Shown here piece by piece: positions 1-64,000 of a stretch of DNA of 64,000 nt. The stretch comes from Candidatus Zhuqueibacterota bacterium. GTDB lineage: Bacteria; Zhuqueibacterota; Zhuqueibacteria; Residuimicrobiales; Krinioviventaceae. Both the position numbers and the translations under genes were made by a program. The first letter of the stretch is position 1, and every line of letters starts with the position of its first letter. Under the pieces are notes generated by a model that saw only the letters and a program-made list of their open reading frames with translations, searched no databases and was not told the DNA's origin. The DNA lies in contig JAFGSB010000059.1 of NCBI GenBank assembly GCA_016934825.1, positions 62,001 to 126,000 of the forward strand. Direction: 5' to 3'.

Positions 1-596
1 AAATTATGATTAATAATTATCGGGTCTTTAAAAGCGATGGTCCTGGCTTCATCATAAATGCCTTTACACAACCGGAAATTAGACTTGAATTTTACCAGTT
101 CATTCAGGTCGTGCAGGCTGCGTCGCATATAGGCCTGAAGAACAATCCCCACGTTTTGAAATTCCTTTTTCAAACGGATAAAAATTTCAATTGTTGAAGA
201 TGTGTAAGGCGAATCTTCCATATCAATCCGGACAAAATTGTTTAAAGCGTCGGCCCTTTCAACTATTTTGTGAATATTTTGATAACACAGTTCCTTATCA
301 ATTTGTAAACCCAGCTGTGTCGGTTTCAGGGATATATTGCAATCGAGATTATTGCTTTCGATCGTTTCTAAAATTAACAGATATTCTTTTACCGCAGCAT
401 CGCAGTCCTCTTTATTTGTTGCGCTTTCACCTAAAAGATCGAGGGTGGCCGTCGCACCTTCTTTATTCAGCTTAATAACAGTATCCACTGCGGCATCTAT
501 TGTTGCTCCGGCTACATAACGTTTTGATACAAATTTAACAATAGGTTTGGGAACAAGAGGTAAAGTTTTTACTAAAATATTATGGAAAAGAGTCAT
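1..596 (-). CDS. Proline dehydrogenase (PRODH), 5' part, cut by window start
   Basis: Flavoenzyme that oxidises proline to pyrroline-5-carboxylate. Reading the complement from an ATG at 596 gives about 198 residues that run off the window edge without a stop. The protein shows the order of motifs I know from monofunctional PRODH of the FadM/PutB kind: a YVAG segment near residue 28, TLDLLGE near 50, a SLKPTQLGL strand, the FVRIDMEDS motif and a LQAYMRRS segment, all parts of the TIM barrel around FAD. An AAAGGAA ribosome site lies 7-9 bases upstream of the start. It is divergent from parA. The C-terminal half, including the substrate-binding arginines, lies outside the window. Family assignment is confident from motifs; P5C dehydrogenase was not seen here. 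Confidence 0.88.
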   Translation of the reverse strand, partial: MTLFHNILVKTLPLVPKPIVKFVSKRYVAGATIDAAVDTVIKLNKEGATATLDLLGESATNKEDCDAAVKEYLLILETIESNNLDCNISLKPTQLGLQIDKELCYQNIHKIVERADALNNFVRIDMEDSPYTSSTIEIFIRLKKEFQNVGIVLQAYMRRSLHDLNELVKFKSNFRLCKGIYDEARTIAFKDPIIINHN

Positions 597-836
597 CTCT
601 GTTTTCCTTTATCAAATGAATTATCATTGTTATATATCAAATTAAACGATTTTAAATATTTTGTCAAGCAGAAACTCTATATTTCAGTTGATAAAATTTG
701 TGTATTTCTGTCGATTACAAACTGGAATTCACCAGGCATAAAAATCTATTTGGCTGGGGGCAAAAAATTTTTTATTGATTTTATAGCATAAAAAACTTAT
801 ATTTATTTTTGTATTTTAAAATGGAGGATGCCCGTA

Positions 837-1616
837 ATGGGCAAGGTTATATCAATAGCAAATCAAAAGGGTGGTGTAGGGAAAACCACAACGGCAGTTA
901 ATCTTGCCGCGTGTCTTGCTGTTGCAGAATACCCGACTTTATTGATTGATATGGATCCGCAGGCGAATAGTGGAAGTGGTTTGGGATTTGATACAAACAA
1001 GTTTAAAAAAACTATTTATGATGCGTTGATCAATGAACATAACGCATCCGATTTGATATTAAATACACAACTCGAATGTTTAAAACTGTTACCTTCTTCA
1101 ATAAATTTGGTTGGCGCCGAAGTGGAGCTGGTAACCACGATTTCCCGTGAACATAAACTGGCCAACGCGCTGGCTGAAATTCGGAATGATTATAAATATA
1201 TTTTAATAGATTGCCCGCCGTCACTGGGATTATTGACAGTTAATGCATTAACGGCGTCCGATTCGGTCCTTATTCCTATTCAATGCGAGTATTACGCATT
1301 GGAAGGTTTGGGTCAATTATTGAATACAATACGACTTGTTCAAAAACACCTGAATAAAGGACTGTCGATAGAGGGTGTGCTTTTAACGATGTATGATTCG
1401 CGGCTTAATCTGTCCAGACAGGTGGCGGAGGATGTTCGAAAATATTTTGACGGACGTGTATTTGATTCGATAATAACCAGGAATGTTCGGTTGAGTGAAG
1501 CTCCAAGTTTTGGCAAGCCAATCATTTTATATGATGCCGTTTCTTCGGGTAGTGAAAATTATATGAATTTGGCTGAGGAAATAATAAAGCATGGCGAACA
1601 GGAAAGCTCTGGGTAG
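837..1616 (+). CDS. parA: ParA/Soj chromosome-partitioning ATPase
   Basis: Walker-type ATPase that forms nucleoid-bound dimers and moves ParB-parS complexes in chromosome segregation. The N-terminus carries the deviant Walker A motif KGGVGKTT right after a short beta strand, followed by [10 protein letters not shown] and the [10 protein letters not shown] Walker B region; the length of 259 residues is typical of chromosomal Soj. An in-frame ATG at 828 directly abuts the GGAGG at 823-827, so it cannot use that site; the ATG at 837 has 9 bases of spacing and is preferred. The 3' end overlaps parB by 26 bases, so the two are translationally coupled. ParAB followed by the atp operon is a common origin-proximal arrangement, which is inference here because no origin or parS site was recognised. 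Confidence 0.95.
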
Positions 1617-2454
1617 AGGGCTAAAGGCGCTCATACCGGATGTCCCTGAAGGGAAACAGGAAAATAATTCAAATATACAATTTATTGAAGTTGTAAAAGT
1701 TTCTCCGAATCCATTTCAGCCAAGAGAGACATTTGATCAAGAGAAATATATTGAATTAAAAAATTCGATTGCTGAAAAAGGTATCGTTCAACCTATTACG
1801 GTACGGCGCTACAATGACGGTTACCAACTGATTGCAGGAGAAAGGCGGCTGCGGTCGGTAAGCGATTTGGGACTGAATACGATCCCCGCTTTTATTATAG
1901 ACGTCGAGTCTGATGAAGAAATGATGGAATTATCCATCATTGAGAATATACACAGAGAAGATTTAAATCCAATAGATATTGCTAACAGTTATAAGCGGCT
2001 CATTGAAGAATGTAATTTAACCCAGGAAAGTGTTGCACAAAAAGTCGGAAAAGACAGGGCGACCGTAGCAAATTTTTTAAGGCTGTTAAAGTTGCCCAAA
2101 CCGATCCAGGAAAGTCTGCAATCCGGTGAAATAACGATGGGGCATGCCCGGGCAATACTTTCTTTGGAAAAAAACAAAGAGCAAATAGATCTTTGGAAAA
2201 AAACCGTCAAGAACAGCCTTTCGGTAAGAAAAGTTGAACAATTAGTGCGCGGTTATTCCCAGAAAAAGAAACCGGCCGCGCCGGCAACGCTCGACACAAA
2301 AACATACTATATTGAGGATGCTGAAAATAAATTAAGAACAAAGTTGACAACAAAAGTTTTGGTAAAACCAAAGAAAAAAGGGGGAGTAATAGAAATTGAG
2401 TACTATACGGAAGAAGATCTTAATCGTCTAATTGCAGTAATTTATGGTGAATAA
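1591..2454 (+). CDS. parB: ParB/Spo0J centromere-binding CTPase
   Basis: DNA-binding partner of ParA that loads at parS and spreads as a CTP-dependent clamp. The 287-residue protein starts with the typical [12 protein letters not shown] segment used to contact ParA, has the NPFQPR and AGERRLR (CTP-binding) motifs at about residues 40-85, the [11 protein letters not shown] segment, and a helix-turn-helix near residues 135-160 ([22 protein letters not shown]). A lysine-rich linker separates this from the C-terminal dimerisation region. It overlaps the end of parA. I looked for the usual 16-bp palindromic parS consensus in the neighbourhood and did not recognise one. Confidence 0.95.
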
Positions 2455-2462
2455 AATAAATT

Positions 2463-3377
2463 ATGAAAAGTCGAAAACATAGGAAATTGCTTCAAATCCT
2501 TGTTATTCCGGATGACAAGGATGAGCCCAAAACATATAGTGTGCCGATAAAACGGTTGAAATTTTTCAAATTTATCGGAGTTTTGCTGGTACTGCATATG
2601 ATCGCGGGCGTCATTTTTTATTTTCAATACTTTCATGTTTATAATAAAAATAAAGAACTTGGACAAGTCAACCAGCAATTAGAAGAAAACAACAAGCGGA
2701 TATACGAATTAATTGCCAAATTTGAAGATTTGGAAAGTTCTCAAAGTAAAATCAGGACGGCGTTGGGGCTTGGAAATGTTAACAGTAACGGCAGTAATAA
2801 TGGTAATATGACTTCATTAGAAATCCCGCAGGAAGCCATAAGTTCAACACCCGGAATTTATCCGGAAGTTGTTCCGGTGGTAAAGCAGCCCTCAGCCATT
2901 GAACGGGAAACGGATCCTGTTGTCAAGGAAAGATTCGGTCGTCTGAGCAGAATTAAAAAAAGTATTCATGATAATTTTGATAAAAGCCTCCCAACCTTTT
3001 TGCCGGTGGAGGGTGTGCTCAGCAACGATTATGAAAACGTAAATTATGAAGGAAAGTCCAATCATCTGGGCATTGATATAGCCGGCGAACGCGGCGCAAT
3101 GATCAAAGCCGCGGCCGACGGAATAGTTGTTTACGCAGGCTGGACGTACAATCTTGGCAATCTGATTATACTTTATCATGGCAACGGATATTTTACTTAT
3201 TACGGGCATAACCAACGGTTGCTGGTAGAACGTAATTCCCTGGTCGCAAAAGGAGAAAATATTTCCCTGTTGGGTAATTCTGGTATAAGCTCCGGTCACC
3301 ATTTGCATTTTGAAATATGGAAAGATGGAGTGCCTCTTGATCCGAAAAATTATTTATTAGCATTTTCAAAAAATTAG
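2463..3377 (+). CDS. Membrane-anchored M23 (LytM) metallopeptidase
   Basis: Likely zinc endopeptidase acting on peptidoglycan cross-links in the periplasm. Residues about 40-60 form a single membrane segment after a short basic cytoplasmic stretch, followed by a coiled coil (about 62-95), a Ser/Asn/Gly-rich linker and a C-terminal LytM domain (about 185-300). The zinc ligands are intact: H201 and D205 in HLGID, and the HLH motif H280-L-H282, so it should be catalytic and not a degenerate EnvC/NlpD-type activator. It starts 8 bases after parB and is followed by the bactofilin at 55 bases. M23 peptidase next to bactofilin is the arrangement of csd1-ccmA in Helicobacter and of lmdC-bactofilin in Alphaproteobacteria, where the pair controls cell shape; that role here is inference. 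Confidence 0.88.
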   Translation: MKSRKHRKLLQILVIPDDKDEPKTYSVPIKRLKFFKFIGVLLVLHMIAGVIFYFQYFHVYNKNKELGQVNQQLEENNKRIYELIAKFEDLESSQSKIRTALGLGNVNSNGSNNGNMTSLEIPQEAISSTPGIYPEVVPVVKQPSAIERETDPVVKERFGRLSRIKKSIHDNFDKSLPTFLPVEGVLSNDYENVNYEGKSNHLGIDIAGERGAMIKAAADGIVVYAGWTYNLGNLIILYHGNGYFTYYGHNQRLLVERNSLVAKGENISLLGNSGISSGHHLHFEIWKDGVPLDPKNYLLAFSKN

Positions 3378-3431
3378 TTTTAAATTATATATAAAATTTA
3401 TTTAAATTGTTTAATTAAAACTGGTAAAAAG

Positions 3432-3851
3432 ATGAAGAACTTAGATAAGCCTGGTGAACTGAATACAATTTTAGGAAAGGGAGCATGTTTTGAAGGCGTT
3501 ATTTCTGTAGAACATAGTCTTCGAGTTGATGGTCGGGTTAAAGGGGATGTCAAGACTTCTGATACTTTGGTTGTTGGCAAAGAAGGAGAGATAGAAGGTA
3601 ATGTAAAGGCCAAAAATCTTGTTGTTGGAGGAAAATTGAGCGGTATAGTCGATATCGACGGTAAAACCGTTCTTGAAAGCCGTTCGGAGTTTCATGGCGA
3701 GATGAAAACACGAAAACTGGTTATAGATGAAGGCGCCACCTTTGATGGAAAATGCTCAATGTTAGGAGAAGAAAAGAGGAACTCCGATTCAGTTAAGAGT
3801 ACTGAAGATATAAAAAAGATCGAGCCGACATTTAAAGTACAAGCGCATTAA
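3432..3851 (+). CDS. Bactofilin
   Basis: Cytoskeletal polymer-forming protein (PF04519, CcmA/BacM family). The 139-residue chain is mostly short beta strands with regular Gly and hydrophobic spacing, such as VDGRVKGDVKTSDTLVVGKEG and the following turns, which fold into the right-handed beta helix typical of bactofilins. The flanking tails are short: about 20 residues at the N-terminus and a charged 35-residue C-terminal tail rich in Lys, Glu and Ser. It has no membrane segment. Lying directly after the M23 peptidase, it probably positions that enzyme on the inner membrane for localised wall remodelling. The gene precedes the ATP synthase operon by only 26 bases, so read-through is possible. 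Confidence 0.92.
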   Translation: MKNLDKPGELNTILGKGACFEGVISVEHSLRVDGRVKGDVKTSDTLVVGKEGEIEGNVKAKNLVVGGKLSGIVDIDGKTVLESRSEFHGEMKTRKLVIDEGATFDGKCSMLGEEKRNSDSVKSTEDIKKIEPTFKVQAH

Positions 3852-3877
3852 TTATACTCTTTCAATAAAAGGTAAAA

Positions 3878-4096
3878 TTGAATAGATACGCGAACCAAGC
3901 TATTACGCTTGGCATACAATTTGCTGTGTCTGTTGGAATGTGTCTGGCAGGGGGCTACTGGTTAGATCAAAAATTGGGAACAACGCCCTTGTTCCTGATC
4001 ATAGGTGTTTTCCTTGGTGGAAGTGCCGGGTTTTTAAGTGTTTATAAAGAAGTTTATTCGGAGAAGAAAGATAAAAACAAAAACCTCCCCAAATAA
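3878..4096 (+). CDS. atpZ: AtpZ/AtpI-type small ATP synthase accessory protein
   Basis: 72-residue protein with two membrane helices (about residues 10-28 and 35-55) joined by the conserved GGYWLDQKLGTTP turn characteristic of the AtpZ/AtpI family. These proteins are encoded at the head of F-ATPase operons and help assemble the c-ring or carry divalent cations. Start is a TTG with AAAGGT upstream. The 3' end overlaps the next gene by up to 59 bases in another frame, suggesting tight coupling. Assignment rests on the sequence motif plus position. Confidence 0.8.
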   Translation: MNRYANQAITLGIQFAVSVGMCLAGGYWLDQKLGTTPLFLIIGVFLGGSAGFLSVYKEVYSEKKDKNKNLPK

Positions 4097-4475
4097 ACCT
4101 GTTCGTTCATTGATATTTTTTTTAATAGTAACATTATTACTCTTTTTAACAGGTGAATTTTTTCTCTATCTGTTTTCTGATATCTTATATATAAAATCAG
4201 TTTTGTTGGGATATTTTACCAGCTTGTTTAATATAGTTACCGGTTTCGTTTCCCTGCGATGGGCTTTTAAACGAAAAGAAAATTATTTTTACATCACTCT
4301 TTACGGAGGGATGGCTTTACGTCTGGTGGTTTTTATTGTTGCTTTGTTTTTAATTCATAACTATACACAATTACCACTATTAGGTTTTATGGCATCTTTT
4401 ATTGTTTTTTATGTTTTAATGCAATATTTCGAAATAAAATTAATCAATCAAGAATTGAAAGGTAACCAGAAATAA
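4038..4475 (+). CDS. atpI: ATP synthase subunit I-like membrane protein
   Basis: Up to 145 residues, with about four hydrophobic helices and a basic N-terminus; the second in the AtpZ-AtpI pair that often heads F-ATPase operons. Sequence conservation in this family is low, so the call leans on position immediately before atpB, size and topology. The start is uncertain: the ATG at 4038 lies deep inside atpZ, whereas an in-frame TTG at 4110 would begin after the atpZ stop. Stop lies 6 bases before atpB. Confidence 0.7.
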   Translation: MFIKKFIRRRKIKTKTSPNKPVRSLIFFLIVTLLLFLTGEFFLYLFSDILYIKSVLLGYFTSLFNIVTGFVSLRWAFKRKENYFYITLYGGMALRLVVFIVALFLIHNYTQLPLLGFMASFIVFYVLMQYFEIKLINQELKGNQK

Positions 4476-4481
4476 TCGACG

Positions 4482-5333
4482 ATGACAGAACATGTAATTG
4501 AACACAGTGCCGATTCACTTCAAACCGTACAACACATAACCCAAACCGCGGAACATGCCGCGAATGCTGCGGAACATGCGGGGGGTGGCGGCGCAGATTT
4601 TATAATGCATCATATTTTAGCGCAGCCGGTTTTAAAACTGCCTACCGTTTTTGGTATAGATTTAACCATTACGAATCACATTTTAATGATGTGGATTGTT
4701 TCCGCTTTGTTAATTTTGGCATTCGGACTTTCTTTTCGCCGTAAAAATCTGGTTCCGAAAGGATTGGCCAATGCCCTGGAGGCCGCGGTCGCCTACCTTC
4801 GGGATGATATAATTATCCCCAATATGGGAAAAGACGGAATGAAATACGCGCCATACTTATTAACCGCGTTTTTCTTTGTATTGTTGTGCAATCTGTTGGG
4901 GTTGGTGCCCGGCGCCGCTACTGCAACAGGGAATATTGGAGTAACCGCCACTCTTGCGTTGCTCACTCTTGTCGTTGAGCAAATAGCCGGTATCAAAAAA
5001 CATGGTGTCTGGGGTAATATGAAACATTTAATACCCGGCGGTCTGCCTGTGTTTTTAATTCCGATAATGATACCGGTTGAACTTGTCAGTATGATGGCAA
5101 AACACATCGCACTGGCCATTCGTTTGTTCGCGAACATGATCGCCGGCCATATTACTATTTTGGCAATTATGTCCCTGATCTTTATTTTTAAAAGCTGGCT
5201 TATAGCTCCGGCGCCGCTTTTGATTATTATTTTTTGTGCGTTACTTGAAATATTGATTGCTTTTATTCAGGCGTATGTATTTACAATATTATCCGCCGTA
5301 TTTATCGGCGCGTCTATATCTGATGAACACTAA
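4482..5333 (+). CDS. atpB: ATP synthase subunit a (F0)
   Basis: Integral membrane stator subunit forming the half-channels for ions next to the c-ring. The signature IRLFANMIAGH lies near residue 208, with the essential arginine in the penultimate helices. The 283-residue chain has five to six helices. The first about 45 residues are unusual: a soluble His/Ala/Glu-rich stretch with eight histidines and a GGGG run before the first helix. It is followed by atpE after 53 bases, where an AAGGAGG-type site precedes atpE. Confidence 0.95.
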   Translation: MTEHVIEHSADSLQTVQHITQTAEHAANAAEHAGGGGADFIMHHILAQPVLKLPTVFGIDLTITNHILMMWIVSALLILAFGLSFRRKNLVPKGLANALEAAVAYLRDDIIIPNMGKDGMKYAPYLLTAFFFVLLCNLLGLVPGAATATGNIGVTATLALLTLVVEQIAGIKKHGVWGNMKHLIPGGLPVFLIPIMIPVELVSMMAKHIALAIRLFANMIAGHITILAIMSLIFIFKSWLIAPAPLLIIIFCALLEILIAFIQAYVFTILSAVFIGASISDEH

Positions 5334-5386
5334 TAAAAATAAATATAATTTAATTTTAAACAATTCTTATGTTTTAAGGAGGTACA

Positions 5387-5614
5387 ATGGACTCTCAAGC
5401 AATTGCTTTTCTGGCAGCAGGATTTGGAGCAGCAGGTGTAACATTTGCAGCAGCTTTTGGAATTAGTAAGTTGGCAAGCGCGGCTATGCAGGGTATATCA
5501 AGGCAACCGGAAGCAGCCGGTGATATTCGAGGTACCGTAATCATTACCGCAGCCATGATCGAAGGTGTCGCGTTATTATCTGCAGCGATTTGCTTTTTGT
5601 TAAGTTTAAAGTAA
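5387..5614 (+). CDS. atpE: ATP synthase subunit c (F0 rotor)
   Basis: 75-residue hairpin of two helices that oligomerises into the rotor ring. The polar loop is SRQPEAAGD (residues 38-46) and the ion-carrying carboxylate is E59. The residues that ligate sodium in Na+-type rings are absent: the first-helix Gln position is I26, and E59 is followed by Gly-Val, not Ser-Thr. Proton coupling is therefore the likely choice, by inference. The first-helix packing motif, normally GxGxGxG, reads G17-T19-A21-A23-G25, with alanines in two and threonine in one position. A strong AAGGAGG site precedes the start, as expected for the most abundant subunit. Confidence 0.96.
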   Translation: MDSQAIAFLAAGFGAAGVTFAAAFGISKLASAAMQGISRQPEAAGDIRGTVIITAAMIEGVALLSAAICFLLSLK

Positions 5615-5640
5615 TTTATCATTAAAAAAAGATTGATATT

Positions 5641-6135
5641 ATGGAACTTATGACTCCACATGGTGGAACCATTTTTTGGACCACCGTTACGTTCGTTGCT
5701 TTATTACTTATTATGTGGAAAGTAGCCTGGAAACCTATCATCCAGGCGTTAAATGAAAGAGAAACCAAGATCAGGGAATCTCTTTCTGCCGCAGATAAAG
5801 CAAAACAGGACGTCGAACAGGCATTGGCAAATCAGCAGGATTTAATAGCCGAGTCAAAAAAAGAGGCCCAGCAAATAATTGAAAAAAGCAGAAACTCTGC
5901 AGAGCTGTTAAAAGATGAAATTCTTCAAAAAGCGAATGCAGAAGCTGAAAATATGCTGGTTAATGCGAAAAAAGAAATTGAATTAAGCAGAGATAAAGCC
6001 ATGGAAGACATTCGTAATTTAGCTGTTGACCTTTCAATGGCCGCCACTCAAAAACTTATTGGCAAGGCATTAGATAAAAGCGAACATCACGCTTTAATTC
6101 AGAACTCTATGAAAAAAATGGAAGATTTGAATTGA
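5641..6135 (+). CDS. atpF: ATP synthase subunit b (F0 peripheral stalk)
   Basis: 164 residues: one N-terminal membrane helix (about 10-28) followed by a long charged helix rich in Glu, Lys and Ala that forms the right-handed coiled coil of the peripheral stalk. The conserved WKPI segment follows the membrane helix. Only one b gene is present, so a homodimer is expected. The last bases overlap the TTG start of atpH (TTGA). Confidence 0.94.
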   Translation: MELMTPHGGTIFWTTVTFVALLLIMWKVAWKPIIQALNERETKIRESLSAADKAKQDVEQALANQQDLIAESKKEAQQIIEKSRNSAELLKDEILQKANAEAENMLVNAKKEIELSRDKAMEDIRNLAVDLSMAATQKLIGKALDKSEHHALIQNSMKKMEDLN

Positions 6136-6686
6136 GAATACATCCGGTAGCGAAAAGATATGCCAAAGCTTTATTCGAATTGGCAGATGAACATAAAAAT
6201 CTGGAAAATATTATTTCACAGATCAGGTCTTTTTCTGAATTACTGAAAAAGGACAAGCGTTTACGTTATTATTTTTTATCACCAAGGATCGAAAAAAATC
6301 AAAAGATACAGTCTCTGGAATCTCTTTTGAAAGACAAGGTCGACAAAATAGTATACAATTTTCTGTTATTGTTGATCAAAAAGAATCGTATGGAATACTT
6401 TGAACAAATCGTTTTATTCCTGGATCGTTTTAATGATAAAAAGAATAATCGTATGAACGCTCAATTGACATCGGTCGTTCCCCTCGAACAAAAGCAGATC
6501 AAGGAAATTTCGGAGATCATATCAAAATCATTTGAATCGCAGGTTGTCCTGGAAAATAAAGTCAACCCCGAAATCCTTGGGGGAATCATTGTCCAGATTG
6601 AGGGAAAGATCATCGATGATAGTATATTATACCAGTTACGAACGTTAAAGCAAAAATTAAAGAAAACAAAAACTTTTGCTGTATAA
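6132..6686 (+). CDS. atpH: ATP synthase subunit delta (F1)
   Basis: 184-residue OSCP/delta subunit that caps F1 and holds it to the b stalk. The N-terminus has the typical VAKRYAKALFELA helix, and the C-terminal part has the conserved NPEILGGIIVQIEGKIIDDSI strand region. Start is a TTG overlapping the atpF stop by four bases, which makes translational coupling the probable means of initiation. The order F-H-A is standard. Confidence 0.94.
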   Translation: MRIHPVAKRYAKALFELADEHKNLENIISQIRSFSELLKKDKRLRYYFLSPRIEKNQKIQSLESLLKDKVDKIVYNFLLLLIKKNRMEYFEQIVLFLDRFNDKKNNRMNAQLTSVVPLEQKQIKEISEIISKSFESQVVLENKVNPEILGGIIVQIEGKIIDDSILYQLRTLKQKLKKTKTFAV

Positions 6687-6750
6687 TAGATAATTAAAAA
6701 AGTATAATTATTGAACAAAAAGTAGTTCTGGTTTAACACTTGAACTTTTG

Positions 6751-8287
<1,537 letters not shown>

Positions 8288-8291
8288 ATAC

Positions 8292-9152
8292 ATGGCAACA
8301 TTAAGAGAAATTAAACGCCGCATATCCAGCGTTAAAAGTACCATGCAAATTACAAAAGCCATGAAAATGGTTGCGGCGGCAAAATTACAAAAATCGCAGA
8401 TGAAATTAATGTCTACCCGGCCTTATTCTCAAAAATTATCCGGTGTGTTGGAAAATGTCGTAAAAAAATCAAAGCGTCATAAACATCCGTTGATGAAAGA
8501 ACGTAAAGTCAAAAAAGTATGTTATGTTTTATTGACGGCGGATAAAGGGTTATGTGGTAGTTTTAATGCCAATTTAATTCGCAGGGCCCATTCGGAATTA
8601 AATCAATCCGAAGCGCAAAAGAATCATTTGATAACAATCGGACGAAAGGGGTATGAACATTTTCGGCATATCTCTTATCCGGTTACGGCGCATTATATCG
8701 ATATATTCAATAATCTTGAATTTTCTCAAGCCCGCGTTATTGCCGGTGAATTAATGAAAAGCTATTTAAACGGCAAATTCGACAGAGTATATATTATATA
8801 TAATCAATTTAAAAATGCCGTTCAGCAGGATATGATAGTGGAACAGTTTTTACCCATTGTTCCGGAACCAACTGAAGAGAAAATTCATCCGGCAGGTTAT
8901 GTTTATGAACCAAAGCCTGAAGCAATTTTAAAAGTTCTGGTCCCCATGAGCCTGAATTTTAAAATGTGGAAAATTCTGTTAGAGTCTGCGACATCTGAAT
9001 TCGGATCGAGAATGACGGCTATGGAAACGGCCACGGACAATGCTCAGGAAATGATAAAAGAATTAACTTTATTTTATAACAAGGCACGTCAAGCGGCCAT
9101 TACAAAAGAATTGAATGAAATAGTAAGTGGAGCCGAAGCGCTTAAAGGTTAA
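8292..9152 (+). CDS. atpG: ATP synthase subunit gamma (F1 central stalk)
   Basis: 286-residue rotor shaft linking catalytic sites to the c-ring. The N-terminus has the conserved IKRRISSVKSTMQITKAMKMVAAAK helix (shown in part) and the C-terminus ends in the NKARQAAITKELNEIVSGAEAL helix, both forming the antiparallel coiled coil. LTADKGLCGSFNANL marks the central Rossmann-like part. It begins 4 bases after atpA. Confidence 0.97.
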   Translation: MATLREIKRRISSVKSTMQITKAMKMVAAAKLQKSQMKLMSTRPYSQKLSGVLENVVKKSKRHKHPLMKERKVKKVCYVLLTADKGLCGSFNANLIRRAHSELNQSEAQKNHLITIGRKGYEHFRHISYPVTAHYIDIFNNLEFSQARVIAGELMKSYLNGKFDRVYIIYNQFKNAVQQDMIVEQFLPIVPEPTEEKIHPAGYVYEPKPEAILKVLVPMSLNFKMWKILLESATSEFGSRMTAMETATDNAQEMIKELTLFYNKARQAAITKELNEIVSGAEALKG

Positions 9153-9176
9153 ACCTGATAAAAAAGAGGTTATTAG

Positions 9177-10610
<1,434 letters not shown>

Positions 10611-10632
10611 TTTAATTGTAAAAAATAATCCT

Positions 10633-11040
10633 ATGGCAGACAAGAGCTTTAAATTCGAAATTATTACTCCTGAAAAGGTAGTTTATTCCGCCGATGTGGA
10701 ACATGTCAAAGCACCGGGCAAAAACGGTTATTTTGGTGTGAAGGTAAACCATATCCCATTTTTAACGATTTTAAAAACCGGGAAAATTACGATAGAGATT
10801 GGAAAAGAAAAAATATTTTTTGCTACCAGCGGCGGTTTTGCACAAGTCACAGAAAATAAAATGACAATTTTGGCCGAAACAGCTGAAGAGGCAACCCGGA
10901 TTGACGTGGAAAGGGCTAAACAGGCGAGAGACAGAGCTTTGAAACGTTTAAAAGAGAAATCTGTGGATATAAATATACCACGGGCAGAGGCTGCATTACT
11001 TCGTGCGTTAAATAGAATGGAAATTGCTGCAATAAAATAA
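10633..11040 (+). CDS. atpC: ATP synthase subunit epsilon (F1)
   Basis: 135-residue subunit with an N-terminal beta sandwich (about 1-88; KFEIITPEKVVYSADVEHVKAPG... start) and two C-terminal helices containing the RALNRMEIA segment. It contacts gamma and the c-ring and can inhibit ATP hydrolysis. Last gene of the operon; a strong terminator follows 70 bases downstream. Confidence 0.96.
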   Translation: MADKSFKFEIITPEKVVYSADVEHVKAPGKNGYFGVKVNHIPFLTILKTGKITIEIGKEKIFFATSGGFAQVTENKMTILAETAEEATRIDVERAKQARDRALKRLKEKSVDINIPRAEAALLRALNRMEIAAIK

Positions 11041-11110
11041 TTTATTATTTTTAATGAAAATATTATTGTCGGCAAAATTATGTATAAAAATTTGTTTATT
11101 ATAGTCTTAG

Positions 11111-11137
11111 CGGCACTTGTGTTAAAGTGCCGTTTTA
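11111..11137 (+). terminator. Intrinsic terminator of the atp operon
   Basis: Perfect 8-bp stem CGGCACTT / AAGTGCCG with a 6-base loop (GTGTTA), followed by TTTTA. It lies 70 bases after atpC and closes the operon. The remaining 250 bases before the next gene (to 11388) are very A+T-rich and show no open frame or recognised RNA; they presumably hold the promoter of the following unit. Confidence 0.9.
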
Positions 11138-11388
11138 TATTTTAGCTGAAATTTGGCAGGATTTTTGTTATACCGTATATAATTCTTCTGATATTTAATA
11201 AATGTAGAAAAATAAAATTCAGCATTTTATTTCAATTGGTAGTAATATTTTAATAATTAAACATAATAGAATTATTTGGTATACAAATTTAAGTTTTTTG
11301 GGCGATATTTGATATCAAAACTGCTGGACATAAATTTTTAGTTTGAATTTTTCAAACGTGAACATTTTTAATTTCAAGTGAGGAAAAA

Positions 11389-12474
11389 ATGGAAACTAAC
11401 AATCAAGCAAAAAATACTTTTTTGTTCAAATATGACATGTCTGAGAATGCTTTGAATAAATTATTTGGAAAAAAAGAATTATCCTCGTTATTAGAACCAG
11501 GTGATAAGCAAAAATTAAGGACCTCTATTACCAACGCCCTCCCAAAAAACAATGTTCGTTTGATGTTAAAGTTAAAGTGGTGGCTTAAAAGTTTTTTCAT
11601 GGGAGAAAATGACAAAGAAAAATTAAATATCGTACAATTGCGACAAGCGGTAGAAAAGGCAAATCTGATAAGCGATAAAAAAGAAGAGATCCTCCAGCAA
11701 TTGATCAGTGAATATCCTTTGAATGTGATTGATAAAGTTGAAGAAATTAGCGTCATTTTTAAACTGCTTTTATTTATGGGATTTTTAATGTTCTTTTTTT
11801 GGATTTCCGGTATTGGCGAAAAAATACAGGGGTTAACATCGCAAATAAACGCTGTTGATGAACCGGAGATGTTCCAGACTTTGATCGGCCTCACATTTCA
11901 GGTTGTCGCATTTGGCGCTTTTCTGTTGGCCATGATCATATTACCTCTGTACAAAAGATCACAATATGTTAATAACGATGTTGCATATCGATCACAAAAA
12001 TTTAAAGAAAACTTTTTACAGACCATACCAAACCAGATAATGAATCTTGGTATTATTACCATGATTTTTGCTATAGTCGGCATCATATTTTTCAGGGAAG
12101 AACAACTTTTAGATGTAGCTGTATATTTTAAAACCCGTGCTCTGATACCCTTCTGGCCGATAAACGATTATTCAGTATATTCTGATTTAACATTGTTTGG
12201 ATTTGATTTTTTAAAGTTTCTGCTTGTTGCCGGTGGTTTAACGGAAGCCGCTGCTTTTTACCTGGGATTTCGCTTCCCTGAAAAATTTAAAGCAGATGAA
12301 GCTGAAAGAGAGCTCAAACTTGATGACGCGACCGTAAACAAACTGATAACTGCTCTTAAAACCGGAATTAAGGAAGCACAGCAAGAAGCATCTTCGGAAG
12401 CTATTAAAAATGGAGTTTTAGATGCTTTAACGAATCTTGCTTTTCAACAAAAAATATCAAAAGATAAAGAGTAA
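11389..12474 (+). CDS. Unrecognised four-helix membrane protein
   Basis: 361 residues, family not recognised. A soluble, charged N-terminal half (1-118) is followed by four predicted membrane helices at about 121-141, 166-187, 217-236 and 268-293, and a 65-residue charged C-terminal tail. The first helix is rich in Phe and Met. A GAGG site precedes the ATG. The gene is separated from the atp operon by a terminator and is followed after 34 bases by the next unrecognised gene, so the three genes up to 16550 probably form one transcript. No catalytic motif is visible. A regulatory or assembly role in the inner membrane for the two secreted proteins downstream is only a guess from position. Confidence 0.75.
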   Translation: METNNQAKNTFLFKYDMSENALNKLFGKKELSSLLEPGDKQKLRTSITNALPKNNVRLMLKLKWWLKSFFMGENDKEKLNIVQLRQAVEKANLISDKKEEILQQLISEYPLNVIDKVEEISVIFKLLLFMGFLMFFFWISGIGEKIQGLTSQINAVDEPEMFQTLIGLTFQVVAFGAFLLAMIILPLYKRSQYVNNDVAYRSQKFKENFLQTIPNQIMNLGIITMIFAIVGIIFFREEQLLDVAVYFKTRALIPFWPINDYSVYSDLTLFGFDFLKFLLVAGGLTEAAAFYLGFRFPEKFKADEAERELKLDDATVNKLITALKTGIKEAQQEASSEAIKNGVLDALTNLAFQQKISKDKE

Positions 12475-12508
12475 ATAAAATACAATTATTTTATGGATAG
12501 TTACGACT

Positions 12509-14320
12509 ATGAGCAGAGCAAAAATTGTAATGTTATTATATGTGTTAACTTTTTTAATGTCCGCATATATAAAATTTACGGCGCCTGAAAAATTCGAACC
12601 CAATTTGGAAGTTACACGAGAAACGGACAGAATCACTCCACTACAAAATACATTAAATTATAAATGGTTTTTAGATCAACAGCGCGCTGAATTTTCTTAT
12701 TCAATTGCAAAACAATTTGGGAAAACCATTGCCAGAGAAAACTTTGATAACGGTGTGGGGAATTATATTATTTCGTATAATGATTCCACTGAAAATTGGG
12801 AGCCGAATTATTTGCAAACGGTAAAGGGGAATGAATATTTTATTTCAATTGATTTGTCGGGCAATACGGGTGATTTTTATGCATTAGATATCAGTAATTA
12901 TAAAAACAGACAAAAACAAACGATATATTCTTTAGATGAAGGGATGACAATCAAAATACCCAAAGATGATTTTGATGAAATACTGATATTTAAAAAAATT
13001 CCTTTAAAAGGGGAGCCGATAAATATTAAATTTAAAAAAGTGAGCAAAGACATAAATAAAAAGGGAAATATTTTGTTTTGCTATGATCAGGTCAACATAA
13101 ATTTGCACGATTCAACCTGGACAATCAAGCAAAACGTTACAGATGAAGAGTGTCTCACACAATTCTCTGCCCTTAACCCTTATTTTGGAGTTGTTTTTGA
13201 TCTGGACGAAAATGCCCTTGAACTCCGCGCGAATTACATAGATTTTGTTGAAGAGAATATAAAAAAGAACAGTAAAGACAGGCTTTATTATAATACACGT
13301 ATGTTTCAGATCAATCCTGAGGAAGAAGCGGAAGCATTTGAAATTACCTATCCGCCGGTTTCGTTTCGAGAGGAAACCCGGATCCCGGTCGGTCTTCCGC
13401 ATAAGCAAACAATTATAGCCAATTTACCCATTCAAAGTATAAATTTGCAGATCGGGAGTAACTATTATCCTAATAGAACCGATTATTATGAATTGGATGA
13501 ATTAAAAGATGACAGCCTGGCGCAGATAGGAGAGTTGTTCGTCAAGCCGCATAGCCATAAACGAATATTCGATATTGTTTTCCCGGTAACGGAAAGCGGC
13601 GGTAAAGACCAGGTTATGGTCACTTTGAAGGCAAAAAGCGGAAATGAAGATGCTTCAAGAAGCTGGCCATTAAATGTTATGGGCCTGAAATTTGCGAGCT
13701 GGCCGCCGATCAAACCCAGGTTCTGGACCGCACGGGAGGATTCTTTATATAACAGGTTCATAAAACGTTTCCCGACGCAGGAAATGTATGAATACGCGAA
13801 CGAAGCGGAAAAAAGAAAATATCCATTGGTTTATGAATCGCGGGAAGTGATTATTTCCCCACATTTTCAAAACGTGGATTTTAATACTTATCAGCAATAT
13901 AGAATTATCTATCCGCAGCAGCCACAGTGGAACGTTGTAAAATCATTACATGACATTACAATGGGAATAAACAATATTCCAAAAAATGTTAATCAATTTG
14001 TTTTTGACGTAGAAACGACTTCGGGTAAGAAGGATATAGCTTTTTATGTTGCGAGTGTGCCCGAAACCAAACGTAATTTCTCTATCCGCCGACAGGAAAC
14101 GAGCGGCGTTTACACACTACTGATAATAGGGTATGATTTTTTTGGCGAAAGAGTGATTATGGATGCAGGGAGTGTATATTTTTCTTCTTCCGTATTATCC
14201 TGGAAAGCGATTGACGATAATTTAATCCAGGTTGAAGGGGGAAGATTGACGGGCAGTATTTCTTTTGAATATTTATTAGATTATTCGGAAAAAACGTTTA
14301 TCGAGACACAATATTTTTAA
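12509..14320 (+). CDS. Unrecognised secreted protein
   Basis: 603 residues with a short N-terminal hydrophobic segment (about 5-22) that looks like a signal peptide or anchor. The rest is beta-strand rich, with many alternating hydrophobic residues and few cysteines. I do not recognise a family. A region near residues 395-440 (ASWPPIKPRFWTAREDSL, then Tyr/Glu-rich helix) superficially resembles the helical part of GWxTD-domain proteins, but the diagnostic GWxTD sequence is not there. The stop is 25 bases before the next start. Its neighbour is likewise secreted, so the two may work as a pair at the cell surface. Confidence 0.72.
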   Translation: MSRAKIVMLLYVLTFLMSAYIKFTAPEKFEPNLEVTRETDRITPLQNTLNYKWFLDQQRAEFSYSIAKQFGKTIARENFDNGVGNYIISYNDSTENWEPNYLQTVKGNEYFISIDLSGNTGDFYALDISNYKNRQKQTIYSLDEGMTIKIPKDDFDEILIFKKIPLKGEPINIKFKKVSKDINKKGNILFCYDQVNINLHDSTWTIKQNVTDEECLTQFSALNPYFGVVFDLDENALELRANYIDFVEENIKKNSKDRLYYNTRMFQINPEEEAEAFEITYPPVSFREETRIPVGLPHKQTIIANLPIQSINLQIGSNYYPNRTDYYELDELKDDSLAQIGELFVKPHSHKRIFDIVFPVTESGGKDQVMVTLKAKSGNEDASRSWPLNVMGLKFASWPPIKPRFWTAREDSLYNRFIKRFPTQEMYEYANEAEKRKYPLVYESREVIISPHFQNVDFNTYQQYRIIYPQQPQWNVVKSLHDITMGINNIPKNVNQFVFDVETTSGKKDIAFYVASVPETKRNFSIRRQETSGVYTLLIIGYDFFGERVIMDAGSVYFSSSVLSWKAIDDNLIQVEGGRLTGSISFEYLLDYSEKTFIETQYF

Positions 14321-14345
14321 TTAAATGTGTTTAACTGGAGGAAAG

Positions 14346-16550
14346 ATGAAATTAAATAAAGCATATTGGTTGATCGGTGTTTTCATATTTTATTTGAATT
14401 GTCCTTTGTTTTCTGCGGGAGAAGAAATTTGGTATACCGATAAGGGCTTGAATGCCGGAACGAATGCGTTTATGGAATTTTTAAACCTGTTTCCAAATAT
14501 ACCTGAAAAGAACCAGGTTACTGAAATAGCGGTAAAAGTAGAATTTGATGAGAACACAAATCAAACAGTTGCAACACAAATTCTGATTAAAAATATAGGG
14601 TCGGATACATACAGACCATATCCGGTTGATATTCCAGGGCAGGTACCGGACGCAGTTTTAAAGTCTTTAATTTTTTCCGTCGATCCGGAAAACGAGGAGG
14701 ACCCTGGCCTATTAGACACCTATCCAAAATTCAGAAGAAAACAGGCGGCATACCTTTCTGTAAAGCCGCCGACGGATATAGCCGGGGAAAAATTTATCTG
14801 GAAGCGCGGGAGCAACGAATCGGATTTTAAAGATGTTGTGGAAAAAATTAATGCCAGGCTTGGCGGCGGACTCAGTTCGGATGAACTTAACAATGTTGAA
14901 GAAATTGTAATGACCACCAATGGTGTTGGCGAAGACCGAAATCTGGTAAACCTGTCATTTGTTTTCGATAAAAACGTTGAGAAAGAAACAAAAGTATTTC
15001 CGGGTATGGATGTGTTTTCTGTGTTAAAAGATAGTTATATTGCCATATCAATAACCAATCAGTTATGGCATGACGGCTTTCATGGTATTAACCAGGACCC
15101 GCCAAATCCCTGGCCGGCAAAATGGAGTACACATTATTATTTTAAACGAGTCGGTCAACTTTGTTCCACAGATAAAATCGTCCTGAGAAATGACAGGGAC
15201 CAAGAAGTAAAATCATACACCGATAAAGAACTCGAAGTGCTTGAATTACAAAGCGGTGTAAATTTTAATTACATTGCGCAAAGGGTCATGAACCAGGCTG
15301 GCAGCGATTTTGTCCGTGTTAAATTGGTCAAGAATTACGATGTAGCTCCTTATCCCTATAATGATCAGGCTAAAATTAAGGAATATAAAATTGATAGTTT
15401 TCCGTTGGTTTCATTCAGGAACTGCAATGTAATAAAATATAAAGCAAATAATGACAGTTCAACAGTCGACAGCAGTTATGCAATCTACGAATACAGTCCA
15501 ATTATTGAAAAAGTTAATTTTTGGGACAAATATTTTGTATTAAGTGCCGGGACCTGGAAACCTGCTGATCAAAGTACTGTAGAAAATGCCTTTATTGAAA
15601 AATCGGATTTATTGACCCTTGGTTACGATAAGGTGTCCATCGATTTCGGGTTAAAAAATCATTTAATTTCTGTCGGATCACAGGCAGGACAGGAAGAATT
15701 CAATTATCCCTTTGTATGGTCCGGCAGTCAGGCTTATTTTATGAAATGGAAATTTGCGACAGGAATGAGCGACATCACAAAGATTATTGATGAAATTGAG
15801 TTTAGTTATCGTAATTATAATGCCCTGTCAAATGAGCTGATCAATGAGGCCGAACAGGCTCTTGATAACAAGTATTTTAAACGTAACGATTTTGTTAACA
15901 GGCGTATTTCCATTAATAATATGCAATTTAGGTTATCGAAAACGATCATTCCTGAAATATCATGGGGATTAAAAATACCCAGAGTCAAGGAGATTGTTCT
16001 GGCTGTTCCTTTCCAGTTGCCAATCAGTTACAGAGATGTAAGAAATATCGGCGGGGATAATAATATCACAGGCGCCGCGGATTATAATAATAATTATACT
16101 TATATTAAAAGTTTAACCGGACTTGAGTTAAATTTCAAGTTTAATGATAATTTGGCATTACCGTTATTAAATGATTATTATTTACGAAATGTTGGGATTT
16201 CATATTATCATTTAAAAGAACAAACAAATAATACCATTCGGGACGGGAAATTTTACTCTGGACAATTTGATAACTATGGCAATATTGAATTTAACGGCGA
16301 TATACCCGAAAAGAATTCCTATTGGTTTATTGAAACCCGCATTGGTTATCCTGACAAAAAAACCGGCGTTGATCAATTCAGTTTAATGTTGAGAACGGGA
16401 TTGGGGGAAAAGTGGTCACAGTACATTTCTGCGCAAACAAAAATAGCTGGTAGTCTCTGGCTGGATATTAAAATTGTTTTTTATCAAACCAATTCATTTG
16501 CTTATGAAAAAGTATATATGATGGGCCCCGTTTTCAGGATTAATTATTAA
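14346..16550 (+). CDS. Unrecognised secreted, probably outer-membrane, beta-rich protein
   Basis: 734 residues. The ATG at 14346 is chosen because GGAGG (14337-14341) lies just upstream; an in-frame ATG at 14325 would put that site inside the gene. A signal peptide ends near residue 24 (LNCPLFSAG). The C-terminal third (from about 530) shows alternating polar and hydrophobic strands with many aromatic residues and ends in FRINY, the aromatic C-terminus typical of outer-membrane beta barrels. The N-terminal part is mixed and not recognised. It ends a three-gene unit closed by a strong terminator. Localisation is inferred from composition; no function is proposed. Confidence 0.75.
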   Translation: MKLNKAYWLIGVFIFYLNCPLFSAGEEIWYTDKGLNAGTNAFMEFLNLFPNIPEKNQVTEIAVKVEFDENTNQTVATQILIKNIGSDTYRPYPVDIPGQVPDAVLKSLIFSVDPENEEDPGLLDTYPKFRRKQAAYLSVKPPTDIAGEKFIWKRGSNESDFKDVVEKINARLGGGLSSDELNNVEEIVMTTNGVGEDRNLVNLSFVFDKNVEKETKVFPGMDVFSVLKDSYIAISITNQLWHDGFHGINQDPPNPWPAKWSTHYYFKRVGQLCSTDKIVLRNDRDQEVKSYTDKELEVLELQSGVNFNYIAQRVMNQAGSDFVRVKLVKNYDVAPYPYNDQAKIKEYKIDSFPLVSFRNCNVIKYKANNDSSTVDSSYAIYEYSPIIEKVNFWDKYFVLSAGTWKPADQSTVENAFIEKSDLLTLGYDKVSIDFGLKNHLISVGSQAGQEEFNYPFVWSGSQAYFMKWKFATGMSDITKIIDEIEFSYRNYNALSNELINEAEQALDNKYFKRNDFVNRRISINNMQFRLSKTIIPEISWGLKIPRVKEIVLAVPFQLPISYRDVRNIGGDNNITGAADYNNNYTYIKSLTGLELNFKFNDNLALPLLNDYYLRNVGISYYHLKEQTNNTIRDGKFYSGQFDNYGNIEFNGDIPEKNSYWFIETRIGYPDKKTGVDQFSLMLRTGLGEKWSQYISAQTKIAGSLWLDIKIVFYQTNSFAYEKVYMMGPVFRINY

Positions 16551-16624
16551 ATTAAAAAAATTTGTAATAAACAAAAAAATTTCATATTCTTTAATTGATT
16601 TTTTTTATAAAGAATCTTATCTTT

Positions 16625-16658
16625 AAGCCGTCCTGTAAAGGTTGCAGGACGGCTTTTT
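16625..16658 (+). terminator. Intrinsic terminator
   Basis: Perfect 11-bp stem AAGCCGTCCTG / CAGGACGGCTT with a 9-base loop, followed by TTTAA. It separates the unrecognised three-gene unit from aspS. Confidence 0.93.
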
Positions 16659-16687
16659 AACATTAAAGGAAGTAAGAGTAAAATTAT

Positions 16688-18451
16688 ATGAAGTGGAAAA
16701 GAACTCATAGTTGCGGAGAATTGACAATAAATGAGGTTACCCAAAGTGTAATTTTAATGGGATGGGTTGACCGGCGTCGTGATCATGGCGGGATTATTTT
16801 TATCGATTTAAGAGACAGATATGGAATTACTCAGGTTCAGGTTAATCCCAATTCGGAAGCTTATAACGAAGCCAAAAAGCTGAGGAGTGAATATGTTGTG
16901 GCATTTAAGGGCGTTGTCGTAGCAAGACCGGAAGGAATGATCAATACCAAGCTGAAAACCGGAGAAATTGAGCTTGTCGCTTCGGAAATTGAAATTTTAA
17001 ATATGGCAGCAACGCCATCCATTCCAATTACAGGAGAAATAAACGCCTCGGAAGATTTACGCTTGAAATACAGATTTCTTGACCTCCGCCGTGCGGACAT
17101 GCAAAGCAATATGATCATCAGACATAAAACAGCGCAAATTGTTCGCAATTATTTTAGTGACAATAACTTTTTAGAGATTGAAACGCCTTTTCTAATGAAA
17201 AGCACCCCGGAAGGCGCCAGGGATTTCCTGGTTCCAAGCCGTGTCTGGAGAGGTAAGTTTTACGCTTTGCCGCAATCTCCGCAAACTTATAAACAAATAT
17301 TAATGATATCCGGCTTTGATCGTTACTTTCAAATCGTACGTTGTTTTCGGGATGAGGACCTTCGCGCCGACCGGCAACCCGAATTCACACAAATAGACGT
17401 TGAAATGTCCTTCATAGATGAAGAAGATGTTTTTTCGATTATGGAGGGATTGATGGTGAGGGTGATGAAGGAGATCTTGAATGTCGAGATTAAAACACCC
17501 TTCCAAAGAATTCCTTATAATACGGCAATGGAAAAATATGGAATTGACAGACCCGATTTACGCTTTGGGCTTGAAATTCACAATATATCGGATATAGTTA
17601 AAGAGTCTGAATTTAAAGTGTTTTCCGACACCGTTAAGGCCGGGAATATTGTGGCGGGTATTTGTGCCCCCGGATGCGGTTCTTTTTCAAGGAAACAAAT
17701 TGATGATTTAACTGCCTGGACCAAGGAAGCGGGGGCCAAAGGTCTTGTGGCAATTAAAGTAAAGGAAAATGATTGGGATAGCCCCCTTAATAAATTTTTT
17801 TCCGATAATCAAAGAAAAGAAATCATAAAACAGTTTAATGCAAATGATGGAGATCTTTTTCTGTTTGTCGCTGATGAGAAAAATAACGCCCTGCCAATAT
17901 TGGGAGATCTTCGGATAAAAATAGCCAAACAACAAAATTTAATAAATCCGAACTTGTACAAAATGGCCTGGGTAGTCGATTTCCCATTGTTTGAATACAG
18001 TACGGAAGAGGCACGTTATGTTGCCTGTCATCACCCGTTTACTTCCCCTGTACCGGGTGATCTGGACAAGCTTTTATCCGAGCCAGAAAAGGTCAGAGCT
18101 CGTGCATACGATTTGATTTTAAATGGTTTGGAAATCGCCGGCGGCAGTATCCGTATTTCCGATTCGGATATTCAATCAAAAATGTTTAAAGCGCTGGGAA
18201 TATCAGACAAGGAAGCACAGAGTAAATTTGGATTTTTATTGGATGCATTAAAATATGGAGCGCCTCCGCATGGAGGAATCGCTTTTGGCTTTGATCGTTT
18301 AATTATGATTCTTACGGGCTGCAGTTCTATCAGGGATGTGATAGCATTCCCCAAAACGGCCAGTGCGGCTTCGTTAATGGATGGCGCCCCTTCCGATGTG
18401 AGTAGCGAACAATTGTTGGAATTGGGTTTAAAAATTGTGGATGGTTTATAA
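16688..18451 (+). CDS. aspS: Aspartyl-tRNA synthetase, bacterial type
   Basis: Class II synthetase charging tRNA-Asp (or tRNA-Asp/Asn). The 587 residues contain the N-terminal OB-fold anticodon domain with GWVDRRRDHGGIIFIDLRD, class II motif 2 (FRDEDLRADRQPEFTQID), the GAD insertion domain characteristic of the bacterial form (about residues 285-420) and motif 3 (FGFDRLIMIL) near the end. Start ATG follows AAGGAAG. It stands alone between a terminator and a palindrome-rich gap. Whether it is discriminating cannot be told from this window. Confidence 0.97.
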   Translation: MKWKRTHSCGELTINEVTQSVILMGWVDRRRDHGGIIFIDLRDRYGITQVQVNPNSEAYNEAKKLRSEYVVAFKGVVVARPEGMINTKLKTGEIELVASEIEILNMAATPSIPITGEINASEDLRLKYRFLDLRRADMQSNMIIRHKTAQIVRNYFSDNNFLEIETPFLMKSTPEGARDFLVPSRVWRGKFYALPQSPQTYKQILMISGFDRYFQIVRCFRDEDLRADRQPEFTQIDVEMSFIDEEDVFSIMEGLMVRVMKEILNVEIKTPFQRIPYNTAMEKYGIDRPDLRFGLEIHNISDIVKESEFKVFSDTVKAGNIVAGICAPGCGSFSRKQIDDLTAWTKEAGAKGLVAIKVKENDWDSPLNKFFSDNQRKEIIKQFNANDGDLFLFVADEKNNALPILGDLRIKIAKQQNLINPNLYKMAWVVDFPLFEYSTEEARYVACHHPFTSPVPGDLDKLLSEPEKVRARAYDLILNGLEIAGGSIRISDSDIQSKMFKALGISDKEAQSKFGFLLDALKYGAPPHGGIAFGFDRLIMILTGCSSIRDVIAFPKTASAASLMDGAPSDVSSEQLLELGLKIVDGL

Positions 18452-18493
18452 TTTGCCCAAAGTTATTTATTTAATCTTTTTCGGTTTAATTCC

Positions 18494-18509
18494 CCGAAGC
18501 TTGCTTCGG
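18494..18509. repeat. Short palindrome with GCTTGC centre
   Basis: CCGAAGC-TT-GCTTCGG, a 7-bp inverted repeat, 43 bases after aspS. The same AGCTTGCT centre recurs in the palindrome 28 bases downstream, and CCCGCTTGCGGG occurs in the repeat island near 53.0 kb, which suggests members of one REP-like family. Confidence 0.6.
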
Positions 18510-18515
18510 AATACT

Positions 18516-18597
18516 AATAAAAACGACCACAAGATCCCTCGTAGCTTGCTGCGAGGTAGTTCATTTGATATTATATTTATTTCACGCCGTTTTTATT
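18516..18597. repeat. Nested inverted repeat (REP/MITE-like)
   Basis: Outer arms AATAAAAACG (18516-18525) and CGTTTTTATT (18588-18597) are a perfect 10-bp inverted repeat. Inside lies a second palindrome, CCTCGTAGC-TT-GCTGCGAGG (18537-18556; one G:T pair). The 223-base gap between aspS and the response-regulator gene holds no open frame besides these structures. It could be a short non-autonomous repeat element or a structured leader. Confidence 0.5.
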
Positions 18598-18674
18598 TGA
18601 ACTGTTAAGTTTGATTAATTTTTTATTACTTTTCAGTTAGTTGTCAGTAATGTTCTGAGTAAACGGATAGGAAA

Positions 18675-19247
18675 ATGTTAAGGATTCTTGTCATTGAAGA
18701 CGATGTACAACTTTTAAAGATGGTTGTCACTTTTCTTAAAGAGTTGCATTATAATGTTGATTCTACCGATAATGTCAAACAAGCCTTTGAATACATGGGA
18801 AAAAAGGGTTATGATATTATTATTACGGATAAAAATCTGGAAGGATTGAATGGATCCTTAGAAGGAGGAATGGACATCCTTCGACATGTTAATCAAAATT
18901 ATAAAACTACAGAGGTCATCATGATGACCGGTTACGCTTCAATCGAAACAGCTATTCAGGCCATGAAGTTGGGGGCTTTTGATTATATCAAAAAGCCTTT
19001 TAAGATTAAAGAGCTTCAAGATAAAATCTCCAGAATCCTGGAATATAAAGAGTTGTTAAAAGCCGAAGGCAGTTTGTTTACGTATAAAACCCTTCATAAT
19101 GAGATACTTGAATTACTTCAAAAAGAAAAAGCCCTGAATAATGATGAACTGCAAGATTTTTTAATATCCTTGGACGGGAAAATAGATGAATTTTTTCAGG
19201 CGCAAAAAAAGTGGAGTTTATCGTGGTATAATGTAAAAAGAGAATGA
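18675..19247 (+). CDS. Response regulator, receiver domain with helical tail
   Basis: 190 residues. The receiver domain (1-120) has the acidic pair D9/D10, phosphoacceptor D52 in IIITDKNLEG, the MMTGY switch threonine and the YIKKPF lysine. An insertion of a few residues (NGSLEGG) follows the phosphorylation loop. The remaining 70 residues are helical and charged with no recognisable DNA-binding or enzymatic output domain. No histidine kinase is adjacent. It is 65 bases upstream of the YkuD/Csd6-like gene, so it may belong to the same unit. Output is unknown. Confidence 0.88.
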   Translation: MLRILVIEDDVQLLKMVVTFLKELHYNVDSTDNVKQAFEYMGKKGYDIIITDKNLEGLNGSLEGGMDILRHVNQNYKTTEVIMMTGYASIETAIQAMKLGAFDYIKKPFKIKELQDKISRILEYKELLKAEGSLFTYKTLHNEILELLQKEKALNNDELQDFLISLDGKIDEFFQAQKKWSLSWYNVKRE

Positions 19248-19312
19248 TATGCGGCTATGACAGTTCATTGCAACAGGAAAACGAAAAACGGTAAAGCAAC
19301 AAAGTAAATTTT

Positions 19313-20266
19313 ATGAAAGCAAAACAGTTTATTCCAGCGTTTACGTACACAATAATAATATTTTTAATTTTATTCATACCAACATTTGCTGGAGAAGAAA
19401 TTACTCTCGACAAGATACTTGTATCGAATGATTATTTACCGGCACCTTTTTTATATTTTAATAGTAATCGAGATGACAATTATTTTTTTCTTGTAGAAAA
19501 ACGCAGTCAGCAGTTTTTTGTTATGCGTATTGTAGATTCAAGCTGTCAGGTGATTACTCATTTTACATGCTCCACCGGAAAAGTCAGTGGCGATAAAAAC
19601 GAAGTTGGCGATCTTAAAACCCCTGAAGGAGTTTATTTTATCAGGTCTGAAAAAGAGACCGGCACACTCGCTCCTGTGTATGGTGCAGGTGCATATGTTC
19701 TTGATTATCCGAACGGTTTCGATCAAATTTATAAAAAAAATGGCTATGGTATCTGGATACATGGAACGAATGAACCGGACAGAATAAAAAATTCGAACGA
19801 TACAAAAGGTTGTATTGTTTTAGTAAATGAGGATTTTAAGGAATTAAAAAAATACGTAAAGTTAAATATTACCCCGGTTCTGATCGTTAATGAATTAATG
19901 TTCAGAAAAAAACAATATGTAATTGATGATAAAAACAGCGTATTGTCTTTTTTACAGAAATGGGAAAACAGCTGGGAAACAATGTCTTTAGATGACTTTA
20001 TAGATTGCTATTCAAACAAGTTTTATTCAAACAACATGAATAAGAAAGCATTTAAAAGTTATAAAAAACGAGTTTTCAAACAGTATGAAAAAATTGATGT
20101 TCAATTAAGCGATATCCAGATTTTCAGTGATCAGTCACATTTTGTAATCACTTTTTATCAGCTTTATCAGGCAGACTTTTATAACGATTTCGGAATTAAG
20201 CAATTATATATAATTAATGAAGAAAACAAATTGAGAATAATAAAGGAAGTTTGGACAGAATTATAA
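19313..20266 (+). CDS. YkuD L,D-transpeptidase/carboxypeptidase with C-terminal NTF2-like domain (Csd6/Pgp2-like)
   Basis: 317 residues: signal peptide (about 1-26), YkuD catalytic domain (about 60-195), and a C-terminal domain of about 110 residues with the strand/helix pattern of NTF2-like folds. The catalytic motif is present as H150-G-T-N followed by TKGC with nucleophile C167; the usual arginine after the Cys-Ile/Val is replaced by Val (GCIVL). A YkuD domain followed by an NTF2-like domain is the layout of Helicobacter Csd6 and Campylobacter Pgp2, which trim tetrapeptides in peptidoglycan to generate helical shape. The M99/Csd4-like gene two positions downstream supports this. Alternative: an ordinary YkuD cross-linking enzyme. 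Confidence 0.82.
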   Translation: MKAKQFIPAFTYTIIIFLILFIPTFAGEEITLDKILVSNDYLPAPFLYFNSNRDDNYFFLVEKRSQQFFVMRIVDSSCQVITHFTCSTGKVSGDKNEVGDLKTPEGVYFIRSEKETGTLAPVYGAGAYVLDYPNGFDQIYKKNGYGIWIHGTNEPDRIKNSNDTKGCIVLVNEDFKELKKYVKLNITPVLIVNELMFRKKQYVIDDKNSVLSFLQKWENSWETMSLDDFIDCYSNKFYSNNMNKKAFKSYKKRVFKQYEKIDVQLSDIQIFSDQSHFVITFYQLYQADFYNDFGIKQLYIINEENKLRIIKEVWTEL

Positions 20267-20304
20267 TAAAAAGTTAAATAATAAATTAATAAAGAAAATT
20301 GATT

Positions 20305-20985
20305 ATGCGACGAGAATTATTAACAATATTATTTATTCGAAGTTCATATAAGATAAGAAAAATAAATCTTCTTTTTATTTATTATCAAATTATCAAAATT
20401 TTAATCGTGCTGTTTATTATCACGTTTTTTGTTCTGTTAACAAGTGTAATAATTTTGAAACGAACAAATAATCAGTTAAAACAAAATATTGTAAAACTGG
20501 AAAACCGGAATGGCTTTTTAAATTCGGAAAAGGTATATAAAAGCGAAAAAAACGATACCAATAATAATATTGTTAAAGACAACAGCATTCAATTTGATTT
20601 TAGAAATATTTTATCGGATAAGATAGATGTTCAGGATTTGAAAATAACAATCCCTGAGAAAGAAGCTAAAATTGACATTTCTTTTAAAGTAATCAATTTG
20701 GAAGAATCGGATGAACCTGCAAAGGGGTATGTCATTGTTGGAGGATTTCCCGAGAAGGGGAAAATATCCGATCACATTTTTTTTCCGCAATCGGTTCAGT
20801 TGAATAGTGATAGAGTGATTACTAATTTTGAAAAGGGGGAACCATTTTCTATAAGAAAGTTTAAAAACGAGAAAATTGCTTTTTTAAAGCCCACCTCTTT
20901 TGATATTAAAAATATTGTTATTTTCGTTTTTTCGGAACAAGGCGATATTATTTCTCGTAAAGTAGAAAAAATTCATGCCTGGTAA
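20305..20985 (+). CDS. Unrecognised single-pass membrane protein with coiled coil
   Basis: 226 residues from the ATG at 20305 (an in-frame TTG at 20299 is also possible; neither has a clear ribosome site). A basic N-terminus, one membrane helix (about 27-50), then a coiled coil (about 52-75) and a beta-rich C-terminal domain (about 95-226) facing the periplasm. Family not recognised. It sits between the Csd6-like and Csd4-like genes and overlaps the latter by 11 bases, so it may be the scaffold that holds these enzymes in place. This role is inference from position and topology; no similarity to Csd5 or Csd7 can be claimed by eye. Confidence 0.75.
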   Translation: MRRELLTILFIRSSYKIRKINLLFIYYQIIKILIVLFIITFFVLLTSVIILKRTNNQLKQNIVKLENRNGFLNSEKVYKSEKNDTNNNIVKDNSIQFDFRNILSDKIDVQDLKITIPEKEAKIDISFKVINLEESDEPAKGYVIVGGFPEKGKISDHIFFPQSVQLNSDRVITNFEKGEPFSIRKFKNEKIAFLKPTSFDIKNIVIFVFSEQGDIISRKVEKIHAW

Positions 20986-22747
20986 TAAATTTGAAAATTT
21001 GTTTTTGTTTCTATTTTTTATGTTGTTTTCTTCTGTTTTCCCGGTTGAAAATCAGAGATTTATACATAACACCTATTTTAAAAATACTCCAAACGAATTA
21101 AATGTTTATAAAATAGTTGGCCGAATTCCCAATAAAACTATGCTGGTTATAGGAGGAATTCAGGGCGATGAACCGACGGGATATCTTGCCGCGGATCTTT
21201 ACGTGGATTTAAACCTTGAAAAAGGTACGTTGATAATGGTACCCCGCGCAAATTTTAATACGATTATACAAAACTCAAGATGTTTTAACGGGGATATGAA
21301 CCGTAAATTTACAAAACAAAAGAATGTAAATAATACGGAAGAAAAAATAGTCGAAATTTTAAAGGATCTGATTGCTGAATCCGATGTATTACTTAATTTA
21401 CATGAAGGTACCGGATTCTATCGGGACAACTGGATTTCTGACATGGAAAATCCGCGGCGGTATGGTCAATCCATCATTGCAGATGCGGCAATATTTTACC
21501 GAAAAGATTCCACACATGTACTTAATCTTGAAGATATTGCACGGGAAGTGATTGAAAATGTGAATAAAAAAATTAGTAACAAAGAGTACTTTTTTAATTT
21601 TAATAATCATAATACATTTTCAAAAAATACCATACACGCGGAACAACGTACCTCGGCTACTTTTTACGCGCTTTCGAATTTTGGTATTCCGGCATTCGGC
21701 ATCGAATCATCAAAGAGTATATCGGACATTGAAACAAAAGTAAGACATCAGATCTGGATTATCAATGAATTTATGCGAATTTTCGATATCGTGCCGGAAG
21801 TGCCTCGTATTTATTTGGATTATCCGGAATTAAAATTTATCGTTGTAACGGTAAATGAAAACAATTCTGTTGTTGTACCAAACAATAAAACAATTTACCT
21901 GAACAAAAATGACATCATCGAAATCAATCATATTGAATCGAATTATAAAAGAGGATTGTCGGTTGATGTTGAGAATTATGGTACATTAAATGATTTTAAA
22001 ACAAAACTACAGATCGGCAAATCGACTTGTGCAGTAATTAAAAAAGACAAGTTTTATTGCGGAAAGATTCAAATTTCCGTTAAAGACAATAATAATAACC
22101 CGGAGCAGGAGTATAAATATATTGTTCTGGAAATAAATGGAAATATTGAAATATTAAATAATGTTAATGATATTTATTGTACGGAGGGCGATATCATAAA
22201 AATTATCGACACGGTACCGTCGTCAAAAAATATTAAAAATGTCAGAATAAATTTTTATGGTTTTGTTCCCCAGGACCTTAAAAATAGAGCGAATGATCGC
22301 TATTTAACAATAGATACAGGTAAAGATTTATTGCGTCAATATTCAGAAGAAGGTAAAGGAGATATCTACAGGATTCGTGTTGAAGAAGGAAATGATGTTT
22401 TTTCGATTTTTCGCGTTGTTTTACAGCAGCCGAAATTAAGGTATGTGAAAATTAAAAACAACAATAATGTTTTTAGTGTGAAAAATGGAGAAACAATAAA
22501 ATTTAAAGCAAATGAAAAAATTGAAATAATTGATATTGATATGAATGTTTTGGATAAAACATTTGTTAAAGTAAATTTTAAAGGTTTTGTCGGACGAGGA
22601 GATGCCGAAGACAGGAATATGATTATTCCGCTTGATCGCCGTTTAAAACATGAATATTCAATAAATAATATGGGAAAAATTTACCCGATAGTCGTATCAT
22701 CACATCAAGAGGAGTTAGGAAAGGTATTTGTTGAAATAATAAACTAA
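20975..22747 (+). CDS. M99/M14-like carboxypeptidase (Csd4/Pgp1-like) with C-terminal repeats
   Basis: 590 residues. Signal peptide about 1-25; zinc carboxypeptidase domain about 35-265; C-terminal beta-rich region. In place of the usual HxxE of M14 enzymes, the motif reads GGIQGDEPTG, giving ligands Q63 and E66; H143 lies in NLHEGTGFY and a likely catalytic E244 in FGIES. A Gln zinc ligand is the known hallmark of Helicobacter Csd4 (M99), the D,L-carboxypeptidase cutting tripeptide to dipeptide. At 590 residues it is longer than Csd4 (about 440): two repeats of about 100 residues (starting near 423 and 530, VRINFYGF and VKVNFKGF) are added. Substrate and shape role are inferred. Confidence 0.83.
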   Translation: MPGNKFENLFLFLFFMLFSSVFPVENQRFIHNTYFKNTPNELNVYKIVGRIPNKTMLVIGGIQGDEPTGYLAADLYVDLNLEKGTLIMVPRANFNTIIQNSRCFNGDMNRKFTKQKNVNNTEEKIVEILKDLIAESDVLLNLHEGTGFYRDNWISDMENPRRYGQSIIADAAIFYRKDSTHVLNLEDIAREVIENVNKKISNKEYFFNFNNHNTFSKNTIHAEQRTSATFYALSNFGIPAFGIESSKSISDIETKVRHQIWIINEFMRIFDIVPEVPRIYLDYPELKFIVVTVNENNSVVVPNNKTIYLNKNDIIEINHIESNYKRGLSVDVENYGTLNDFKTKLQIGKSTCAVIKKDKFYCGKIQISVKDNNNNPEQEYKYIVLEINGNIEILNNVNDIYCTEGDIIKIIDTVPSSKNIKNVRINFYGFVPQDLKNRANDRYLTIDTGKDLLRQYSEEGKGDIYRIRVEEGNDVFSIFRVVLQQPKLRYVKIKNNNNVFSVKNGETIKFKANEKIEIIDIDMNVLDKTFVKVNFKGFVGRGDAEDRNMIIPLDRRLKHEYSINNMGKIYPIVVSSHQEELGKVFVEIIN

Positions 22748-22780
22748 TTTGAGTGAATTTTTTTTTAACTATTTTTCTTC

Positions 22781-22809
22781 TTGACTATTATTCATATTTT
22801 TATTAACAT
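22781..22809 (+). promoter_or_regulatory. Candidate sigma-70-type promoter
   Basis: TTGACT (22781-22786), 17-base spacer, TAACAT (22804-22809), in an A+T-rich gap between the M99-like gene and the lipoprotein gene at 22920. It would drive the lipoprotein-LysM pair, leaving a leader of about 100 bases. Confidence 0.5.
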
Positions 22810-22919
22810 GAATCAATATAATTTGTATATTAAATGGAACTATATAATATAATATTCGGTATATTAACTAAATTTAAAATTAGGTTCAAAAAAATGGTTT
22901 GAAAGGAGGTGTTTGCTTG

Positions 22920-23195
22920 ATGAGAGGAAAAATCAAGGGCGTTGTTATATTTGCCGCTATTGCAATTATGTTTATATCTTTTGCTTTAACAGGTTGCGGT
23001 GGCCCAAATGAAAAAGAATTACAAGCGCTAGAAGAGACAAAAGCGGCTGCACTGGCTGCTGAGAGCGCTAAAGCTGATTGTGAGAATGAAAAGGCTCAAC
23101 TGGAATCACAATTGGCAGCTAAAAAGCAAGAACTCGAAAAAATGAAACAAGAAAAGGCTGACGTAACGAAACGTTTAGAAGCCATGGCAAATTAA
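22920..23195 (+). CDS. Small coiled-coil lipoprotein
   Basis: 91 residues. The ATG at 22920 follows a strong AAAGGAGG (GGAGG 22905-22909, spacing 10); an upstream in-frame TTG at 22899 would contain that site. Signal peptide ends in lipobox LTGC with lipidated Cys at 26, then GGPNE and a single continuous Ala/Glu/Lys-rich helix with heptad hydrophobics to the C-terminus. It resembles Lpp/OprI-like or Pal-associated coiled-coil lipoproteins in form only. It is 41 bases upstream of the LysM protein, which also has a coiled coil, so they may pair to join outer membrane and wall. This is inference. Confidence 0.8.
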   Translation: MRGKIKGVVIFAAIAIMFISFALTGCGGPNEKELQALEETKAAALAAESAKADCENEKAQLESQLAAKKQELEKMKQEKADVTKRLEAMAN

Positions 23196-23236
23196 CTATT
23201 AAACATGCAATACATGAAACCCTTGGAGGGAAACTA

Positions 23237-24091
23237 ATGAAAGTTTTAGGTAAAAAATTTATCATCTTTGCCTTGGCACTTTCAATTTCACTGTTATTAG
23301 GGGCATCATTTTCCATAGCCCAGGAAAAAATGTCTATGGACGAATACAAGGCACAACTTGCGGACTGGCAAAACCGTGAAGCGGAAGCCAAAACCGCAGG
23401 CGATAATTGCAGTAGCGATGTTGAAAAATTAAAAGGTGAAATTGAAGCTGCACAAGCAGAAAAGGAACAAGTTTGGAACGAAATCCTTGCTCAATTGGAA
23501 ACCGATCAAGCAGGTGTCGATAATTTCCGCGCTGGCCTGAAGGACCTGGAAGCACAGGTTGACGGCCTTTTGGCATTAACTCCTGAAGAGTTATTCAAAA
23601 AACGCGATGAATTAACCGCCGCTGAAGAAAAATTGAATGAATTGAAGCAAAACAAAATTGCGGCTTTAACTGAAATGCAAAACATCATTGCGGCTATTGA
23701 AGGGAAAATTACCCAGGCAAAGAATAAAATGCCAAAGGCTATATACGATGAATATAATGTCGTTGTTGGAGATTATCTCTGGAAGATTTCCGGCAAGGAA
23801 ACAGTTTACAATGATCCAATCCAGTGGATGCGTATCTATTCTTATAACAAAGAACAGATCAAGGACCCGGATTTGATTTATCCGGATCAGGTATTAAAAA
23901 TCCAAAAAGAAGTTGGCCCGGATGAATACCTTGTCGCCAAAGGTGATTATTTGCAAAAAATTGCCGGTAATGCAGATGTATTAGGTGATCCCGCATCCTG
24001 GACAAAAATTTATGAAAAGAATAAAGATATAATTGGTGAAAATGCCAATTTGATTTTCCCTCATACCGTTTTGGTTATACCTAAAGAATAA
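23237..24091 (+). CDS. Secreted coiled-coil protein with two LysM domains
   Basis: 284 residues: signal peptide (about 1-28, ending SIAQE), long Glu/Ala/Lys coiled coil (about 30-165), then two LysM domains (about 173-222 and 230-283), each with the GDYLWKI/GDYLQKI opening and a closing LIYPDQVL/LIFPHTVL strand. LysM binds glycan strands of peptidoglycan. GGAGG lies 10 bases before the ATG. A very strong terminator follows, and high expression is suggested by the ribosome site and promoter. Proteins with this order occur in FCB genomes as abundant envelope proteins; the exact role is not known to me. Confidence 0.87.
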   Translation: MKVLGKKFIIFALALSISLLLGASFSIAQEKMSMDEYKAQLADWQNREAEAKTAGDNCSSDVEKLKGEIEAAQAEKEQVWNEILAQLETDQAGVDNFRAGLKDLEAQVDGLLALTPEELFKKRDELTAAEEKLNELKQNKIAALTEMQNIIAAIEGKITQAKNKMPKAIYDEYNVVVGDYLWKISGKETVYNDPIQWMRIYSYNKEQIKDPDLIYPDQVLKIQKEVGPDEYLVAKGDYLQKIAGNADVLGDPASWTKIYEKNKDIIGENANLIFPHTVLVIPKE

Positions 24092-24160
24092 GGTGATATC
24101 AGTGCCTTAATATTATTTTTTTTCCTATTATGTGTGCTGATTTAACCAGAGTTTAACACA

Positions 24161-24204
24161 ACTCTCGGTCATTATTATTGTGTAATGGCCGGGAGTTTTT
24201 TTTT
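24161..24204 (+). terminator. Intrinsic terminator of the lipoprotein-LysM unit
   Basis: 14-bp stem ACTCTCGGTCATTA / TAATGGCCGGGAGT (two G:T pairs), 8-base loop, followed by an uninterrupted run of nine T. It is the strongest terminator in the window. Confidence 0.95.
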
Positions 24205-24306
24205 CAATCAAAATTAATAACTATTTTATCTACCAAAAAAATTTTTTATATTTATTCCGGTTCTTTCATGAACTTAGGACCATTAAAAATCAGGAGTATT
24301 TAAAGT

Positions 24307-25290
24307 TTGAGCGTAGAGTCATTACAGGAAAGAAAAATAATATTACGCGGGATTGATCCACTGGGATTTTTCGGAACGCAAGATAAAAACCTGAAAGTTC
24401 TTGAATCGGTTTTAGACACAAAAATTATTGCCCGAGGTAATGAAATTATATTGAGAGGCCAGTCTTCGGAAACGGAGAATGCGGAAAGGATAATTACCGA
24501 ACTCGTTCACATGGCGAACAGAAACGGAATGATCACTCCCGATGATATTGAAACGGTTGTTCGATTATCCGACGGGCATGTGAGTATTCAGAAAGAAACA
24601 GATACATTAAATTCTATTATTTTATATACAAAACATGATTATATTAAACCAAAAACCGAGGGGCAAAAAAAATATTACGAAGCAACAAAAAAAAATGATA
24701 TTGTCTGCTCAATCGGCCCTGCCGGAACAGGTAAAACATACCTGTCGGTTGCCATTGCCCTTTCATATTTACGGGATAAAATAGTAGACCGAATTGTACT
24801 GTGCAGGCCCGCTGTTGAAGCCGGAGAAAACCTCGGATTTTTACCAGGTGATTACCGTGAAAAAGTTGATCCTTATTTGCGGCCATTATATGATGCTTTA
24901 TATGATATGGTTCCGTTGGAAAAACTTAAAAAGCATTTGGATGCAAATATTATTGAAATTGCTCCGTTGGCATTTATGCGAGGCCGAACATTGAACAACA
25001 GTTTTGTGATCCTTGATGAAGCACAAAATTCAACCGCAGCACAAATGAAAATGTTTTTAACCCGGCTCGGCGCTAATTCGCGGGCTATTATCACCGGTGA
25101 TATTACGCAAATCGATTTACCCGTTAAAGCGGATTCCGGACTGGTACAAATTCAGGAAGTTTTAAAAAATATTGATGGCATAGATTTTGTTTATTTAACT
25201 GAAAAGGATGTTGTAAGGCATCACCTTATTAAAAAAATTATCAAAGCATATGAAAGTTATCAGGTTAACCATAACAAGAAAAGTAAATAA
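24307..25290 (+). CDS. phoH: PhoH-family ATPase
   Basis: 327 residues from a TTG start with AGGAG 12 bases upstream. The N-terminal about 110 residues form the KH-like region of PhoH/YbeZ proteins; the P-loop GPAGTGKTYL follows at about 137-146, then the conserved AVEAGENLGFLPGD and ILDEAQNSTAAQMKMFLTRLG segments. PhoH/YbeZ proteins are RNA-linked ATPases that work with YbeY in rRNA processing. Here phoH, pgpH and ybeY are adjacent in the order common to many bacteria, supporting the call. Confidence 0.95.
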   Translation: MSVESLQERKIILRGIDPLGFFGTQDKNLKVLESVLDTKIIARGNEIILRGQSSETENAERIITELVHMANRNGMITPDDIETVVRLSDGHVSIQKETDTLNSIILYTKHDYIKPKTEGQKKYYEATKKNDIVCSIGPAGTGKTYLSVAIALSYLRDKIVDRIVLCRPAVEAGENLGFLPGDYREKVDPYLRPLYDALYDMVPLEKLKKHLDANIIEIAPLAFMRGRTLNNSFVILDEAQNSTAAQMKMFLTRLGANSRAIITGDITQIDLPVKADSGLVQIQEVLKNIDGIDFVYLTEKDVVRHHLIKKIIKAYESYQVNHNKKSK

Positions 25291-25301
25291 TTTGATATAA
25301 A

Positions 25302-27668
25302 ATGAAAAGATTATTCAAAATCCGGTATCGAATTTTTAAAAAGAAAAAATCCTCCGAGCAAATTTCAAACGGTAAAGGATTAACTAAAAAAAAATTTATT
25401 AGACGTTATGCGTTGGATATAGCTGTTCTTTTTTTATGTGCTTTTTTATTAACAGCATTCTTCCCCAAAGGAAAGTCTTATCAGTTTTCCGATTTGAAAG
25501 AAGGGCGAGTATATGTCGGTTCGGAAATCATAGCGCCTTTTACATTTCCTGTTAATAAAAGTCCGGAAGAATATAATGCTGATGTGAAAAAAGCTCGTGA
25601 AAGCGTAACACCTGTTTTTCAGCGTAACAAAAGTATCGAAAAAGCTCAAAAGCAAAAACTGAAATTGTTTTTAGACCAGCTCAGAGAATTGTTACGTGTT
25701 TCAGTACCAAACAGGGAAAATATACAAAAGTTATTTCGGGATGAAGGTATCATCGTCTCCGATGAAGATATATTATTATTAATGACAGGTTTTGAAGATC
25801 AAAACAAAAATGTCGGCGAAGCGCAATATAGAGGACTGCTTGATAAGCGAATAGCGGCATTTGAAGCGATTGATAAAATAATCAAGACATCGGTTGATGA
25901 TTTTTATTCAACCGGGATTCTTGATCTGAACAAACGGGATTTCTCGCCGAACCTTACAAAAATTACGGTACGAGAAAGCGAGGAGGACAGTTCAAAAGAT
26001 ATAATCCAGGATCTGGATGCACCTTATCTTGAAGATTTGAATTATTATTTTGACCGGAATGAAGCTCTCAATTATTTACTGGAAAATTTACGTACAAATT
26101 ATGCCCTTGATGAAAAAAGAATAAAAATTACTTATCAAATAACGGCCCACTATTTGGCGCCCAATATTTTGTACGATAAACAGAACACAGAGGATATGAT
26201 ACAGGTCGCCATAGCCAACGTACCATTGGCAAAAGACCAGGTGCTCGCCGGAGAACGAATTATAGACAGTCATGAAAGAATTTCCAGACAACATATTGAA
26301 AAATTAAATTCTTTAGCCCTGGCTAAAGCGGAAATGGGTGAAACGTCCGGTTTCTGGTCGCGGATTGCTCCCTATATCGGTAAATTTTTCATTGTTCTTT
26401 TTATACTCGGAATTCTGTCAATATATATATGGAGAGATCACAGATATATTGTCAATGATCGAAAAAAATCATCATTGATTTTACTGGTAATAATATTGTT
26501 GGCTATTCTCACTTTTTTATTAAACAGTTTTTCCTTGTCGGTATTTCTTGTCCCGGTTACTATAGCTGCTATTATAATCACCATCTTTTTTAATACTCAG
26601 ATCGGATTTTTGGTAACAATCGCAATCAGTTTACTCGTTGGCTCAATGCGGGGCAACGATTTTGTCATCACTTTTATTTCAATTTTTGTCTCTTCTATTG
26701 CCATTTTAACGGTAAGCAAGGTAAGAACACGTAACTGGATTTTGCGTTCTTTTGCTGCAATTGGCGTGGCTTATATTATTTCGATTATCATGCTTGATTT
26801 TGTAAATTATATTCCGGTTTACAATATGATTCAGGATCTGGGTTTTGGGCTGATCAACGCCTTTTTATCCCCCATATTTGCATACGGACTTGTAATTATA
26901 TTTGAATTTGCTTTCGATATGACTACGGACATGACCCTGCTGGAATTATCTGATTTAAACCAGCCGTTATTGAGACAACTGGCAATTCAGGCGCCCGGAA
27001 CTTATCATCACAGCATCCTGGTGGGTACACTGGCTGAAGCGGCAACGGAATCCATTGGCGGTAATCCGCTGTTGGCGCGAGTGGGGGCTTATTATCATGA
27101 TATTGGTAAAATGGAAAAGCCGGAATATTTTGTGGAAAATCAGACAAAGGGCCGTAATCCGCAGGAAAAGTTGTCCCCGACAATGAGTTCATTGATTTTA
27201 TCCAATCATGTTAAAAAAGGTATTGAAATGGCGCGCCAGTATAATCTCCCCAGGGAAATAGAGGATTTTATTCACCAACACCATGGCACTACCTTAATGT
27301 CATATTTTTATCAAAAAGCCCTTGAAAAAAGTTCGGAGGAACAAATTTCCAAAGATGAATTCCGATATCCCGGCCCGAAACCGAATTCACGGGAAACGGC
27401 TATTGTCATGTGTGCCGATGCTGTGGAAGCGGCTTCACGAACATTAAAAGACCCCTCTCCCAGCAGGATAAAGGGACTCGTCGAACAAATTATTGACGAA
27501 AGATTTAAAAGTAATGAACTGGATGATTCTCCTTTAACCTTAAAAGACTTATCAAAAATTTCGGAAGCATTTCTTAAAATTTTAAACGGCGTTTTTCACA
27601 GCCGGATTGAGTATCCTTCTGAACAAAAAAAAGAGACCGCAATAAAAGAGGTTAAAGTCAATAAATAA
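25302..27668 (+). CDS. pgpH: 7TM-HD family phosphohydrolase (PgpH-like c-di-AMP phosphodiesterase)
   Basis: 788-residue membrane protein: basic N-terminus, first membrane helix near 35-50, extracytoplasmic 7TMR-HDED domain to about 345, a block of seven helices (about 350-545), then a cytoplasmic HD domain with TYHHSILVGTLAE and YYHDIGK (about 565-600), HQHHGT and a final CADAVEAASR segment. The HD metal ligands are all present. Characterised members degrade cyclic di-AMP. It begins 12 bases after phoH. Activity on c-di-AMP is inferred from family; no diadenylate cyclase gene lies in the window. Confidence 0.93.
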   Translation: MKRLFKIRYRIFKKKKSSEQISNGKGLTKKKFIRRYALDIAVLFLCAFLLTAFFPKGKSYQFSDLKEGRVYVGSEIIAPFTFPVNKSPEEYNADVKKARESVTPVFQRNKSIEKAQKQKLKLFLDQLRELLRVSVPNRENIQKLFRDEGIIVSDEDILLLMTGFEDQNKNVGEAQYRGLLDKRIAAFEAIDKIIKTSVDDFYSTGILDLNKRDFSPNLTKITVRESEEDSSKDIIQDLDAPYLEDLNYYFDRNEALNYLLENLRTNYALDEKRIKITYQITAHYLAPNILYDKQNTEDMIQVAIANVPLAKDQVLAGERIIDSHERISRQHIEKLNSLALAKAEMGETSGFWSRIAPYIGKFFIVLFILGILSIYIWRDHRYIVNDRKKSSLILLVIILLAILTFLLNSFSLSVFLVPVTIAAIIITIFFNTQIGFLVTIAISLLVGSMRGNDFVITFISIFVSSIAILTVSKVRTRNWILRSFAAIGVAYIISIIMLDFVNYIPVYNMIQDLGFGLINAFLSPIFAYGLVIIFEFAFDMTTDMTLLELSDLNQPLLRQLAIQAPGTYHHSILVGTLAEAATESIGGNPLLARVGAYYHDIGKMEKPEYFVENQTKGRNPQEKLSPTMSSLILSNHVKKGIEMARQYNLPREIEDFIHQHHGTTLMSYFYQKALEKSSEEQISKDEFRYPGPKPNSRETAIVMCADAVEAASRTLKDPSPSRIKGLVEQIIDERFKSNELDDSPLTLKDLSKISEAFLKILNGVFHSRIEYPSEQKKETAIKEVKVNK

Positions 27669-28092
27669 AATAATTATTGAAAATCATTTCGGACTTGAAT
27701 CCCTCAATTCATCTGAAATTAACTCGATGGTGGAATGGATTTTAAAAACTGAAAAATCCGAAAAACCGTGGGTGATAAATATTGTATTGATTTCAGATGA
27801 ATTTATTACTCAAATTCACGAGGAGTATCTGAAGAAAAAAACGCCCACAGATGTTTTATCATTTAATTTAAGTGAGGATTTTGAGGATTATTTTGAGGGC
27901 GAAATATATATCAGTATAAACCGGACACAGGAACAGGCCAAAACTTATAATGTGTCCTTAACATGTGAACTGTATCGATTAATTGCACATGGAATGCTGC
28001 ATTTGTTGGGATTTGACGATAAAACGGATAAGGAACGGCAAATTATGCGGGAACGTGAGGATACAATATTAAAAAAATTTGCTTTGCTTTAA
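27661..28092 (+). CDS. ybeY: YbeY endoribonuclease, probable non-AUG start
   Basis: Metal-dependent RNase for 16S rRNA 3'-end maturation and ribosome quality control. The first ATG (27727) would remove the usual N-terminal strand. The same frame is open back to a stop at 27643 and encodes a typical start, (M)NKIIIENHFGLESLN, but contains no ATG, GTG or TTG. An ATA at 27661 has GAGG (27648-27651) 9 bases upstream and overlaps the pgpH stop, so I place the start there; a conservative start is 27727. The zinc motif reads HGMLHLLGFDD: the first two His are present while the third (normally GYDH) is Asp, as in some Bacteroidota. Confidence 0.85.
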   Translation: MNKIIIENHFGLESLNSSEINSMVEWILKTEKSEKPWVINIVLISDEFITQIHEEYLKKKTPTDVLSFNLSEDFEDYFEGEIYISINRTQEQAKTYNVSLTCELYRLIAHGMLHLLGFDDKTDKERQIMREREDTILKKFALL

Positions 28093-28290
28093 TAAATGAA
28101 AAATATATATTTATATACAGGTTAAATAGAGATCATACCAAAATTAAAAGGAATTGAGGATTTAAAAAGTTTGTTGCCGGTGTCCGGCATGGACCGGATT
28201 GTTGTGTATGTGTAACAGTAGATGTATAAAAAGATTTCTTTAACCTGAAATAATTGAATATGTGAACATAATTAGGAGTAATTTTTTATT

Positions 28291-29601
28291 TTGGAAGACC
28301 CTCTACCTTTGTATTTTATTGTATTTTTTTTGTTTTTAATTTTATCCGCTTTTTTTTCGGCATCAGAGACCGCTTTTTTTTCGATAAATAACATTATTTT
28401 AAAACAACTTTCAGAGGAGAAAACCGGGAAAACCAAAAGGGTAATCCAACTATTATCACAACCTCGCCGCCTATTAATTGCTATTCTTATCGGGAATACT
28501 CTTGTGAACGTTTCCGCTGCGTCATTAGCTGCTATTCTTACAACAAAATTATGTATGCAGGCCGGGTACGATCAGAAAATCGCATTTATTATTAATATCG
28601 TTGTTGTCACCTTTTTAATACTCGTTTTCAGTGAAATCACACCCAAAACGATCGCTGTTAAAAATGCCAGGTCGTTTGCAACACAATTTTCCTTTATGAT
28701 TTTTGTGATATATTATTTTTTCTTCCCGTTAACCTACGTGTTTGATAAAAGTATTACACTTTTCATGCGTTTAATTAAAATAAAAGAATCAAAGGAGGAA
28801 CGCTTTTTTCATTCCAATGAATTTCAGGCATTACTGGATATGGGAGAGGAACAGGGTGAACTGGAAGAAGAAGAAAAGGAAATGATCCATTCCATTTTCG
28901 AATTTGGAGATACAATCGTCAGGGAAATTATGGTGCCCCGGCCGGATGTAGTATGTATTGCCCATGATTCTTCTTTTAATGAATTAATAAAATTGATCAA
29001 AACAAAGGGCCATACCCGTATTCCCGTTTTTGAAGATACGATTGATAAAATTAAGGGAATAATAAATGCGAAAGATTTGCTTCCCTTTATTTCAAATTCT
29101 GAAATAAATGTCGATTTGCTGGAATTGGCAAGACCGGCAATATTTGTCCCCGAGGGTAAAAAGATAGATGAATTGCTGCGCCTTTTTCAGCAAGAACGCC
29201 AGCATATGGCTATTATTGTGGATGAATACGGCGGAACATCCGGGATCGTTACCCTGGAAGATGTCATTGAAGAAATTGTAGGTGAAATTCGTGATGAATA
29301 TGACCAGGAACAAATATTGTTTAAAAAGATAGACAATCATAACTTTATGGTTAATGCGAAAATTGATATCGAATCGATTGATGAATTGATAAATATTAAT
29401 ATCCCGGAAAAAGACGACTATGATACATTAGGCGGTTTTATTCTTGAATTAATCGGGTCAGTCCCGGAGGAAAAACAGGTTTTACATTATAATGATTATG
29501 ATTTAAAAATAGAAAAAGTGGAAAATAACAGAATAATCCAGGTCCGAATCACTTATAATCCGCAACCATCTGAAAATGAAAAAATTAACTCTGCGAAATA
29601 G
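28291..29601 (+). CDS. CNNM/CorC-HlyC family transporter with CBS pair
   Basis: 436 residues from a TTG start with TTAGGAG upstream. Order: CNNM (DUF21) membrane domain with three to four helices (about 5-165, SASETAFFSI signature), a linker helix (EGELEEEEKEMI), a CBS pair (about 205-330, including REIMVPRPDVVCI and DEYGGTSGIVTLEDVIEEIVGEI) and a C-terminal CorC_HlyC domain (about 345-425). Homologues export Mg2+ or Co2+, or sense nucleotides through CBS. It follows phoH-pgpH-ybeY after a 198-base gap in which no other gene is seen. Ion specificity is unknown. Confidence 0.93.
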   Translation: MEDPLPLYFIVFFLFLILSAFFSASETAFFSINNIILKQLSEEKTGKTKRVIQLLSQPRRLLIAILIGNTLVNVSAASLAAILTTKLCMQAGYDQKIAFIINIVVVTFLILVFSEITPKTIAVKNARSFATQFSFMIFVIYYFFFPLTYVFDKSITLFMRLIKIKESKEERFFHSNEFQALLDMGEEQGELEEEEKEMIHSIFEFGDTIVREIMVPRPDVVCIAHDSSFNELIKLIKTKGHTRIPVFEDTIDKIKGIINAKDLLPFISNSEINVDLLELARPAIFVPEGKKIDELLRLFQQERQHMAIIVDEYGGTSGIVTLEDVIEEIVGEIRDEYDQEQILFKKIDNHNFMVNAKIDIESIDELININIPEKDDYDTLGGFILELIGSVPEEKQVLHYNDYDLKIEKVENNRIIQVRITYNPQPSENEKINSAK

Positions 29602-29612
29602 AAAAAAATGGC

Positions 29613-29641
29613 TTGACAATATAGCAATTTTTTGATAATAT
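29613..29641 (+). promoter_or_regulatory. Near-consensus sigma-70 promoter
   Basis: TTGACA (29613-29618), 17-base spacer, TAATAT (29636-29641). This is the best promoter match I see in the window; it lies 53 bases upstream of the membrane-protein gene at 29694. Confidence 0.75.
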
Positions 29642-29693
29642 TAATGTTAATTCTAATTTAAATATAATTTTGATTAATGTGAGGAGATAATTA

Positions 29694-30854
29694 ATGTTAA
29701 AGTTGAGATTCAATTACCGGGACTTGTTTAATGCTCCAAGACTTGCGTTTAGTATTCAACGAATCTGGATCCAGTTCATAGGAATGGTAATTGGTTATGT
29801 CGGATACTTGATTTTTACATATCTCAGTTATTTTCTCAACAACTATTCCTTTGACATAGTATGGAAAAAATACGGACTTTTACCCTGTTTATTCACCTCC
29901 GGTGAGGTTGTTCCATGGTATTCCTGGGTATTGTTTGTTATCGGATCTGTTTTTTTGTTTTTTGCCTATTTGGTGACAAATACTGCCGTAGCCCGGGCCG
30001 TTTATATGACAGGCAAAGGGAATCATTTTTATTCCTGGAAAGAGGCGTTTGCTTTTGCGTTTCGGAAGATTTGGTCCATTTTGCTTACACCTGTTTCTAT
30101 TGTCGTTCTGATTGGTCTTATGATATTGGGCAGTTTGGTCATAGGTTTGTTGGGTAAAATACCGTTTATCGGTGAAATCGGAATAAGTGTGTTCACGGTT
30201 TTCTGGTTTATCGGCGCTTTAATCATTTTCTTTTTTGCCATAGTTGTCGTGGTTGCCGTTTTACTGGTCCCCGGTATTATTGCAACGACAGATGAAGATG
30301 CGTTTGAAGCTGTTTTTCAGGTATTTTCTGTTACATGGGGACAACCGTGTCGATTAATTTTTTATCAATTTATTTCTATCGTACTTGCCACTGTCAGTTT
30401 TGCCGTTTTTGCAATCGCCGTTAAGCAGGCTGTTTTGATTATGAATGGCTTGTTTATCAATTTTATGGGTTCGGATTTTATGAATTTATGCAATAACGGT
30501 CAGGCAATAGTTCAAAACTGGACTTTTATGTTGCAGGGAATAATTGATGGCGCATTTAAGGGTTTATCGCCTTTAATATATTTTTCACATAATTTTACAT
30601 TAATACCGGCTGCCGATTTAAATATTTCGGTTACAATATCTTCTTATATTTACGCAATCAGTTTGTTAATTATTGGCGGCTGGGTAATATCGTACGGTCT
30701 TTCTACTTTTACAACAGGGAACACATTACTTTACCTGGTGTTAAGAAAATATAAAGATGATGAAAATTTGTTAGAACGTGAAGATGCCGAAGAGGAAAAC
30801 GAAGAAAGTGAAGAAACTACCGAGGAAGACAAAGAGGAACCGGAAGAAGATTAG
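29694..30854 (+). CDS. Unrecognised multi-pass membrane protein with acidic tail
   Basis: 386 residues, about seven hydrophobic segments (near 22-50, 76-98, 122-150, 160-200, 220-245, 320-350), and a C-terminal tail of about 30 residues made almost entirely of Glu and Asp. A GAGGAGA site precedes the ATG and a near-consensus promoter lies upstream. The alternating long hydrophobic helices resemble families annotated only as integral membrane proteins in candidate phyla; no catalytic motif is seen. The GYF-MinD gene follows after 92 bases in the same direction; whether both act together is unknown. Confidence 0.75.
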   Translation: MLKLRFNYRDLFNAPRLAFSIQRIWIQFIGMVIGYVGYLIFTYLSYFLNNYSFDIVWKKYGLLPCLFTSGEVVPWYSWVLFVIGSVFLFFAYLVTNTAVARAVYMTGKGNHFYSWKEAFAFAFRKIWSILLTPVSIVVLIGLMILGSLVIGLLGKIPFIGEIGISVFTVFWFIGALIIFFFAIVVVVAVLLVPGIIATTDEDAFEAVFQVFSVTWGQPCRLIFYQFISIVLATVSFAVFAIAVKQAVLIMNGLFINFMGSDFMNLCNNGQAIVQNWTFMLQGIIDGAFKGLSPLIYFSHNFTLIPAADLNISVTISSYIYAISLLIIGGWVISYGLSTFTTGNTLLYLVLRKYKDDENLLEREDAEEENEESEETTEEDKEEPEED

Positions 30855-30946
30855 TATTGACCGAAAATTTAGTTGAATATGGATAACAGTTGGTATAATG
30901 TATTGGTTCTGGAAGCAGTTTATACTTTGATTGCATAGGGTGAGAA

Positions 30947-32233
30947 ATGTCAGAAATATTTGTAAAGATAAATAATCAGGAAAAGGGCCCTTATTCCCCG
31001 CGAGAGCTTAAAAATTTAGCGGCAAAAGGAGAATTCAGCCAGAGTGATTTGGTGTTCCATGAAGACACTCAGGAATGGATAGAAGCAGGGAAAATAGACG
31101 AATTACATGAAGTATTCGAATCGTTTGATGTTAAAGCAGTACCCAAAACAGTTTTTGCGGTTGGCGGCGGAAAAGGAGGTGTCGGAAAGACCAGTCTATC
31201 CGCCTCACTGGGAATTGGATTAGCAGCTCTCGATTATAATGTGGTTGCGATTGATGCGGATTTTGGAGGTGCCAATCTGCATACCTGTATGGGTATATTG
31301 GACCCTGAATATTCCTTTTATCATTTCTATACCATGCAGCGTGAAAGTCTTCAGGATATTATGCTGGATACGCCCATTCAAAATCTCAAACTGATCAGCG
31401 GTGCATGTGGTACATTGGGTTTGGCCAACCCACAGTTTTCTCAGAAACAAAGATTTATTAAACAATTACATGAATTAAATGCCGATTTTATTTTGCTGGA
31501 TTTGGGAGCCGGATCGTCTTATAATGTTATAGATTTTTTTATTGCCGCAGACCAGGGAATTCTTGTTACCACTCCTGACCCCATAGCCATTCAGGACACA
31601 TTTAATTTCCTGAAAGTGGCTTTTTTAAGAATTTTGGTCCGAGAATTTAGAAATAATAATAAAATCCTGGAAATTATTGATTTGCATATAGGATCAAATT
31701 CCGGAAGAATGAATTCAACGATTGACGATCTCATTTATGGAATTGAAAAGGAAAATAAAGAAGCGGCAGAAAAAATATATGGTCATCTGAACCGTTTTAA
31801 ACCTCTTTTAATATTGAACATGGTCCACGCCAATGAAGAAATCAAGGAGGGAGATACTTTTAAAACCGCCGCAAAAGAACTGTTATCCATTGATGTTGAT
31901 TATATCGGTTATATTGAGTATGATGATAGTGTTCGTAACTCTTTAAAAGAGTTACGGCCATTTATATTAAATAATCCAAAATCAAAAGCTTCCAAAAGTC
32001 TGGCAAAATTGATTTCAGCGGGTTTATTGAAAAAAGACAGATGGCAGGGTTTTAAAGAGAAGCGAAGAGTGATGAAAAATGTTTCTATTGATTCGAAAAG
32101 TTATCCCACAACCAATCTCAATGAAAGTGAAATCATCTGTTCCGTAAAATGTTTTTATTGGGATGATTGTGAATATCAGAATGGAGGACACCCCTGTCCA
32201 ATCAGGCATCTTGATCCGATATTCCGACGATAA
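30947..32233 (+). CDS. MinD/ParA-family ATPase with N-terminal GYF_2 domain and C-terminal Cys cluster
   Basis: 428 residues. Residues 1-60 match a GYF_2-type domain (FVKINNQEKGPYS, then W44). The MinD-type ATPase domain follows with the deviant Walker A GGKGGVGKTS (74-83), ADFGGANLHTCMG and the ILLDLGAGSSYNVIDFF Walker B region. The last about 60 residues carry four cysteines, C398, C402, C408 and C417 (spacing CX3CX5CX8C), suggesting a zinc or Fe-S site. MinD/FlhG relatives place structures at cell poles or assemble complexes; GYF_2 domains bind proline-rich or membrane partners. No flagellar or division gene is nearby. The combination is unusual and function is unknown. Confidence 0.85.
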   Translation: MSEIFVKINNQEKGPYSPRELKNLAAKGEFSQSDLVFHEDTQEWIEAGKIDELHEVFESFDVKAVPKTVFAVGGGKGGVGKTSLSASLGIGLAALDYNVVAIDADFGGANLHTCMGILDPEYSFYHFYTMQRESLQDIMLDTPIQNLKLISGACGTLGLANPQFSQKQRFIKQLHELNADFILLDLGAGSSYNVIDFFIAADQGILVTTPDPIAIQDTFNFLKVAFLRILVREFRNNNKILEIIDLHIGSNSGRMNSTIDDLIYGIEKENKEAAEKIYGHLNRFKPLLILNMVHANEEIKEGDTFKTAAKELLSIDVDYIGYIEYDDSVRNSLKELRPFILNNPKSKASKSLAKLISAGLLKKDRWQGFKEKRRVMKNVSIDSKSYPTTNLNESEIICSVKCFYWDDCEYQNGGHPCPIRHLDPIFRR

Positions 32234-32251
32234 AGCGTAAAAAAATATGAT

Positions 32252-32283
32252 AAAAAAAGGTGAATCGCAGTTCACCTTTTTTT
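32252..32283 (+). terminator. Intrinsic terminator
   Basis: Stem AAAAAAAGGTGAA / TTCACCTTTTTTT with 6-base loop TCGCAG; the T side doubles as the U tract. It lies 19 bases after the GYF-MinD gene and may work on both strands. Confidence 0.9.
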
Positions 32284-32299
32284 ATGCCCGGACGTTATT

Positions 32300-32317
32300 T
32301 TTGTTAATGCTAACAAA
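32300..32317. promoter_or_regulatory. Inverted repeat upstream of ktrB, possible operator
   Basis: TTTGTTA-ATGC-TAACAAA, a perfect 7-bp inverted repeat located 62 bases before the ktrB start, within the likely promoter region. Size and symmetry fit a dimeric repressor site. No regulator can be named. Confidence 0.35.
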
Positions 32318-32378
32318 TAAATTTTTAATTAATATATAATTTATTAAATTTATTTTTCGACATTAAATTTAAAAGTTA

Positions 32379-33746
32379 ATGATAAAGATGATCTCAATCG
32401 ATATAAGAAAAAAGCAAAATTTTACACCGGCAAAATCTCTTGCTTTCAGTTTTCTGATTTTAATTATGATCGGCACGATATTGCTGTGTCTGCCGTTTAG
32501 TTCTGAGAAAAATGTCAGTGTAATAGACGCATTATTCACTTCCACCTCCGCGACCTGCGTAACGGGGCTTGTCGTTTATGATACGGGAACCCACTGGACG
32601 CTGACGGGGCAGATAATCATTCTACTGTTAATTCAGTTAGGCGGATTGGGGATCATGACTTTTTCCACGCTGGGGGCCTATATTATAGCGGGTAAATTGA
32701 ATATGCGCAACCGTCAAATGATAGAAGGCAGCCTTGGCGGCAAACAAATTCCCAACCTGGGTAAATTGTTATTGGCAATCGTTGCCGGTACCCTGATTAT
32801 TGAAATGGCCGGAGCTTCCGTTTTAACACTTTCATTCCTCAAACAATATTCCATCTTAAAATCTTTATATCTGGGTGTTTTTCATTCAATTTCCGCATTT
32901 TGTAATGCCGGATTTTCATTGTTTTCGAATAGTCTGGAAAATTATCAAAATGATTTTACAATAAATATTACAATTATGCTTTTAATTGTAACAGGGGGAA
33001 TCGGTTTTTGGGTTTTATTTGATTGTCTGCATATGTTAAAAAACAGATCACAGAAACTGGGTTTGCATAGTAAAATAGTGATTTCGACAACTTTAATTTT
33101 GATTTTGGCAGGTTTTATTTCGTTATTGTTTTTAGAGTGGAACAACACGTTAAACAACCTGTCTTTTCCAAACAAAATAATAACCGCAGCGTTTCAATCC
33201 ATAACCGCACGTACGGCCGGATTCAACACAATTAAGATTGATACATTGACGAACAGTTCACTATTAATTTTATTATTGTTAATGATTATTGGTGCATCTC
33301 CGGGCTCCTGCGGAGGGGGTATTAAAACAACAACATTTGCGGTACTTAGCGCCATGATATTTTCCCGGTTACGGGATCAACGGCAGGTGCGGTTGTTTAA
33401 AAGAGGAATCCCCGAACATGTGGTTTCAAAATCAATTGGTATTACCTTTTTTGCCTTGTTTTTTTTAACATTGATCATCATTATATTACTGATCACCGAG
33501 AATCCGGGAAGTTCGTATATACCTGTACGAACACTATTTCTGGAAGTTATTTTTGAGAGTTTTTCCGCTTTCGGAACCGTTGGACTGAGTATGGGGCTTA
33601 CACCTCTGCTTTCATATTCAGGAAAAGTCTTGATTATTCTTTTAATGTACGTTGGCAGAATTGGACCATTAACCATAACACTTGCTATTGCAAGCAGAAG
33701 AGATTTGCGAATTCGCGTGGCGGAAGAGGAACTTTGGGTTGGTTAA
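32379..33746 (+). CDS. ktrB: TrkH/KtrB-type potassium channel subunit
   Basis: 455-residue membrane protein with four M1-P-M2 repeats. The four filter loops are visible: TSATCVTGL, ISAFCNAGF, ITARTAGFN and FSAFGTVGL, each supplying the conserved Gly. Conserved loops such as GASPGSCGGGIKTTT match Trk/Ktr proteins. The size fits KtrB better than the longer TrkH. It moves K+ (and often Na+) under control of the RCK protein encoded 34 bases downstream. Start could also be the ATG at 32388. Confidence 0.93.
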   Translation: MIKMISIDIRKKQNFTPAKSLAFSFLILIMIGTILLCLPFSSEKNVSVIDALFTSTSATCVTGLVVYDTGTHWTLTGQIIILLLIQLGGLGIMTFSTLGAYIIAGKLNMRNRQMIEGSLGGKQIPNLGKLLLAIVAGTLIIEMAGASVLTLSFLKQYSILKSLYLGVFHSISAFCNAGFSLFSNSLENYQNDFTINITIMLLIVTGGIGFWVLFDCLHMLKNRSQKLGLHSKIVISTTLILILAGFISLLFLEWNNTLNNLSFPNKIITAAFQSITARTAGFNTIKIDTLTNSSLLILLLLMIIGASPGSCGGGIKTTTFAVLSAMIFSRLRDQRQVRLFKRGIPEHVVSKSIGITFFALFFLTLIIIILLITENPGSSYIPVRTLFLEVIFESFSAFGTVGLSMGLTPLLSYSGKVLIILLMYVGRIGPLTITLAIASRRDLRIRVAEEELWVG

Positions 33747-33780
33747 TATTGTTTGAATTATAAAAATTACAGGTATTAAA

Positions 33781-34437
33781 ATGAGATCGTTTGCAATTAT
33801 CGGATTAAGCAGTTTTGGTCATTATCTTGCCAAATATCTTTCTGAAAAAGGTCACCAGGTAATGGCTATTGACAGAAACGAAGATAGAATTGAACGGGTA
33901 AAATCTTTTGTGGACAGGGCGGTAATAGCGGACGCAAATGAAAAAGAAACACTTGCCGGGCTGGGTTTGGCCGAACTGGATGTTGTTATCGTCAGTCTGG
34001 GTGATCAGATTGATGCCAGTATTCTTGTTACTTTATATTTACGCGAATTGAGGGTGAAAAAAATAATTGCCAAGGCAATTACGGAAGATCACGGGAAGAT
34101 ACTGGATATTATCGGCGCAACGCAGGTTATTTTCCCGGAAAGGGATGAAGCGTACAGATTGGCACAATCAATTGAATCCGATTATGTACTGGACAGTATT
34201 GCGTTAAGTGAAGGTATAAGTATAATTGAAATTGCGCCGCCGAATGACGTTGTCGGAAAAACATTGGGGGAACTGGATCTGAGAAATCGATACGGCGTTT
34301 TAGTATTAATTGTTAAAGAGCTTGTACCGGAAAAAATTGTCATGATCCCGACCGCAGACCATATGATTAAAGATAGTGACATACTGGTTATACTGGGCAA
34401 GGATGAAGATCTGGCAAAAATAAAAAAGATGAAATAA
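33781..34437 (+). CDS. ktrA: KtrA-type RCK regulatory subunit
   Basis: 218 residues with one RCK_N domain (about 1-130) and one RCK_C domain (about 135-215), the single-unit form of KtrA and unlike the double TrkA. It forms an octameric ring gating KtrB in response to ATP/ADP. The nucleotide-binding loop reads GLSSFG, so the middle glycine of GxGxxG is Ser; the acidic residue binding the ribose is present (AIDRNEDR). In Firmicutes the RCK_C domain binds c-di-AMP; whether this one does is open, though a PgpH-type enzyme is encoded 5 kb upstream. Confidence 0.92.
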   Translation: MRSFAIIGLSSFGHYLAKYLSEKGHQVMAIDRNEDRIERVKSFVDRAVIADANEKETLAGLGLAELDVVIVSLGDQIDASILVTLYLRELRVKKIIAKAITEDHGKILDIIGATQVIFPERDEAYRLAQSIESDYVLDSIALSEGISIIEIAPPNDVVGKTLGELDLRNRYGVLVLIVKELVPEKIVMIPTADHMIKDSDILVILGKDEDLAKIKKMK

Positions 34438-34450
34438 AGGAAATGTAAAT

Positions 34451-34474
34451 AAAACAACAATAACCGTTGTTTTT
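34451..34474 (+). terminator. Probable intrinsic terminator after ktrA
   Basis: Perfect 8-bp stem AAAACAAC / GTTGTTTT with a 7-base loop, continuing into T residues. The stem is A+T-rich and thus weaker than the others. Confidence 0.6.
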
Positions 34475-34541
34475 AATTATTGGAAAGAATTTGTAATATA
34501 TTTATTTTCAAGTGGGCTTCACTTATATGAGGAGAAATCAA

Positions 34542-34985
34542 ATGCCCATACAATTTATCAATATTATTCGGGAAATCACCGATTCTGTTTCATCCGGGAA
34601 AACGCATAAGCGGACCTCTTTCTGTGCGGAAATCAACACAGCCAATATTTCAAGTTGGGAACCGAATACGGATATAATAGAAAGCGAGGATGAGGTCATC
34701 ATCAAGCTTGAAATGGCAGGTGTTCAACACAGTGATGTTTCTGTAAAAGTGAAGAACGGAAAAATTCATATTTGCGGCATCCGAAATGAAAAAGTGCCCG
34801 ATAAAAAGATTTCATTTCATCAATTGGAAATAAGTTATGGTTATTTTGAAAGAGTGATTATTATCCCGGAGTTTATGCTGCATAATAATATTACGGCAAA
34901 CCTTGTGGATGGGATACTTGAAATTAATATTTCCAAAAGAAGTGAAGTTATAGAAATCCCAATAACAGACAGGAATGATTTATAA
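34542..34985 (+). CDS. Small heat-shock protein Hsp20 (alpha-crystallin)
   Basis: 147 residues from the ATG at 34542, chosen for GGAG at 34531-34534 (spacing 7) over in-frame ATGs further upstream. The alpha-crystallin domain (about 43-140) has the W-x-P-N-x-D-I opening, the EMAGVQHSDVSVKV strand pair and the NLVDGILEINISK signature near the end. Short N- and C-terminal arms include the IPI motif (IEIPIT) for oligomer contact. ATP-independent holdase. It lies just upstream of lon, a frequent stress-gene neighbour. Confidence 0.93.
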   Translation: MPIQFINIIREITDSVSSGKTHKRTSFCAEINTANISSWEPNTDIIESEDEVIIKLEMAGVQHSDVSVKVKNGKIHICGIRNEKVPDKKISFHQLEISYGYFERVIIIPEFMLHNNITANLVDGILEINISKRSEVIEIPITDRNDL

Positions 34986-35043
34986 TTAATAAAATTAAAC
35001 ACAATGTTTTCTTATATTTAGAAAGACGATCGGGAGTAAAATA

Positions 35044-37452
35044 ATGGATGATAATAATTTTAATATCGGGATTGAGACAAACCCGGAAGTCGAAACAAAA
35101 GTTCCACCTGAATTGCCGATATTGCCATTACGCGATACAGTCGCTTTTCCAAATATTGTGACACCCCTTGTGGTTGCGCGGGAAAAATCCGTCAAATTAA
35201 TCAATGATGTGATTGCCGGATCCAGAATTTTAGGTTTGGTGGCGCAAAAGAACGGCGAGATAGAAGACCCGGGTCTGGAAGATATTTACAATGTTGGAAC
35301 CGCGGCCATCATTTTAAGAATGCTGAAATTCCCGGATGGTTCCCTGAGGGTTCTTGTACAGGGAATATCACGTATTGAATTGGTGAAAAATATATCCGTT
35401 GATCCTTATTTTATATATAAAGTGAAATCGCAGGTTGATAATTTTAAAGAAACAACGAAATTGGAAGCTCTCAAACGAAATGTTGCCGTTCAATTTCAAA
35501 AAGTTGTATCGCTGGTGCCGCAGCTTCCGGATGAATTACAGGTTGTTATTGTAAATACTACTCATCCGGGTAAACTGGCCGATCTGATCACCTCAAATTT
35601 AAATCTAAACGTGCATGAGAAGCAATCAATTCTTGAAGCGATAAATATCAGACAAAGGCTTGAAAAACTCACTGTATATGTAAACCGTGAACTGGAAGTT
35701 CTGGAAATGGGTTCAAAGATACAGGACAAGGTTCAGAGCGAGTTGGGAAAAAACCAGCGGGAATACTTTCTGCGGGAGCAGTTACGCGCCATCCAGAAAG
35801 AACTGGGTATGGGGGATGAACGGTCGGTTGAAATAGAAGAGTTGCAGAAAAAGGTTAAAGACGCGAACATGCCCGAAGCGGCCGAAAAAGAAGCTGTCCG
35901 GGAGTTGGACAGGCTGTCGAAAATGCAGCCGGGCGCGGCGGAATATACGGTTTCAAGAACCTACCTGGACTGGATGATTACATTGCCCTGGGCGAGATCA
36001 ACGGAGGACAACCTGGACATAAAACAGGCGCAAACGGTACTGGATGATGATCACTATGATTTGAAAAAAGTGAAAGAAAGAATCCTCGAGTATCTGGCCG
36101 TGCGGAAGCTTAAAAATGATACCAAGGGACCGATTTTATGTTTTGTCGGCCCCCCGGGAGTGGGCAAAACTTCGCTGGGGCGTTCCATTGCGCGGGCCAT
36201 GGGAAGGAATTTTATTCGAATATCACTCGGCGGAGTTCATGATGAAGCGGAAATTCGCGGCCACCGGCGCACCTATATCGGTTCCATGCCCGGGAGAATA
36301 ATACAGGGACTAAAAAACGCGGACAGCAACAATCCCATTTTTATGCTGGATGAAGTTGACAAGATCGGCCAGGATTTTCGCGGCGATCCATCATCCGCAT
36401 TATTGGAAGTTTTGGACCCGGAACAAAATTTTTCGTTTTCCGATCATTATCTGGATGTTGCTTTTGATTTATCAAAAGTGATGTTTATTACCACGGCGAA
36501 TATTTTAGATACCATACCTTCGGCATTGCGTGATAGAATGGAAGTTCTGGAATTGCCGGGTTATATTGAAGAGGAAAAGGTGCATATTGCGTCAAAATAT
36601 CTTATTCCGCGGCAGATCGCTGAGAACGGATTGAAAAGAAAACATATTACATTTAACAGGTCGGCGGTGCGGACAATAATTCAAAATTATACCCGGGAGG
36701 CCGGGGTACGTAATCTGGAAAGAGCTGTCGCAAACATTTGCCGCAAAGTGGCCAAACAAGTTGCATCCGGCAAGGAGCAAAAATATATTATCGGCGCGGA
36801 GCAGGTTTTGGAATACCTTGGACCGGTCAAATTTTACTCCGAGGTGGCAGACCGGACGGGTAAACCGGGTGTGGCTACGGGTCTGGCCTGGACTCCTACC
36901 GGGGGTGATGTGCTGTTTGTCGAGTCAACTAAAATGGCCGGTAATAAGGGTCTCATATTAACGGGTCAGCTTGGAGATGTTATGAAGGAATCTGCACAGG
37001 CGGCACTTTCTTACATTCGATCCAATGCGTCCAAACTGGGCATTAACCAGGATTTTTTCAATAAAAATGATATTCATATACACGTACCTGCCGGAGCTAT
37101 TCCTAAAGACGGCCCATCGGCCGGTGTAACAATAACCTCTTCCCTGGTTTCTTTGTTAATCAACAAACCTGTAAAAAACAGTATGGCCATGACCGGGGAA
37201 ATTACGCTGCGTGGCAAAGTGCTTCCGGTTGGCGGTATCAAGGAAAAGGTTCTGGCGGCCAGAAGAGCCGGAATAAAAAATATTATTTTACCCGCGAAAA
37301 ACATGGATGATCTTGAAGAAATCCCTGAAAATGCCAAAAAAAATATGAATTTTTTCCCGGTAAAAATGTTGGATGAGGTATTAAATTTATCCATCAAAGG
37401 TCGGGGGGTAAATGTGAAAAAAGGAAAACCAGCAATTCAGAAAAATGATTAA
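35044..37452 (+). CDS. lon: ATP-dependent Lon protease
   Basis: 802 residues: N-terminal LON substrate-binding domain (about 24-220), coiled coil, AAA+ module with GPPGVGKTS near residue 365 and a FMLDEVDKIG Walker B, and a C-terminal protease domain with the catalytic dyad S692 (DGPSAG) and K735 (GGIKEK), the 43-residue spacing seen in E. coli Lon. Degrades misfolded and regulatory proteins in the cytoplasm. Start ATG follows CGGGAG. Located after hsp20. Confidence 0.97.
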   Translation: MDDNNFNIGIETNPEVETKVPPELPILPLRDTVAFPNIVTPLVVAREKSVKLINDVIAGSRILGLVAQKNGEIEDPGLEDIYNVGTAAIILRMLKFPDGSLRVLVQGISRIELVKNISVDPYFIYKVKSQVDNFKETTKLEALKRNVAVQFQKVVSLVPQLPDELQVVIVNTTHPGKLADLITSNLNLNVHEKQSILEAINIRQRLEKLTVYVNRELEVLEMGSKIQDKVQSELGKNQREYFLREQLRAIQKELGMGDERSVEIEELQKKVKDANMPEAAEKEAVRELDRLSKMQPGAAEYTVSRTYLDWMITLPWARSTEDNLDIKQAQTVLDDDHYDLKKVKERILEYLAVRKLKNDTKGPILCFVGPPGVGKTSLGRSIARAMGRNFIRISLGGVHDEAEIRGHRRTYIGSMPGRIIQGLKNADSNNPIFMLDEVDKIGQDFRGDPSSALLEVLDPEQNFSFSDHYLDVAFDLSKVMFITTANILDTIPSALRDRMEVLELPGYIEEEKVHIASKYLIPRQIAENGLKRKHITFNRSAVRTIIQNYTREAGVRNLERAVANICRKVAKQVASGKEQKYIIGAEQVLEYLGPVKFYSEVADRTGKPGVATGLAWTPTGGDVLFVESTKMAGNKGLILTGQLGDVMKESAQAALSYIRSNASKLGINQDFFNKNDIHIHVPAGAIPKDGPSAGVTITSSLVSLLINKPVKNSMAMTGEITLRGKVLPVGGIKEKVLAARRAGIKNIILPAKNMDDLEEIPENAKKNMNFFPVKMLDEVLNLSIKGRGVNVKKGKPAIQKND

Positions 37453-37470
37453 AGGTTGACGCACAGCACA

Positions 37471-38883
37471 ATGGATAAGATAAAAAACTTGTATGATAAA
37501 TTAAAAGCTATTTCTCAGGAACATGTGCTCAAATATTATGACGAACTCAAAGAAGAGGAGCGACAACTATTATTAAACCAGTTAAGTCGTATTGATTTCG
37601 ATTTGTTGCGGCAGTGTAATATTTTGTTAAAAAAGAGTGACGGCTCCGGACATTATATTCCCGGCACACTTGAGCCGATGAAAGTGGTCACATTACCGAA
37701 AACAGAATCTGAAAAAAAAGAATACGAAAAAGCCTTTAATATTGGAGAGAAATTAATATCAGAGGGCAAGGTCGGATCGATTCTTGTTGCCGGAGGACAG
37801 GGAACCAGGCTGGGATTCGACGGCCCCAAAGGTACATTCCCGGTCGGACCCATTACCGACAGGTCCCTGTTTCAATATCACACGGAAAAAATATTGGCCC
37901 GGGAGAAAAAGTTGAATGCCGCAATTCCGTTTTACATCATGACGAGTGAATTAAATTATTTACAAACAAAGGATTTTTTTAAGCAGCATCGTTACTTTAA
38001 AAAAGAGAAAGACTCGTTTGTCTTTTTTGCGCAGGGCATGCTGCCCGCGCTCAGCGCGGAAGGGAAAATGTATTTGTCGGACAAGTTTAAAATAAGTGTC
38101 GCACCCGATGGTCATGGAGGTTTATTACGCGCCCTGTTTGTGAACAGGTTGTTAGATGATATGCAAAAACGCGGGGTTGAGTACCTGTATTATTTTCAGG
38201 TCGACAGCCCGCTGGCAAATGTTTGTGATCCGGCTTTTATTGGCTATCATGTATTGAAAAACGCGGAAATGTCAGCCAAAACCGTTTATAAACGGGGCCC
38301 TTATGAAAGTCTTGGCAATATTGGTAAAGTTAATGGAAAAAATGTGGTAATAGAATATTCGGAACTAACCCGGAAGGAAATGGAAGAGCGTAACCCGGAT
38401 GGCAGGCTAAGGTTTGGTCAGGGAAGTATTGGTATTCATGTTTTCAGTGTTAATTTTTTCAGACGGTTACATGACAAAAAACAAGATTTACCCTATCATA
38501 TCGCACATAAAAGAATACCCTATATCGATGCGGCCGGGAATCTCGTCCAGCCGGTTGAACCGAATGGTTACAAGTTTGAACAATTTATTTTTGACGCGTT
38601 CCCTTTTGCGAAAAAGATTATGGTCTTCGAAACGGACCGGAAAAAGGATTTCAGCCCGATCAAAAATAAAGACGGCTTTGATTCTCCTCAAACCGCCCGG
38701 CAGGATTTGTGTAATCAATTCGGGAATTGGCTGGGGAAAGCGGGATTTCATGTGAAAAGGGATAGTAACGGTAATGTGCTTGATAAAATAGAAATCAGTC
38801 CTCTTTTTGCGTTGGATGAAAAAGAGTTTCATAACAGGAAACCAAAACCTAACGGCAATAAAGACGGCTATCTCTTTGAATAG
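37471..38883 (+). CDS. Eukaryotic-type UDP-sugar pyrophosphorylase (UAP1-like)
   Basis: 470 residues. Joins UTP and a hexose-1-phosphate, most likely N-acetylglucosamine-1-phosphate, to form UDP-GlcNAc. The nucleotide-binding loop LVAGGQGTRLGFDGPKGTFPVG (shown in part) belongs to the UDPGP family (PF01704), not to bacterial GlmU. An N-terminal QEHVLKYYDELKEEER helix, the EYSEL motif and the C-terminal NRKPKPN-like lysine region resemble eukaryotic UAP1. Start placed at the ATG; a TTG at 37456 in frame directly touches the preceding AAAGG. Only 18 bases follow lon. Such genes occur sporadically in bacteria; the sugar used here is inference. Confidence 0.88.
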   Translation: MDKIKNLYDKLKAISQEHVLKYYDELKEEERQLLLNQLSRIDFDLLRQCNILLKKSDGSGHYIPGTLEPMKVVTLPKTESEKKEYEKAFNIGEKLISEGKVGSILVAGGQGTRLGFDGPKGTFPVGPITDRSLFQYHTEKILAREKKLNAAIPFYIMTSELNYLQTKDFFKQHRYFKKEKDSFVFFAQGMLPALSAEGKMYLSDKFKISVAPDGHGGLLRALFVNRLLDDMQKRGVEYLYYFQVDSPLANVCDPAFIGYHVLKNAEMSAKTVYKRGPYESLGNIGKVNGKNVVIEYSELTRKEMEERNPDGRLRFGQGSIGIHVFSVNFFRRLHDKKQDLPYHIAHKRIPYIDAAGNLVQPVEPNGYKFEQFIFDAFPFAKKIMVFETDRKKDFSPIKNKDGFDSPQTARQDLCNQFGNWLGKAGFHVKRDSNGNVLDKIEISPLFALDEKEFHNRKPKPNGNKDGYLFE

Positions 38884-38924
38884 AAAAGTTATCGGGTCAA
38901 GTGTAAAATTTAAATAAAAAGGAT

Positions 38925-41900
38925 ATGGCTAAAGCCAAAAAAGAAAAAAAATCAGCAAAAACCCGCAAACAAAAAATTACAATATTTTTTTGGCGGTGCT
39001 GGATATTTCTGGGATTGCTGCTAATTCTGATTTTTATATTATTTTTCTTTGCTTTCCGTTTTTTGATTCCATCGGATTATATTAAAAATTACGCTTCCAG
39101 GACCATGGAGCAAAAGTACTCCAGAAAAATGGTCATCGATAAGGTACAGATCAATCCGTTTACCGGCTTTGAATTTACCAATGTCAAACTGGAACGCGTG
39201 AATGATACACCGGACGAGTTCCCGGTCAATTACGCCTCAATAAACCGGATAAGACTGAACTATAGTTTAAAGAGACTGTTAAAAAAACATATCCTGATCA
39301 ATGAAGTTATTTTGGATTCCCCGGATATTGATCTGAATATTTCCGCCGTTCCCGATACTTCGCAAAAAGAGAAAGATGCCGCGCCCGATACCGTCTCTGC
39401 TACCGAATCGCCATTTTCCCTGCAATTAAAAGTATTACGATTAAAAGACGCGCAAATTAAAGTGACCGCACAGGACTCGTCGGTCACACAAAAAATGTAT
39501 CTTGCCGATCTGGATTTATTTCTTGATGATTTCAATTTACCAAAGGGAAACATCCCGGGCAATGATAGTCTTTTAACCGGGAAAGTGAAAATGACGTCGG
39601 AAAACGCCGATTTTTCTTTCGAACAAAAGTCTAACCAGGGTGATCTTTTTGTAACCGGCAATATCGACCTGCGGTCGGGATTAAATATCGCTACCCTGGA
39701 TTCCATAACGATGGACTTTAAGCTTGTATTGGATAAATTATTCCTGCGATCTAACATAAATCCTGATTTCACTTCAATTCAAATACCCTTTCCGTTATCC
39801 CTTGAGGCGGGATCCGAAGTCAGCCTGGGGGAAGAAAAAATACGGGTAAATCAATTAAAAATGACAGTGGGTAATGAAATATGGCTGGGTCTAAACTGTC
39901 GTATTGACGGGTTTATGTCCCAGGTACAACCCCCCGTATCGGTAGATATTCATACCAGTCATATTCCCGTAACCCAGTTGTTGACCCTGGCGGAAATGTT
40001 TGTGCCCGATTCCCTTCGGCAGGATGTTTATTTTGTCAATAAAAAGGCGGCCATATCACTGGCCGGATCGCGAATATCGGGAGTATTGCCGGACAGTTTA
40101 TCAAATAAGGGACTGGATTTTTACGCAAAATTACAATTCCTTGATTTTGGTATGACGTTAAATCATGGTCAGATGGAATTATTGAATTTGAACCTGAAAA
40201 CGGAAACATCGGGAACGCTTGCCTTTTTGGGGCTTGAAGGACTTCATAATAATACTGTTCTGTCTCTGGATTCATTATATTACGCTTTGTCAGATACATT
40301 TTCGGTTTATTCCGGCGGCGGATTATTGACCCTGGATGCCGATTTAAACGAATATATGCTGTTAAAAAATTCCGAGTTGAATTTTTCCCTGGCAAACCTG
40401 CTGGGCGCGGAATTGAACGGACGTTTATCATTGCGCAGCGATAACGGATTATCGTCCGTTAAAGGGGATGGTGAAATTACATTATCCGATATCGATTTAG
40501 CAAATTTTCCGCAGGCCCCGCTGGAAACCCGCGCCATGCTGGAATACAATTTAAACGTGAACACCCTCGATTCCATTTCCACAAGTTTGAAAATCAAGTC
40601 CGATTCGCTGGTGATCCCGTTTCAATTTGAAAAAGAATCTTTACCGTCCATAAATTTTATTACTCAAATGGAGCTCCGTTCCGATACAACATTTCAGAAT
40701 ATTGTTATAAAATCTCTGACCGTAAAATTAAATGATTTATTAACCGCCCGGGCCGAAGGCAGGGTAAGACGGGGCGGTTCCGATGGGATTACAATGATTT
40801 TAAAAGAATTGCAGGTCAGTCATCAAGAGATATTTGACTGGCTTCCCGACCGGATCAGGGAGAGATATTCGGATTTGAATGTTACCGGCTCCACGCAACT
40901 GCAGGGTGATTTTTACGGAAAAATAACTCCGGATATGTTTGATTATCATGTAAATGCACATCTGTTTACAGAGAACACCGATATTGTTTACCCGGCCCAG
41001 TTCATAAATATTTCGGGAGTAAAATTAAATGTTCTGGCAAATACCCAGGCAACCGGAAAAAGCACCGCTCATGTCAGCCTGCTGATCGACAGTACGCAAA
41101 CGGATAATTTGAGTAAATCGGCCTTTTTGAATAACAGTATATCATTCAGTGTTTATAGTCCGGATTTGACATCCCTGCAGGTAGACAGCGGCCGCATTAA
41201 TCTTCCCGATATGAAGGCGCAGGGCAGTTTTGGCGCTTTTATAAAGCAGCTCGATGTGAATCCTCATATTTATGCTCATGTTGAGTTCCGGCAATTTGCA
41301 AAGGACACAATTAAAATTACCCGTGACATTGCTTTACACGGTATAACCGATCTGACGGCGAATGTTGAAATGGACACGTCCTTTTTGGATTTGGCCGGGT
41401 CCCTGAACACAAAAGAGTTGACGGTTTATCTGCCTTCGGACACTAAAGTGCAAAATATAAACGCTGATTTTAAATTTCAGCAGAAAATGGATTTGATCAA
41501 TAAAATTTTTATCGAAAGTGAAAAGCCCCCGATATTAACGCCGACAGACGGATCCATCGACTATCTGGTTTACCGGCCGTATTACCGAAAGAGTCTGAAG
41601 GAACTCTCATACCTATCGATAGAAAAAATACAGGCGGCCGGCTATATGATCGATAATTTTACCCTGGAAGCATTACTGGGTAAAGGGCGGGTAGATGTAC
41701 CGTCGTTTTTTGGGAAACTGTACGGGGGTGATTTTGGCGGACGAATATCAATAAATCTTGCCGGCGGCGATATAAACCAGGCTACTTATGATATATCGGC
41801 CCATTTTTCCGGCATTAATTCGGACCTTTTATTGCCGGATATCAAAAGAGAAAAAACCCTCGGAGTGATTAACGCGAATGCGCAGTTTTCGGGTATCGGT

Positions 41901-42218
41901 TTAAACCCGGAGAAAGGAATTGATATTAAAGGAGATTTATATATTACCGAGATCGGCCCGAAAGTGGCGGACAATCTGCTTCGTTCACTGGATCCGGAAG
42001 GAACCGATTCCGGCATTCGTACAACAAGGAGGCTTATCAATTTAGGCTTTAAACCGCAATTGTTTACCTTTTCCTTTAAATACGGGTTCTTTTATACATA
42101 TATAGATTTTTCACAGCCGTGGTATTTTCCGGCAAAATTAAGCGGCAGCAAGATCGAATTGAACCGGAAACCGGTTAACTTTTTTATTCAAATGGCGTTG
42201 GCCAAACCTGCCGGATAA
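38925..42218 (+). CDS. AsmA/YdbH-like intermembrane bridge protein
   Basis: 1097 residues with a basic N-terminus, one membrane helix (about 22-48) and a long periplasmic chain of repeated amphipathic strands, as in AsmA-like lipid-transfer proteins (TamB, YhdP, YdbH) that form a groove between the membranes. The C-terminal region (about 880-1090) ends with the segment LLRSLDPEGTDSGIRTTRRL and further strands. The next gene encodes a YdbL (DUF1318) protein, and ydbH-ynbE-ydbL are neighbours in E. coli, which is the main reason to prefer YdbH over TamB or AsmA. Lipid transport to the outer membrane is inferred. Confidence 0.75.
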   Translation: MAKAKKEKKSAKTRKQKITIFFWRCWIFLGLLLILIFILFFFAFRFLIPSDYIKNYASRTMEQKYSRKMVIDKVQINPFTGFEFTNVKLERVNDTPDEFPVNYASINRIRLNYSLKRLLKKHILINEVILDSPDIDLNISAVPDTSQKEKDAAPDTVSATESPFSLQLKVLRLKDAQIKVTAQDSSVTQKMYLADLDLFLDDFNLPKGNIPGNDSLLTGKVKMTSENADFSFEQKSNQGDLFVTGNIDLRSGLNIATLDSITMDFKLVLDKLFLRSNINPDFTSIQIPFPLSLEAGSEVSLGEEKIRVNQLKMTVGNEIWLGLNCRIDGFMSQVQPPVSVDIHTSHIPVTQLLTLAEMFVPDSLRQDVYFVNKKAAISLAGSRISGVLPDSLSNKGLDFYAKLQFLDFGMTLNHGQMELLNLNLKTETSGTLAFLGLEGLHNNTVLSLDSLYYALSDTFSVYSGGGLLTLDADLNEYMLLKNSELNFSLANLLGAELNGRLSLRSDNGLSSVKGDGEITLSDIDLANFPQAPLETRAMLEYNLNVNTLDSISTSLKIKSDSLVIPFQFEKESLPSINFITQMELRSDTTFQNIVIKSLTVKLNDLLTARAEGRVRRGGSDGITMILKELQVSHQEIFDWLPDRIRERYSDLNVTGSTQLQGDFYGKITPDMFDYHVNAHLFTENTDIVYPAQFINISGVKLNVLANTQATGKSTAHVSLLIDSTQTDNLSKSAFLNNSISFSVYSPDLTSLQVDSGRINLPDMKAQGSFGAFIKQLDVNPHIYAHVEFRQFAKDTIKITRDIALHGITDLTANVEMDTSFLDLAGSLNTKELTVYLPSDTKVQNINADFKFQQKMDLINKIFIESEKPPILTPTDGSIDYLVYRPYYRKSLKELSYLSIEKIQAAGYMIDNFTLEALLGKGRVDVPSFFGKLYGGDFGGRISINLAGGDINQATYDISAHFSGINSDLLLPDIKREKTLGVINANAQFSGIGLNPEKGIDIKGDLYITEIGPKVADNLLRSLDPEGTDSGIRTTRRLINLGFKPQLFTFSFKYGFFYTYIDFSQPWYFPAKLSGSKIELNRKPVNFFIQMALAKPAG

Positions 42219-42250
42219 AATGTGTTTTATTTTTGTTTTGGAGGTTTATA

Positions 42251-42814
42251 ATGATAAAATTAAAATATTATATATTATTTATCGCATTCATCTTTCTGGT
42301 TTTTTTAGCGTGCAGTGTGCAGGTTCCGGAATTTAATGTGACTGGTGAAAAAACTTCACTCGAAAACCAGGTGCTTGGTGCATATCAGCAGATCGAAAGC
42401 GACACCTGGGTGATTGCTTCCACACGTTCGATCGGCAGCGGTCAAACAACACCGATGTCGACGAGACGGCGGCAGGTTTTGGAAGCGGTGCAGAACCGAA
42501 AATTCAACAAAGATGAAATTGACGAATTTAAAAAAGACCGCACGGTCGGTGAAAACAATAAAGGTTTTTTGACCATTCTGTCCTCGGAAAAATATAAAAC
42601 GGATGATAATTATCGCCGTATTGTCGATCAGGTTGTTAAGGAAGAAAATCTGGACCGTGAAGTCGTTTACGAACGAATCGTTGCCATCAACCAGTCTGCG
42701 GCGGAGGCCGGTCAGGAAGAACGGGATCAAATATTTGCCAAGCTCAATTTTGATAATTCGCCTTCGGGTACCATGATACAAAAACCTGACGGCGAATGGA
42801 CTGAAAAAAAATAG
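42251..42814 (+). CDS. YdbL-like (DUF1318) lipoprotein
   Basis: 187 residues from the ATG at 42251, which has GGAGG (42240-42244) 6 bases upstream; an in-frame ATG at 42233 lies before that site. Hydrophobic signal ends in VFLAC with Cys21, a plausible lipobox. The part from about 75 on has the DUF1318/YdbL pattern: VGENNKGFL, then EENLDREVVYERIVAINQ and a closing PDGEWTEKK. In E. coli YdbL is a soluble periplasmic chaperone and a separate small lipoprotein, YnbE, pairs with YdbH. Here one lipoprotein has both a lipid anchor and the YdbL domain, and no separate ynbE-like gene is seen. Confidence 0.78.
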   Translation: MIKLKYYILFIAFIFLVFLACSVQVPEFNVTGEKTSLENQVLGAYQQIESDTWVIASTRSIGSGQTTPMSTRRRQVLEAVQNRKFNKDEIDEFKKDRTVGENNKGFLTILSSEKYKTDDNYRRIVDQVVKEENLDREVVYERIVAINQSAAEAGQEERDQIFAKLNFDNSPSGTMIQKPDGEWTEKK

Positions 42815-42829
42815 ATCAGAATATATAGA

Positions 42830-42856
42830 CCGGGCGCCGGTTTACAAAAAGCCCGG
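42830..42856 (+). terminator. Possible weak terminator hairpin
   Basis: CCGGGC / GCCCGG 6-bp stem with a 15-base loop between the YdbL-like gene and the giant gene. No T run follows, so termination is doubtful; it may only attenuate. Confidence 0.25.
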
Positions 42857-42891
42857 CTATCAGTGAAGAATTACAATAATTTTTAACAACA

Positions 42892-45800
42892 ATGAAAAAG
42901 ACCTCCTTGAAAAAGATAATTTTTGTATTTGTTTTATTAGTTATTTGTACACCCGGATTGTATGCTCAGCCGGGCGGTAAACAGATACTGGATTATCAAC
43001 AGGTTACCACCCACCCGGATATAGATTTGTCCGCCCGCATTTCTCCGGACGGCAAATGGATGACTTATGTATCACGGCAGTCCGGGAATTTTGATATCTG
43101 GATACGCAGTACAGCCGGCGGGCGCGATATCCAGGTCACTTTTCACAAAGCGGATGATTATTACCCGGTATGGTCGCCGGATGGCCGGTCGATCGTTTTT
43201 GTCTCCCAGCGCAGCGACGCGGAAGGGGATATCTGGCGAGTTTATTTGCGGGAAGTAAAGGGTAGATTATACCCAAAAGATGAACTGGAAAGGCTGACTG
43301 ATTACCAGGGCATGGACGGATATCCGACCATATCGCCCGACGGCTATAAAATCGCCTGGGTTTCGGACCGTACCGGCCGGGAGGAGTTATGGTTTTATAA
43401 TGCCAGAACTGAAAACACGCTGCCGTTAACTTTTAAAGGAGGGACTCATCCAGTCTGGAGTCCAGATCAAAGATTTATTGCTTTTACCTCATTTCGGGAC
43501 GGGCAAGACAATAACGGAGATATTTTTGTTATCAATTTAAAAGGGCCGAGACCTTCCGGAATCGACACATTACTCTGGGATACCCGTGAATATCCCACCT
43601 GGCAGGTAACCAAAGGACCCGCTATAGACGGATTCCCAAGCTGGACACCGGATGCGAAAAACGTAACTTTTCTCAGAATGAGTTATGATACAAACAGAGA
43701 CGGGAAATTAACGCCTGTTGACCGGGCCAGCGTTTGGGAAGCGGAAGTTTTCGAATTCCCAACGGATTCACTTCAGGCAAAGGATTCGATGCTCGAAATT
43801 CTTGAGGAATCATTTAATATACGTATGGTACGATATGCCATGCCGTTAACCTCAGGTGGAGAAAACACCATGCAACCCTGGTCCGGAGCCAATGACCGTG
43901 TATATTTTACTTCGGACAGAGGCGGGAATCTGGATGTGTGGTCGTTTCCATCCAAAGGACATATTCCTCAAATGCAAACTCCGCAGGAACAGTTTGAACT
44001 GGCCGCTTCCGCGTATCCTTTGACGGACAGAATGACCAGACAGACACTCGGCTCCCTGTTTTTATATTGGGATCCGTCCACTATGACCAACCGCGAACAG
44101 TTGCTTGTCTGGGACCGGTTACTGGCGTTCCGCAGGGTCATAGATTTTCATAATTCAATGAATCCCTTTGCCGCACTGGCCTATTATGAGATGGGTGTTT
44201 GTTTAGACCTGCTGGATTATCCCGACAGGGCTGACCGGTTTTTACAGTTGTTATTGGATAATTATCCTGCAGAACGCAAAATATCGGCCTATGCCGAGAT
44301 GGCGCTGCTCGGATTAAAAGCGAAGCAGGCGGACGAGAAAACAAGACTCGATTTTTTATTATCCGGTTTGAATAATGTAATTGACACATATAATGACCAG
44401 CCCGAACCGGCTGCTGCGGCACGGATCATGATAGGTGATTTGTTGTTCAGAGTTAATAAAGACGCTCAGGCTTTTAATGAATATAAAAAAGTACTGGAGG
44501 AGTATCCCCAGCAGCGCTCGGAATGCGCGGAGAGCCAGTTAAAAATCGGCGATGTCTTTAACCGTTTCGCAACCCGCGCGGAAGTCATCAATGCCTATTT
44601 ACAGGTTGTTATTCATTATCCCGAACAAAGGCAATGGATGGTGCCCGCAAGAGACCGGATACTGGACATGCTGACTATGGGAGTGTCCCGGGAAATTGAA
44701 CTGGTGGGACAATATCGCGAAATTGTTGGTCAATATGCGCAATTCCCTTTACTGGCCGCCGCGGCCCAGCAGCGCATAGGCGATATACTTTATAAAAACG
44801 GGGATTTTGCCTCGGCAATCCAGGAATATGAGATGATTGAGTCCCTGTTCCCTGATCTCACGGATGAAGTTTTTACGGCCCAGATGTCTAAAGCGAACGC
44901 GTTATTAAAGATGGGAGAAAAACTTCAGGCTTTTAATCTCCTGGAACAATTATATAAAAAATTCGAGTCATCAAGGGCCGAATTATCGCAAAAAGCGTGG
45001 GACAAGCTGCTTGCGTCGTTACTGGAATCCGGGGATGAATTAAAACTATTACAGGAATTCAATCTGGCCCTGTTGCGGTATGCCCGCGCGAAAGAAATGG
45101 CCCCGGATGATTTGCATGCCCACCGGGGGTATATTGAATGCATGTATTATTTGAGAAAGATCGGGCAGGCCGTTATCGAATATGAAAATCTGGTCAGGCA
45201 ATATCCCGAAAAACAGATAATTTTATATTCTCTTGGGTTGGCTTATTCATATCAGGGAACGGAAAAAGCTGAATTGTATAATGACCCGGATGCCCTGGAT
45301 AAGGAAATTTTAAACCGGTCCAGTTACACGATTGCGCGGGCGTTGGCTTTTGATTATACGCTCGTTCAACCCTATTTGACAATCAGTTATAATTACGAAA
45401 TGATGGAACAGGCGCTTGCCCGGGAACGGGCCAAACCGAAAAGTTTTTTTGTCAAAGCTTGGGACATGTTAAAAGCGCCGTTCGAATCGTTATATAACAC
45501 GATAACATTTGCCAATGTAGAGCCAACACGAGGTTATTATGAACGGGCAATTCATGAATTGACCAAAGCCATAGGGCTGAACGATGAAGAACAGGATCCG
45601 GCCCTGGAAGCGAACCTGGCATTGAACCTGGCTAATAATTATTATAATTTAGGCGAATATGGATATGAAAAGGCCTATGAATATTATCATGTAAAATTAA
45701 AATATGATTCAACATTTTTCGATAAAAAGCGGGAAGCCGTCATTTACGAACGTATGGGACATTGCGCACTGATCGTTGAGGACCTGGAAAGGGGACCGGA

Positions 45801-48800
45801 ATATCTGAAATATGCCATTCAACTCTACCAGGAACTGGAAGATGAAACTCATGTGCTTTTGAATATCAACCGGCTGGCCCTGTTGTACCAAATAGGCGAT
45901 GTGAATGAATATGCCATAGAATATTTTCAAATGGCCGCGGCCATTCAAAAACGGAAAAACATGTACGACGATCTGATGCGAAGTTATCGCAGCATTGCCT
46001 ATAATTATCTTCAGCTTGAAGAACCAAATGACGCAATAATTTTTGCCCGGCAGGCGCTTGATTTATTGGAAACCGGTAAAGTCAAAGTCGTAAAATCGGA
46101 AGCCAGTCGGGTTAAATTGGGATTTTTAGGGCTTTATTTTCCGGTCCCGTTTCTTGATCTGAGTAAAATGGGGACCGGCGCCGCCTTAAAATTTACCACC
46201 GAGGATGAAAAGGCGCTAGTCTATTCCATTTTGGGAACGAGTCATAGTCTGGAAAAAAATTACTCGGAAGCAATCGATTTTTTTGAAAAAAAGCGGGAAA
46301 TTTATAAAAAACGTAAGGATTATGAAGCGGTTGCCACTTTTTTAAATAATATCGGTTATTTGTATTTTTTAAAGGGTGATTATTCAAATTCATGGTCTTC
46401 TTTTTTAGAGTCATATGAAATCTGTAAAAAACGGGAAATAATAAGGGGAATCATCGTTAACAGCACCAACCTGGCAAAAATTGTACTGTCAATGAACAAT
46501 GCCTTTCAGGAAGGAATGCTGGATTATGACAGCTCGGGAAATGATTTTAAATCCTATCAAAACATTGCGGCTGAAAAGATCAATTATGCGCTGGAGGTAA
46601 CAGGCGAAGAAGAGACCCGATATGCCCGTTTGAAAAGCATTTTATACAGGTATCTTTCGGAATTTTCCCTCATATCCTATAAATACGGTGCCGAACAGAA
46701 TATTCAATCCGATATCATTTCAACTATGAATATTTTGAACAACGCCTCTTTTGCGCAAACATATCTGGAAGAGGCACTGCGGATCAGCAGGCAAAATAAC
46801 CTCATTAACGAGGAATGTTCGGTACTGTACACCCTGGGCAAGTTGTTCATGCTGCTGCACAATACCGATAACGCTTATGTAAATCTGATAAACAGCAGAA
46901 GACTTGCCATAAGAAACGGTTTTTTTGATTTACTCTGGAGAATCGATACGGATTTGGGCGATTTGTTGGCCACCATGGACCGTACGGTTAAGCGAAAACA
47001 TTCTATCCAGCGTGACGCTTATGAATTTTATAATGAAGCAATCGATGTCATGCGCGCCCACCCGGAGGACATATCCGGCGCAAACGCCGCCATGACCAGA
47101 CAGGCCCATCAATTACCCTATCGTCGGGCCATTAAATACCTTGTCGACAAAGGTGATTATAACGGCGCCCTTGCTTTTTCGGAACAGATGCGGTCCAATA
47201 TATATCTTGATATTGTTCGCGGTGAGAATATTGTCCTGCGTAAAGAGCGTCATAAAATTTATTATGGGAATGCCAAGTTTTTACAAAACAGGATTAATGA
47301 ACTGGAAATAGAACTGCTGCGGTCCCGATACCAGTACGATATACCATTTACCCATATTGTTGAAATTCGGGATCAACTGGAAAATTATAAAAACGAATAT
47401 CAGGAATTACTTGAAAACACCCGCGAGGAGGTGCCTGAACTTGAAACGCTGGTTCGCGCCAATCCCATTCCGGTTTCCGCAGCGCAAAACCGTTTACGTC
47501 AAGATGAAGCGATCCTGTACTTTACATCGCAGGATGAAGATGTTTTATGCTGGCTAATTTTACCCGGAAATGTTGAATTCAGTAAAATAAAGTTGTCCCG
47601 GGTCACCATAAATCTGCAAATCAAATCATTATTTGAAGCGATAAAAACCGGAAATACGGACGATCAATCCTTTCAGGAACTGTTCTCCTTATTATCGCCG
47701 CTGGAAAAAACGCAGCAGCGGGTTAATCGTCTGATTATCATTCCCGCCCTGGATTCCATATTATTGCCCTGGTCCATTTTCACACAACAGATAGAAAATC
47801 AGGGTTCCGAACCTCTTTCTTTTGTGGTTTGTTCCAGTTTGACCGATTATTACTATTCATATGACAAGAGAAAGATTCAGGGAAACAGAATATATTTTGC
47901 TGCCCATTTGGAACCATCGGATTATCTTAAACAGGACGGCTATACTATTATGCTGCCACTGACAAGCCAGGAACAAAACAGTTTTTCCGCGCAGCTTCAA
48001 CCCCTTAGTATGTCCGATTTCCTTTATTTATCCGTTCATGGAGAATGGAACGATATTGATCCGGCAAGATCGCGTATCGGTTACACGATCAGGCGCTCTT
48101 CTCCAGCCGTATTTTCATCCCTGGATCTGTACCGGATATCACTGAACGCGAACCTGGTTTACCTTGGTTTTAATTCATCAATCCCCAGGAACAAATTCAG
48201 CGAGCCGTTTATTGCGTGGGAAAGGGCTTTCCGGTATGCCGGCGTACCCGCGATACTGATCAATTTGTGGGAATCTAATTCGGAAGATAATAGTGAATTT
48301 TTATCTGTATTTTATAAAAATTTAAAAACAAACCCCGCCGCAAAAGCCCTGTCGGAAACACAACAATTCTTTAAAAGTAAGGGGAAACCCGAAAGTTTCT
48401 GGGCGCGTTTTCAGCTTTATGGGTTTGGCGGTATGACCCGGGAAGAAGAGGAAAAGTATGCTGTCGAAGGATTTGAAATTCAGGTACGACGCGGACACAG
48501 CGCCTTTGATCTCAGCGAATGGGCGGACGCTATTCGTTTTTATGAAAGCGCGTACCATATGGCGGAACGGCATAATGATGAACAAAGCGTAAAATTACTT
48601 CAGCAGCGTATTCTGGAAAGTGCTGTAAACGGCGCTTTATGGGACAAGGCAATTGAAATTCAGCTTGAGCAAATATCAAAAGCGCAAAAACAAAATAATA
48701 TTGCCGCAGTCGCGAACGGGTACAGTAACCTTGCTTATTTTTATACCCAGAACGGGCAATTCGAAATGGGCGTGCAGGCAAAAGCCAAATATTCCCAACT

Positions 48801-51336
48801 GGCGGAGCAGTATGGTTTAAAAGAAGAAGAGGCGAAATCTCTGCGCGAGACCGGTTTGATTTATGAACGCGGCGGGAAGTATAAAGAAGCCGTAGAATTG
48901 TTCACAATAGCAAAACAAAAGTTTTCAGAGTTGGATAACCAGGCCGGCGTCGCGCAATGCCTGCGTGATATCGGGCGGATAAATTTTGTCTATTTTGATA
49001 ATTATTATGATGCCCTCGTCGTTCAGGAGGACGCACTGATAATTTTCCGCCGACTGGGCCTTACACCGGATTTGGTGGATGCCCTGCATAACCTGGGTAT
49101 TACCTGTGAAAAAATGACTAATTACAAGCAGGCGTTACAGTATCAAAAAGAGGCGCTGCAATATTCGCAACAGTTAGGCGAAAAAAAGTTAACCGGTCTT
49201 TCCAAACAATATCTTGCCAATATTTACTGGAAAATGGGAGAATTTCAAAGCGCCCTGACAAATCAAAACGAGGCGCTTGATATTTTCACCGCTTTGAATG
49301 ACGAAAAGTTGTTACAGGTGGGGAACGCAACCCGTGGTCTGATCGCCCTCAGTTTTGGACAGCCGCAAAAGGCGCTTTCTTTTGAATTAAAAGCCCTTGA
49401 AATGGCCTCCAACAGGGGAGATCAAAAAGACCAGGCGACGATATACAAAAATATCGGCATGATACAGCGTACTATGGGCAGGGATGATTTGGCGTTATCC
49501 AGTTTTGAACAGGCGGCATTAATTGATTCGTCCATCGGATCAAAAAGCGGTCTGGCTTATGATTACAGAAATATAGCTACAAATTATATTGAAAAGGGCA
49601 GCAGTTCTCTCGCGCGGAATTATTGTAACCGGGCCCTTGCGCTATCCGGGGAGATCGGCGATTGGCGAAATCAGGCGCAGTGTTATCTGGAACTGGGACG
49701 AATTGAAATTCTTGACGACAATCCGGATTCGGCCATTGTGTACTTTAATAAAACGGCGGATCTGTCCGGGCAATTGTTCATGTCGGATATTGAATGGCGC
49801 GCCCATAAATATTTGGCGGAGATAAATCGTAATACGGAAAACATTCAACAGGCCGTAAAGCATTATTACGACGCGCTTGATGTGATTGAAAATATGCGCT
49901 CGAGAATCAAGGTCGAGGAATACGCGTCCGGGTTTGTCGACGACAAGGCTGATGTATACGGGGCTTTAATATCTTCATTGTTGGAACAGGGACAGACCGG
50001 CGAGGCGTTACAATTGGTGGAACGGGCCAAAAGCCGCAGTTTTCTGGACATGCTGGGGAATAAAAATATTTCATTCAAATCTAAAAACGCGGAACTTTTG
50101 TCAAAGGGGGACAGCCTGCAAACGCATTTGGCGGCTTTGCAAACACAATTGTTTTATATCAGAACGACGGCGGACAGCCTGCGGCAAAGCCGGGAAAACG
50201 AATTGCAGGAAAAAATTGCGGCGTTGCAGGATGCCTATTCCGCTTATTTAATTAAAATCCGCGAAGCGGACCCGGAACTGGGCGAAATGATGACTGTTGA
50301 ACCATGGCCGGTCTCTGAAATTCAATCTATTTTACCCGACAGTACGGGACTTTTGGAATATTATATTTACGGTAATTTTTTATACTCCTGGTTTGTAACA
50401 TCTCAAAGTGTTGAATATACAAAAGAGGAAATAACCGAAGAGGAACTTTACCAGGATATATTTGATTTACGACAGGCGCTGGAACGACAGCTTTCCATTA
50501 CAAAATGGTCGCAAAAGCTTTATCATCATCTCATATCCCCATGGGAGAATCAACTGACAAAAATCGGAAATGTGGTTATCATCCCGCAAACAAAATTACA
50601 TTATTTACCGTTTGCGGTTTTGCAGGACAATATCAACGAATATTTCGGACTCAAATACTCATTATCCATAGCACCCAGCGCCACGGTATTCGGCTTTTGT
50701 ATGAAAAAAGGCGATTCCCTGTTATCTCAAAGCAGGCGTGATATGGCCGTGCTTGCTTATGGGAACCCTGACCTTGGGGATAAAAATTTGGCCCTGCCGT
50801 TCGCGTCCAGGGAAGTGAACAGTTTGAATCGTTATTATAACAGGGTCAATGGTTATCTGGAAAAAAGGGCCTCCGAAACAAACCTGTATGATCAAAACAG
50901 TTATCCACCGCTGATCATTTTCAGTTGTCATGGCGTTTATGACGATGTGAATCCGCTGCTTTCGGCCCTGATGCTGGCGCCGGATTCAAGCAACGACGGC
51001 AGGCTGGAAGCGAATGAAATTTTTACACTTGATTTGAACGCTTTTATCGTGGCGATGAGCGCCTGTGAAACCGGTCTGGGAACCATTCGCGGCGGCGATG
51101 AAGTGGTCGGACTGTCCAGAAGTTTTATTTATGCCGGCGCGTCATCCCTGCTTTCCAGTTTATGGAAGGTGGATGATCTGGCGACCGCTGTTTTGGTCAA
51201 ACGCTTTTTCCGCAACCTGGCTGAAGGCAAATCCCGTACCGAAGCGCTGCGCCTGGCGCAAAAAGTTGTTTATGATGAAATAAATCCGTATCCCTCTTTT
51301 TGGGGCGCTTTTACGATTACCGGGGATTTCCGTTAA
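42892..51336 (+). CDS. Giant secreted TolB-propeller/TPR protein with two CHAT domains (first one inactive)
   Basis: 2814 residues. Signal peptide about 1-25 (ending YAQPGG). A six-bladed TolB-like propeller (about 35-390) shows PD40 motifs such as ISPDGKW, WSPDGRS and WSPDQRF. TPR repeats fill about 395-1428 and again 1862-2370. Two CHAT (caspase-like, separase-related) modules follow each TPR block: 1429-1862 and 2376-2814. The second has the dyad H2680 (SCHGVYDD) and C2725 (SACETG). The first has H1716 (SVHGEW), but the Cys position is N1761. H-to-C spacing is 45 in both. Matching segments (SEQMRSNIYLDIV and VERAKSRSFLDML) open both modules, so they arose by duplication. Substrate unknown; export suggests periplasmic or surface action. 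Confidence 0.9.
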   Translation: MKKTSLKKIIFVFVLLVICTPGLYAQPGGKQILDYQQVTTHPDIDLSARISPDGKWMTYVSRQSGNFDIWIRSTAGGRDIQVTFHKADDYYPVWSPDGRSIVFVSQRSDAEGDIWRVYLREVKGRLYPKDELERLTDYQGMDGYPTISPDGYKIAWVSDRTGREELWFYNARTENTLPLTFKGGTHPVWSPDQRFIAFTSFRDGQDNNGDIFVINLKGPRPSGIDTLLWDTREYPTWQVTKGPAIDGFPSWTPDAKNVTFLRMSYDTNRDGKLTPVDRASVWEAEVFEFPTDSLQAKDSMLEILEESFNIRMVRYAMPLTSGGENTMQPWSGANDRVYFTSDRGGNLDVWSFPSKGHIPQMQTPQEQFELAASAYPLTDRMTRQTLGSLFLYWDPSTMTNREQLLVWDRLLAFRRVIDFHNSMNPFAALAYYEMGVCLDLLDYPDRADRFLQLLLDNYPAERKISAYAEMALLGLKAKQADEKTRLDFLLSGLNNVIDTYNDQPEPAAAARIMIGDLLFRVNKDAQAFNEYKKVLEEYPQQRSECAESQLKIGDVFNRFATRAEVINAYLQVVIHYPEQRQWMVPARDRILDMLTMGVSREIELVGQYREIVGQYAQFPLLAAAAQQRIGDILYKNGDFASAIQEYEMIESLFPDLTDEVFTAQMSKANALLKMGEKLQAFNLLEQLYKKFESSRAELSQKAWDKLLASLLESGDELKLLQEFNLALLRYARAKEMAPDDLHAHRGYIECMYYLRKIGQAVIEYENLVRQYPEKQIILYSLGLAYSYQGTEKAELYNDPDALDKEILNRSSYTIARALAFDYTLVQPYLTISYNYEMMEQALARERAKPKSFFVKAWDMLKAPFESLYNTITFANVEPTRGYYERAIHELTKAIGLNDEEQDPALEANLALNLANNYYNLGEYGYEKAYEYYHVKLKYDSTFFDKKREAVIYERMGHCALIVEDLERGPEYLKYAIQLYQELEDETHVLLNINRLALLYQIGDVNEYAIEYFQMAAAIQKRKNMYDDLMRSYRSIAYNYLQLEEPNDAIIFARQALDLLETGKVKVVKSEASRVKLGFLGLYFPVPFLDLSKMGTGAALKFTTEDEKALVYSILGTSHSLEKNYSEAIDFFEKKREIYKKRKDYEAVATFLNNIGYLYFLKGDYSNSWSSFLESYEICKKREIIRGIIVNSTNLAKIVLSMNNAFQEGMLDYDSSGNDFKSYQNIAAEKINYALEVTGEEETRYARLKSILYRYLSEFSLISYKYGAEQNIQSDIISTMNILNNASFAQTYLEEALRISRQNNLINEECSVLYTLGKLFMLLHNTDNAYVNLINSRRLAIRNGFFDLLWRIDTDLGDLLATMDRTVKRKHSIQRDAYEFYNEAIDVMRAHPEDISGANAAMTRQAHQLPYRRAIKYLVDKGDYNGALAFSEQMRSNIYLDIVRGENIVLRKERHKIYYGNAKFLQNRINELEIELLRSRYQYDIPFTHIVEIRDQLENYKNEYQELLENTREEVPELETLVRANPIPVSAAQNRLRQDEAILYFTSQDEDVLCWLILPGNVEFSKIKLSRVTINLQIKSLFEAIKTGNTDDQSFQELFSLLSPLEKTQQRVNRLIIIPALDSILLPWSIFTQQIENQGSEPLSFVVCSSLTDYYYSYDKRKIQGNRIYFAAHLEPSDYLKQDGYTIMLPLTSQEQNSFSAQLQPLSMSDFLYLSVHGEWNDIDPARSRIGYTIRRSSPAVFSSLDLYRISLNANLVYLGFNSSIPRNKFSEPFIAWERAFRYAGVPAILINLWESNSEDNSEFLSVFYKNLKTNPAAKALSETQQFFKSKGKPESFWARFQLYGFGGMTREEEEKYAVEGFEIQVRRGHSAFDLSEWADAIRFYESAYHMAERHNDEQSVKLLQQRILESAVNGALWDKAIEIQLEQISKAQKQNNIAAVANGYSNLAYFYTQNGQFEMGVQAKAKYSQLAEQYGLKEEEAKSLRETGLIYERGGKYKEAVELFTIAKQKFSELDNQAGVAQCLRDIGRINFVYFDNYYDALVVQEDALIIFRRLGLTPDLVDALHNLGITCEKMTNYKQALQYQKEALQYSQQLGEKKLTGLSKQYLANIYWKMGEFQSALTNQNEALDIFTALNDEKLLQVGNATRGLIALSFGQPQKALSFELKALEMASNRGDQKDQATIYKNIGMIQRTMGRDDLALSSFEQAALIDSSIGSKSGLAYDYRNIATNYIEKGSSSLARNYCNRALALSGEIGDWRNQAQCYLELGRIEILDDNPDSAIVYFNKTADLSGQLFMSDIEWRAHKYLAEINRNTENIQQAVKHYYDALDVIENMRSRIKVEEYASGFVDDKADVYGALISSLLEQGQTGEALQLVERAKSRSFLDMLGNKNISFKSKNAELLSKGDSLQTHLAALQTQLFYIRTTADSLRQSRENELQEKIAALQDAYSAYLIKIREADPELGEMMTVEPWPVSEIQSILPDSTGLLEYYIYGNFLYSWFVTSQSVEYTKEEITEEELYQDIFDLRQALERQLSITKWSQKLYHHLISPWENQLTKIGNVVIIPQTKLHYLPFAVLQDNINEYFGLKYSLSIAPSATVFGFCMKKGDSLLSQSRRDMAVLAYGNPDLGDKNLALPFASREVNSLNRYYNRVNGYLEKRASETNLYDQNSYPPLIIFSCHGVYDDVNPLLSALMLAPDSSNDGRLEANEIFTLDLNAFIVAMSACETGLGTIRGGDEVVGLSRSFIYAGASSLLSSLWKVDDLATAVLVKRFFRNLAEGKSRTEALRLAQKVVYDEINPYPSFWGAFTITGDFR

Positions 51337-51739
51337 GGAATCCCGGCGTCCGGACAGGAAATAAAAAAGGGCATTTTTTTTGATACAAATCCGGATTTAA
51401 AGGTACAGGTAAAAACTGTAAATATATTGTATGAAAAGGGGGGAGAGATTAATTTCCGGGAGCAGTAAATATCTGTTGTTTTGGCGGAAAGGGACGCCGG
51501 ACAGGGACATGACGAATTTCAGAAAACCTTAAGAATCCTGAAAAAAGAGGACCAGGATTCCGGATATAAATTCTGCGGAGATCATAAAACCGAAGGAAAA
51601 CACTTGAATTATTACAGACTTTTTAATATTATAAGTCGGAATTTTATCAGAAAAAAGAATATTACAAAAAACCACTTAATTTCTTGCCGGTTTGCTTTTT
51701 TTCGTTTTATATGCTGACAATTAAACGGGAGAACAGAAA
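51337..51739. other. 403-base gap without a recognised gene
   Basis: Follows the giant gene. It contains no open frame with coding character, no tRNA-like fold and no clear terminator; a T run at about 51376-51383 follows only a weak GC-rich palindrome. The last 20 bases carry the GGGAG ribosome site of the next gene. Confidence 0.5.
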
Positions 51740-52852
51740 ATGGAACCAAAAACAGGAAATGTTCCATCGGGACGGGTCCTCTCCATTGACGCGTTGAGGG
51801 GATTTGATATGTTCTGGATTATCGGGGGAGATGTTTTCTTTAAAAGTGTTTTCAGGCTTTTCAACAGACCTTTTGCCGATGCTCTGGTAGAGCAGCTGGA
51901 TCATTCCGCATGGCACGGATTTACCTTTTACGATCTGATATTTCCGTTATTTTTATTTATTGTCGGATTAAGTATGCCTTTTGCGATCGGAAGGCGCAAA
52001 GAAAAGGGACATACCAAAAAGGAAATATTCGGGCACATTATCAAAAGAGCGCTCACCCTGTTGGTGCTGGGTTTAATCTATAACGGTTTGTTTGATCTGG
52101 ATTTTGCTCATTACCGTTACACGGGCGTTCTGCACCGGATAGCCATTTGCTATTTTATTGCGGCGGTCATTACCTTGAATGTAGGCATCAAAATGCTTGG
52201 GGTCATTGCCGGGAGTATACTGCTGGTATACTGGGGCATTATGATGCTCATCCCTGTTCCCGGATTCGGCGCGGGCGTTTTAACGCCTGAGGGCAACCTG
52301 GCCGGTTATCTTGACCGGTTGTTGCTGCCGGGCAGTTTTTGCTGTTATGGATTTGGGGACAACGAAGGTATTCTCAGTACCCTGCCTTCCGTTGCAACAA
52401 CATTACTGGGGGTTATTACCGGCTGCTGGCTGAGGTCCCTGCGGACGCAAAAGAAAAAGGTACTATGGATGATTGGCGCCGGTGTTTTGTTTTTAGTGCT
52501 GGCGCGGGTATGGGACCTGGTGTTCCCAATTAATAAACTGATCTGGTCCAGTTCATACGTCTTGTACACCGCCGGATGGAGTTTGTTGTTATTATCCTTA
52601 TTTTACTGGATTATCGACATGAAAGGTTATCATAAATGGGCTTTTCCTTTTGTTGTAATCGGTTTGAATCCCATTACCATTTATGTCGCGCAGAGCCTGT
52701 TTGATTTCAGCATCATTTCCGATATTTTCATTCATGGATTTGTGTTTCGTCTTGGTATTTTTTCGGCTGCATTCGGATTGCTGTGCGCTTTTCTGGTTAA
52801 ATGGTATTTTCTGTACTTTTTATACAAACAAAAAATATTTCTCAAGGCATAA
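51740..52852 (+). CDS. DUF5009/HGSNAT-like membrane acyltransferase
   Basis: 370 residues with about ten membrane helices. The N-terminus has the family signature RVLSIDALRGFDMFWIIGGD, followed by a lumenal/periplasmic loop with DHSAWHGFTFYDLIFPLFLF, in which the histidine corresponds to the active-site His of heparan-alpha-glucosaminide N-acetyltransferase. Bacterial members are thought to acetylate cell-surface sugars using cytoplasmic acetyl-CoA; the substrate is unknown. GGGAGA precedes the ATG. It stands alone between gaps. Confidence 0.88.
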   Translation: MEPKTGNVPSGRVLSIDALRGFDMFWIIGGDVFFKSVFRLFNRPFADALVEQLDHSAWHGFTFYDLIFPLFLFIVGLSMPFAIGRRKEKGHTKKEIFGHIIKRALTLLVLGLIYNGLFDLDFAHYRYTGVLHRIAICYFIAAVITLNVGIKMLGVIAGSILLVYWGIMMLIPVPGFGAGVLTPEGNLAGYLDRLLLPGSFCCYGFGDNEGILSTLPSVATTLLGVITGCWLRSLRTQKKKVLWMIGAGVLFLVLARVWDLVFPINKLIWSSSYVLYTAGWSLLLLSLFYWIIDMKGYHKWAFPFVVIGLNPITIYVAQSLFDFSIISDIFIHGFVFRLGIFSAAFGLLCAFLVKWYFLYFLYKQKIFLKA

Positions 52853-52919
52853 CCTTGTCGGGATTTTGGGAATAAAATAATAATGAAATTCCCGGGAGTG
52901 GAATGCCCCGTCAAATTTC

Positions 52920-52945
52920 CATCCGGGGATGTGAATCCCCGGATG
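52920..52945. repeat. Palindrome 1 of repeat island
   Basis: Perfect 11-bp inverted repeat CATCCGGGGAT / ATCCCCGGATG, 4-base loop. It lies in a G+C-richer gap of 563 bases (52853-53415) that contains no gene but at least four independent palindromes. Confidence 0.8.
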
Positions 52946-52984
52946 AGCATAGTTGCGTTCTACCTGCGCTCAGGTTCCCGAGTT

Positions 52985-53018
52985 GAGATACCACTCCCGC
53001 TTGCGGGAGCGGTGTCTC
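52985..53018. repeat. Palindrome 2 of repeat island
   Basis: 16-bp arms, GAGATACCACTCCCGC and GCGGGAGCGGTGTCTC, separated by TT, with one mismatch and one G:T pair. The CCCGCTTGCGGG centre recalls the GCTTGC-centred palindromes after aspS. Confidence 0.8.
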
Positions 53019-53154
53019 GTACCGAGGGGACACTTTTGGTAAACGTTACAGATTTTTTCGCTCCGAACTACGTCTCGATATACTCGTTCCGTACTGCTCG
53101 ACGGTGCGGGACTCGCTACTCGACGACCGGTCCGGTCGAGGTGAAAAATATTTA

Positions 53155-53182
53155 GTAGAGGCGAGGCATGCCTCGTCCCTAC
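53155..53182. repeat. Palindrome 3 of repeat island
   Basis: 28-base near-perfect palindrome with arms GTAGAGGCGAGGCA and TGCCTCGTCCCTAC (one mismatch, one G:T pair). This GTAG...CTAC form with a GCATGC centre resembles dispersed intergenic palindromes of many environmental bacteria. Confidence 0.75.
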
Positions 53183-53285
53183 CGGGGAAAATAATTTCTG
53201 ATCACACGGGCTGTTTGTTTCCTGCGTCCCGGGGCGCGGCCCTTCTGTCATACCGGTACGCCGGTTCACGAGAAGGAAACATCTG

Positions 53286-53319
53286 ACCTCCGGGAGGTCT
53301 TTGTAGACCTTCCGGAGGT
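53286..53319. repeat. Palindrome 4 of repeat island
   Basis: 15-bp arms ACCTCCGGGAGGTCT / AGACCTTCCGGAGGT (one G:T pair), loop TTGT. No T run follows, so it is more likely a repeat unit than a terminator. It lies about 100 bases upstream of the PepF-like gene. Confidence 0.75.
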
Positions 53320-53415
53320 TGTGTCCTCAAAATTTCCTACATTTTTTGGATTTTTTTAATTAACTTGTACAAATTTTTCATACAAACGCGAACAAATAAA
53401 AAAACGGAGGTTGTC

Positions 53416-55332
53416 TTGAAAATACGTATGATTTGTTTGTTAATATTTATGTTATTTAATATATCGCTCTTTGCGGGGCCTGAAAACAACAAACCGTTTG
53501 TACCGGACGCGAACATGTCGCGAGCGGACATTCCATCGATTTATAAATGGAACGTGAATGATTTGTGTCCCGGCGATGAACAATGGGACAAGGACATCGC
53601 CGTCTGTCAAAAGGACCTGAAATTGTTAAAGTCCTTTCATTCCGATTTAGCTACGCCGGCAGGTATAGCAAAATATATGGCCGCCTATTTTAACCTGGAC
53701 GAACGTATTAACCGGCTGACCCTTTACGCGAACCTGAAACGGGACGTCGACGCCACCAACCAGGACGCCATCGCCCGTCATGAACTGGGTTTGCAGCTCA
53801 CCGAGGGCCTGATGCGTGAGGGCGCCACATTGCGGCAAACGATTCTTGGATTTTCGGAACAGGAACTGGAAAGTGTTTTACTCAAAGAACCGGCCCTGAA
53901 CGAGTTTCTGCCTTTTATTAACAGTCTGCGGCGGCGCGCCGACCGGGTGTTGTCACCGGCCGAGGAGCGGCTGCTTGCTCTCGCCGGCGATAACCTGTGG
54001 GCGCAGATCGATCTGAACGAACTGCCCTCCGCATCGGAAAAAGTCTTCCGCTCCCTGATATCCGAGTTGACATTGCCCATGGTCCTCGGCCCTGATAATA
54101 AAAAAGTGCAGTTGTCTTTTAGTAACTATGGCCTTTTGCGGAACTCGACCGACCGGAATGTCCGCCGGGGGGCCGTCGAGGCCATGTTCGGCGTGTTAAA
54201 GAGCCTGGAAAATACTTTTGCCACTTCACTGGGAGAGCAGGCCAAATTCAGTTTGTTCCTTGCCCGCGCGCGCGGTTACAATACCGTGCTGGAGGCATAT
54301 CTCGACAAAGATGACCTGGACCCCAAAGTTTATCACAACCTTGTTAATACTGTCCGCGCCAACGTTAAGCCTTTGCACAAGTATGTCGAACTGCGGAAAA
54401 AAGTCCTGAATCTGGATGAGGTACACCTGTATGATTTGTATGTGCCGATGGTCGATCAGGTTTCCATTGAACTGGATTACAATAACGGGACGCAGCTTAT
54501 TCAAAAGGCGCTGAAACCGCTTGGCGAGGATTACATGAAGCAGTTGAAAGCCGCCATGGACCCGGCGAACGGCTGGATTGATATCTATCCGTCGAAAGAT
54601 AAAGTCAGCGGCGCTTTTTCGTCTTCGACTTATGGCGTGCATCCGTATGTCAAAATGAACTTTCAGAATACGTTTGACAACGTGTCCACACTCGCGCACG
54701 AGTACGGGCACGCCATGCACAGTTATTATTCCATGACAAACCAGCCGTATCACTCCTGGCGCTATGTCCCTTTCCTGGCCGAGATCGCGTCAACCTGTAA
54801 CGAGGCGCTGCTCTCCCGCTACATGATCGATCATGCCGGATCGGATAATGAAAAGGCATGGCTGTTGAGCGAACTGCTGGAAACCATCCGCACGACCATT
54901 TACCGGCAGGCACTTTTTGCCGAGTTTGAGTCAAGGTTCCATGAACTGGCTGAAGCCGGCGAGCCGATCACCGCCGACAAGCTGAACGGCATTTATGCCG
55001 AATTGATACGCGCTTATTACGGACCGCATTATGTTATGGATGAAAATGATCACATTGAATGGGCCTATATTCCCCATTTTTATTATAAATATTATGTGTT
55101 CACGTATGCCACCGGGCTGTCGTCCGGGATCGCTTTTGCCGAAAAGATCACAAACGAAGGCCGGAAAACACGCGATGCCTACCTGAACATGCTCAAAGGC
55201 GGAAATTCAAAACCGCCGCTTGTGTTGCTCCGCGAATCCGGACTCGACCTGACCAAGCCGGAGGCCATCGAATCAGCACTGAAACTGTTTGATCAAACAG
55301 TCGATGAACTGCAGACGTTACTTGTAAAATGA
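53416..55332 (+). CDS. Secreted M3-family oligoendopeptidase F-like metallopeptidase
   Basis: 638 residues from the TTG at 53416, selected for GGAGG (53406-53410) 5 bases upstream. Typical PepF architecture: helical N-terminal domain with DLCPGDEQWDKD, then the M3 catalytic domain with the zinc motif H428-E-Y-G-H432 and a downstream glutamate in FLAEIASTCNEALL. Unlike the usual cytoplasmic PepF it begins with a clear signal peptide (about 1-20, ending SLFAG), so it should act on peptides outside the cytoplasm. The gene is visibly richer in G+C than the surrounding genes and follows the repeat island, both hints of acquisition. Confidence 0.92.
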   Translation: MKIRMICLLIFMLFNISLFAGPENNKPFVPDANMSRADIPSIYKWNVNDLCPGDEQWDKDIAVCQKDLKLLKSFHSDLATPAGIAKYMAAYFNLDERINRLTLYANLKRDVDATNQDAIARHELGLQLTEGLMREGATLRQTILGFSEQELESVLLKEPALNEFLPFINSLRRRADRVLSPAEERLLALAGDNLWAQIDLNELPSASEKVFRSLISELTLPMVLGPDNKKVQLSFSNYGLLRNSTDRNVRRGAVEAMFGVLKSLENTFATSLGEQAKFSLFLARARGYNTVLEAYLDKDDLDPKVYHNLVNTVRANVKPLHKYVELRKKVLNLDEVHLYDLYVPMVDQVSIELDYNNGTQLIQKALKPLGEDYMKQLKAAMDPANGWIDIYPSKDKVSGAFSSSTYGVHPYVKMNFQNTFDNVSTLAHEYGHAMHSYYSMTNQPYHSWRYVPFLAEIASTCNEALLSRYMIDHAGSDNEKAWLLSELLETIRTTIYRQALFAEFESRFHELAEAGEPITADKLNGIYAELIRAYYGPHYVMDENDHIEWAYIPHFYYKYYVFTYATGLSSGIAFAEKITNEGRKTRDAYLNMLKGGNSKPPLVLLRESGLDLTKPEAIESALKLFDQTVDELQTLLVK

Positions 55333-55501
55333 AAAAGACTCCGCAACAAAATACGCTCTAAACCAGGATAAATCCCTTTATATGGGGATTGTTCTTTACC
55401 TATGTTGAGGGGCTTTCGTAAAGGGAATAATATGAGCCCCTTCGTTACCGAATACAATTTACTGGTATAAGTTTTTAAATGCTTCAAACAGAGAAAATGA
55501 G

Positions 55502-56311
55502 ATGAAAAAAATCAAAACAAACAAAACAAAAATTAATTTTATAATCGATGTGTTATTGTTATTGATTATGTCGGCGATAGCAGGTATTGGATTTCTGATA
55601 AAATATGTGTTGTTGACCGGCGAACAAAAATGGATAAAATTCGGCGCGAATATAGATCAAACATTATTCGGGCTTGACCGCCACGGCTGGGGGTATATCC
55701 ATCTTGTACTTGGTTTTATTTGTATTGGTTTGCTGATATTACATATCATCTTTCATTGGAAAATGATAGTTTGTATGTTCGGGCATCTTTTGAAACCGTC
55801 AACATGGAGAAATGCTGTTTCAACCATATTCCTTTTGATATGTTTGGTATTGATTTTCATTCCTTTATTCTTAACACCGAAAAATATAGGTATTGAAAGC
55901 GGTCATGGACATTTCCACAGATCATTACAAAATACGGCTCCGGATGAAAATATTGGATTCCCGCATGGGCAACGCCGGGGAAATCAGGAAAGGATTAATT
56001 CTGTTCAATCGACAATTACAGAAAAGGCAATTCGGAACGAACATTCGGATAATGAAACAACAGACACGCCAATCGAATCGGGTCAACAGGAACATTATAA
56101 ACTCGGCAATAAAACGCTGAATATTCGCGGTTATATGACGCTCAAAGAAATAAGTAATACATATAACGTCCCCGTCTCCAATTTAAAAAAAGAATTGGGT
56201 ATAGGGGACAATGAATCGGAAAACACCAGACTTGGAGTTCTCCGCAAGCAATACAATTTTCAGATGAGTCAGATTGAAAAAATCATTACGGATTACCAAA
56301 ATTCCCGGTAA
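55502..56311 (+). CDS. DUF4405 membrane protein with C-terminal helical domain
   Basis: 269 residues. Four membrane helices (about 13-38, 58-85, 100-122 and a short one) match DUF4405, with histidines in DRHGWGYIH and LILHIIFHW that could ligate heme b as in related cytochrome-like domains. A His- and Gln-rich linker (about 130-200) leads to a C-terminal domain (about 205-265; IRGYMTLKEISNTYNVPVSNL... LRKQYNFQMSQIEKII), found at the end of several redox-related membrane proteins. Putative electron-transfer or binding role, not established. GAGA upstream gives a modest ribosome site. Confidence 0.8.
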   Translation: MKKIKTNKTKINFIIDVLLLLIMSAIAGIGFLIKYVLLTGEQKWIKFGANIDQTLFGLDRHGWGYIHLVLGFICIGLLILHIIFHWKMIVCMFGHLLKPSTWRNAVSTIFLLICLVLIFIPLFLTPKNIGIESGHGHFHRSLQNTAPDENIGFPHGQRRGNQERINSVQSTITEKAIRNEHSDNETTDTPIESGQQEHYKLGNKTLNIRGYMTLKEISNTYNVPVSNLKKELGIGDNESENTRLGVLRKQYNFQMSQIEKIITDYQNSR

Positions 56312-56376
56312 AACGGTTTATAATTTAGATAATAGTAAAAAATATCTCATAAAAACAAAGCAGGATTGGAAATATA

Positions 56377-57231
56377 ATGTATTTTAATTTAAACTGCATA
56401 TCGTGTATAGTGAATAGTATGCAAAAGCTTCTGAATAATAACCTGATTCCGGAGGAGGCCCGGGAACCGGCCATGCGACAATTATTACAGTATCTGGCTA
56501 AAGCCGATTATAGACAATCGCCGGCCGCGCTGGGAGGAGAAATGCACCGGTTAATCAGGGGAATTTTAAATAATCCTGATCCGTACAAAGATGTCAAGAT
56601 CAAATATAATAAAAAAATGATCGAGCAATATCCCCAATTCAAAAAAATGGTAACAACCGCGGCTGAGCCGTTCAACGCCGCAATGCGTTTGGCGATAGCC
56701 GGAAATGTTATCGATTTTGGCCCCCAGAATCGTTTGGATATAATGAATACGATTAATAAAGTTATTCACGCGCCTTTAAAAATAGATGATTCGGGACAAT
56801 TAAAAAAAGACATCGAATCGGCAAAAACAATTCTGTATATAGGTGATAATTGCGGCGAAATTGTATTGGACAAATTATTTGTCGAGACGATAAATCACCC
56901 GAACATATATTTTGCGGTGCGAAAAAGCCCGGTTATAAATGACGCCACGCCGGAAGACGCGCGTATGATCGGTTTGGACAAGATGGTACATCTTTTAACA
57001 ACCGGTGACGATTCACCGGGCGCGGTATGGGAAACGGCGTCCGATGAGTTTAAAACGATATTTCAAAAAGCGGATGTTATTATTGCCAAGGGGCAGGGCA
57101 ATCTGGAGGGACTCATGGGGGTCCGGCAGAATATTTATTATTTACTTGTTGTAAAATGCGAGATTATAGGACAACAAATCGGCGCTCAAACCGGTGATTA
57201 TATTGTAAAACGATTAAAATCCGACACTTAA
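56377..57231 (+). CDS. DUF89 metal-dependent phosphatase (ARMT1-like)
   Basis: 284 residues. Matches DUF89 damage-control phosphatases: N-terminal CISC pair, the metal site motif YIGDNCGEIVLDKL (near 150), VRKSPVINDATPEDA and IAKGQGNLEGL near the end. Such enzymes hydrolyse reactive sugar phosphates or related damaged metabolites with Co2+, Ni2+ or Mg2+. The bacterial short form of about 285 residues fits. It is convergent with the metal-transport operon. Confidence 0.9.
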   Translation: MYFNLNCISCIVNSMQKLLNNNLIPEEAREPAMRQLLQYLAKADYRQSPAALGGEMHRLIRGILNNPDPYKDVKIKYNKKMIEQYPQFKKMVTTAAEPFNAAMRLAIAGNVIDFGPQNRLDIMNTINKVIHAPLKIDDSGQLKKDIESAKTILYIGDNCGEIVLDKLFVETINHPNIYFAVRKSPVINDATPEDARMIGLDKMVHLLTTGDDSPGAVWETASDEFKTIFQKADVIIAKGQGNLEGLMGVRQNIYYLLVVKCEIIGQQIGAQTGDYIVKRLKSDT

Positions 57232-57244
57232 AGAATTAAAGTGA

Positions 57245-57287
57245 AGCAATAGCACACATGGTCATGGTGTATTGATGTGCTATTGCT
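57245..57287. terminator. Bidirectional terminator between convergent genes
   Basis: Perfect 12-bp stem AGCAATAGCACA / TGTGCTATTGCT with a 19-base loop, between the DUF89 gene (+) and the last gene of the zinc operon (-). T-rich sequence follows on the minus strand (TTTAATTCTTT); the plus side has CCTTTAAT. Confidence 0.75.
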
Positions 57288-57302
57288 CCTTTAATCATAA
57301 AG

Positions 57303-58172
57303 TTAAGCGCCTTTACTATTTGTACCCATGTTGTTTTTGATGGGTACAGCCGATGTTTTGAACACACCTGTTGACTTTGCAATGACCGCGATGACCAAAA
57401 ACAAACCAAGGAATAATACGACGGCGGGTCCGCTTGGTACGTCGAATTTCCAGGATAAATAAAGCCCGATAATACTCACAATCGTACCGATAATCCAGCC
57501 CGACAGGATCCTTGGAAACCATTTGTTGGAAAACAGCGCGGAAATACCGGATGGAATAATCAAAAATGAAAAAACAATCAAAATTCCGCCTATTCGAACC
57601 GCATGCATAACGATGATCCCCAATGTTAAATAAAATATAAAATCCCATAATCTGACATTGATACCCTTTTGAATGGCTGTTTCATAATCTTCGGACAGAG
57701 GTAAAAATTTGTCCCGGAAAAAGTAATGAATAAAGCCTATGGCAGCGAAAACTAATAGAGATTTTAAAATATCAGCCCATTGGACCCATAAAATGGAACC
57801 GATTAACATTTCTTTAATATGTTCGTCTGAACCGGCCGCTTTATCAATCAATATCACAGCCGCGGTGGTGGCTACAGCATAAGAAATACCGATAATGGCT
57901 TCTATACACATTCGCGGATTTTTACTTTTCAAGGTCGAAAAAATATAAGCCGCTATCAAAACAAAAACAAGTGATATTGGATACGTCCAGAAGCTCTCGG
58001 GATCAATTTTGAGAACATATGCAAAAGTGATTCCCAGAGTTGCTATTTGGGCCATAGCAATATCGATGAAAATTATTCCACGTTTCAAAACATGAATGCC
58101 GAAATAACCCAGTAAACCGATCAGAGTTAAACACGCGGCAAAAGGGGGCAGCATGAATATTAAACCTTCCAA
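57303..58172 (-). CDS. ABC-3 (ZnuB-type) metal permease, copy 1
   Basis: 289-residue integral membrane protein with eight to nine helices. TTG start with AGGAG 7 bases upstream. It has the ABC-3 signatures FIDIAMAQIATLG near the N-terminus and KIGGILIVFSFLIIPS-like segments (here AVRIGGILIVFSFLIIPSG). Transports Zn2+ or Mn2+ from a periplasmic binding protein. Last gene of the four-gene minus-strand set, 23 bases after the paralogous permease. Both copies together probably form a heterodimer. Confidence 0.92.
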   Translation of the reverse strand: MEGLIFMLPPFAACLTLIGLLGYFGIHVLKRGIIFIDIAMAQIATLGITFAYVLKIDPESFWTYPISLVFVLIAAYIFSTLKSKNPRMCIEAIIGISYAVATTAAVILIDKAAGSDEHIKEMLIGSILWVQWADILKSLLVFAAIGFIHYFFRDKFLPLSEDYETAIQKGINVRLWDFIFYLTLGIIVMHAVRIGGILIVFSFLIIPSGISALFSNKWFPRILSGWIIGTIVSIIGLYLSWKFDVPSGPAVVLFLGLFLVIAVIAKSTGVFKTSAVPIKNNMGTNSKGA

Positions 58173-58195
58173 TTTTATGCTCCTGTTTTTTAAAG

Positions 58196-59035
58196 TTAAT
58201 CCATTTTATGAGAGACAAGGGAACTTTGTTTTTTATTGTTTGAAAAAAGAGGTATAATAATCAGCATAAGTCCGAGAGTACAAACAATGGCCGGCCCATT
58301 AGGGAAATTATAGATGAAAGAGATGACCAGCCCGATGATAGAGCCGCCAAAGCCAAAAATCCAGGAAAGAATAAATCGGTTCTTCCAGTTTTCAGTAATA
58401 AAAAGAGTCATGGCGGCCGGACCGATCAGGTACATAAAGACCATAAAAATCCCTCCGATTTTAACGGACTGGACAACAACAATGCCAAAAGAGATGTAAA
58501 AAACAAGTTCCAGCAATCGAAGTTCGGACGGATGGAACGAGTCCCTGTTACCCTGTGAAATTTTTATAAACCGTTTCAGAAAAACCAGATGGAAAAGAAA
58601 CACAATTAAAAAAATTAAAAAAATGACCAGAATGTCCTTCCAGGTCACCCATAAAACAGCTCCGGTAATTGTTTTCTGGATAAAATTTGAACCCCCGGAA
58701 ACCATGTCAACCATAACCATCGCTCCTGCCAGCGCCATACAATAAATAATGCCTATAATGACTTCCTGTGAAAATTCTTTGTGCTTGAATTTTGAAATCG
58801 CGAAAGCCGACACAATAATTAATGTAAAACCAAGGGAGAATAACGATGAAAACAGGCTTCCTTCATTCGCACCCAGGAGGATTCCGATCATCGTGCCGAG
58901 GGCGGCAACCTGCGCGACGGCAATGTCGACAAATATTACGCCCCTAGACAGAATATGGTTGCCAAAATAACCCAGAATGCCGGACAATAAAAAACAGGCC
59001 GTTATTGGTGCTGCAAGAAATAATATTGATTCCAT
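58196..59035 (-). CDS. ABC-3 (ZnuB-type) metal permease, copy 2
   Basis: 279 residues, same fold and motifs as its neighbour (LSRGVIFVDIAVAQVAALG; SVKIGGIFMVFMYLIGPAA), so the two arose by tandem duplication but have diverged strongly. Starts 12 bases after the binding-protein gene. No ATP-binding cassette gene is encoded before, between or after the permeases, which is odd because ZnuC is needed for transport. Confidence 0.92.
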   Translation of the reverse strand: MESILFLAAPITACFLLSGILGYFGNHILSRGVIFVDIAVAQVAALGTMIGILLGANEGSLFSSLFSLGFTLIIVSAFAISKFKHKEFSQEVIIGIIYCMALAGAMVMVDMVSGGSNFIQKTITGAVLWVTWKDILVIFLIFLIVFLFHLVFLKRFIKISQGNRDSFHPSELRLLELVFYISFGIVVVQSVKIGGIFMVFMYLIGPAAMTLFITENWKNRFILSWIFGFGGSIIGLVISFIYNFPNGPAIVCTLGLMLIIIPLFSNNKKQSSLVSHKMD

Positions 59036-59047
59036 AATGTCACCACT

Positions 59048-60124
59048 CTAATTTATTTTTTCGTTAATACTTTTAATCCAGAAATCCATAAGATCGAAAA
59101 CATCATCCACTCCTTTTTCGGCGCCGCAGCATAGAGGAAGATAAACCGCTTTGATACCGGCCCGCGCTTCTATCATTTGCGGTGTAGATTTTTCAAAATA
59201 TGAAGCGATGAGCATCAGATCAATATTTTGGGATTTAATGAGATTGATCGTATTCATAACATGTTTGGCCGAAGGGGGAATACCCGGTTTGGGTTCAACG
59301 TAACCGGCGACTTCAAGTCCAAAAGTGTCAGAAAAATAAGCCCAGTTCTTGTGATATGCGACTACTTTTTTACCCCGGAAAGGCATTGCCTCTTTCATCC
59401 AGCCGCCAAGTTTGTTGACAAGTTTTTCACCCTGGTATTCTCTTTCTAAAAAAGTCATTAAAGTTTTATTATGCAGAAGTTTTTCAAGTGTTTCTCCGCC
59501 AAATATATCCACAAGTTCATCACCGAAGGTGGCGCGATCTACCATATCGATAAAATTGTCCCGTTGTTGAATATAAAAATCGGCGTTTGCGGGATCAACT
59601 TTTTGCAGACCAATGGTTATGTTTTTTGCTATTTGTTTCCAGTTCATAGGGCCGGTATGGATATGTGGATTCCCCATTAAATGAATATCACCTTCCGTCC
59701 GGTCAGCCTTGCTTACTTTTTGCAGCAGATCAATACCATCGGAAACGGCCACAAAACCAATTTCACCATCCATAATTTTTTTGTTTCTGGCTTTGTCTAA
59801 CAGGGTTGTTGACCATACTTCAAGGTCCAGGCCGGTAGTAATCCAGAGATCGGCATTTCTCATCATCATGGCATAACTGGGTTTAGGCGGCACAAAATGC
59901 GGATCACCCTGACCGTCTGAAATATATTGAACATAACCTTTATCCTGCACGATATATTTTGTTATGGATGCAAAATCGGAAAACGACGTGACGATATTTA
60001 GTCCTTTTTTGTTTTGTCCCCAATTATGTTCCCCTCTAAAACGATGCTGGTGTTGCGCCTGAACATTAATCCCCAGGAATAATATTAAAAAAGTGATTTG
60101 TAATTTAGATAATATACGGTTCAT
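59048..60124 (-). CDS. znuA: Periplasmic zinc/manganese-binding protein (ZnuA-type)
   Basis: 358 residues. Start placed at the ATG at 60124, preceded by AGGAG with 8 bases spacing; a longer frame extends upstream without a ribosome site. Signal peptide 1-23 (ending VQAQ), followed by a short His-rich segment. Cluster A-I metal-binding domain: metal ligands are the His in DPHFVPPKPS, the His in NPHIHTGP, the His in VAYHKNWAYF and an acidic residue near the C-terminus. Three His ligands favour zinc over manganese. A Cys-Cys pair (LPLCCGAEKG) near the C-terminus is unusual. Confidence 0.9.
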   Translation of the reverse strand: MNRILSKLQITFLILFLGINVQAQHQHRFRGEHNWGQNKKGLNIVTSFSDFASITKYIVQDKGYVQYISDGQGDPHFVPPKPSYAMMMRNADLWITTGLDLEVWSTTLLDKARNKKIMDGEIGFVAVSDGIDLLQKVSKADRTEGDIHLMGNPHIHTGPMNWKQIAKNITIGLQKVDPANADFYIQQRDNFIDMVDRATFGDELVDIFGGETLEKLLHNKTLMTFLEREYQGEKLVNKLGGWMKEAMPFRGKKVVAYHKNWAYFSDTFGLEVAGYVEPKPGIPPSAKHVMNTINLIKSQNIDLMLIASYFEKSTPQMIEARAGIKAVYLPLCCGAEKGVDDVFDLMDFWIKSINEKIN

Positions 60125-60158
60125 TGTTTTACTCCTGTTCGTAATATGTAATAAAAAA

Positions 60159-61481
60159 TCAATATGATTCATGTTTGTGCGGTCCCATAGCCCAGTTGAC
60201 CTGAACGATGAAGGAATGGTCATCCGGGTAAATGCCGGGTTGATTAGTTATATACGTATATTTACGTTTCGAATATTGATATTGGAATCTCATAAACACA
60301 AATTCACTTTGCCAAAAATCCGCGCCGATAGTGGCGGCCCATTCATGCTGTTTGCTGTTATAGGGAAGTTCTGCATAGTCAATACGACCCGTTAACCACC
60401 AGCGTGCGTTTAATTTGTCCTGCAGCGACGAATAAAATCCGCGGGTATAGATAGCCCCTGCCGGTGTATTTCGCCTGCTGTAAAGAAACTCCGTTTTCCA
60501 GTCAATCGTACGATATTTAGCCCGGTCGACCGGAATCCATTTGAGATTAATACCCAAATTACCCACATAACTTCTGTATTCTTCCAAAGCGTCATTATAG
60601 CCGGTTACGCCGCCAAGCCGCCATTCAAAAAAAGTGTTTTTCGTGATGTCGTAAAAATTCGTAATATTACCAACGTATAAAAGCGACATTTCTCCCTCGC
60701 TGGTAAAACTCTGGCCGGCCCCGCCTTTTATGACGGTCAGGTCCAGCATGCTGGCATGCGCCCCAAAATGCGGTTTCAATAAAAAATTTCCGGCGACGCC
60801 AAAACCGCCCATATTCGCGTGGGTAAAATAGTTGGTCAATACTTTTGGACGGTCAAATTGGGGCAGGGCGTGATCGTGATAGCGGTTCAATATACCAAAC
60901 TCGGCGTTAAACAAACCGATTTTGAAATTCATATTAAACGGAAGGTTGAGCCATTCCATATAGGCTTCTTCAATACTGATCTCATTTTCCTGCAAAGAGA
61001 TAAAAGTCTTTCCCCGTGTAAAAGGATCAAGCGGCGCTACCAGGCTTAATTCGATTTCACGCAAGAAAAATCCATTATTGCCGTATAAATAATCGGACGG
61101 CTCTGTGATAAATGATGTGTTCTCAGTGCTCATTCCGGCAAAAAAGTCCCCGCCAAGGCTGATGTTGGGATTCAAACCGGATTGCTGTCGAACGCCCGTA
61201 TGGAATTTTTTCCCGACCCCGATTTCCTCTTCCCTGTTGACAGACTCGAGGCTTTTGGCGTCGTTCAATAGTTTTTCAAGTTCATCTTCCTGTTCTTTCT
61301 TTTCAATTTTGGATTTTAAATCTATTATAACGTTTTCCAACTCTGTTATTTTCGTTTCATATGTTGATAATATTGAGTCTATTTGTCCTGTCGATTGCAA
61401 GTTCTCGGTTAATTCGGCTGCTCCCGAAGTAATGAAAAAAACAAGGACATATAAAACGACCATTACTCCGAATCGATTCAT
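60159..61481 (-). CDS. Outer-membrane porin-like protein of the zinc locus
   Basis: 440 residues. Signal peptide 1-22 (SGAAE), a coiled coil (about 35-75), then a beta-barrel region with alternating strands, many aromatic and Gly residues, and a C-terminal GPHKHESY. The coiled coil before the barrel resembles trimeric porins of the OprO/OmpP1-like kinds and zinc-locus outer-membrane proteins found in diderm bacteria. AAAGGAG precedes the ATG. The gene is 34 bases upstream of znuA, so it likely admits the metal through the outer membrane. Family by eye only. Confidence 0.78.
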   Translation of the reverse strand: MNRFGVMVVLYVLVFFITSGAAELTENLQSTGQIDSILSTYETKITELENVIIDLKSKIEKKEQEDELEKLLNDAKSLESVNREEEIGVGKKFHTGVRQQSGLNPNISLGGDFFAGMSTENTSFITEPSDYLYGNNGFFLREIELSLVAPLDPFTRGKTFISLQENEISIEEAYMEWLNLPFNMNFKIGLFNAEFGILNRYHDHALPQFDRPKVLTNYFTHANMGGFGVAGNFLLKPHFGAHASMLDLTVIKGGAGQSFTSEGEMSLLYVGNITNFYDITKNTFFEWRLGGVTGYNDALEEYRSYVGNLGINLKWIPVDRAKYRTIDWKTEFLYSRRNTPAGAIYTRGFYSSLQDKLNARWWLTGRIDYAELPYNSKQHEWAATIGADFWQSEFVFMRFQYQYSKRKYTYITNQPGIYPDDHSFIVQVNWAMGPHKHESY

Positions 61482-61516
61482 AATGATATTCTCCTTTAAA
61501 ATAAAACCGGATTATT

Positions 61517-61540
61517 GAAATATTTGAAATGCAATATTTC
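61517..61540. promoter_or_regulatory. Inverted repeat upstream of the zinc locus, candidate Zur site
   Basis: GAAATATT / AATATTTC, perfect 8-bp arms with spacer TGAAATGC, 36 bases upstream of the porin start. GAAATG-like halves occur in several known Zur operators. A third CATTTCAA half lies at 61579. Binding by Zur is inferred from location and weak motif likeness. Confidence 0.4.
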
Positions 61541-61541
61541 T

Positions 61542-61563
61542 TTTTAATACTTTTGTATTAAAA
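61542..61563. promoter_or_regulatory. Second inverted repeat upstream of the zinc locus
   Basis: TTTTAATAC / GTATTAAAA, perfect 9-bp arms with TTTT between them, immediately next to the preceding repeat. The two together fill the region where the minus-strand promoter of the porin-znuA operon should be. Confidence 0.4.
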
Positions 61564-61641
61564 TAGAGATAGATTACATTTCAATATTTTATATAACCTA
61601 TTAAAAGTTTAATAAAAGTAGAGTTGTAATATAAAAAATGA

Positions 61642-62019
61642 TCAAATGAGGGAGTATATCGGAGGGCCCCTGCGATAATAAAAACGTAGAATGAAGAAAA
61701 ATTGAACCCAAAAGTTTTTAATAATTTTACATATATCTGACAGGTCATTATTAAAACATAAAAAAATAATCGTATAAATGAGGGTAAAAGCAAGTGATAT
61801 TAAAAGTTCCGCATAACTGAGAAATTGAATCGGGGAGTGTGAATGTCCGGGCAGGGCGCTATTATTTTGACTTTGTTTGTCAAACGGATGTGCATGAAAT
61901 ATCAAACTGCCGTTGAAATGTTTGTGATAATGACCATTAAAAAAGGCATTATAATTGGCAAGGAAAAACGACCCAAGAACAAGTATAACACAGAAAATTC
62001 TGAAAATTCGTTTTTTCAT
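61642..62019 (-). CDS. Small His-rich membrane protein of the zinc locus
   Basis: 125 residues with an N-terminal hydrophobic helix, a His-rich loop (GHYHKHFNGSLIFHAHPF and GHSHSP; nine histidines within about 40 residues) and a second helix (about 68-92), ending with a YRRGPP motif. Small proteins of this form stand next to zinc-uptake genes in Bacteroidota and relatives and may bind or sense zinc. It is upstream of the porin gene in the same direction, separated by 160 bases including the candidate operators. Function unproven. Confidence 0.68.
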   Translation of the reverse strand: MKKRIFRIFCVILVLGSFFLANYNAFFNGHYHKHFNGSLIFHAHPFDKQSQNNSALPGHSHSPIQFLSYAELLISLAFTLIYTIIFLCFNNDLSDICKIIKNFWVQFFFILRFYYRRGPPIYSLI

Positions 62020-62318
62020 TTACGATATGCCTTATGTACGATCATTCAATTGAACCGATATATTTTTCAAAACAAAAGGAGATTAAATGACTTTTTAAGG
62101 TTATAACAAACAGACGTGATAAAATTAAACACATTCTCTTTTCAACAGAGAATATAAAAAAAAATACACTATCTTGCAAGAATTGTTTCGGCCGGGCCGG
62201 TTCCCCGCTTTTACCCATTGCTGAAATCAGTGTAAAAAATATTACAATAAATACAAGACAGTGATGTAAATGTGGCTTCCGTTCCATTAACTGCGGAAGA
62301 ACTTTGATGACGTGAAAC
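62020..62318. other. Gap without a recognised gene
   Basis: A+T-rich stretch on the far side of the His-rich gene. A minus-strand frame of about 100 codons at 62042-62350 has no ribosome site and no coding character. No RNA gene or repeat seen. Confidence 0.45.
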
Positions 62319-62353
62319 TCCGTGTACGTAACTTTTATGTTTACGTACACGGA
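62319..62353. repeat. 13-bp perfect hairpin after the barrel remnant
   Basis: TCCGTGTACGTAA / TTACGTACACGGA with a 9-base loop. It begins 3 bases beyond the stop codon of the minus-strand pseudogene and probably was its terminator, although no clear T run follows on that strand. Confidence 0.65.
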
Positions 62354-62355
62354 AT

Positions 62356-62743
62356 TTACTTGTACCCGAAAAAATTAATCAGTACAAATGGCATGGTTTC
62401 CGTTTGATGCTGATACTGTTTAAACTCTCCGCCCATACCGCCCATGTCATCGCCGCCTCCAAGACGGTCACTGCGATCCTGTTCAAGTTGTTGAGGTTCA
62501 TTCGAACATTCAGCATAACGATTGGGGATTCACGGGTAAGCCGGCTGTAACTGTAATAATCAAAACCCTGTGAAGTGTATTCATACCGGCCTGACCAAAT
62601 ATATCACGTACCTGTAGTGTGGTTGAGAGAAACCGGCCGAAAAAATCTTTTTTCAGCGCAACATCCGTCATAAAAAAGCCCTCGCGTCTTTCTTGCTGAA
62701 CAAAAAATTTCGTGTTTGCTAATAATTGGCAGTTTGATTTTAT
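62356..62743 (-). pseudogene. C-terminal remnant of an outer-membrane beta-barrel (TonB-dependent-receptor-like) gene
   Basis: Three consecutive reading frames on the minus strand continue one protein. Frame A (62743 to about 62582) reads FVQQERREGFFMTDVALKK and DFFGRFLSTTLQVRDIFG; frame B (about 62581-62485) continues with FDYYSYSRLTRESPIVMLNV; frame C (about 62487-62356) ends with DRLGGGDDMGGMGGEF and a terminal FFGYK before TAA. This is the last part of the OMP_b-brl_3/TonB-dependent barrel pattern, ending in an aromatic-rich strand. At least two frameshifts and loss of everything upstream (stop at 62744-62746) show a decayed gene. Confidence 0.75.
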
Positions 62744-62972
62744 TCAGAATTGAGGTATTAAGGATCAGAAAATTCCAGTTTGGATGAAAATATAGGGGTA
62801 ATTTCTGTTTATTTAAGACGCAATTGGATTCAAATCTTAAAAAATAGTAGTTTGTTCAGTATAAAACTATATTTGATGGTCGTTAAACGAATTACCTTAT
62901 GAAGAACGCACTTGATTTTATAAACTAAATTTTTTAATATATAAAAAAAGTATATTTTTGTATTATGGGATT

Positions 62973-63833
62973 ATGGAAATAAAGAGTAAATTAATATTAG
63001 GCGACTGTGCTAAAGAACTAAAAAATATAGAAGATAATTCTATAGATTTAATAGTGACGTCACCCCCTTATGCGGATGCGCGTAAAAATTCATATGGCGG
63101 TATTCATCCCAATAAATATGTTGAATGGTTTTTACCGATAACTCAAGAGTTATTTCGCGTATTAAAACCGAGCGGCACTTTTATTTTAAATATTAAAGAA
63201 AAAGTAGTCAAAGGTGAAAGACATACTTATGTATTAGAATTAATAATGAAAATGAGGGAACAGGGTTGGTTATGGACTGAAGAGTTTATTTGGCACAAAA
63301 AAAATTCATATCCGGGTAAATGGCCAAACAGATTTCGGGATTCTTGGGAAAGATTACTTCAGTTTAACAAACAAAAAAAATTTAAAATGTATCAAGATGC
63401 TGTAATGGTACCTATGGGAGATTGGGCAAAATCTAGATTAAGAAGATTAAGCGACACGGATAAAACTAGAGATGAATCAAAAGTATTAAGTGGCTTTGGT
63501 AAAAATATATCGAATTGGGTCGGTCGTACTATGGCATACCCAACAAATGTGTTGCATATGGCTACTGAATGCGGTAACAGAAATCATAGCGCAACTTTTC
63601 CGGAATCACTTCCTGAATGGTTTATTAAACTTTTCACTAAGGAAGGAGATTGTGTCATGGATCCATTTATGGGTTCGGGCACAACTATTAAAGTTGCCCA
63701 AAGAATGCATAGAAATTCTATTGGTATTGAAATAGATGAATCATTTTTTAAAATGGTTTATAAATTTACAGAGCCTTCGGTTTATTATTTATTTGAAAGA
63801 GGGAAAACTTATGATACCACTCAACATGGATGA
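62973..63833 (+). CDS. Type II DNA methyltransferase, beta class (TSPPY, N4-cytosine or N6-adenine)
   Basis: 286 residues from the ATG at 62973 (an in-frame TTG at 62958 is possible). Catalytic motif IV TSPPY at residues 29-33 comes first and the AdoMet motif DPFMGSGTT near residue 225 last, the circular order of the beta class; TSPPY favours N4-cytosine methylation. The central part (about 90-200) is the target-recognition region. The gene is more A+T-rich than its neighbours, has weak translation signals and overlaps the next gene by 23 bases, so this is a modification gene paired with a nuclease. Recognition site unknown. Confidence 0.93.
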   Translation: MEIKSKLILGDCAKELKNIEDNSIDLIVTSPPYADARKNSYGGIHPNKYVEWFLPITQELFRVLKPSGTFILNIKEKVVKGERHTYVLELIMKMREQGWLWTEEFIWHKKNSYPGKWPNRFRDSWERLLQFNKQKKFKMYQDAVMVPMGDWAKSRLRRLSDTDKTRDESKVLSGFGKNISNWVGRTMAYPTNVLHMATECGNRNHSATFPESLPEWFIKLFTKEGDCVMDPFMGSGTTIKVAQRMHRNSIGIEIDESFFKMVYKFTEPSVYYLFERGKTYDTTQHG

Positions 63834-64000
63834 AGTTAAAAGTTATGTAGAAAAAAATATTGGTACTTTCCATAAAAAGCGACTTCAAAGTATTGAGAAT
63901 TTGAAACTTTCAAAAATTTTAAAACGAAAAAACCCCTATCTTTTTAAAGCAAAAAATATTTTAACCGCACAAGATTTAATAAAATCAATTGTAGATGCTC
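63811..64000 (+). CDS. Type II restriction endonuclease (PmeII-like), 5' part, cut by window end
   Basis: The first 63 codons from an ATG with GAGGG upstream. The sequence MDEVKSYVEKNIGTFHKKRL, then LKRKNPYLFKAKNIL and TAQDLIKSIVDA, is like the N-terminus of the PmeII family of type II restriction enzymes as I know it. It overlaps the methyltransferase gene, the usual coupling of a restriction-modification pair. The catalytic core lies beyond the window, so activity cannot be judged. Confidence 0.75.
   Translation, partial: MIPLNMDEVKSYVEKNIGTFHKKRLQSIENLKLSKILKRKNPYLFKAKNILTAQDLIKSIVDA

Follow-up and report, generated by a model that had tools for sequence, protein, structure and literature searches.

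The 64,000-nucleotide stretch of DNA analysed here (hereafter the window) belongs to a draft genome of 179 contigs from a bacterium of the Zhuqueibacterota, a phylum also named candidate division KSB1 (PMC11683472). On its forward strand it carries an operon encoding an AsmA-superfamily protein, a DUF1318 lipoprotein and a very large exported protein, hereafter referred to as the giant (Table 1). The giant runs from a signal peptide through a PD40 propeller, a series of TPRs and a first, pseudo-protease CHAT module (CHAT1) to further TPRs (TPR2) and a second CHAT module (CHAT2). Pfam recognizes a TolB-type PD40 domain, many TPRs and CHAT twice, and in a search of the giant's own genome the two CHAT stretches reached 191.9 and 45.8 bits, the cut-off being 24. 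The spacing within the two modules is identical, 45 residues separating H1716 from N1761 and H2680 from C2725, which confirms the first-pass annotation of this DNA in its description of a 2814-residue reading frame with two CHAT modules, an asparagine in the first standing where the second has a cysteine.

Table 1. Coordinates (positions in the window) and supporting evidence for the features of the AsmA-DUF1318-giant locus.
Feature	Coordinates	Strand	Evidence or remark
UTP-glucose-1-phosphate uridylyltransferase-like gene; often found upstream, association uncertain	37456..38883	+	
AsmA-superfamily protein, 1097 aa, N-terminal membrane segment	38925..42218	+	Pfam AsmA and DUF748
YdbL-like (DUF1318) lipoprotein; ATG at 42251 likelier start; lipobox Cys27 invariant	42233..42814	+	Pfam DUF1318, alignment, hhalign
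Giant exported protein, 2814 aa	42892..51336	+	ATG start; single-copy relatives of ~2650-2880 aa in the phylum
Signal peptide, residues 1-25	42892..42966	+	Sequence; hydrophobic N-terminus in 47/47 aligned proteins
TolB-type (PD40) beta-propeller, ~residues 34-360	42991..43971	+	Pfam PD40, NCBIfam propeller_TolB
TPR core, residues 735-1165	45094..46386	+	Entropy profile; alignment A1, 30 invariant columns
CHAT1 module, residues 1429-1870, predicted pseudo-protease	47176..48501	+	Pfam CHAT, predicted fold
H1716 (CHAT1), not conserved	48037..48039	+	His in 2/52 rows
N1761 (CHAT1), opposite catalytic Cys	48172..48174	+	Cys in 0/52 rows
TPR2, second TPR superhelix, residues 1871-2375, between the CHATs	48502..50016	+	Pfam TPR_12; model
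CHAT2 module, residues 2376-2814, dyad intact in window protein	50017..51333	+	Pfam CHAT, 190.6 bits
H2680, predicted catalytic His	50929..50931	+	His in 36/41 rows
C2725, predicted catalytic Cys	51064..51066	+	Cys in 35/43 rows

The signal peptide of the giant reads MKKTSLKKIIFVFVLLVICTPGLYA^QP and is of the Sec type, with cleavage probably occurring after LYA. Each of the 47 aligned giants with an available N-terminus has a hydrophobic stretch there, which in some of them, including several from families f10 and f11, bears a lipobox. The signal peptide noted in the first pass thus extends to homologues, and the aligned N-termini support the view that export of the giant is conserved in the family.

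A search with CHAT1 returned relatives in 53 of 63 genomes of the class, the weaker matches including ordinary CHAT proteins. Giants were counted with a profile of the TPR core (residues 735-1165), which is specific to the giant and, according to an entropy profile, the best conserved region across the class. Of the phylum's 82 genomes, 57 contain the giant by this profile, as a rule in one copy and, where complete, typically 2650-2880 aa long. A second phylum has it in 5 of the 39 genomes searched, each time with a DUF1318 gene adjoining. Most giants of the two phyla have both CHAT modules. We found no paper describing this family in the open-access literature searched. The window genome encodes two more CHAT proteins of about 1100 aa (L001, G000:C166:31933-32793; L002, G000:C9:4540-5463), both ordinary TPR-CHAT proteins with His and Cys, L002 having in addition a C-terminal hydrophobic segment. 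Elsewhere in the window, positions 12509-16550 hold two adjacent open reading frames of 603 and 741 aa without a Pfam match at 1e-5.

An ancient, catalytically dead CHAT copy

Comparison of CHAT1 and CHAT2 family profiles aligned 415 columns with a probability of 100% (E = 2e-52) and placed N1761 opposite C2725, bearing out the internal duplication proposed in the first pass. Both modules score above the Pfam gathering threshold (PF12770, clan CD), and Pfam CHAT was recognized in 21 of 28 CHAT1 segments. As a family, CHAT1 is devoid of the His-Cys dyad: none of the 52 aligned rows has Cys in the N1761 column and only two have His in the H1716 column, a sister protein of the same genus having Thr. 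The histidine earlier reported as common to the two modules is thus a true property of the window protein that does not hold family-wide, and since no relative has Cys at the N1761 column, a simple recent mutation of the active site can be ruled out. The AlphaFold model of CHAT1 (mean pLDDT 91.5) nonetheless has the expected caspase-like fold; a Foldseek search with it returned Csx29/TPR-CHAT as best match (E 1.8e-13), followed by human separase (E 3.8e-10). In a tree of CHAT domains the CHAT1 rows occupy one side of a branch with support 86, which indicates that the duplication is older than the sampled lineages. Alignment and predicted fold together support CHAT1 as an anciently inactivated pseudo-protease that retains the caspase/CHAT fold, as had been surmised from the window protein. 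None of the three conditions that would have overturned the first-pass reading, a fold other than caspase-like, homologues with Cys in place of the Asn, or homologues devoid of a signal peptide, was encountered.

The same annotation had likened the giant to eukaryotic separase, with a dead protease half set beside an active one. CHAT1 by itself aligns over 508 columns with the 490-residue SPD of C. thermophilum (5fby), essentially its full length, and also aligns with TPR-CHAT/Csx29. The CHAT modules each span an entire separase protease domain and lie some 500 TPR residues apart. A model of residues 1612-2811 (pLDDT 86.6, pTM 0.67) comprises CHAT1, a long TPR superhelix and CHAT2, the relative placement of the CHATs not being readable from it. 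Fold coverage and domain spacing speak against the separase layout and argue instead for a tandem of two complete TPR-CHAT units, the first of them dead.

Conservation and repeated loss of the second CHAT module

Pfam CHAT matches all 20 CHAT2 members searched, seven of which also match the separase family C50 (best 2e-6); for the CHAT2 of the window the C50 profile was not reported at E <= 0.01. The predicted catalytic residues are widely kept (His, 36 of 41 CHAT2 rows; Cys, 35 of 43), and across all 32 members with an intact dyad CHAT2 is the most conserved domain of the giant (mean identity 44%), with CHAT1 (25%) among the least conserved. Such conservation where the dyad remains fits an active protease under selection.

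The earlier expectation of an active second module thus holds for the dyad of the window protein and of most lineages, but the dyad is not always kept. It is gone from seven members of families f1 and f3, the giants of G026 and G066 stop where CHAT1 ends or close to that point, and in that of G013 (family f8) propeller and TPR core remain but no CHAT is detected; the truncated giants are single genomes each, in which assembly faults are possible. A tree built from the propeller and the TPRs of the N-terminal part requires at least four losses of the CHAT2 dyad or domain, and the propeller, the TPR core and the operon neighbours stayed where these happened. The giants of G013 (L118) and G012 (L117), both of family f8, are very diverged relatives with AsmA and DUF1318 neighbours still in place, that of G012 being cut by a contig end.

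Loss of the dyad is accompanied by divergence of a defined part of the protein. Six CHAT2-dead members of one order show mean identities of 50% in the propeller and 49% in the TPR core, and of only 22% in TPR2 and 20% in CHAT2; in six CHAT2-intact members of the same order, a set somewhat less diverse overall, TPR2 and CHAT2 show 57% and 56%. The joint drop in identity indicates that TPR2 and CHAT2 behave as one unit, and the alignments portray CHAT2 as usually intact yet dispensable.

These patterns bear on two other ways of reading the giant. The mechanism put forward in the first pass, in which CHAT1 binds or positions the substrate and gates CHAT2 within one chain in the manner of separase, could draw on the persistence of the CHAT1 fold without its dyad, on the presence of both CHATs in most members of two phyla and on the distant C50 similarity of CHAT2 in 7 of 20 members. 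Besides the coverage and spacing described above, it conflicts with the low conservation of CHAT1 where CHAT2 is intact and with the several lineages that keep CHAT1 with CHAT2 dead or absent, and we consider it unlikely. We are similarly doubtful of a pure scaffold, in which both CHATs would be mainly architectural protein-binding folds and proteolysis vestigial or unimportant: retention of the gene and its neighbours through at least four losses, and the f8 giant with propeller and TPR core in which no CHAT is detected, are what such a scaffold would produce, but where CHAT2 is intact it is the most conserved domain phylum-wide, dyad included, a pattern implying that selection maintains activity in most lineages.

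Co-inheritance with an AsmA/DUF1318 envelope module

A search for conserved neighbours, suggested in the first pass, revealed a new and strong genetic link of the giant to an envelope module. The gene order AsmA-DUF1318-giant recurs across the phylum, with AsmA upstream in most loci, and the lipobox Cys of the DUF1318 protein is invariant in 21 aligned proteins. Across the 82 genomes of the phylum, giant and DUF1318 occur together in 54 and are both missing from 21, three genomes having only the giant and four only DUF1318 (Fisher p = 1.1e-12, uncorrected for kinship). Because the genomes are related, this value overstates the evidence, the joint absences representing perhaps half a dozen independent events. 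Of the giant-only cases, two (G043 and G073) are clearly cut by contig ends and the third (G041) lies near one. DUF1318 adjoins the giant in 44 of the 54 genomes having both. AsmA relatives, detected in 59 of the 82 genomes, show the same association (both present in 55, giant only in 2, AsmA only in 4), and all three genes are jointly missing from families f7 and f12 and genus g12. The operon itself is not rigid: in f9-f11 the DUF1318-giant pair persists with the AsmA gene elsewhere, and in part of f13 the giant-AsmA pair persists, the DUF1318 gene lying elsewhere in most of that family.

No conserved downstream gene that could encode a substrate was seen, the gene 3' of the giant being common to the nearest relative only. 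A NagX-like gene of the transmembrane acyltransferase type lies downstream of the giant at positions 51740-52852; its NCBIfam score of 307 bits falls short of the cut-off of 480. Within the DUF1318 protein, the segment around W59 (ESDTWVIAS) occurs in 24 of 26 CHAT2-intact and 3 of 9 CHAT2-lost genomes (Fisher p = 0.001), a column chosen after looking and for which four independent losses leave a pairwise test powerless; as a weak lead, this segment might be a docking or cleavage site.

The neighbourhood also speaks to a possible role as a defence or cell-death protease resembling Csx29/Craspase or the activators of bacterial gasdermins. Although the closest solved relatives of the giant are the TPR-CHAT proteins of type III-E CRISPR systems, the giant is exported, single copy and conserved phylum-wide with envelope genes; no defence genes were seen among the neighbours scanned, and PADLOC matches were to a generic TPR model only. 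Neighbours and PADLOC thus lend a defence reading no support, and we regard it as very improbable.

The reading we favour, with a probability of about 0.6, is that the giant is an exported scaffold docked on an AsmA-type lipid-bridge machine, carrying a detachable TPR2-CHAT2 protease and a CHAT1 that has become a structural relic. On this reading the AsmA-superfamily bridge protein and the YdbL-like DUF1318 lipoprotein would make up an envelope machine, with the giant as an exported subunit or partner. The giant's propeller and TPR core would be the part that stays constant and attaches it to this machine, either in the periplasm or at the outer membrane. TPR2 and CHAT2 would act as a detachable caspase-like unit cleaving an envelope substrate held by TPR2, possibly a component of the machine itself, and CHAT1, the inactive copy from an internal TPR-CHAT duplication, may now serve as a structural spacer or binding surface. 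An envelope ligand may act as trigger, as envisaged in the first pass, but the AsmA/DUF1318 module is a more specific candidate partner.

Co-inheritance with AsmA and DUF1318 suggests that a caspase-type protease was recruited to outer-membrane upkeep. Taken further, and here we are speculating, the separase-like protease might be a working subunit of the lipid bridge that switches or recycles intermembrane lipid transport by cutting a bridge component in the envelope, the DUF1318 lipoprotein being one candidate. The ancient inactive copy would then act as scaffold, and some lineages would have retained the scaffold when the cutting module was lost. Previous work places CHAT proteases in CRISPR systems, cell death and the division of cyanobacteria, and separase, their relative in eukaryotes, in chromosome segregation; to our knowledge, little has been established about the partners of AsmA-type bridges or about how these bridges are regulated. 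A conserved, exported CHAT member co-inherited with AsmA and DUF1318 would tie caspase-like proteolysis to outer-membrane assembly, and operons that are otherwise alike but differ in whether CHAT2 is active, dead or missing constitute a natural experiment on the purpose of a pseudo-protease.

Comparison with known systems

AsmA proteins also have functions besides lipid transport. The closest parallel for the operon is E. coli K-12 ydbH-ynbE-ydbL, which likewise combines an AsmA-superfamily protein and a DUF1318 protein in a single operon, and whose YdbH has been proposed, with YhdP and TamB, to bring phospholipid to the outer membrane (PMC8593681, PMC12977461). The DUF1318 protein of the window scores above the Pfam cut-off and aligns with E. 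coli YdbL (hhalign E = 4e-7). The AsmA protein, in contrast, matches Pfam AsmA and DUF748 but not the YdbH-specific PF11739, and its profile gave no significant alignment with E. coli YdbH, so that it failed both profile tests of YdbH identity. No separate YnbE was found; a YnbE-YdbL fusion was suspected from the lipobox, but profile comparison lent it no support, the lipobox and a short conserved stretch of the DUF1318 protein giving no significant YnbE match. The window operon further differs in that its DUF1318 protein is itself a lipoprotein and in the addition of the giant. With DUF1318 matching YdbL and AsmA failing the YdbH tests, the claim is that the system works like YdbH-YnbE-YdbL, not that it is that system, and it is from this analogy that we infer a role of the giant in moving lipid to the outer membrane.

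The giant itself resembles Csx29 of type III-E CRISPR (Craspase), its best solved match by sequence and by fold, in having a TPR array followed by a CHAT with a His-Cys dyad. Csx29 has a single CHAT and works in the cytoplasm, where its partner is the Cas7-11 effector; the giant carries an export signal, two CHATs and a propeller, and lies beside AsmA and DUF1318. A PD40 propeller in an exported protein recalls TolB of Tol-Pal, but the match reaches 111 bits against an equivalog cut-off of 343 and the remaining architecture is unrelated. HetF of Anabaena is a membrane-associated CHAT-TPR protein and divisome component (PMC8406250); unlike the giant, it has an N-terminal CHAT and one transmembrane segment and is without a propeller or a duplicated CHAT. 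The transmembrane anti-sigma factor DdvA (PDB 8rot) is a further fold match of CHAT1. Eukaryotic separase, to which TPR-CHAT has been likened (PMC9729208), shares with the giant helical repeats and a caspase-like protease domain recovered by Foldseek; separase has one such domain, and the giant has two complete modules parted by TPRs, the first of them dead.
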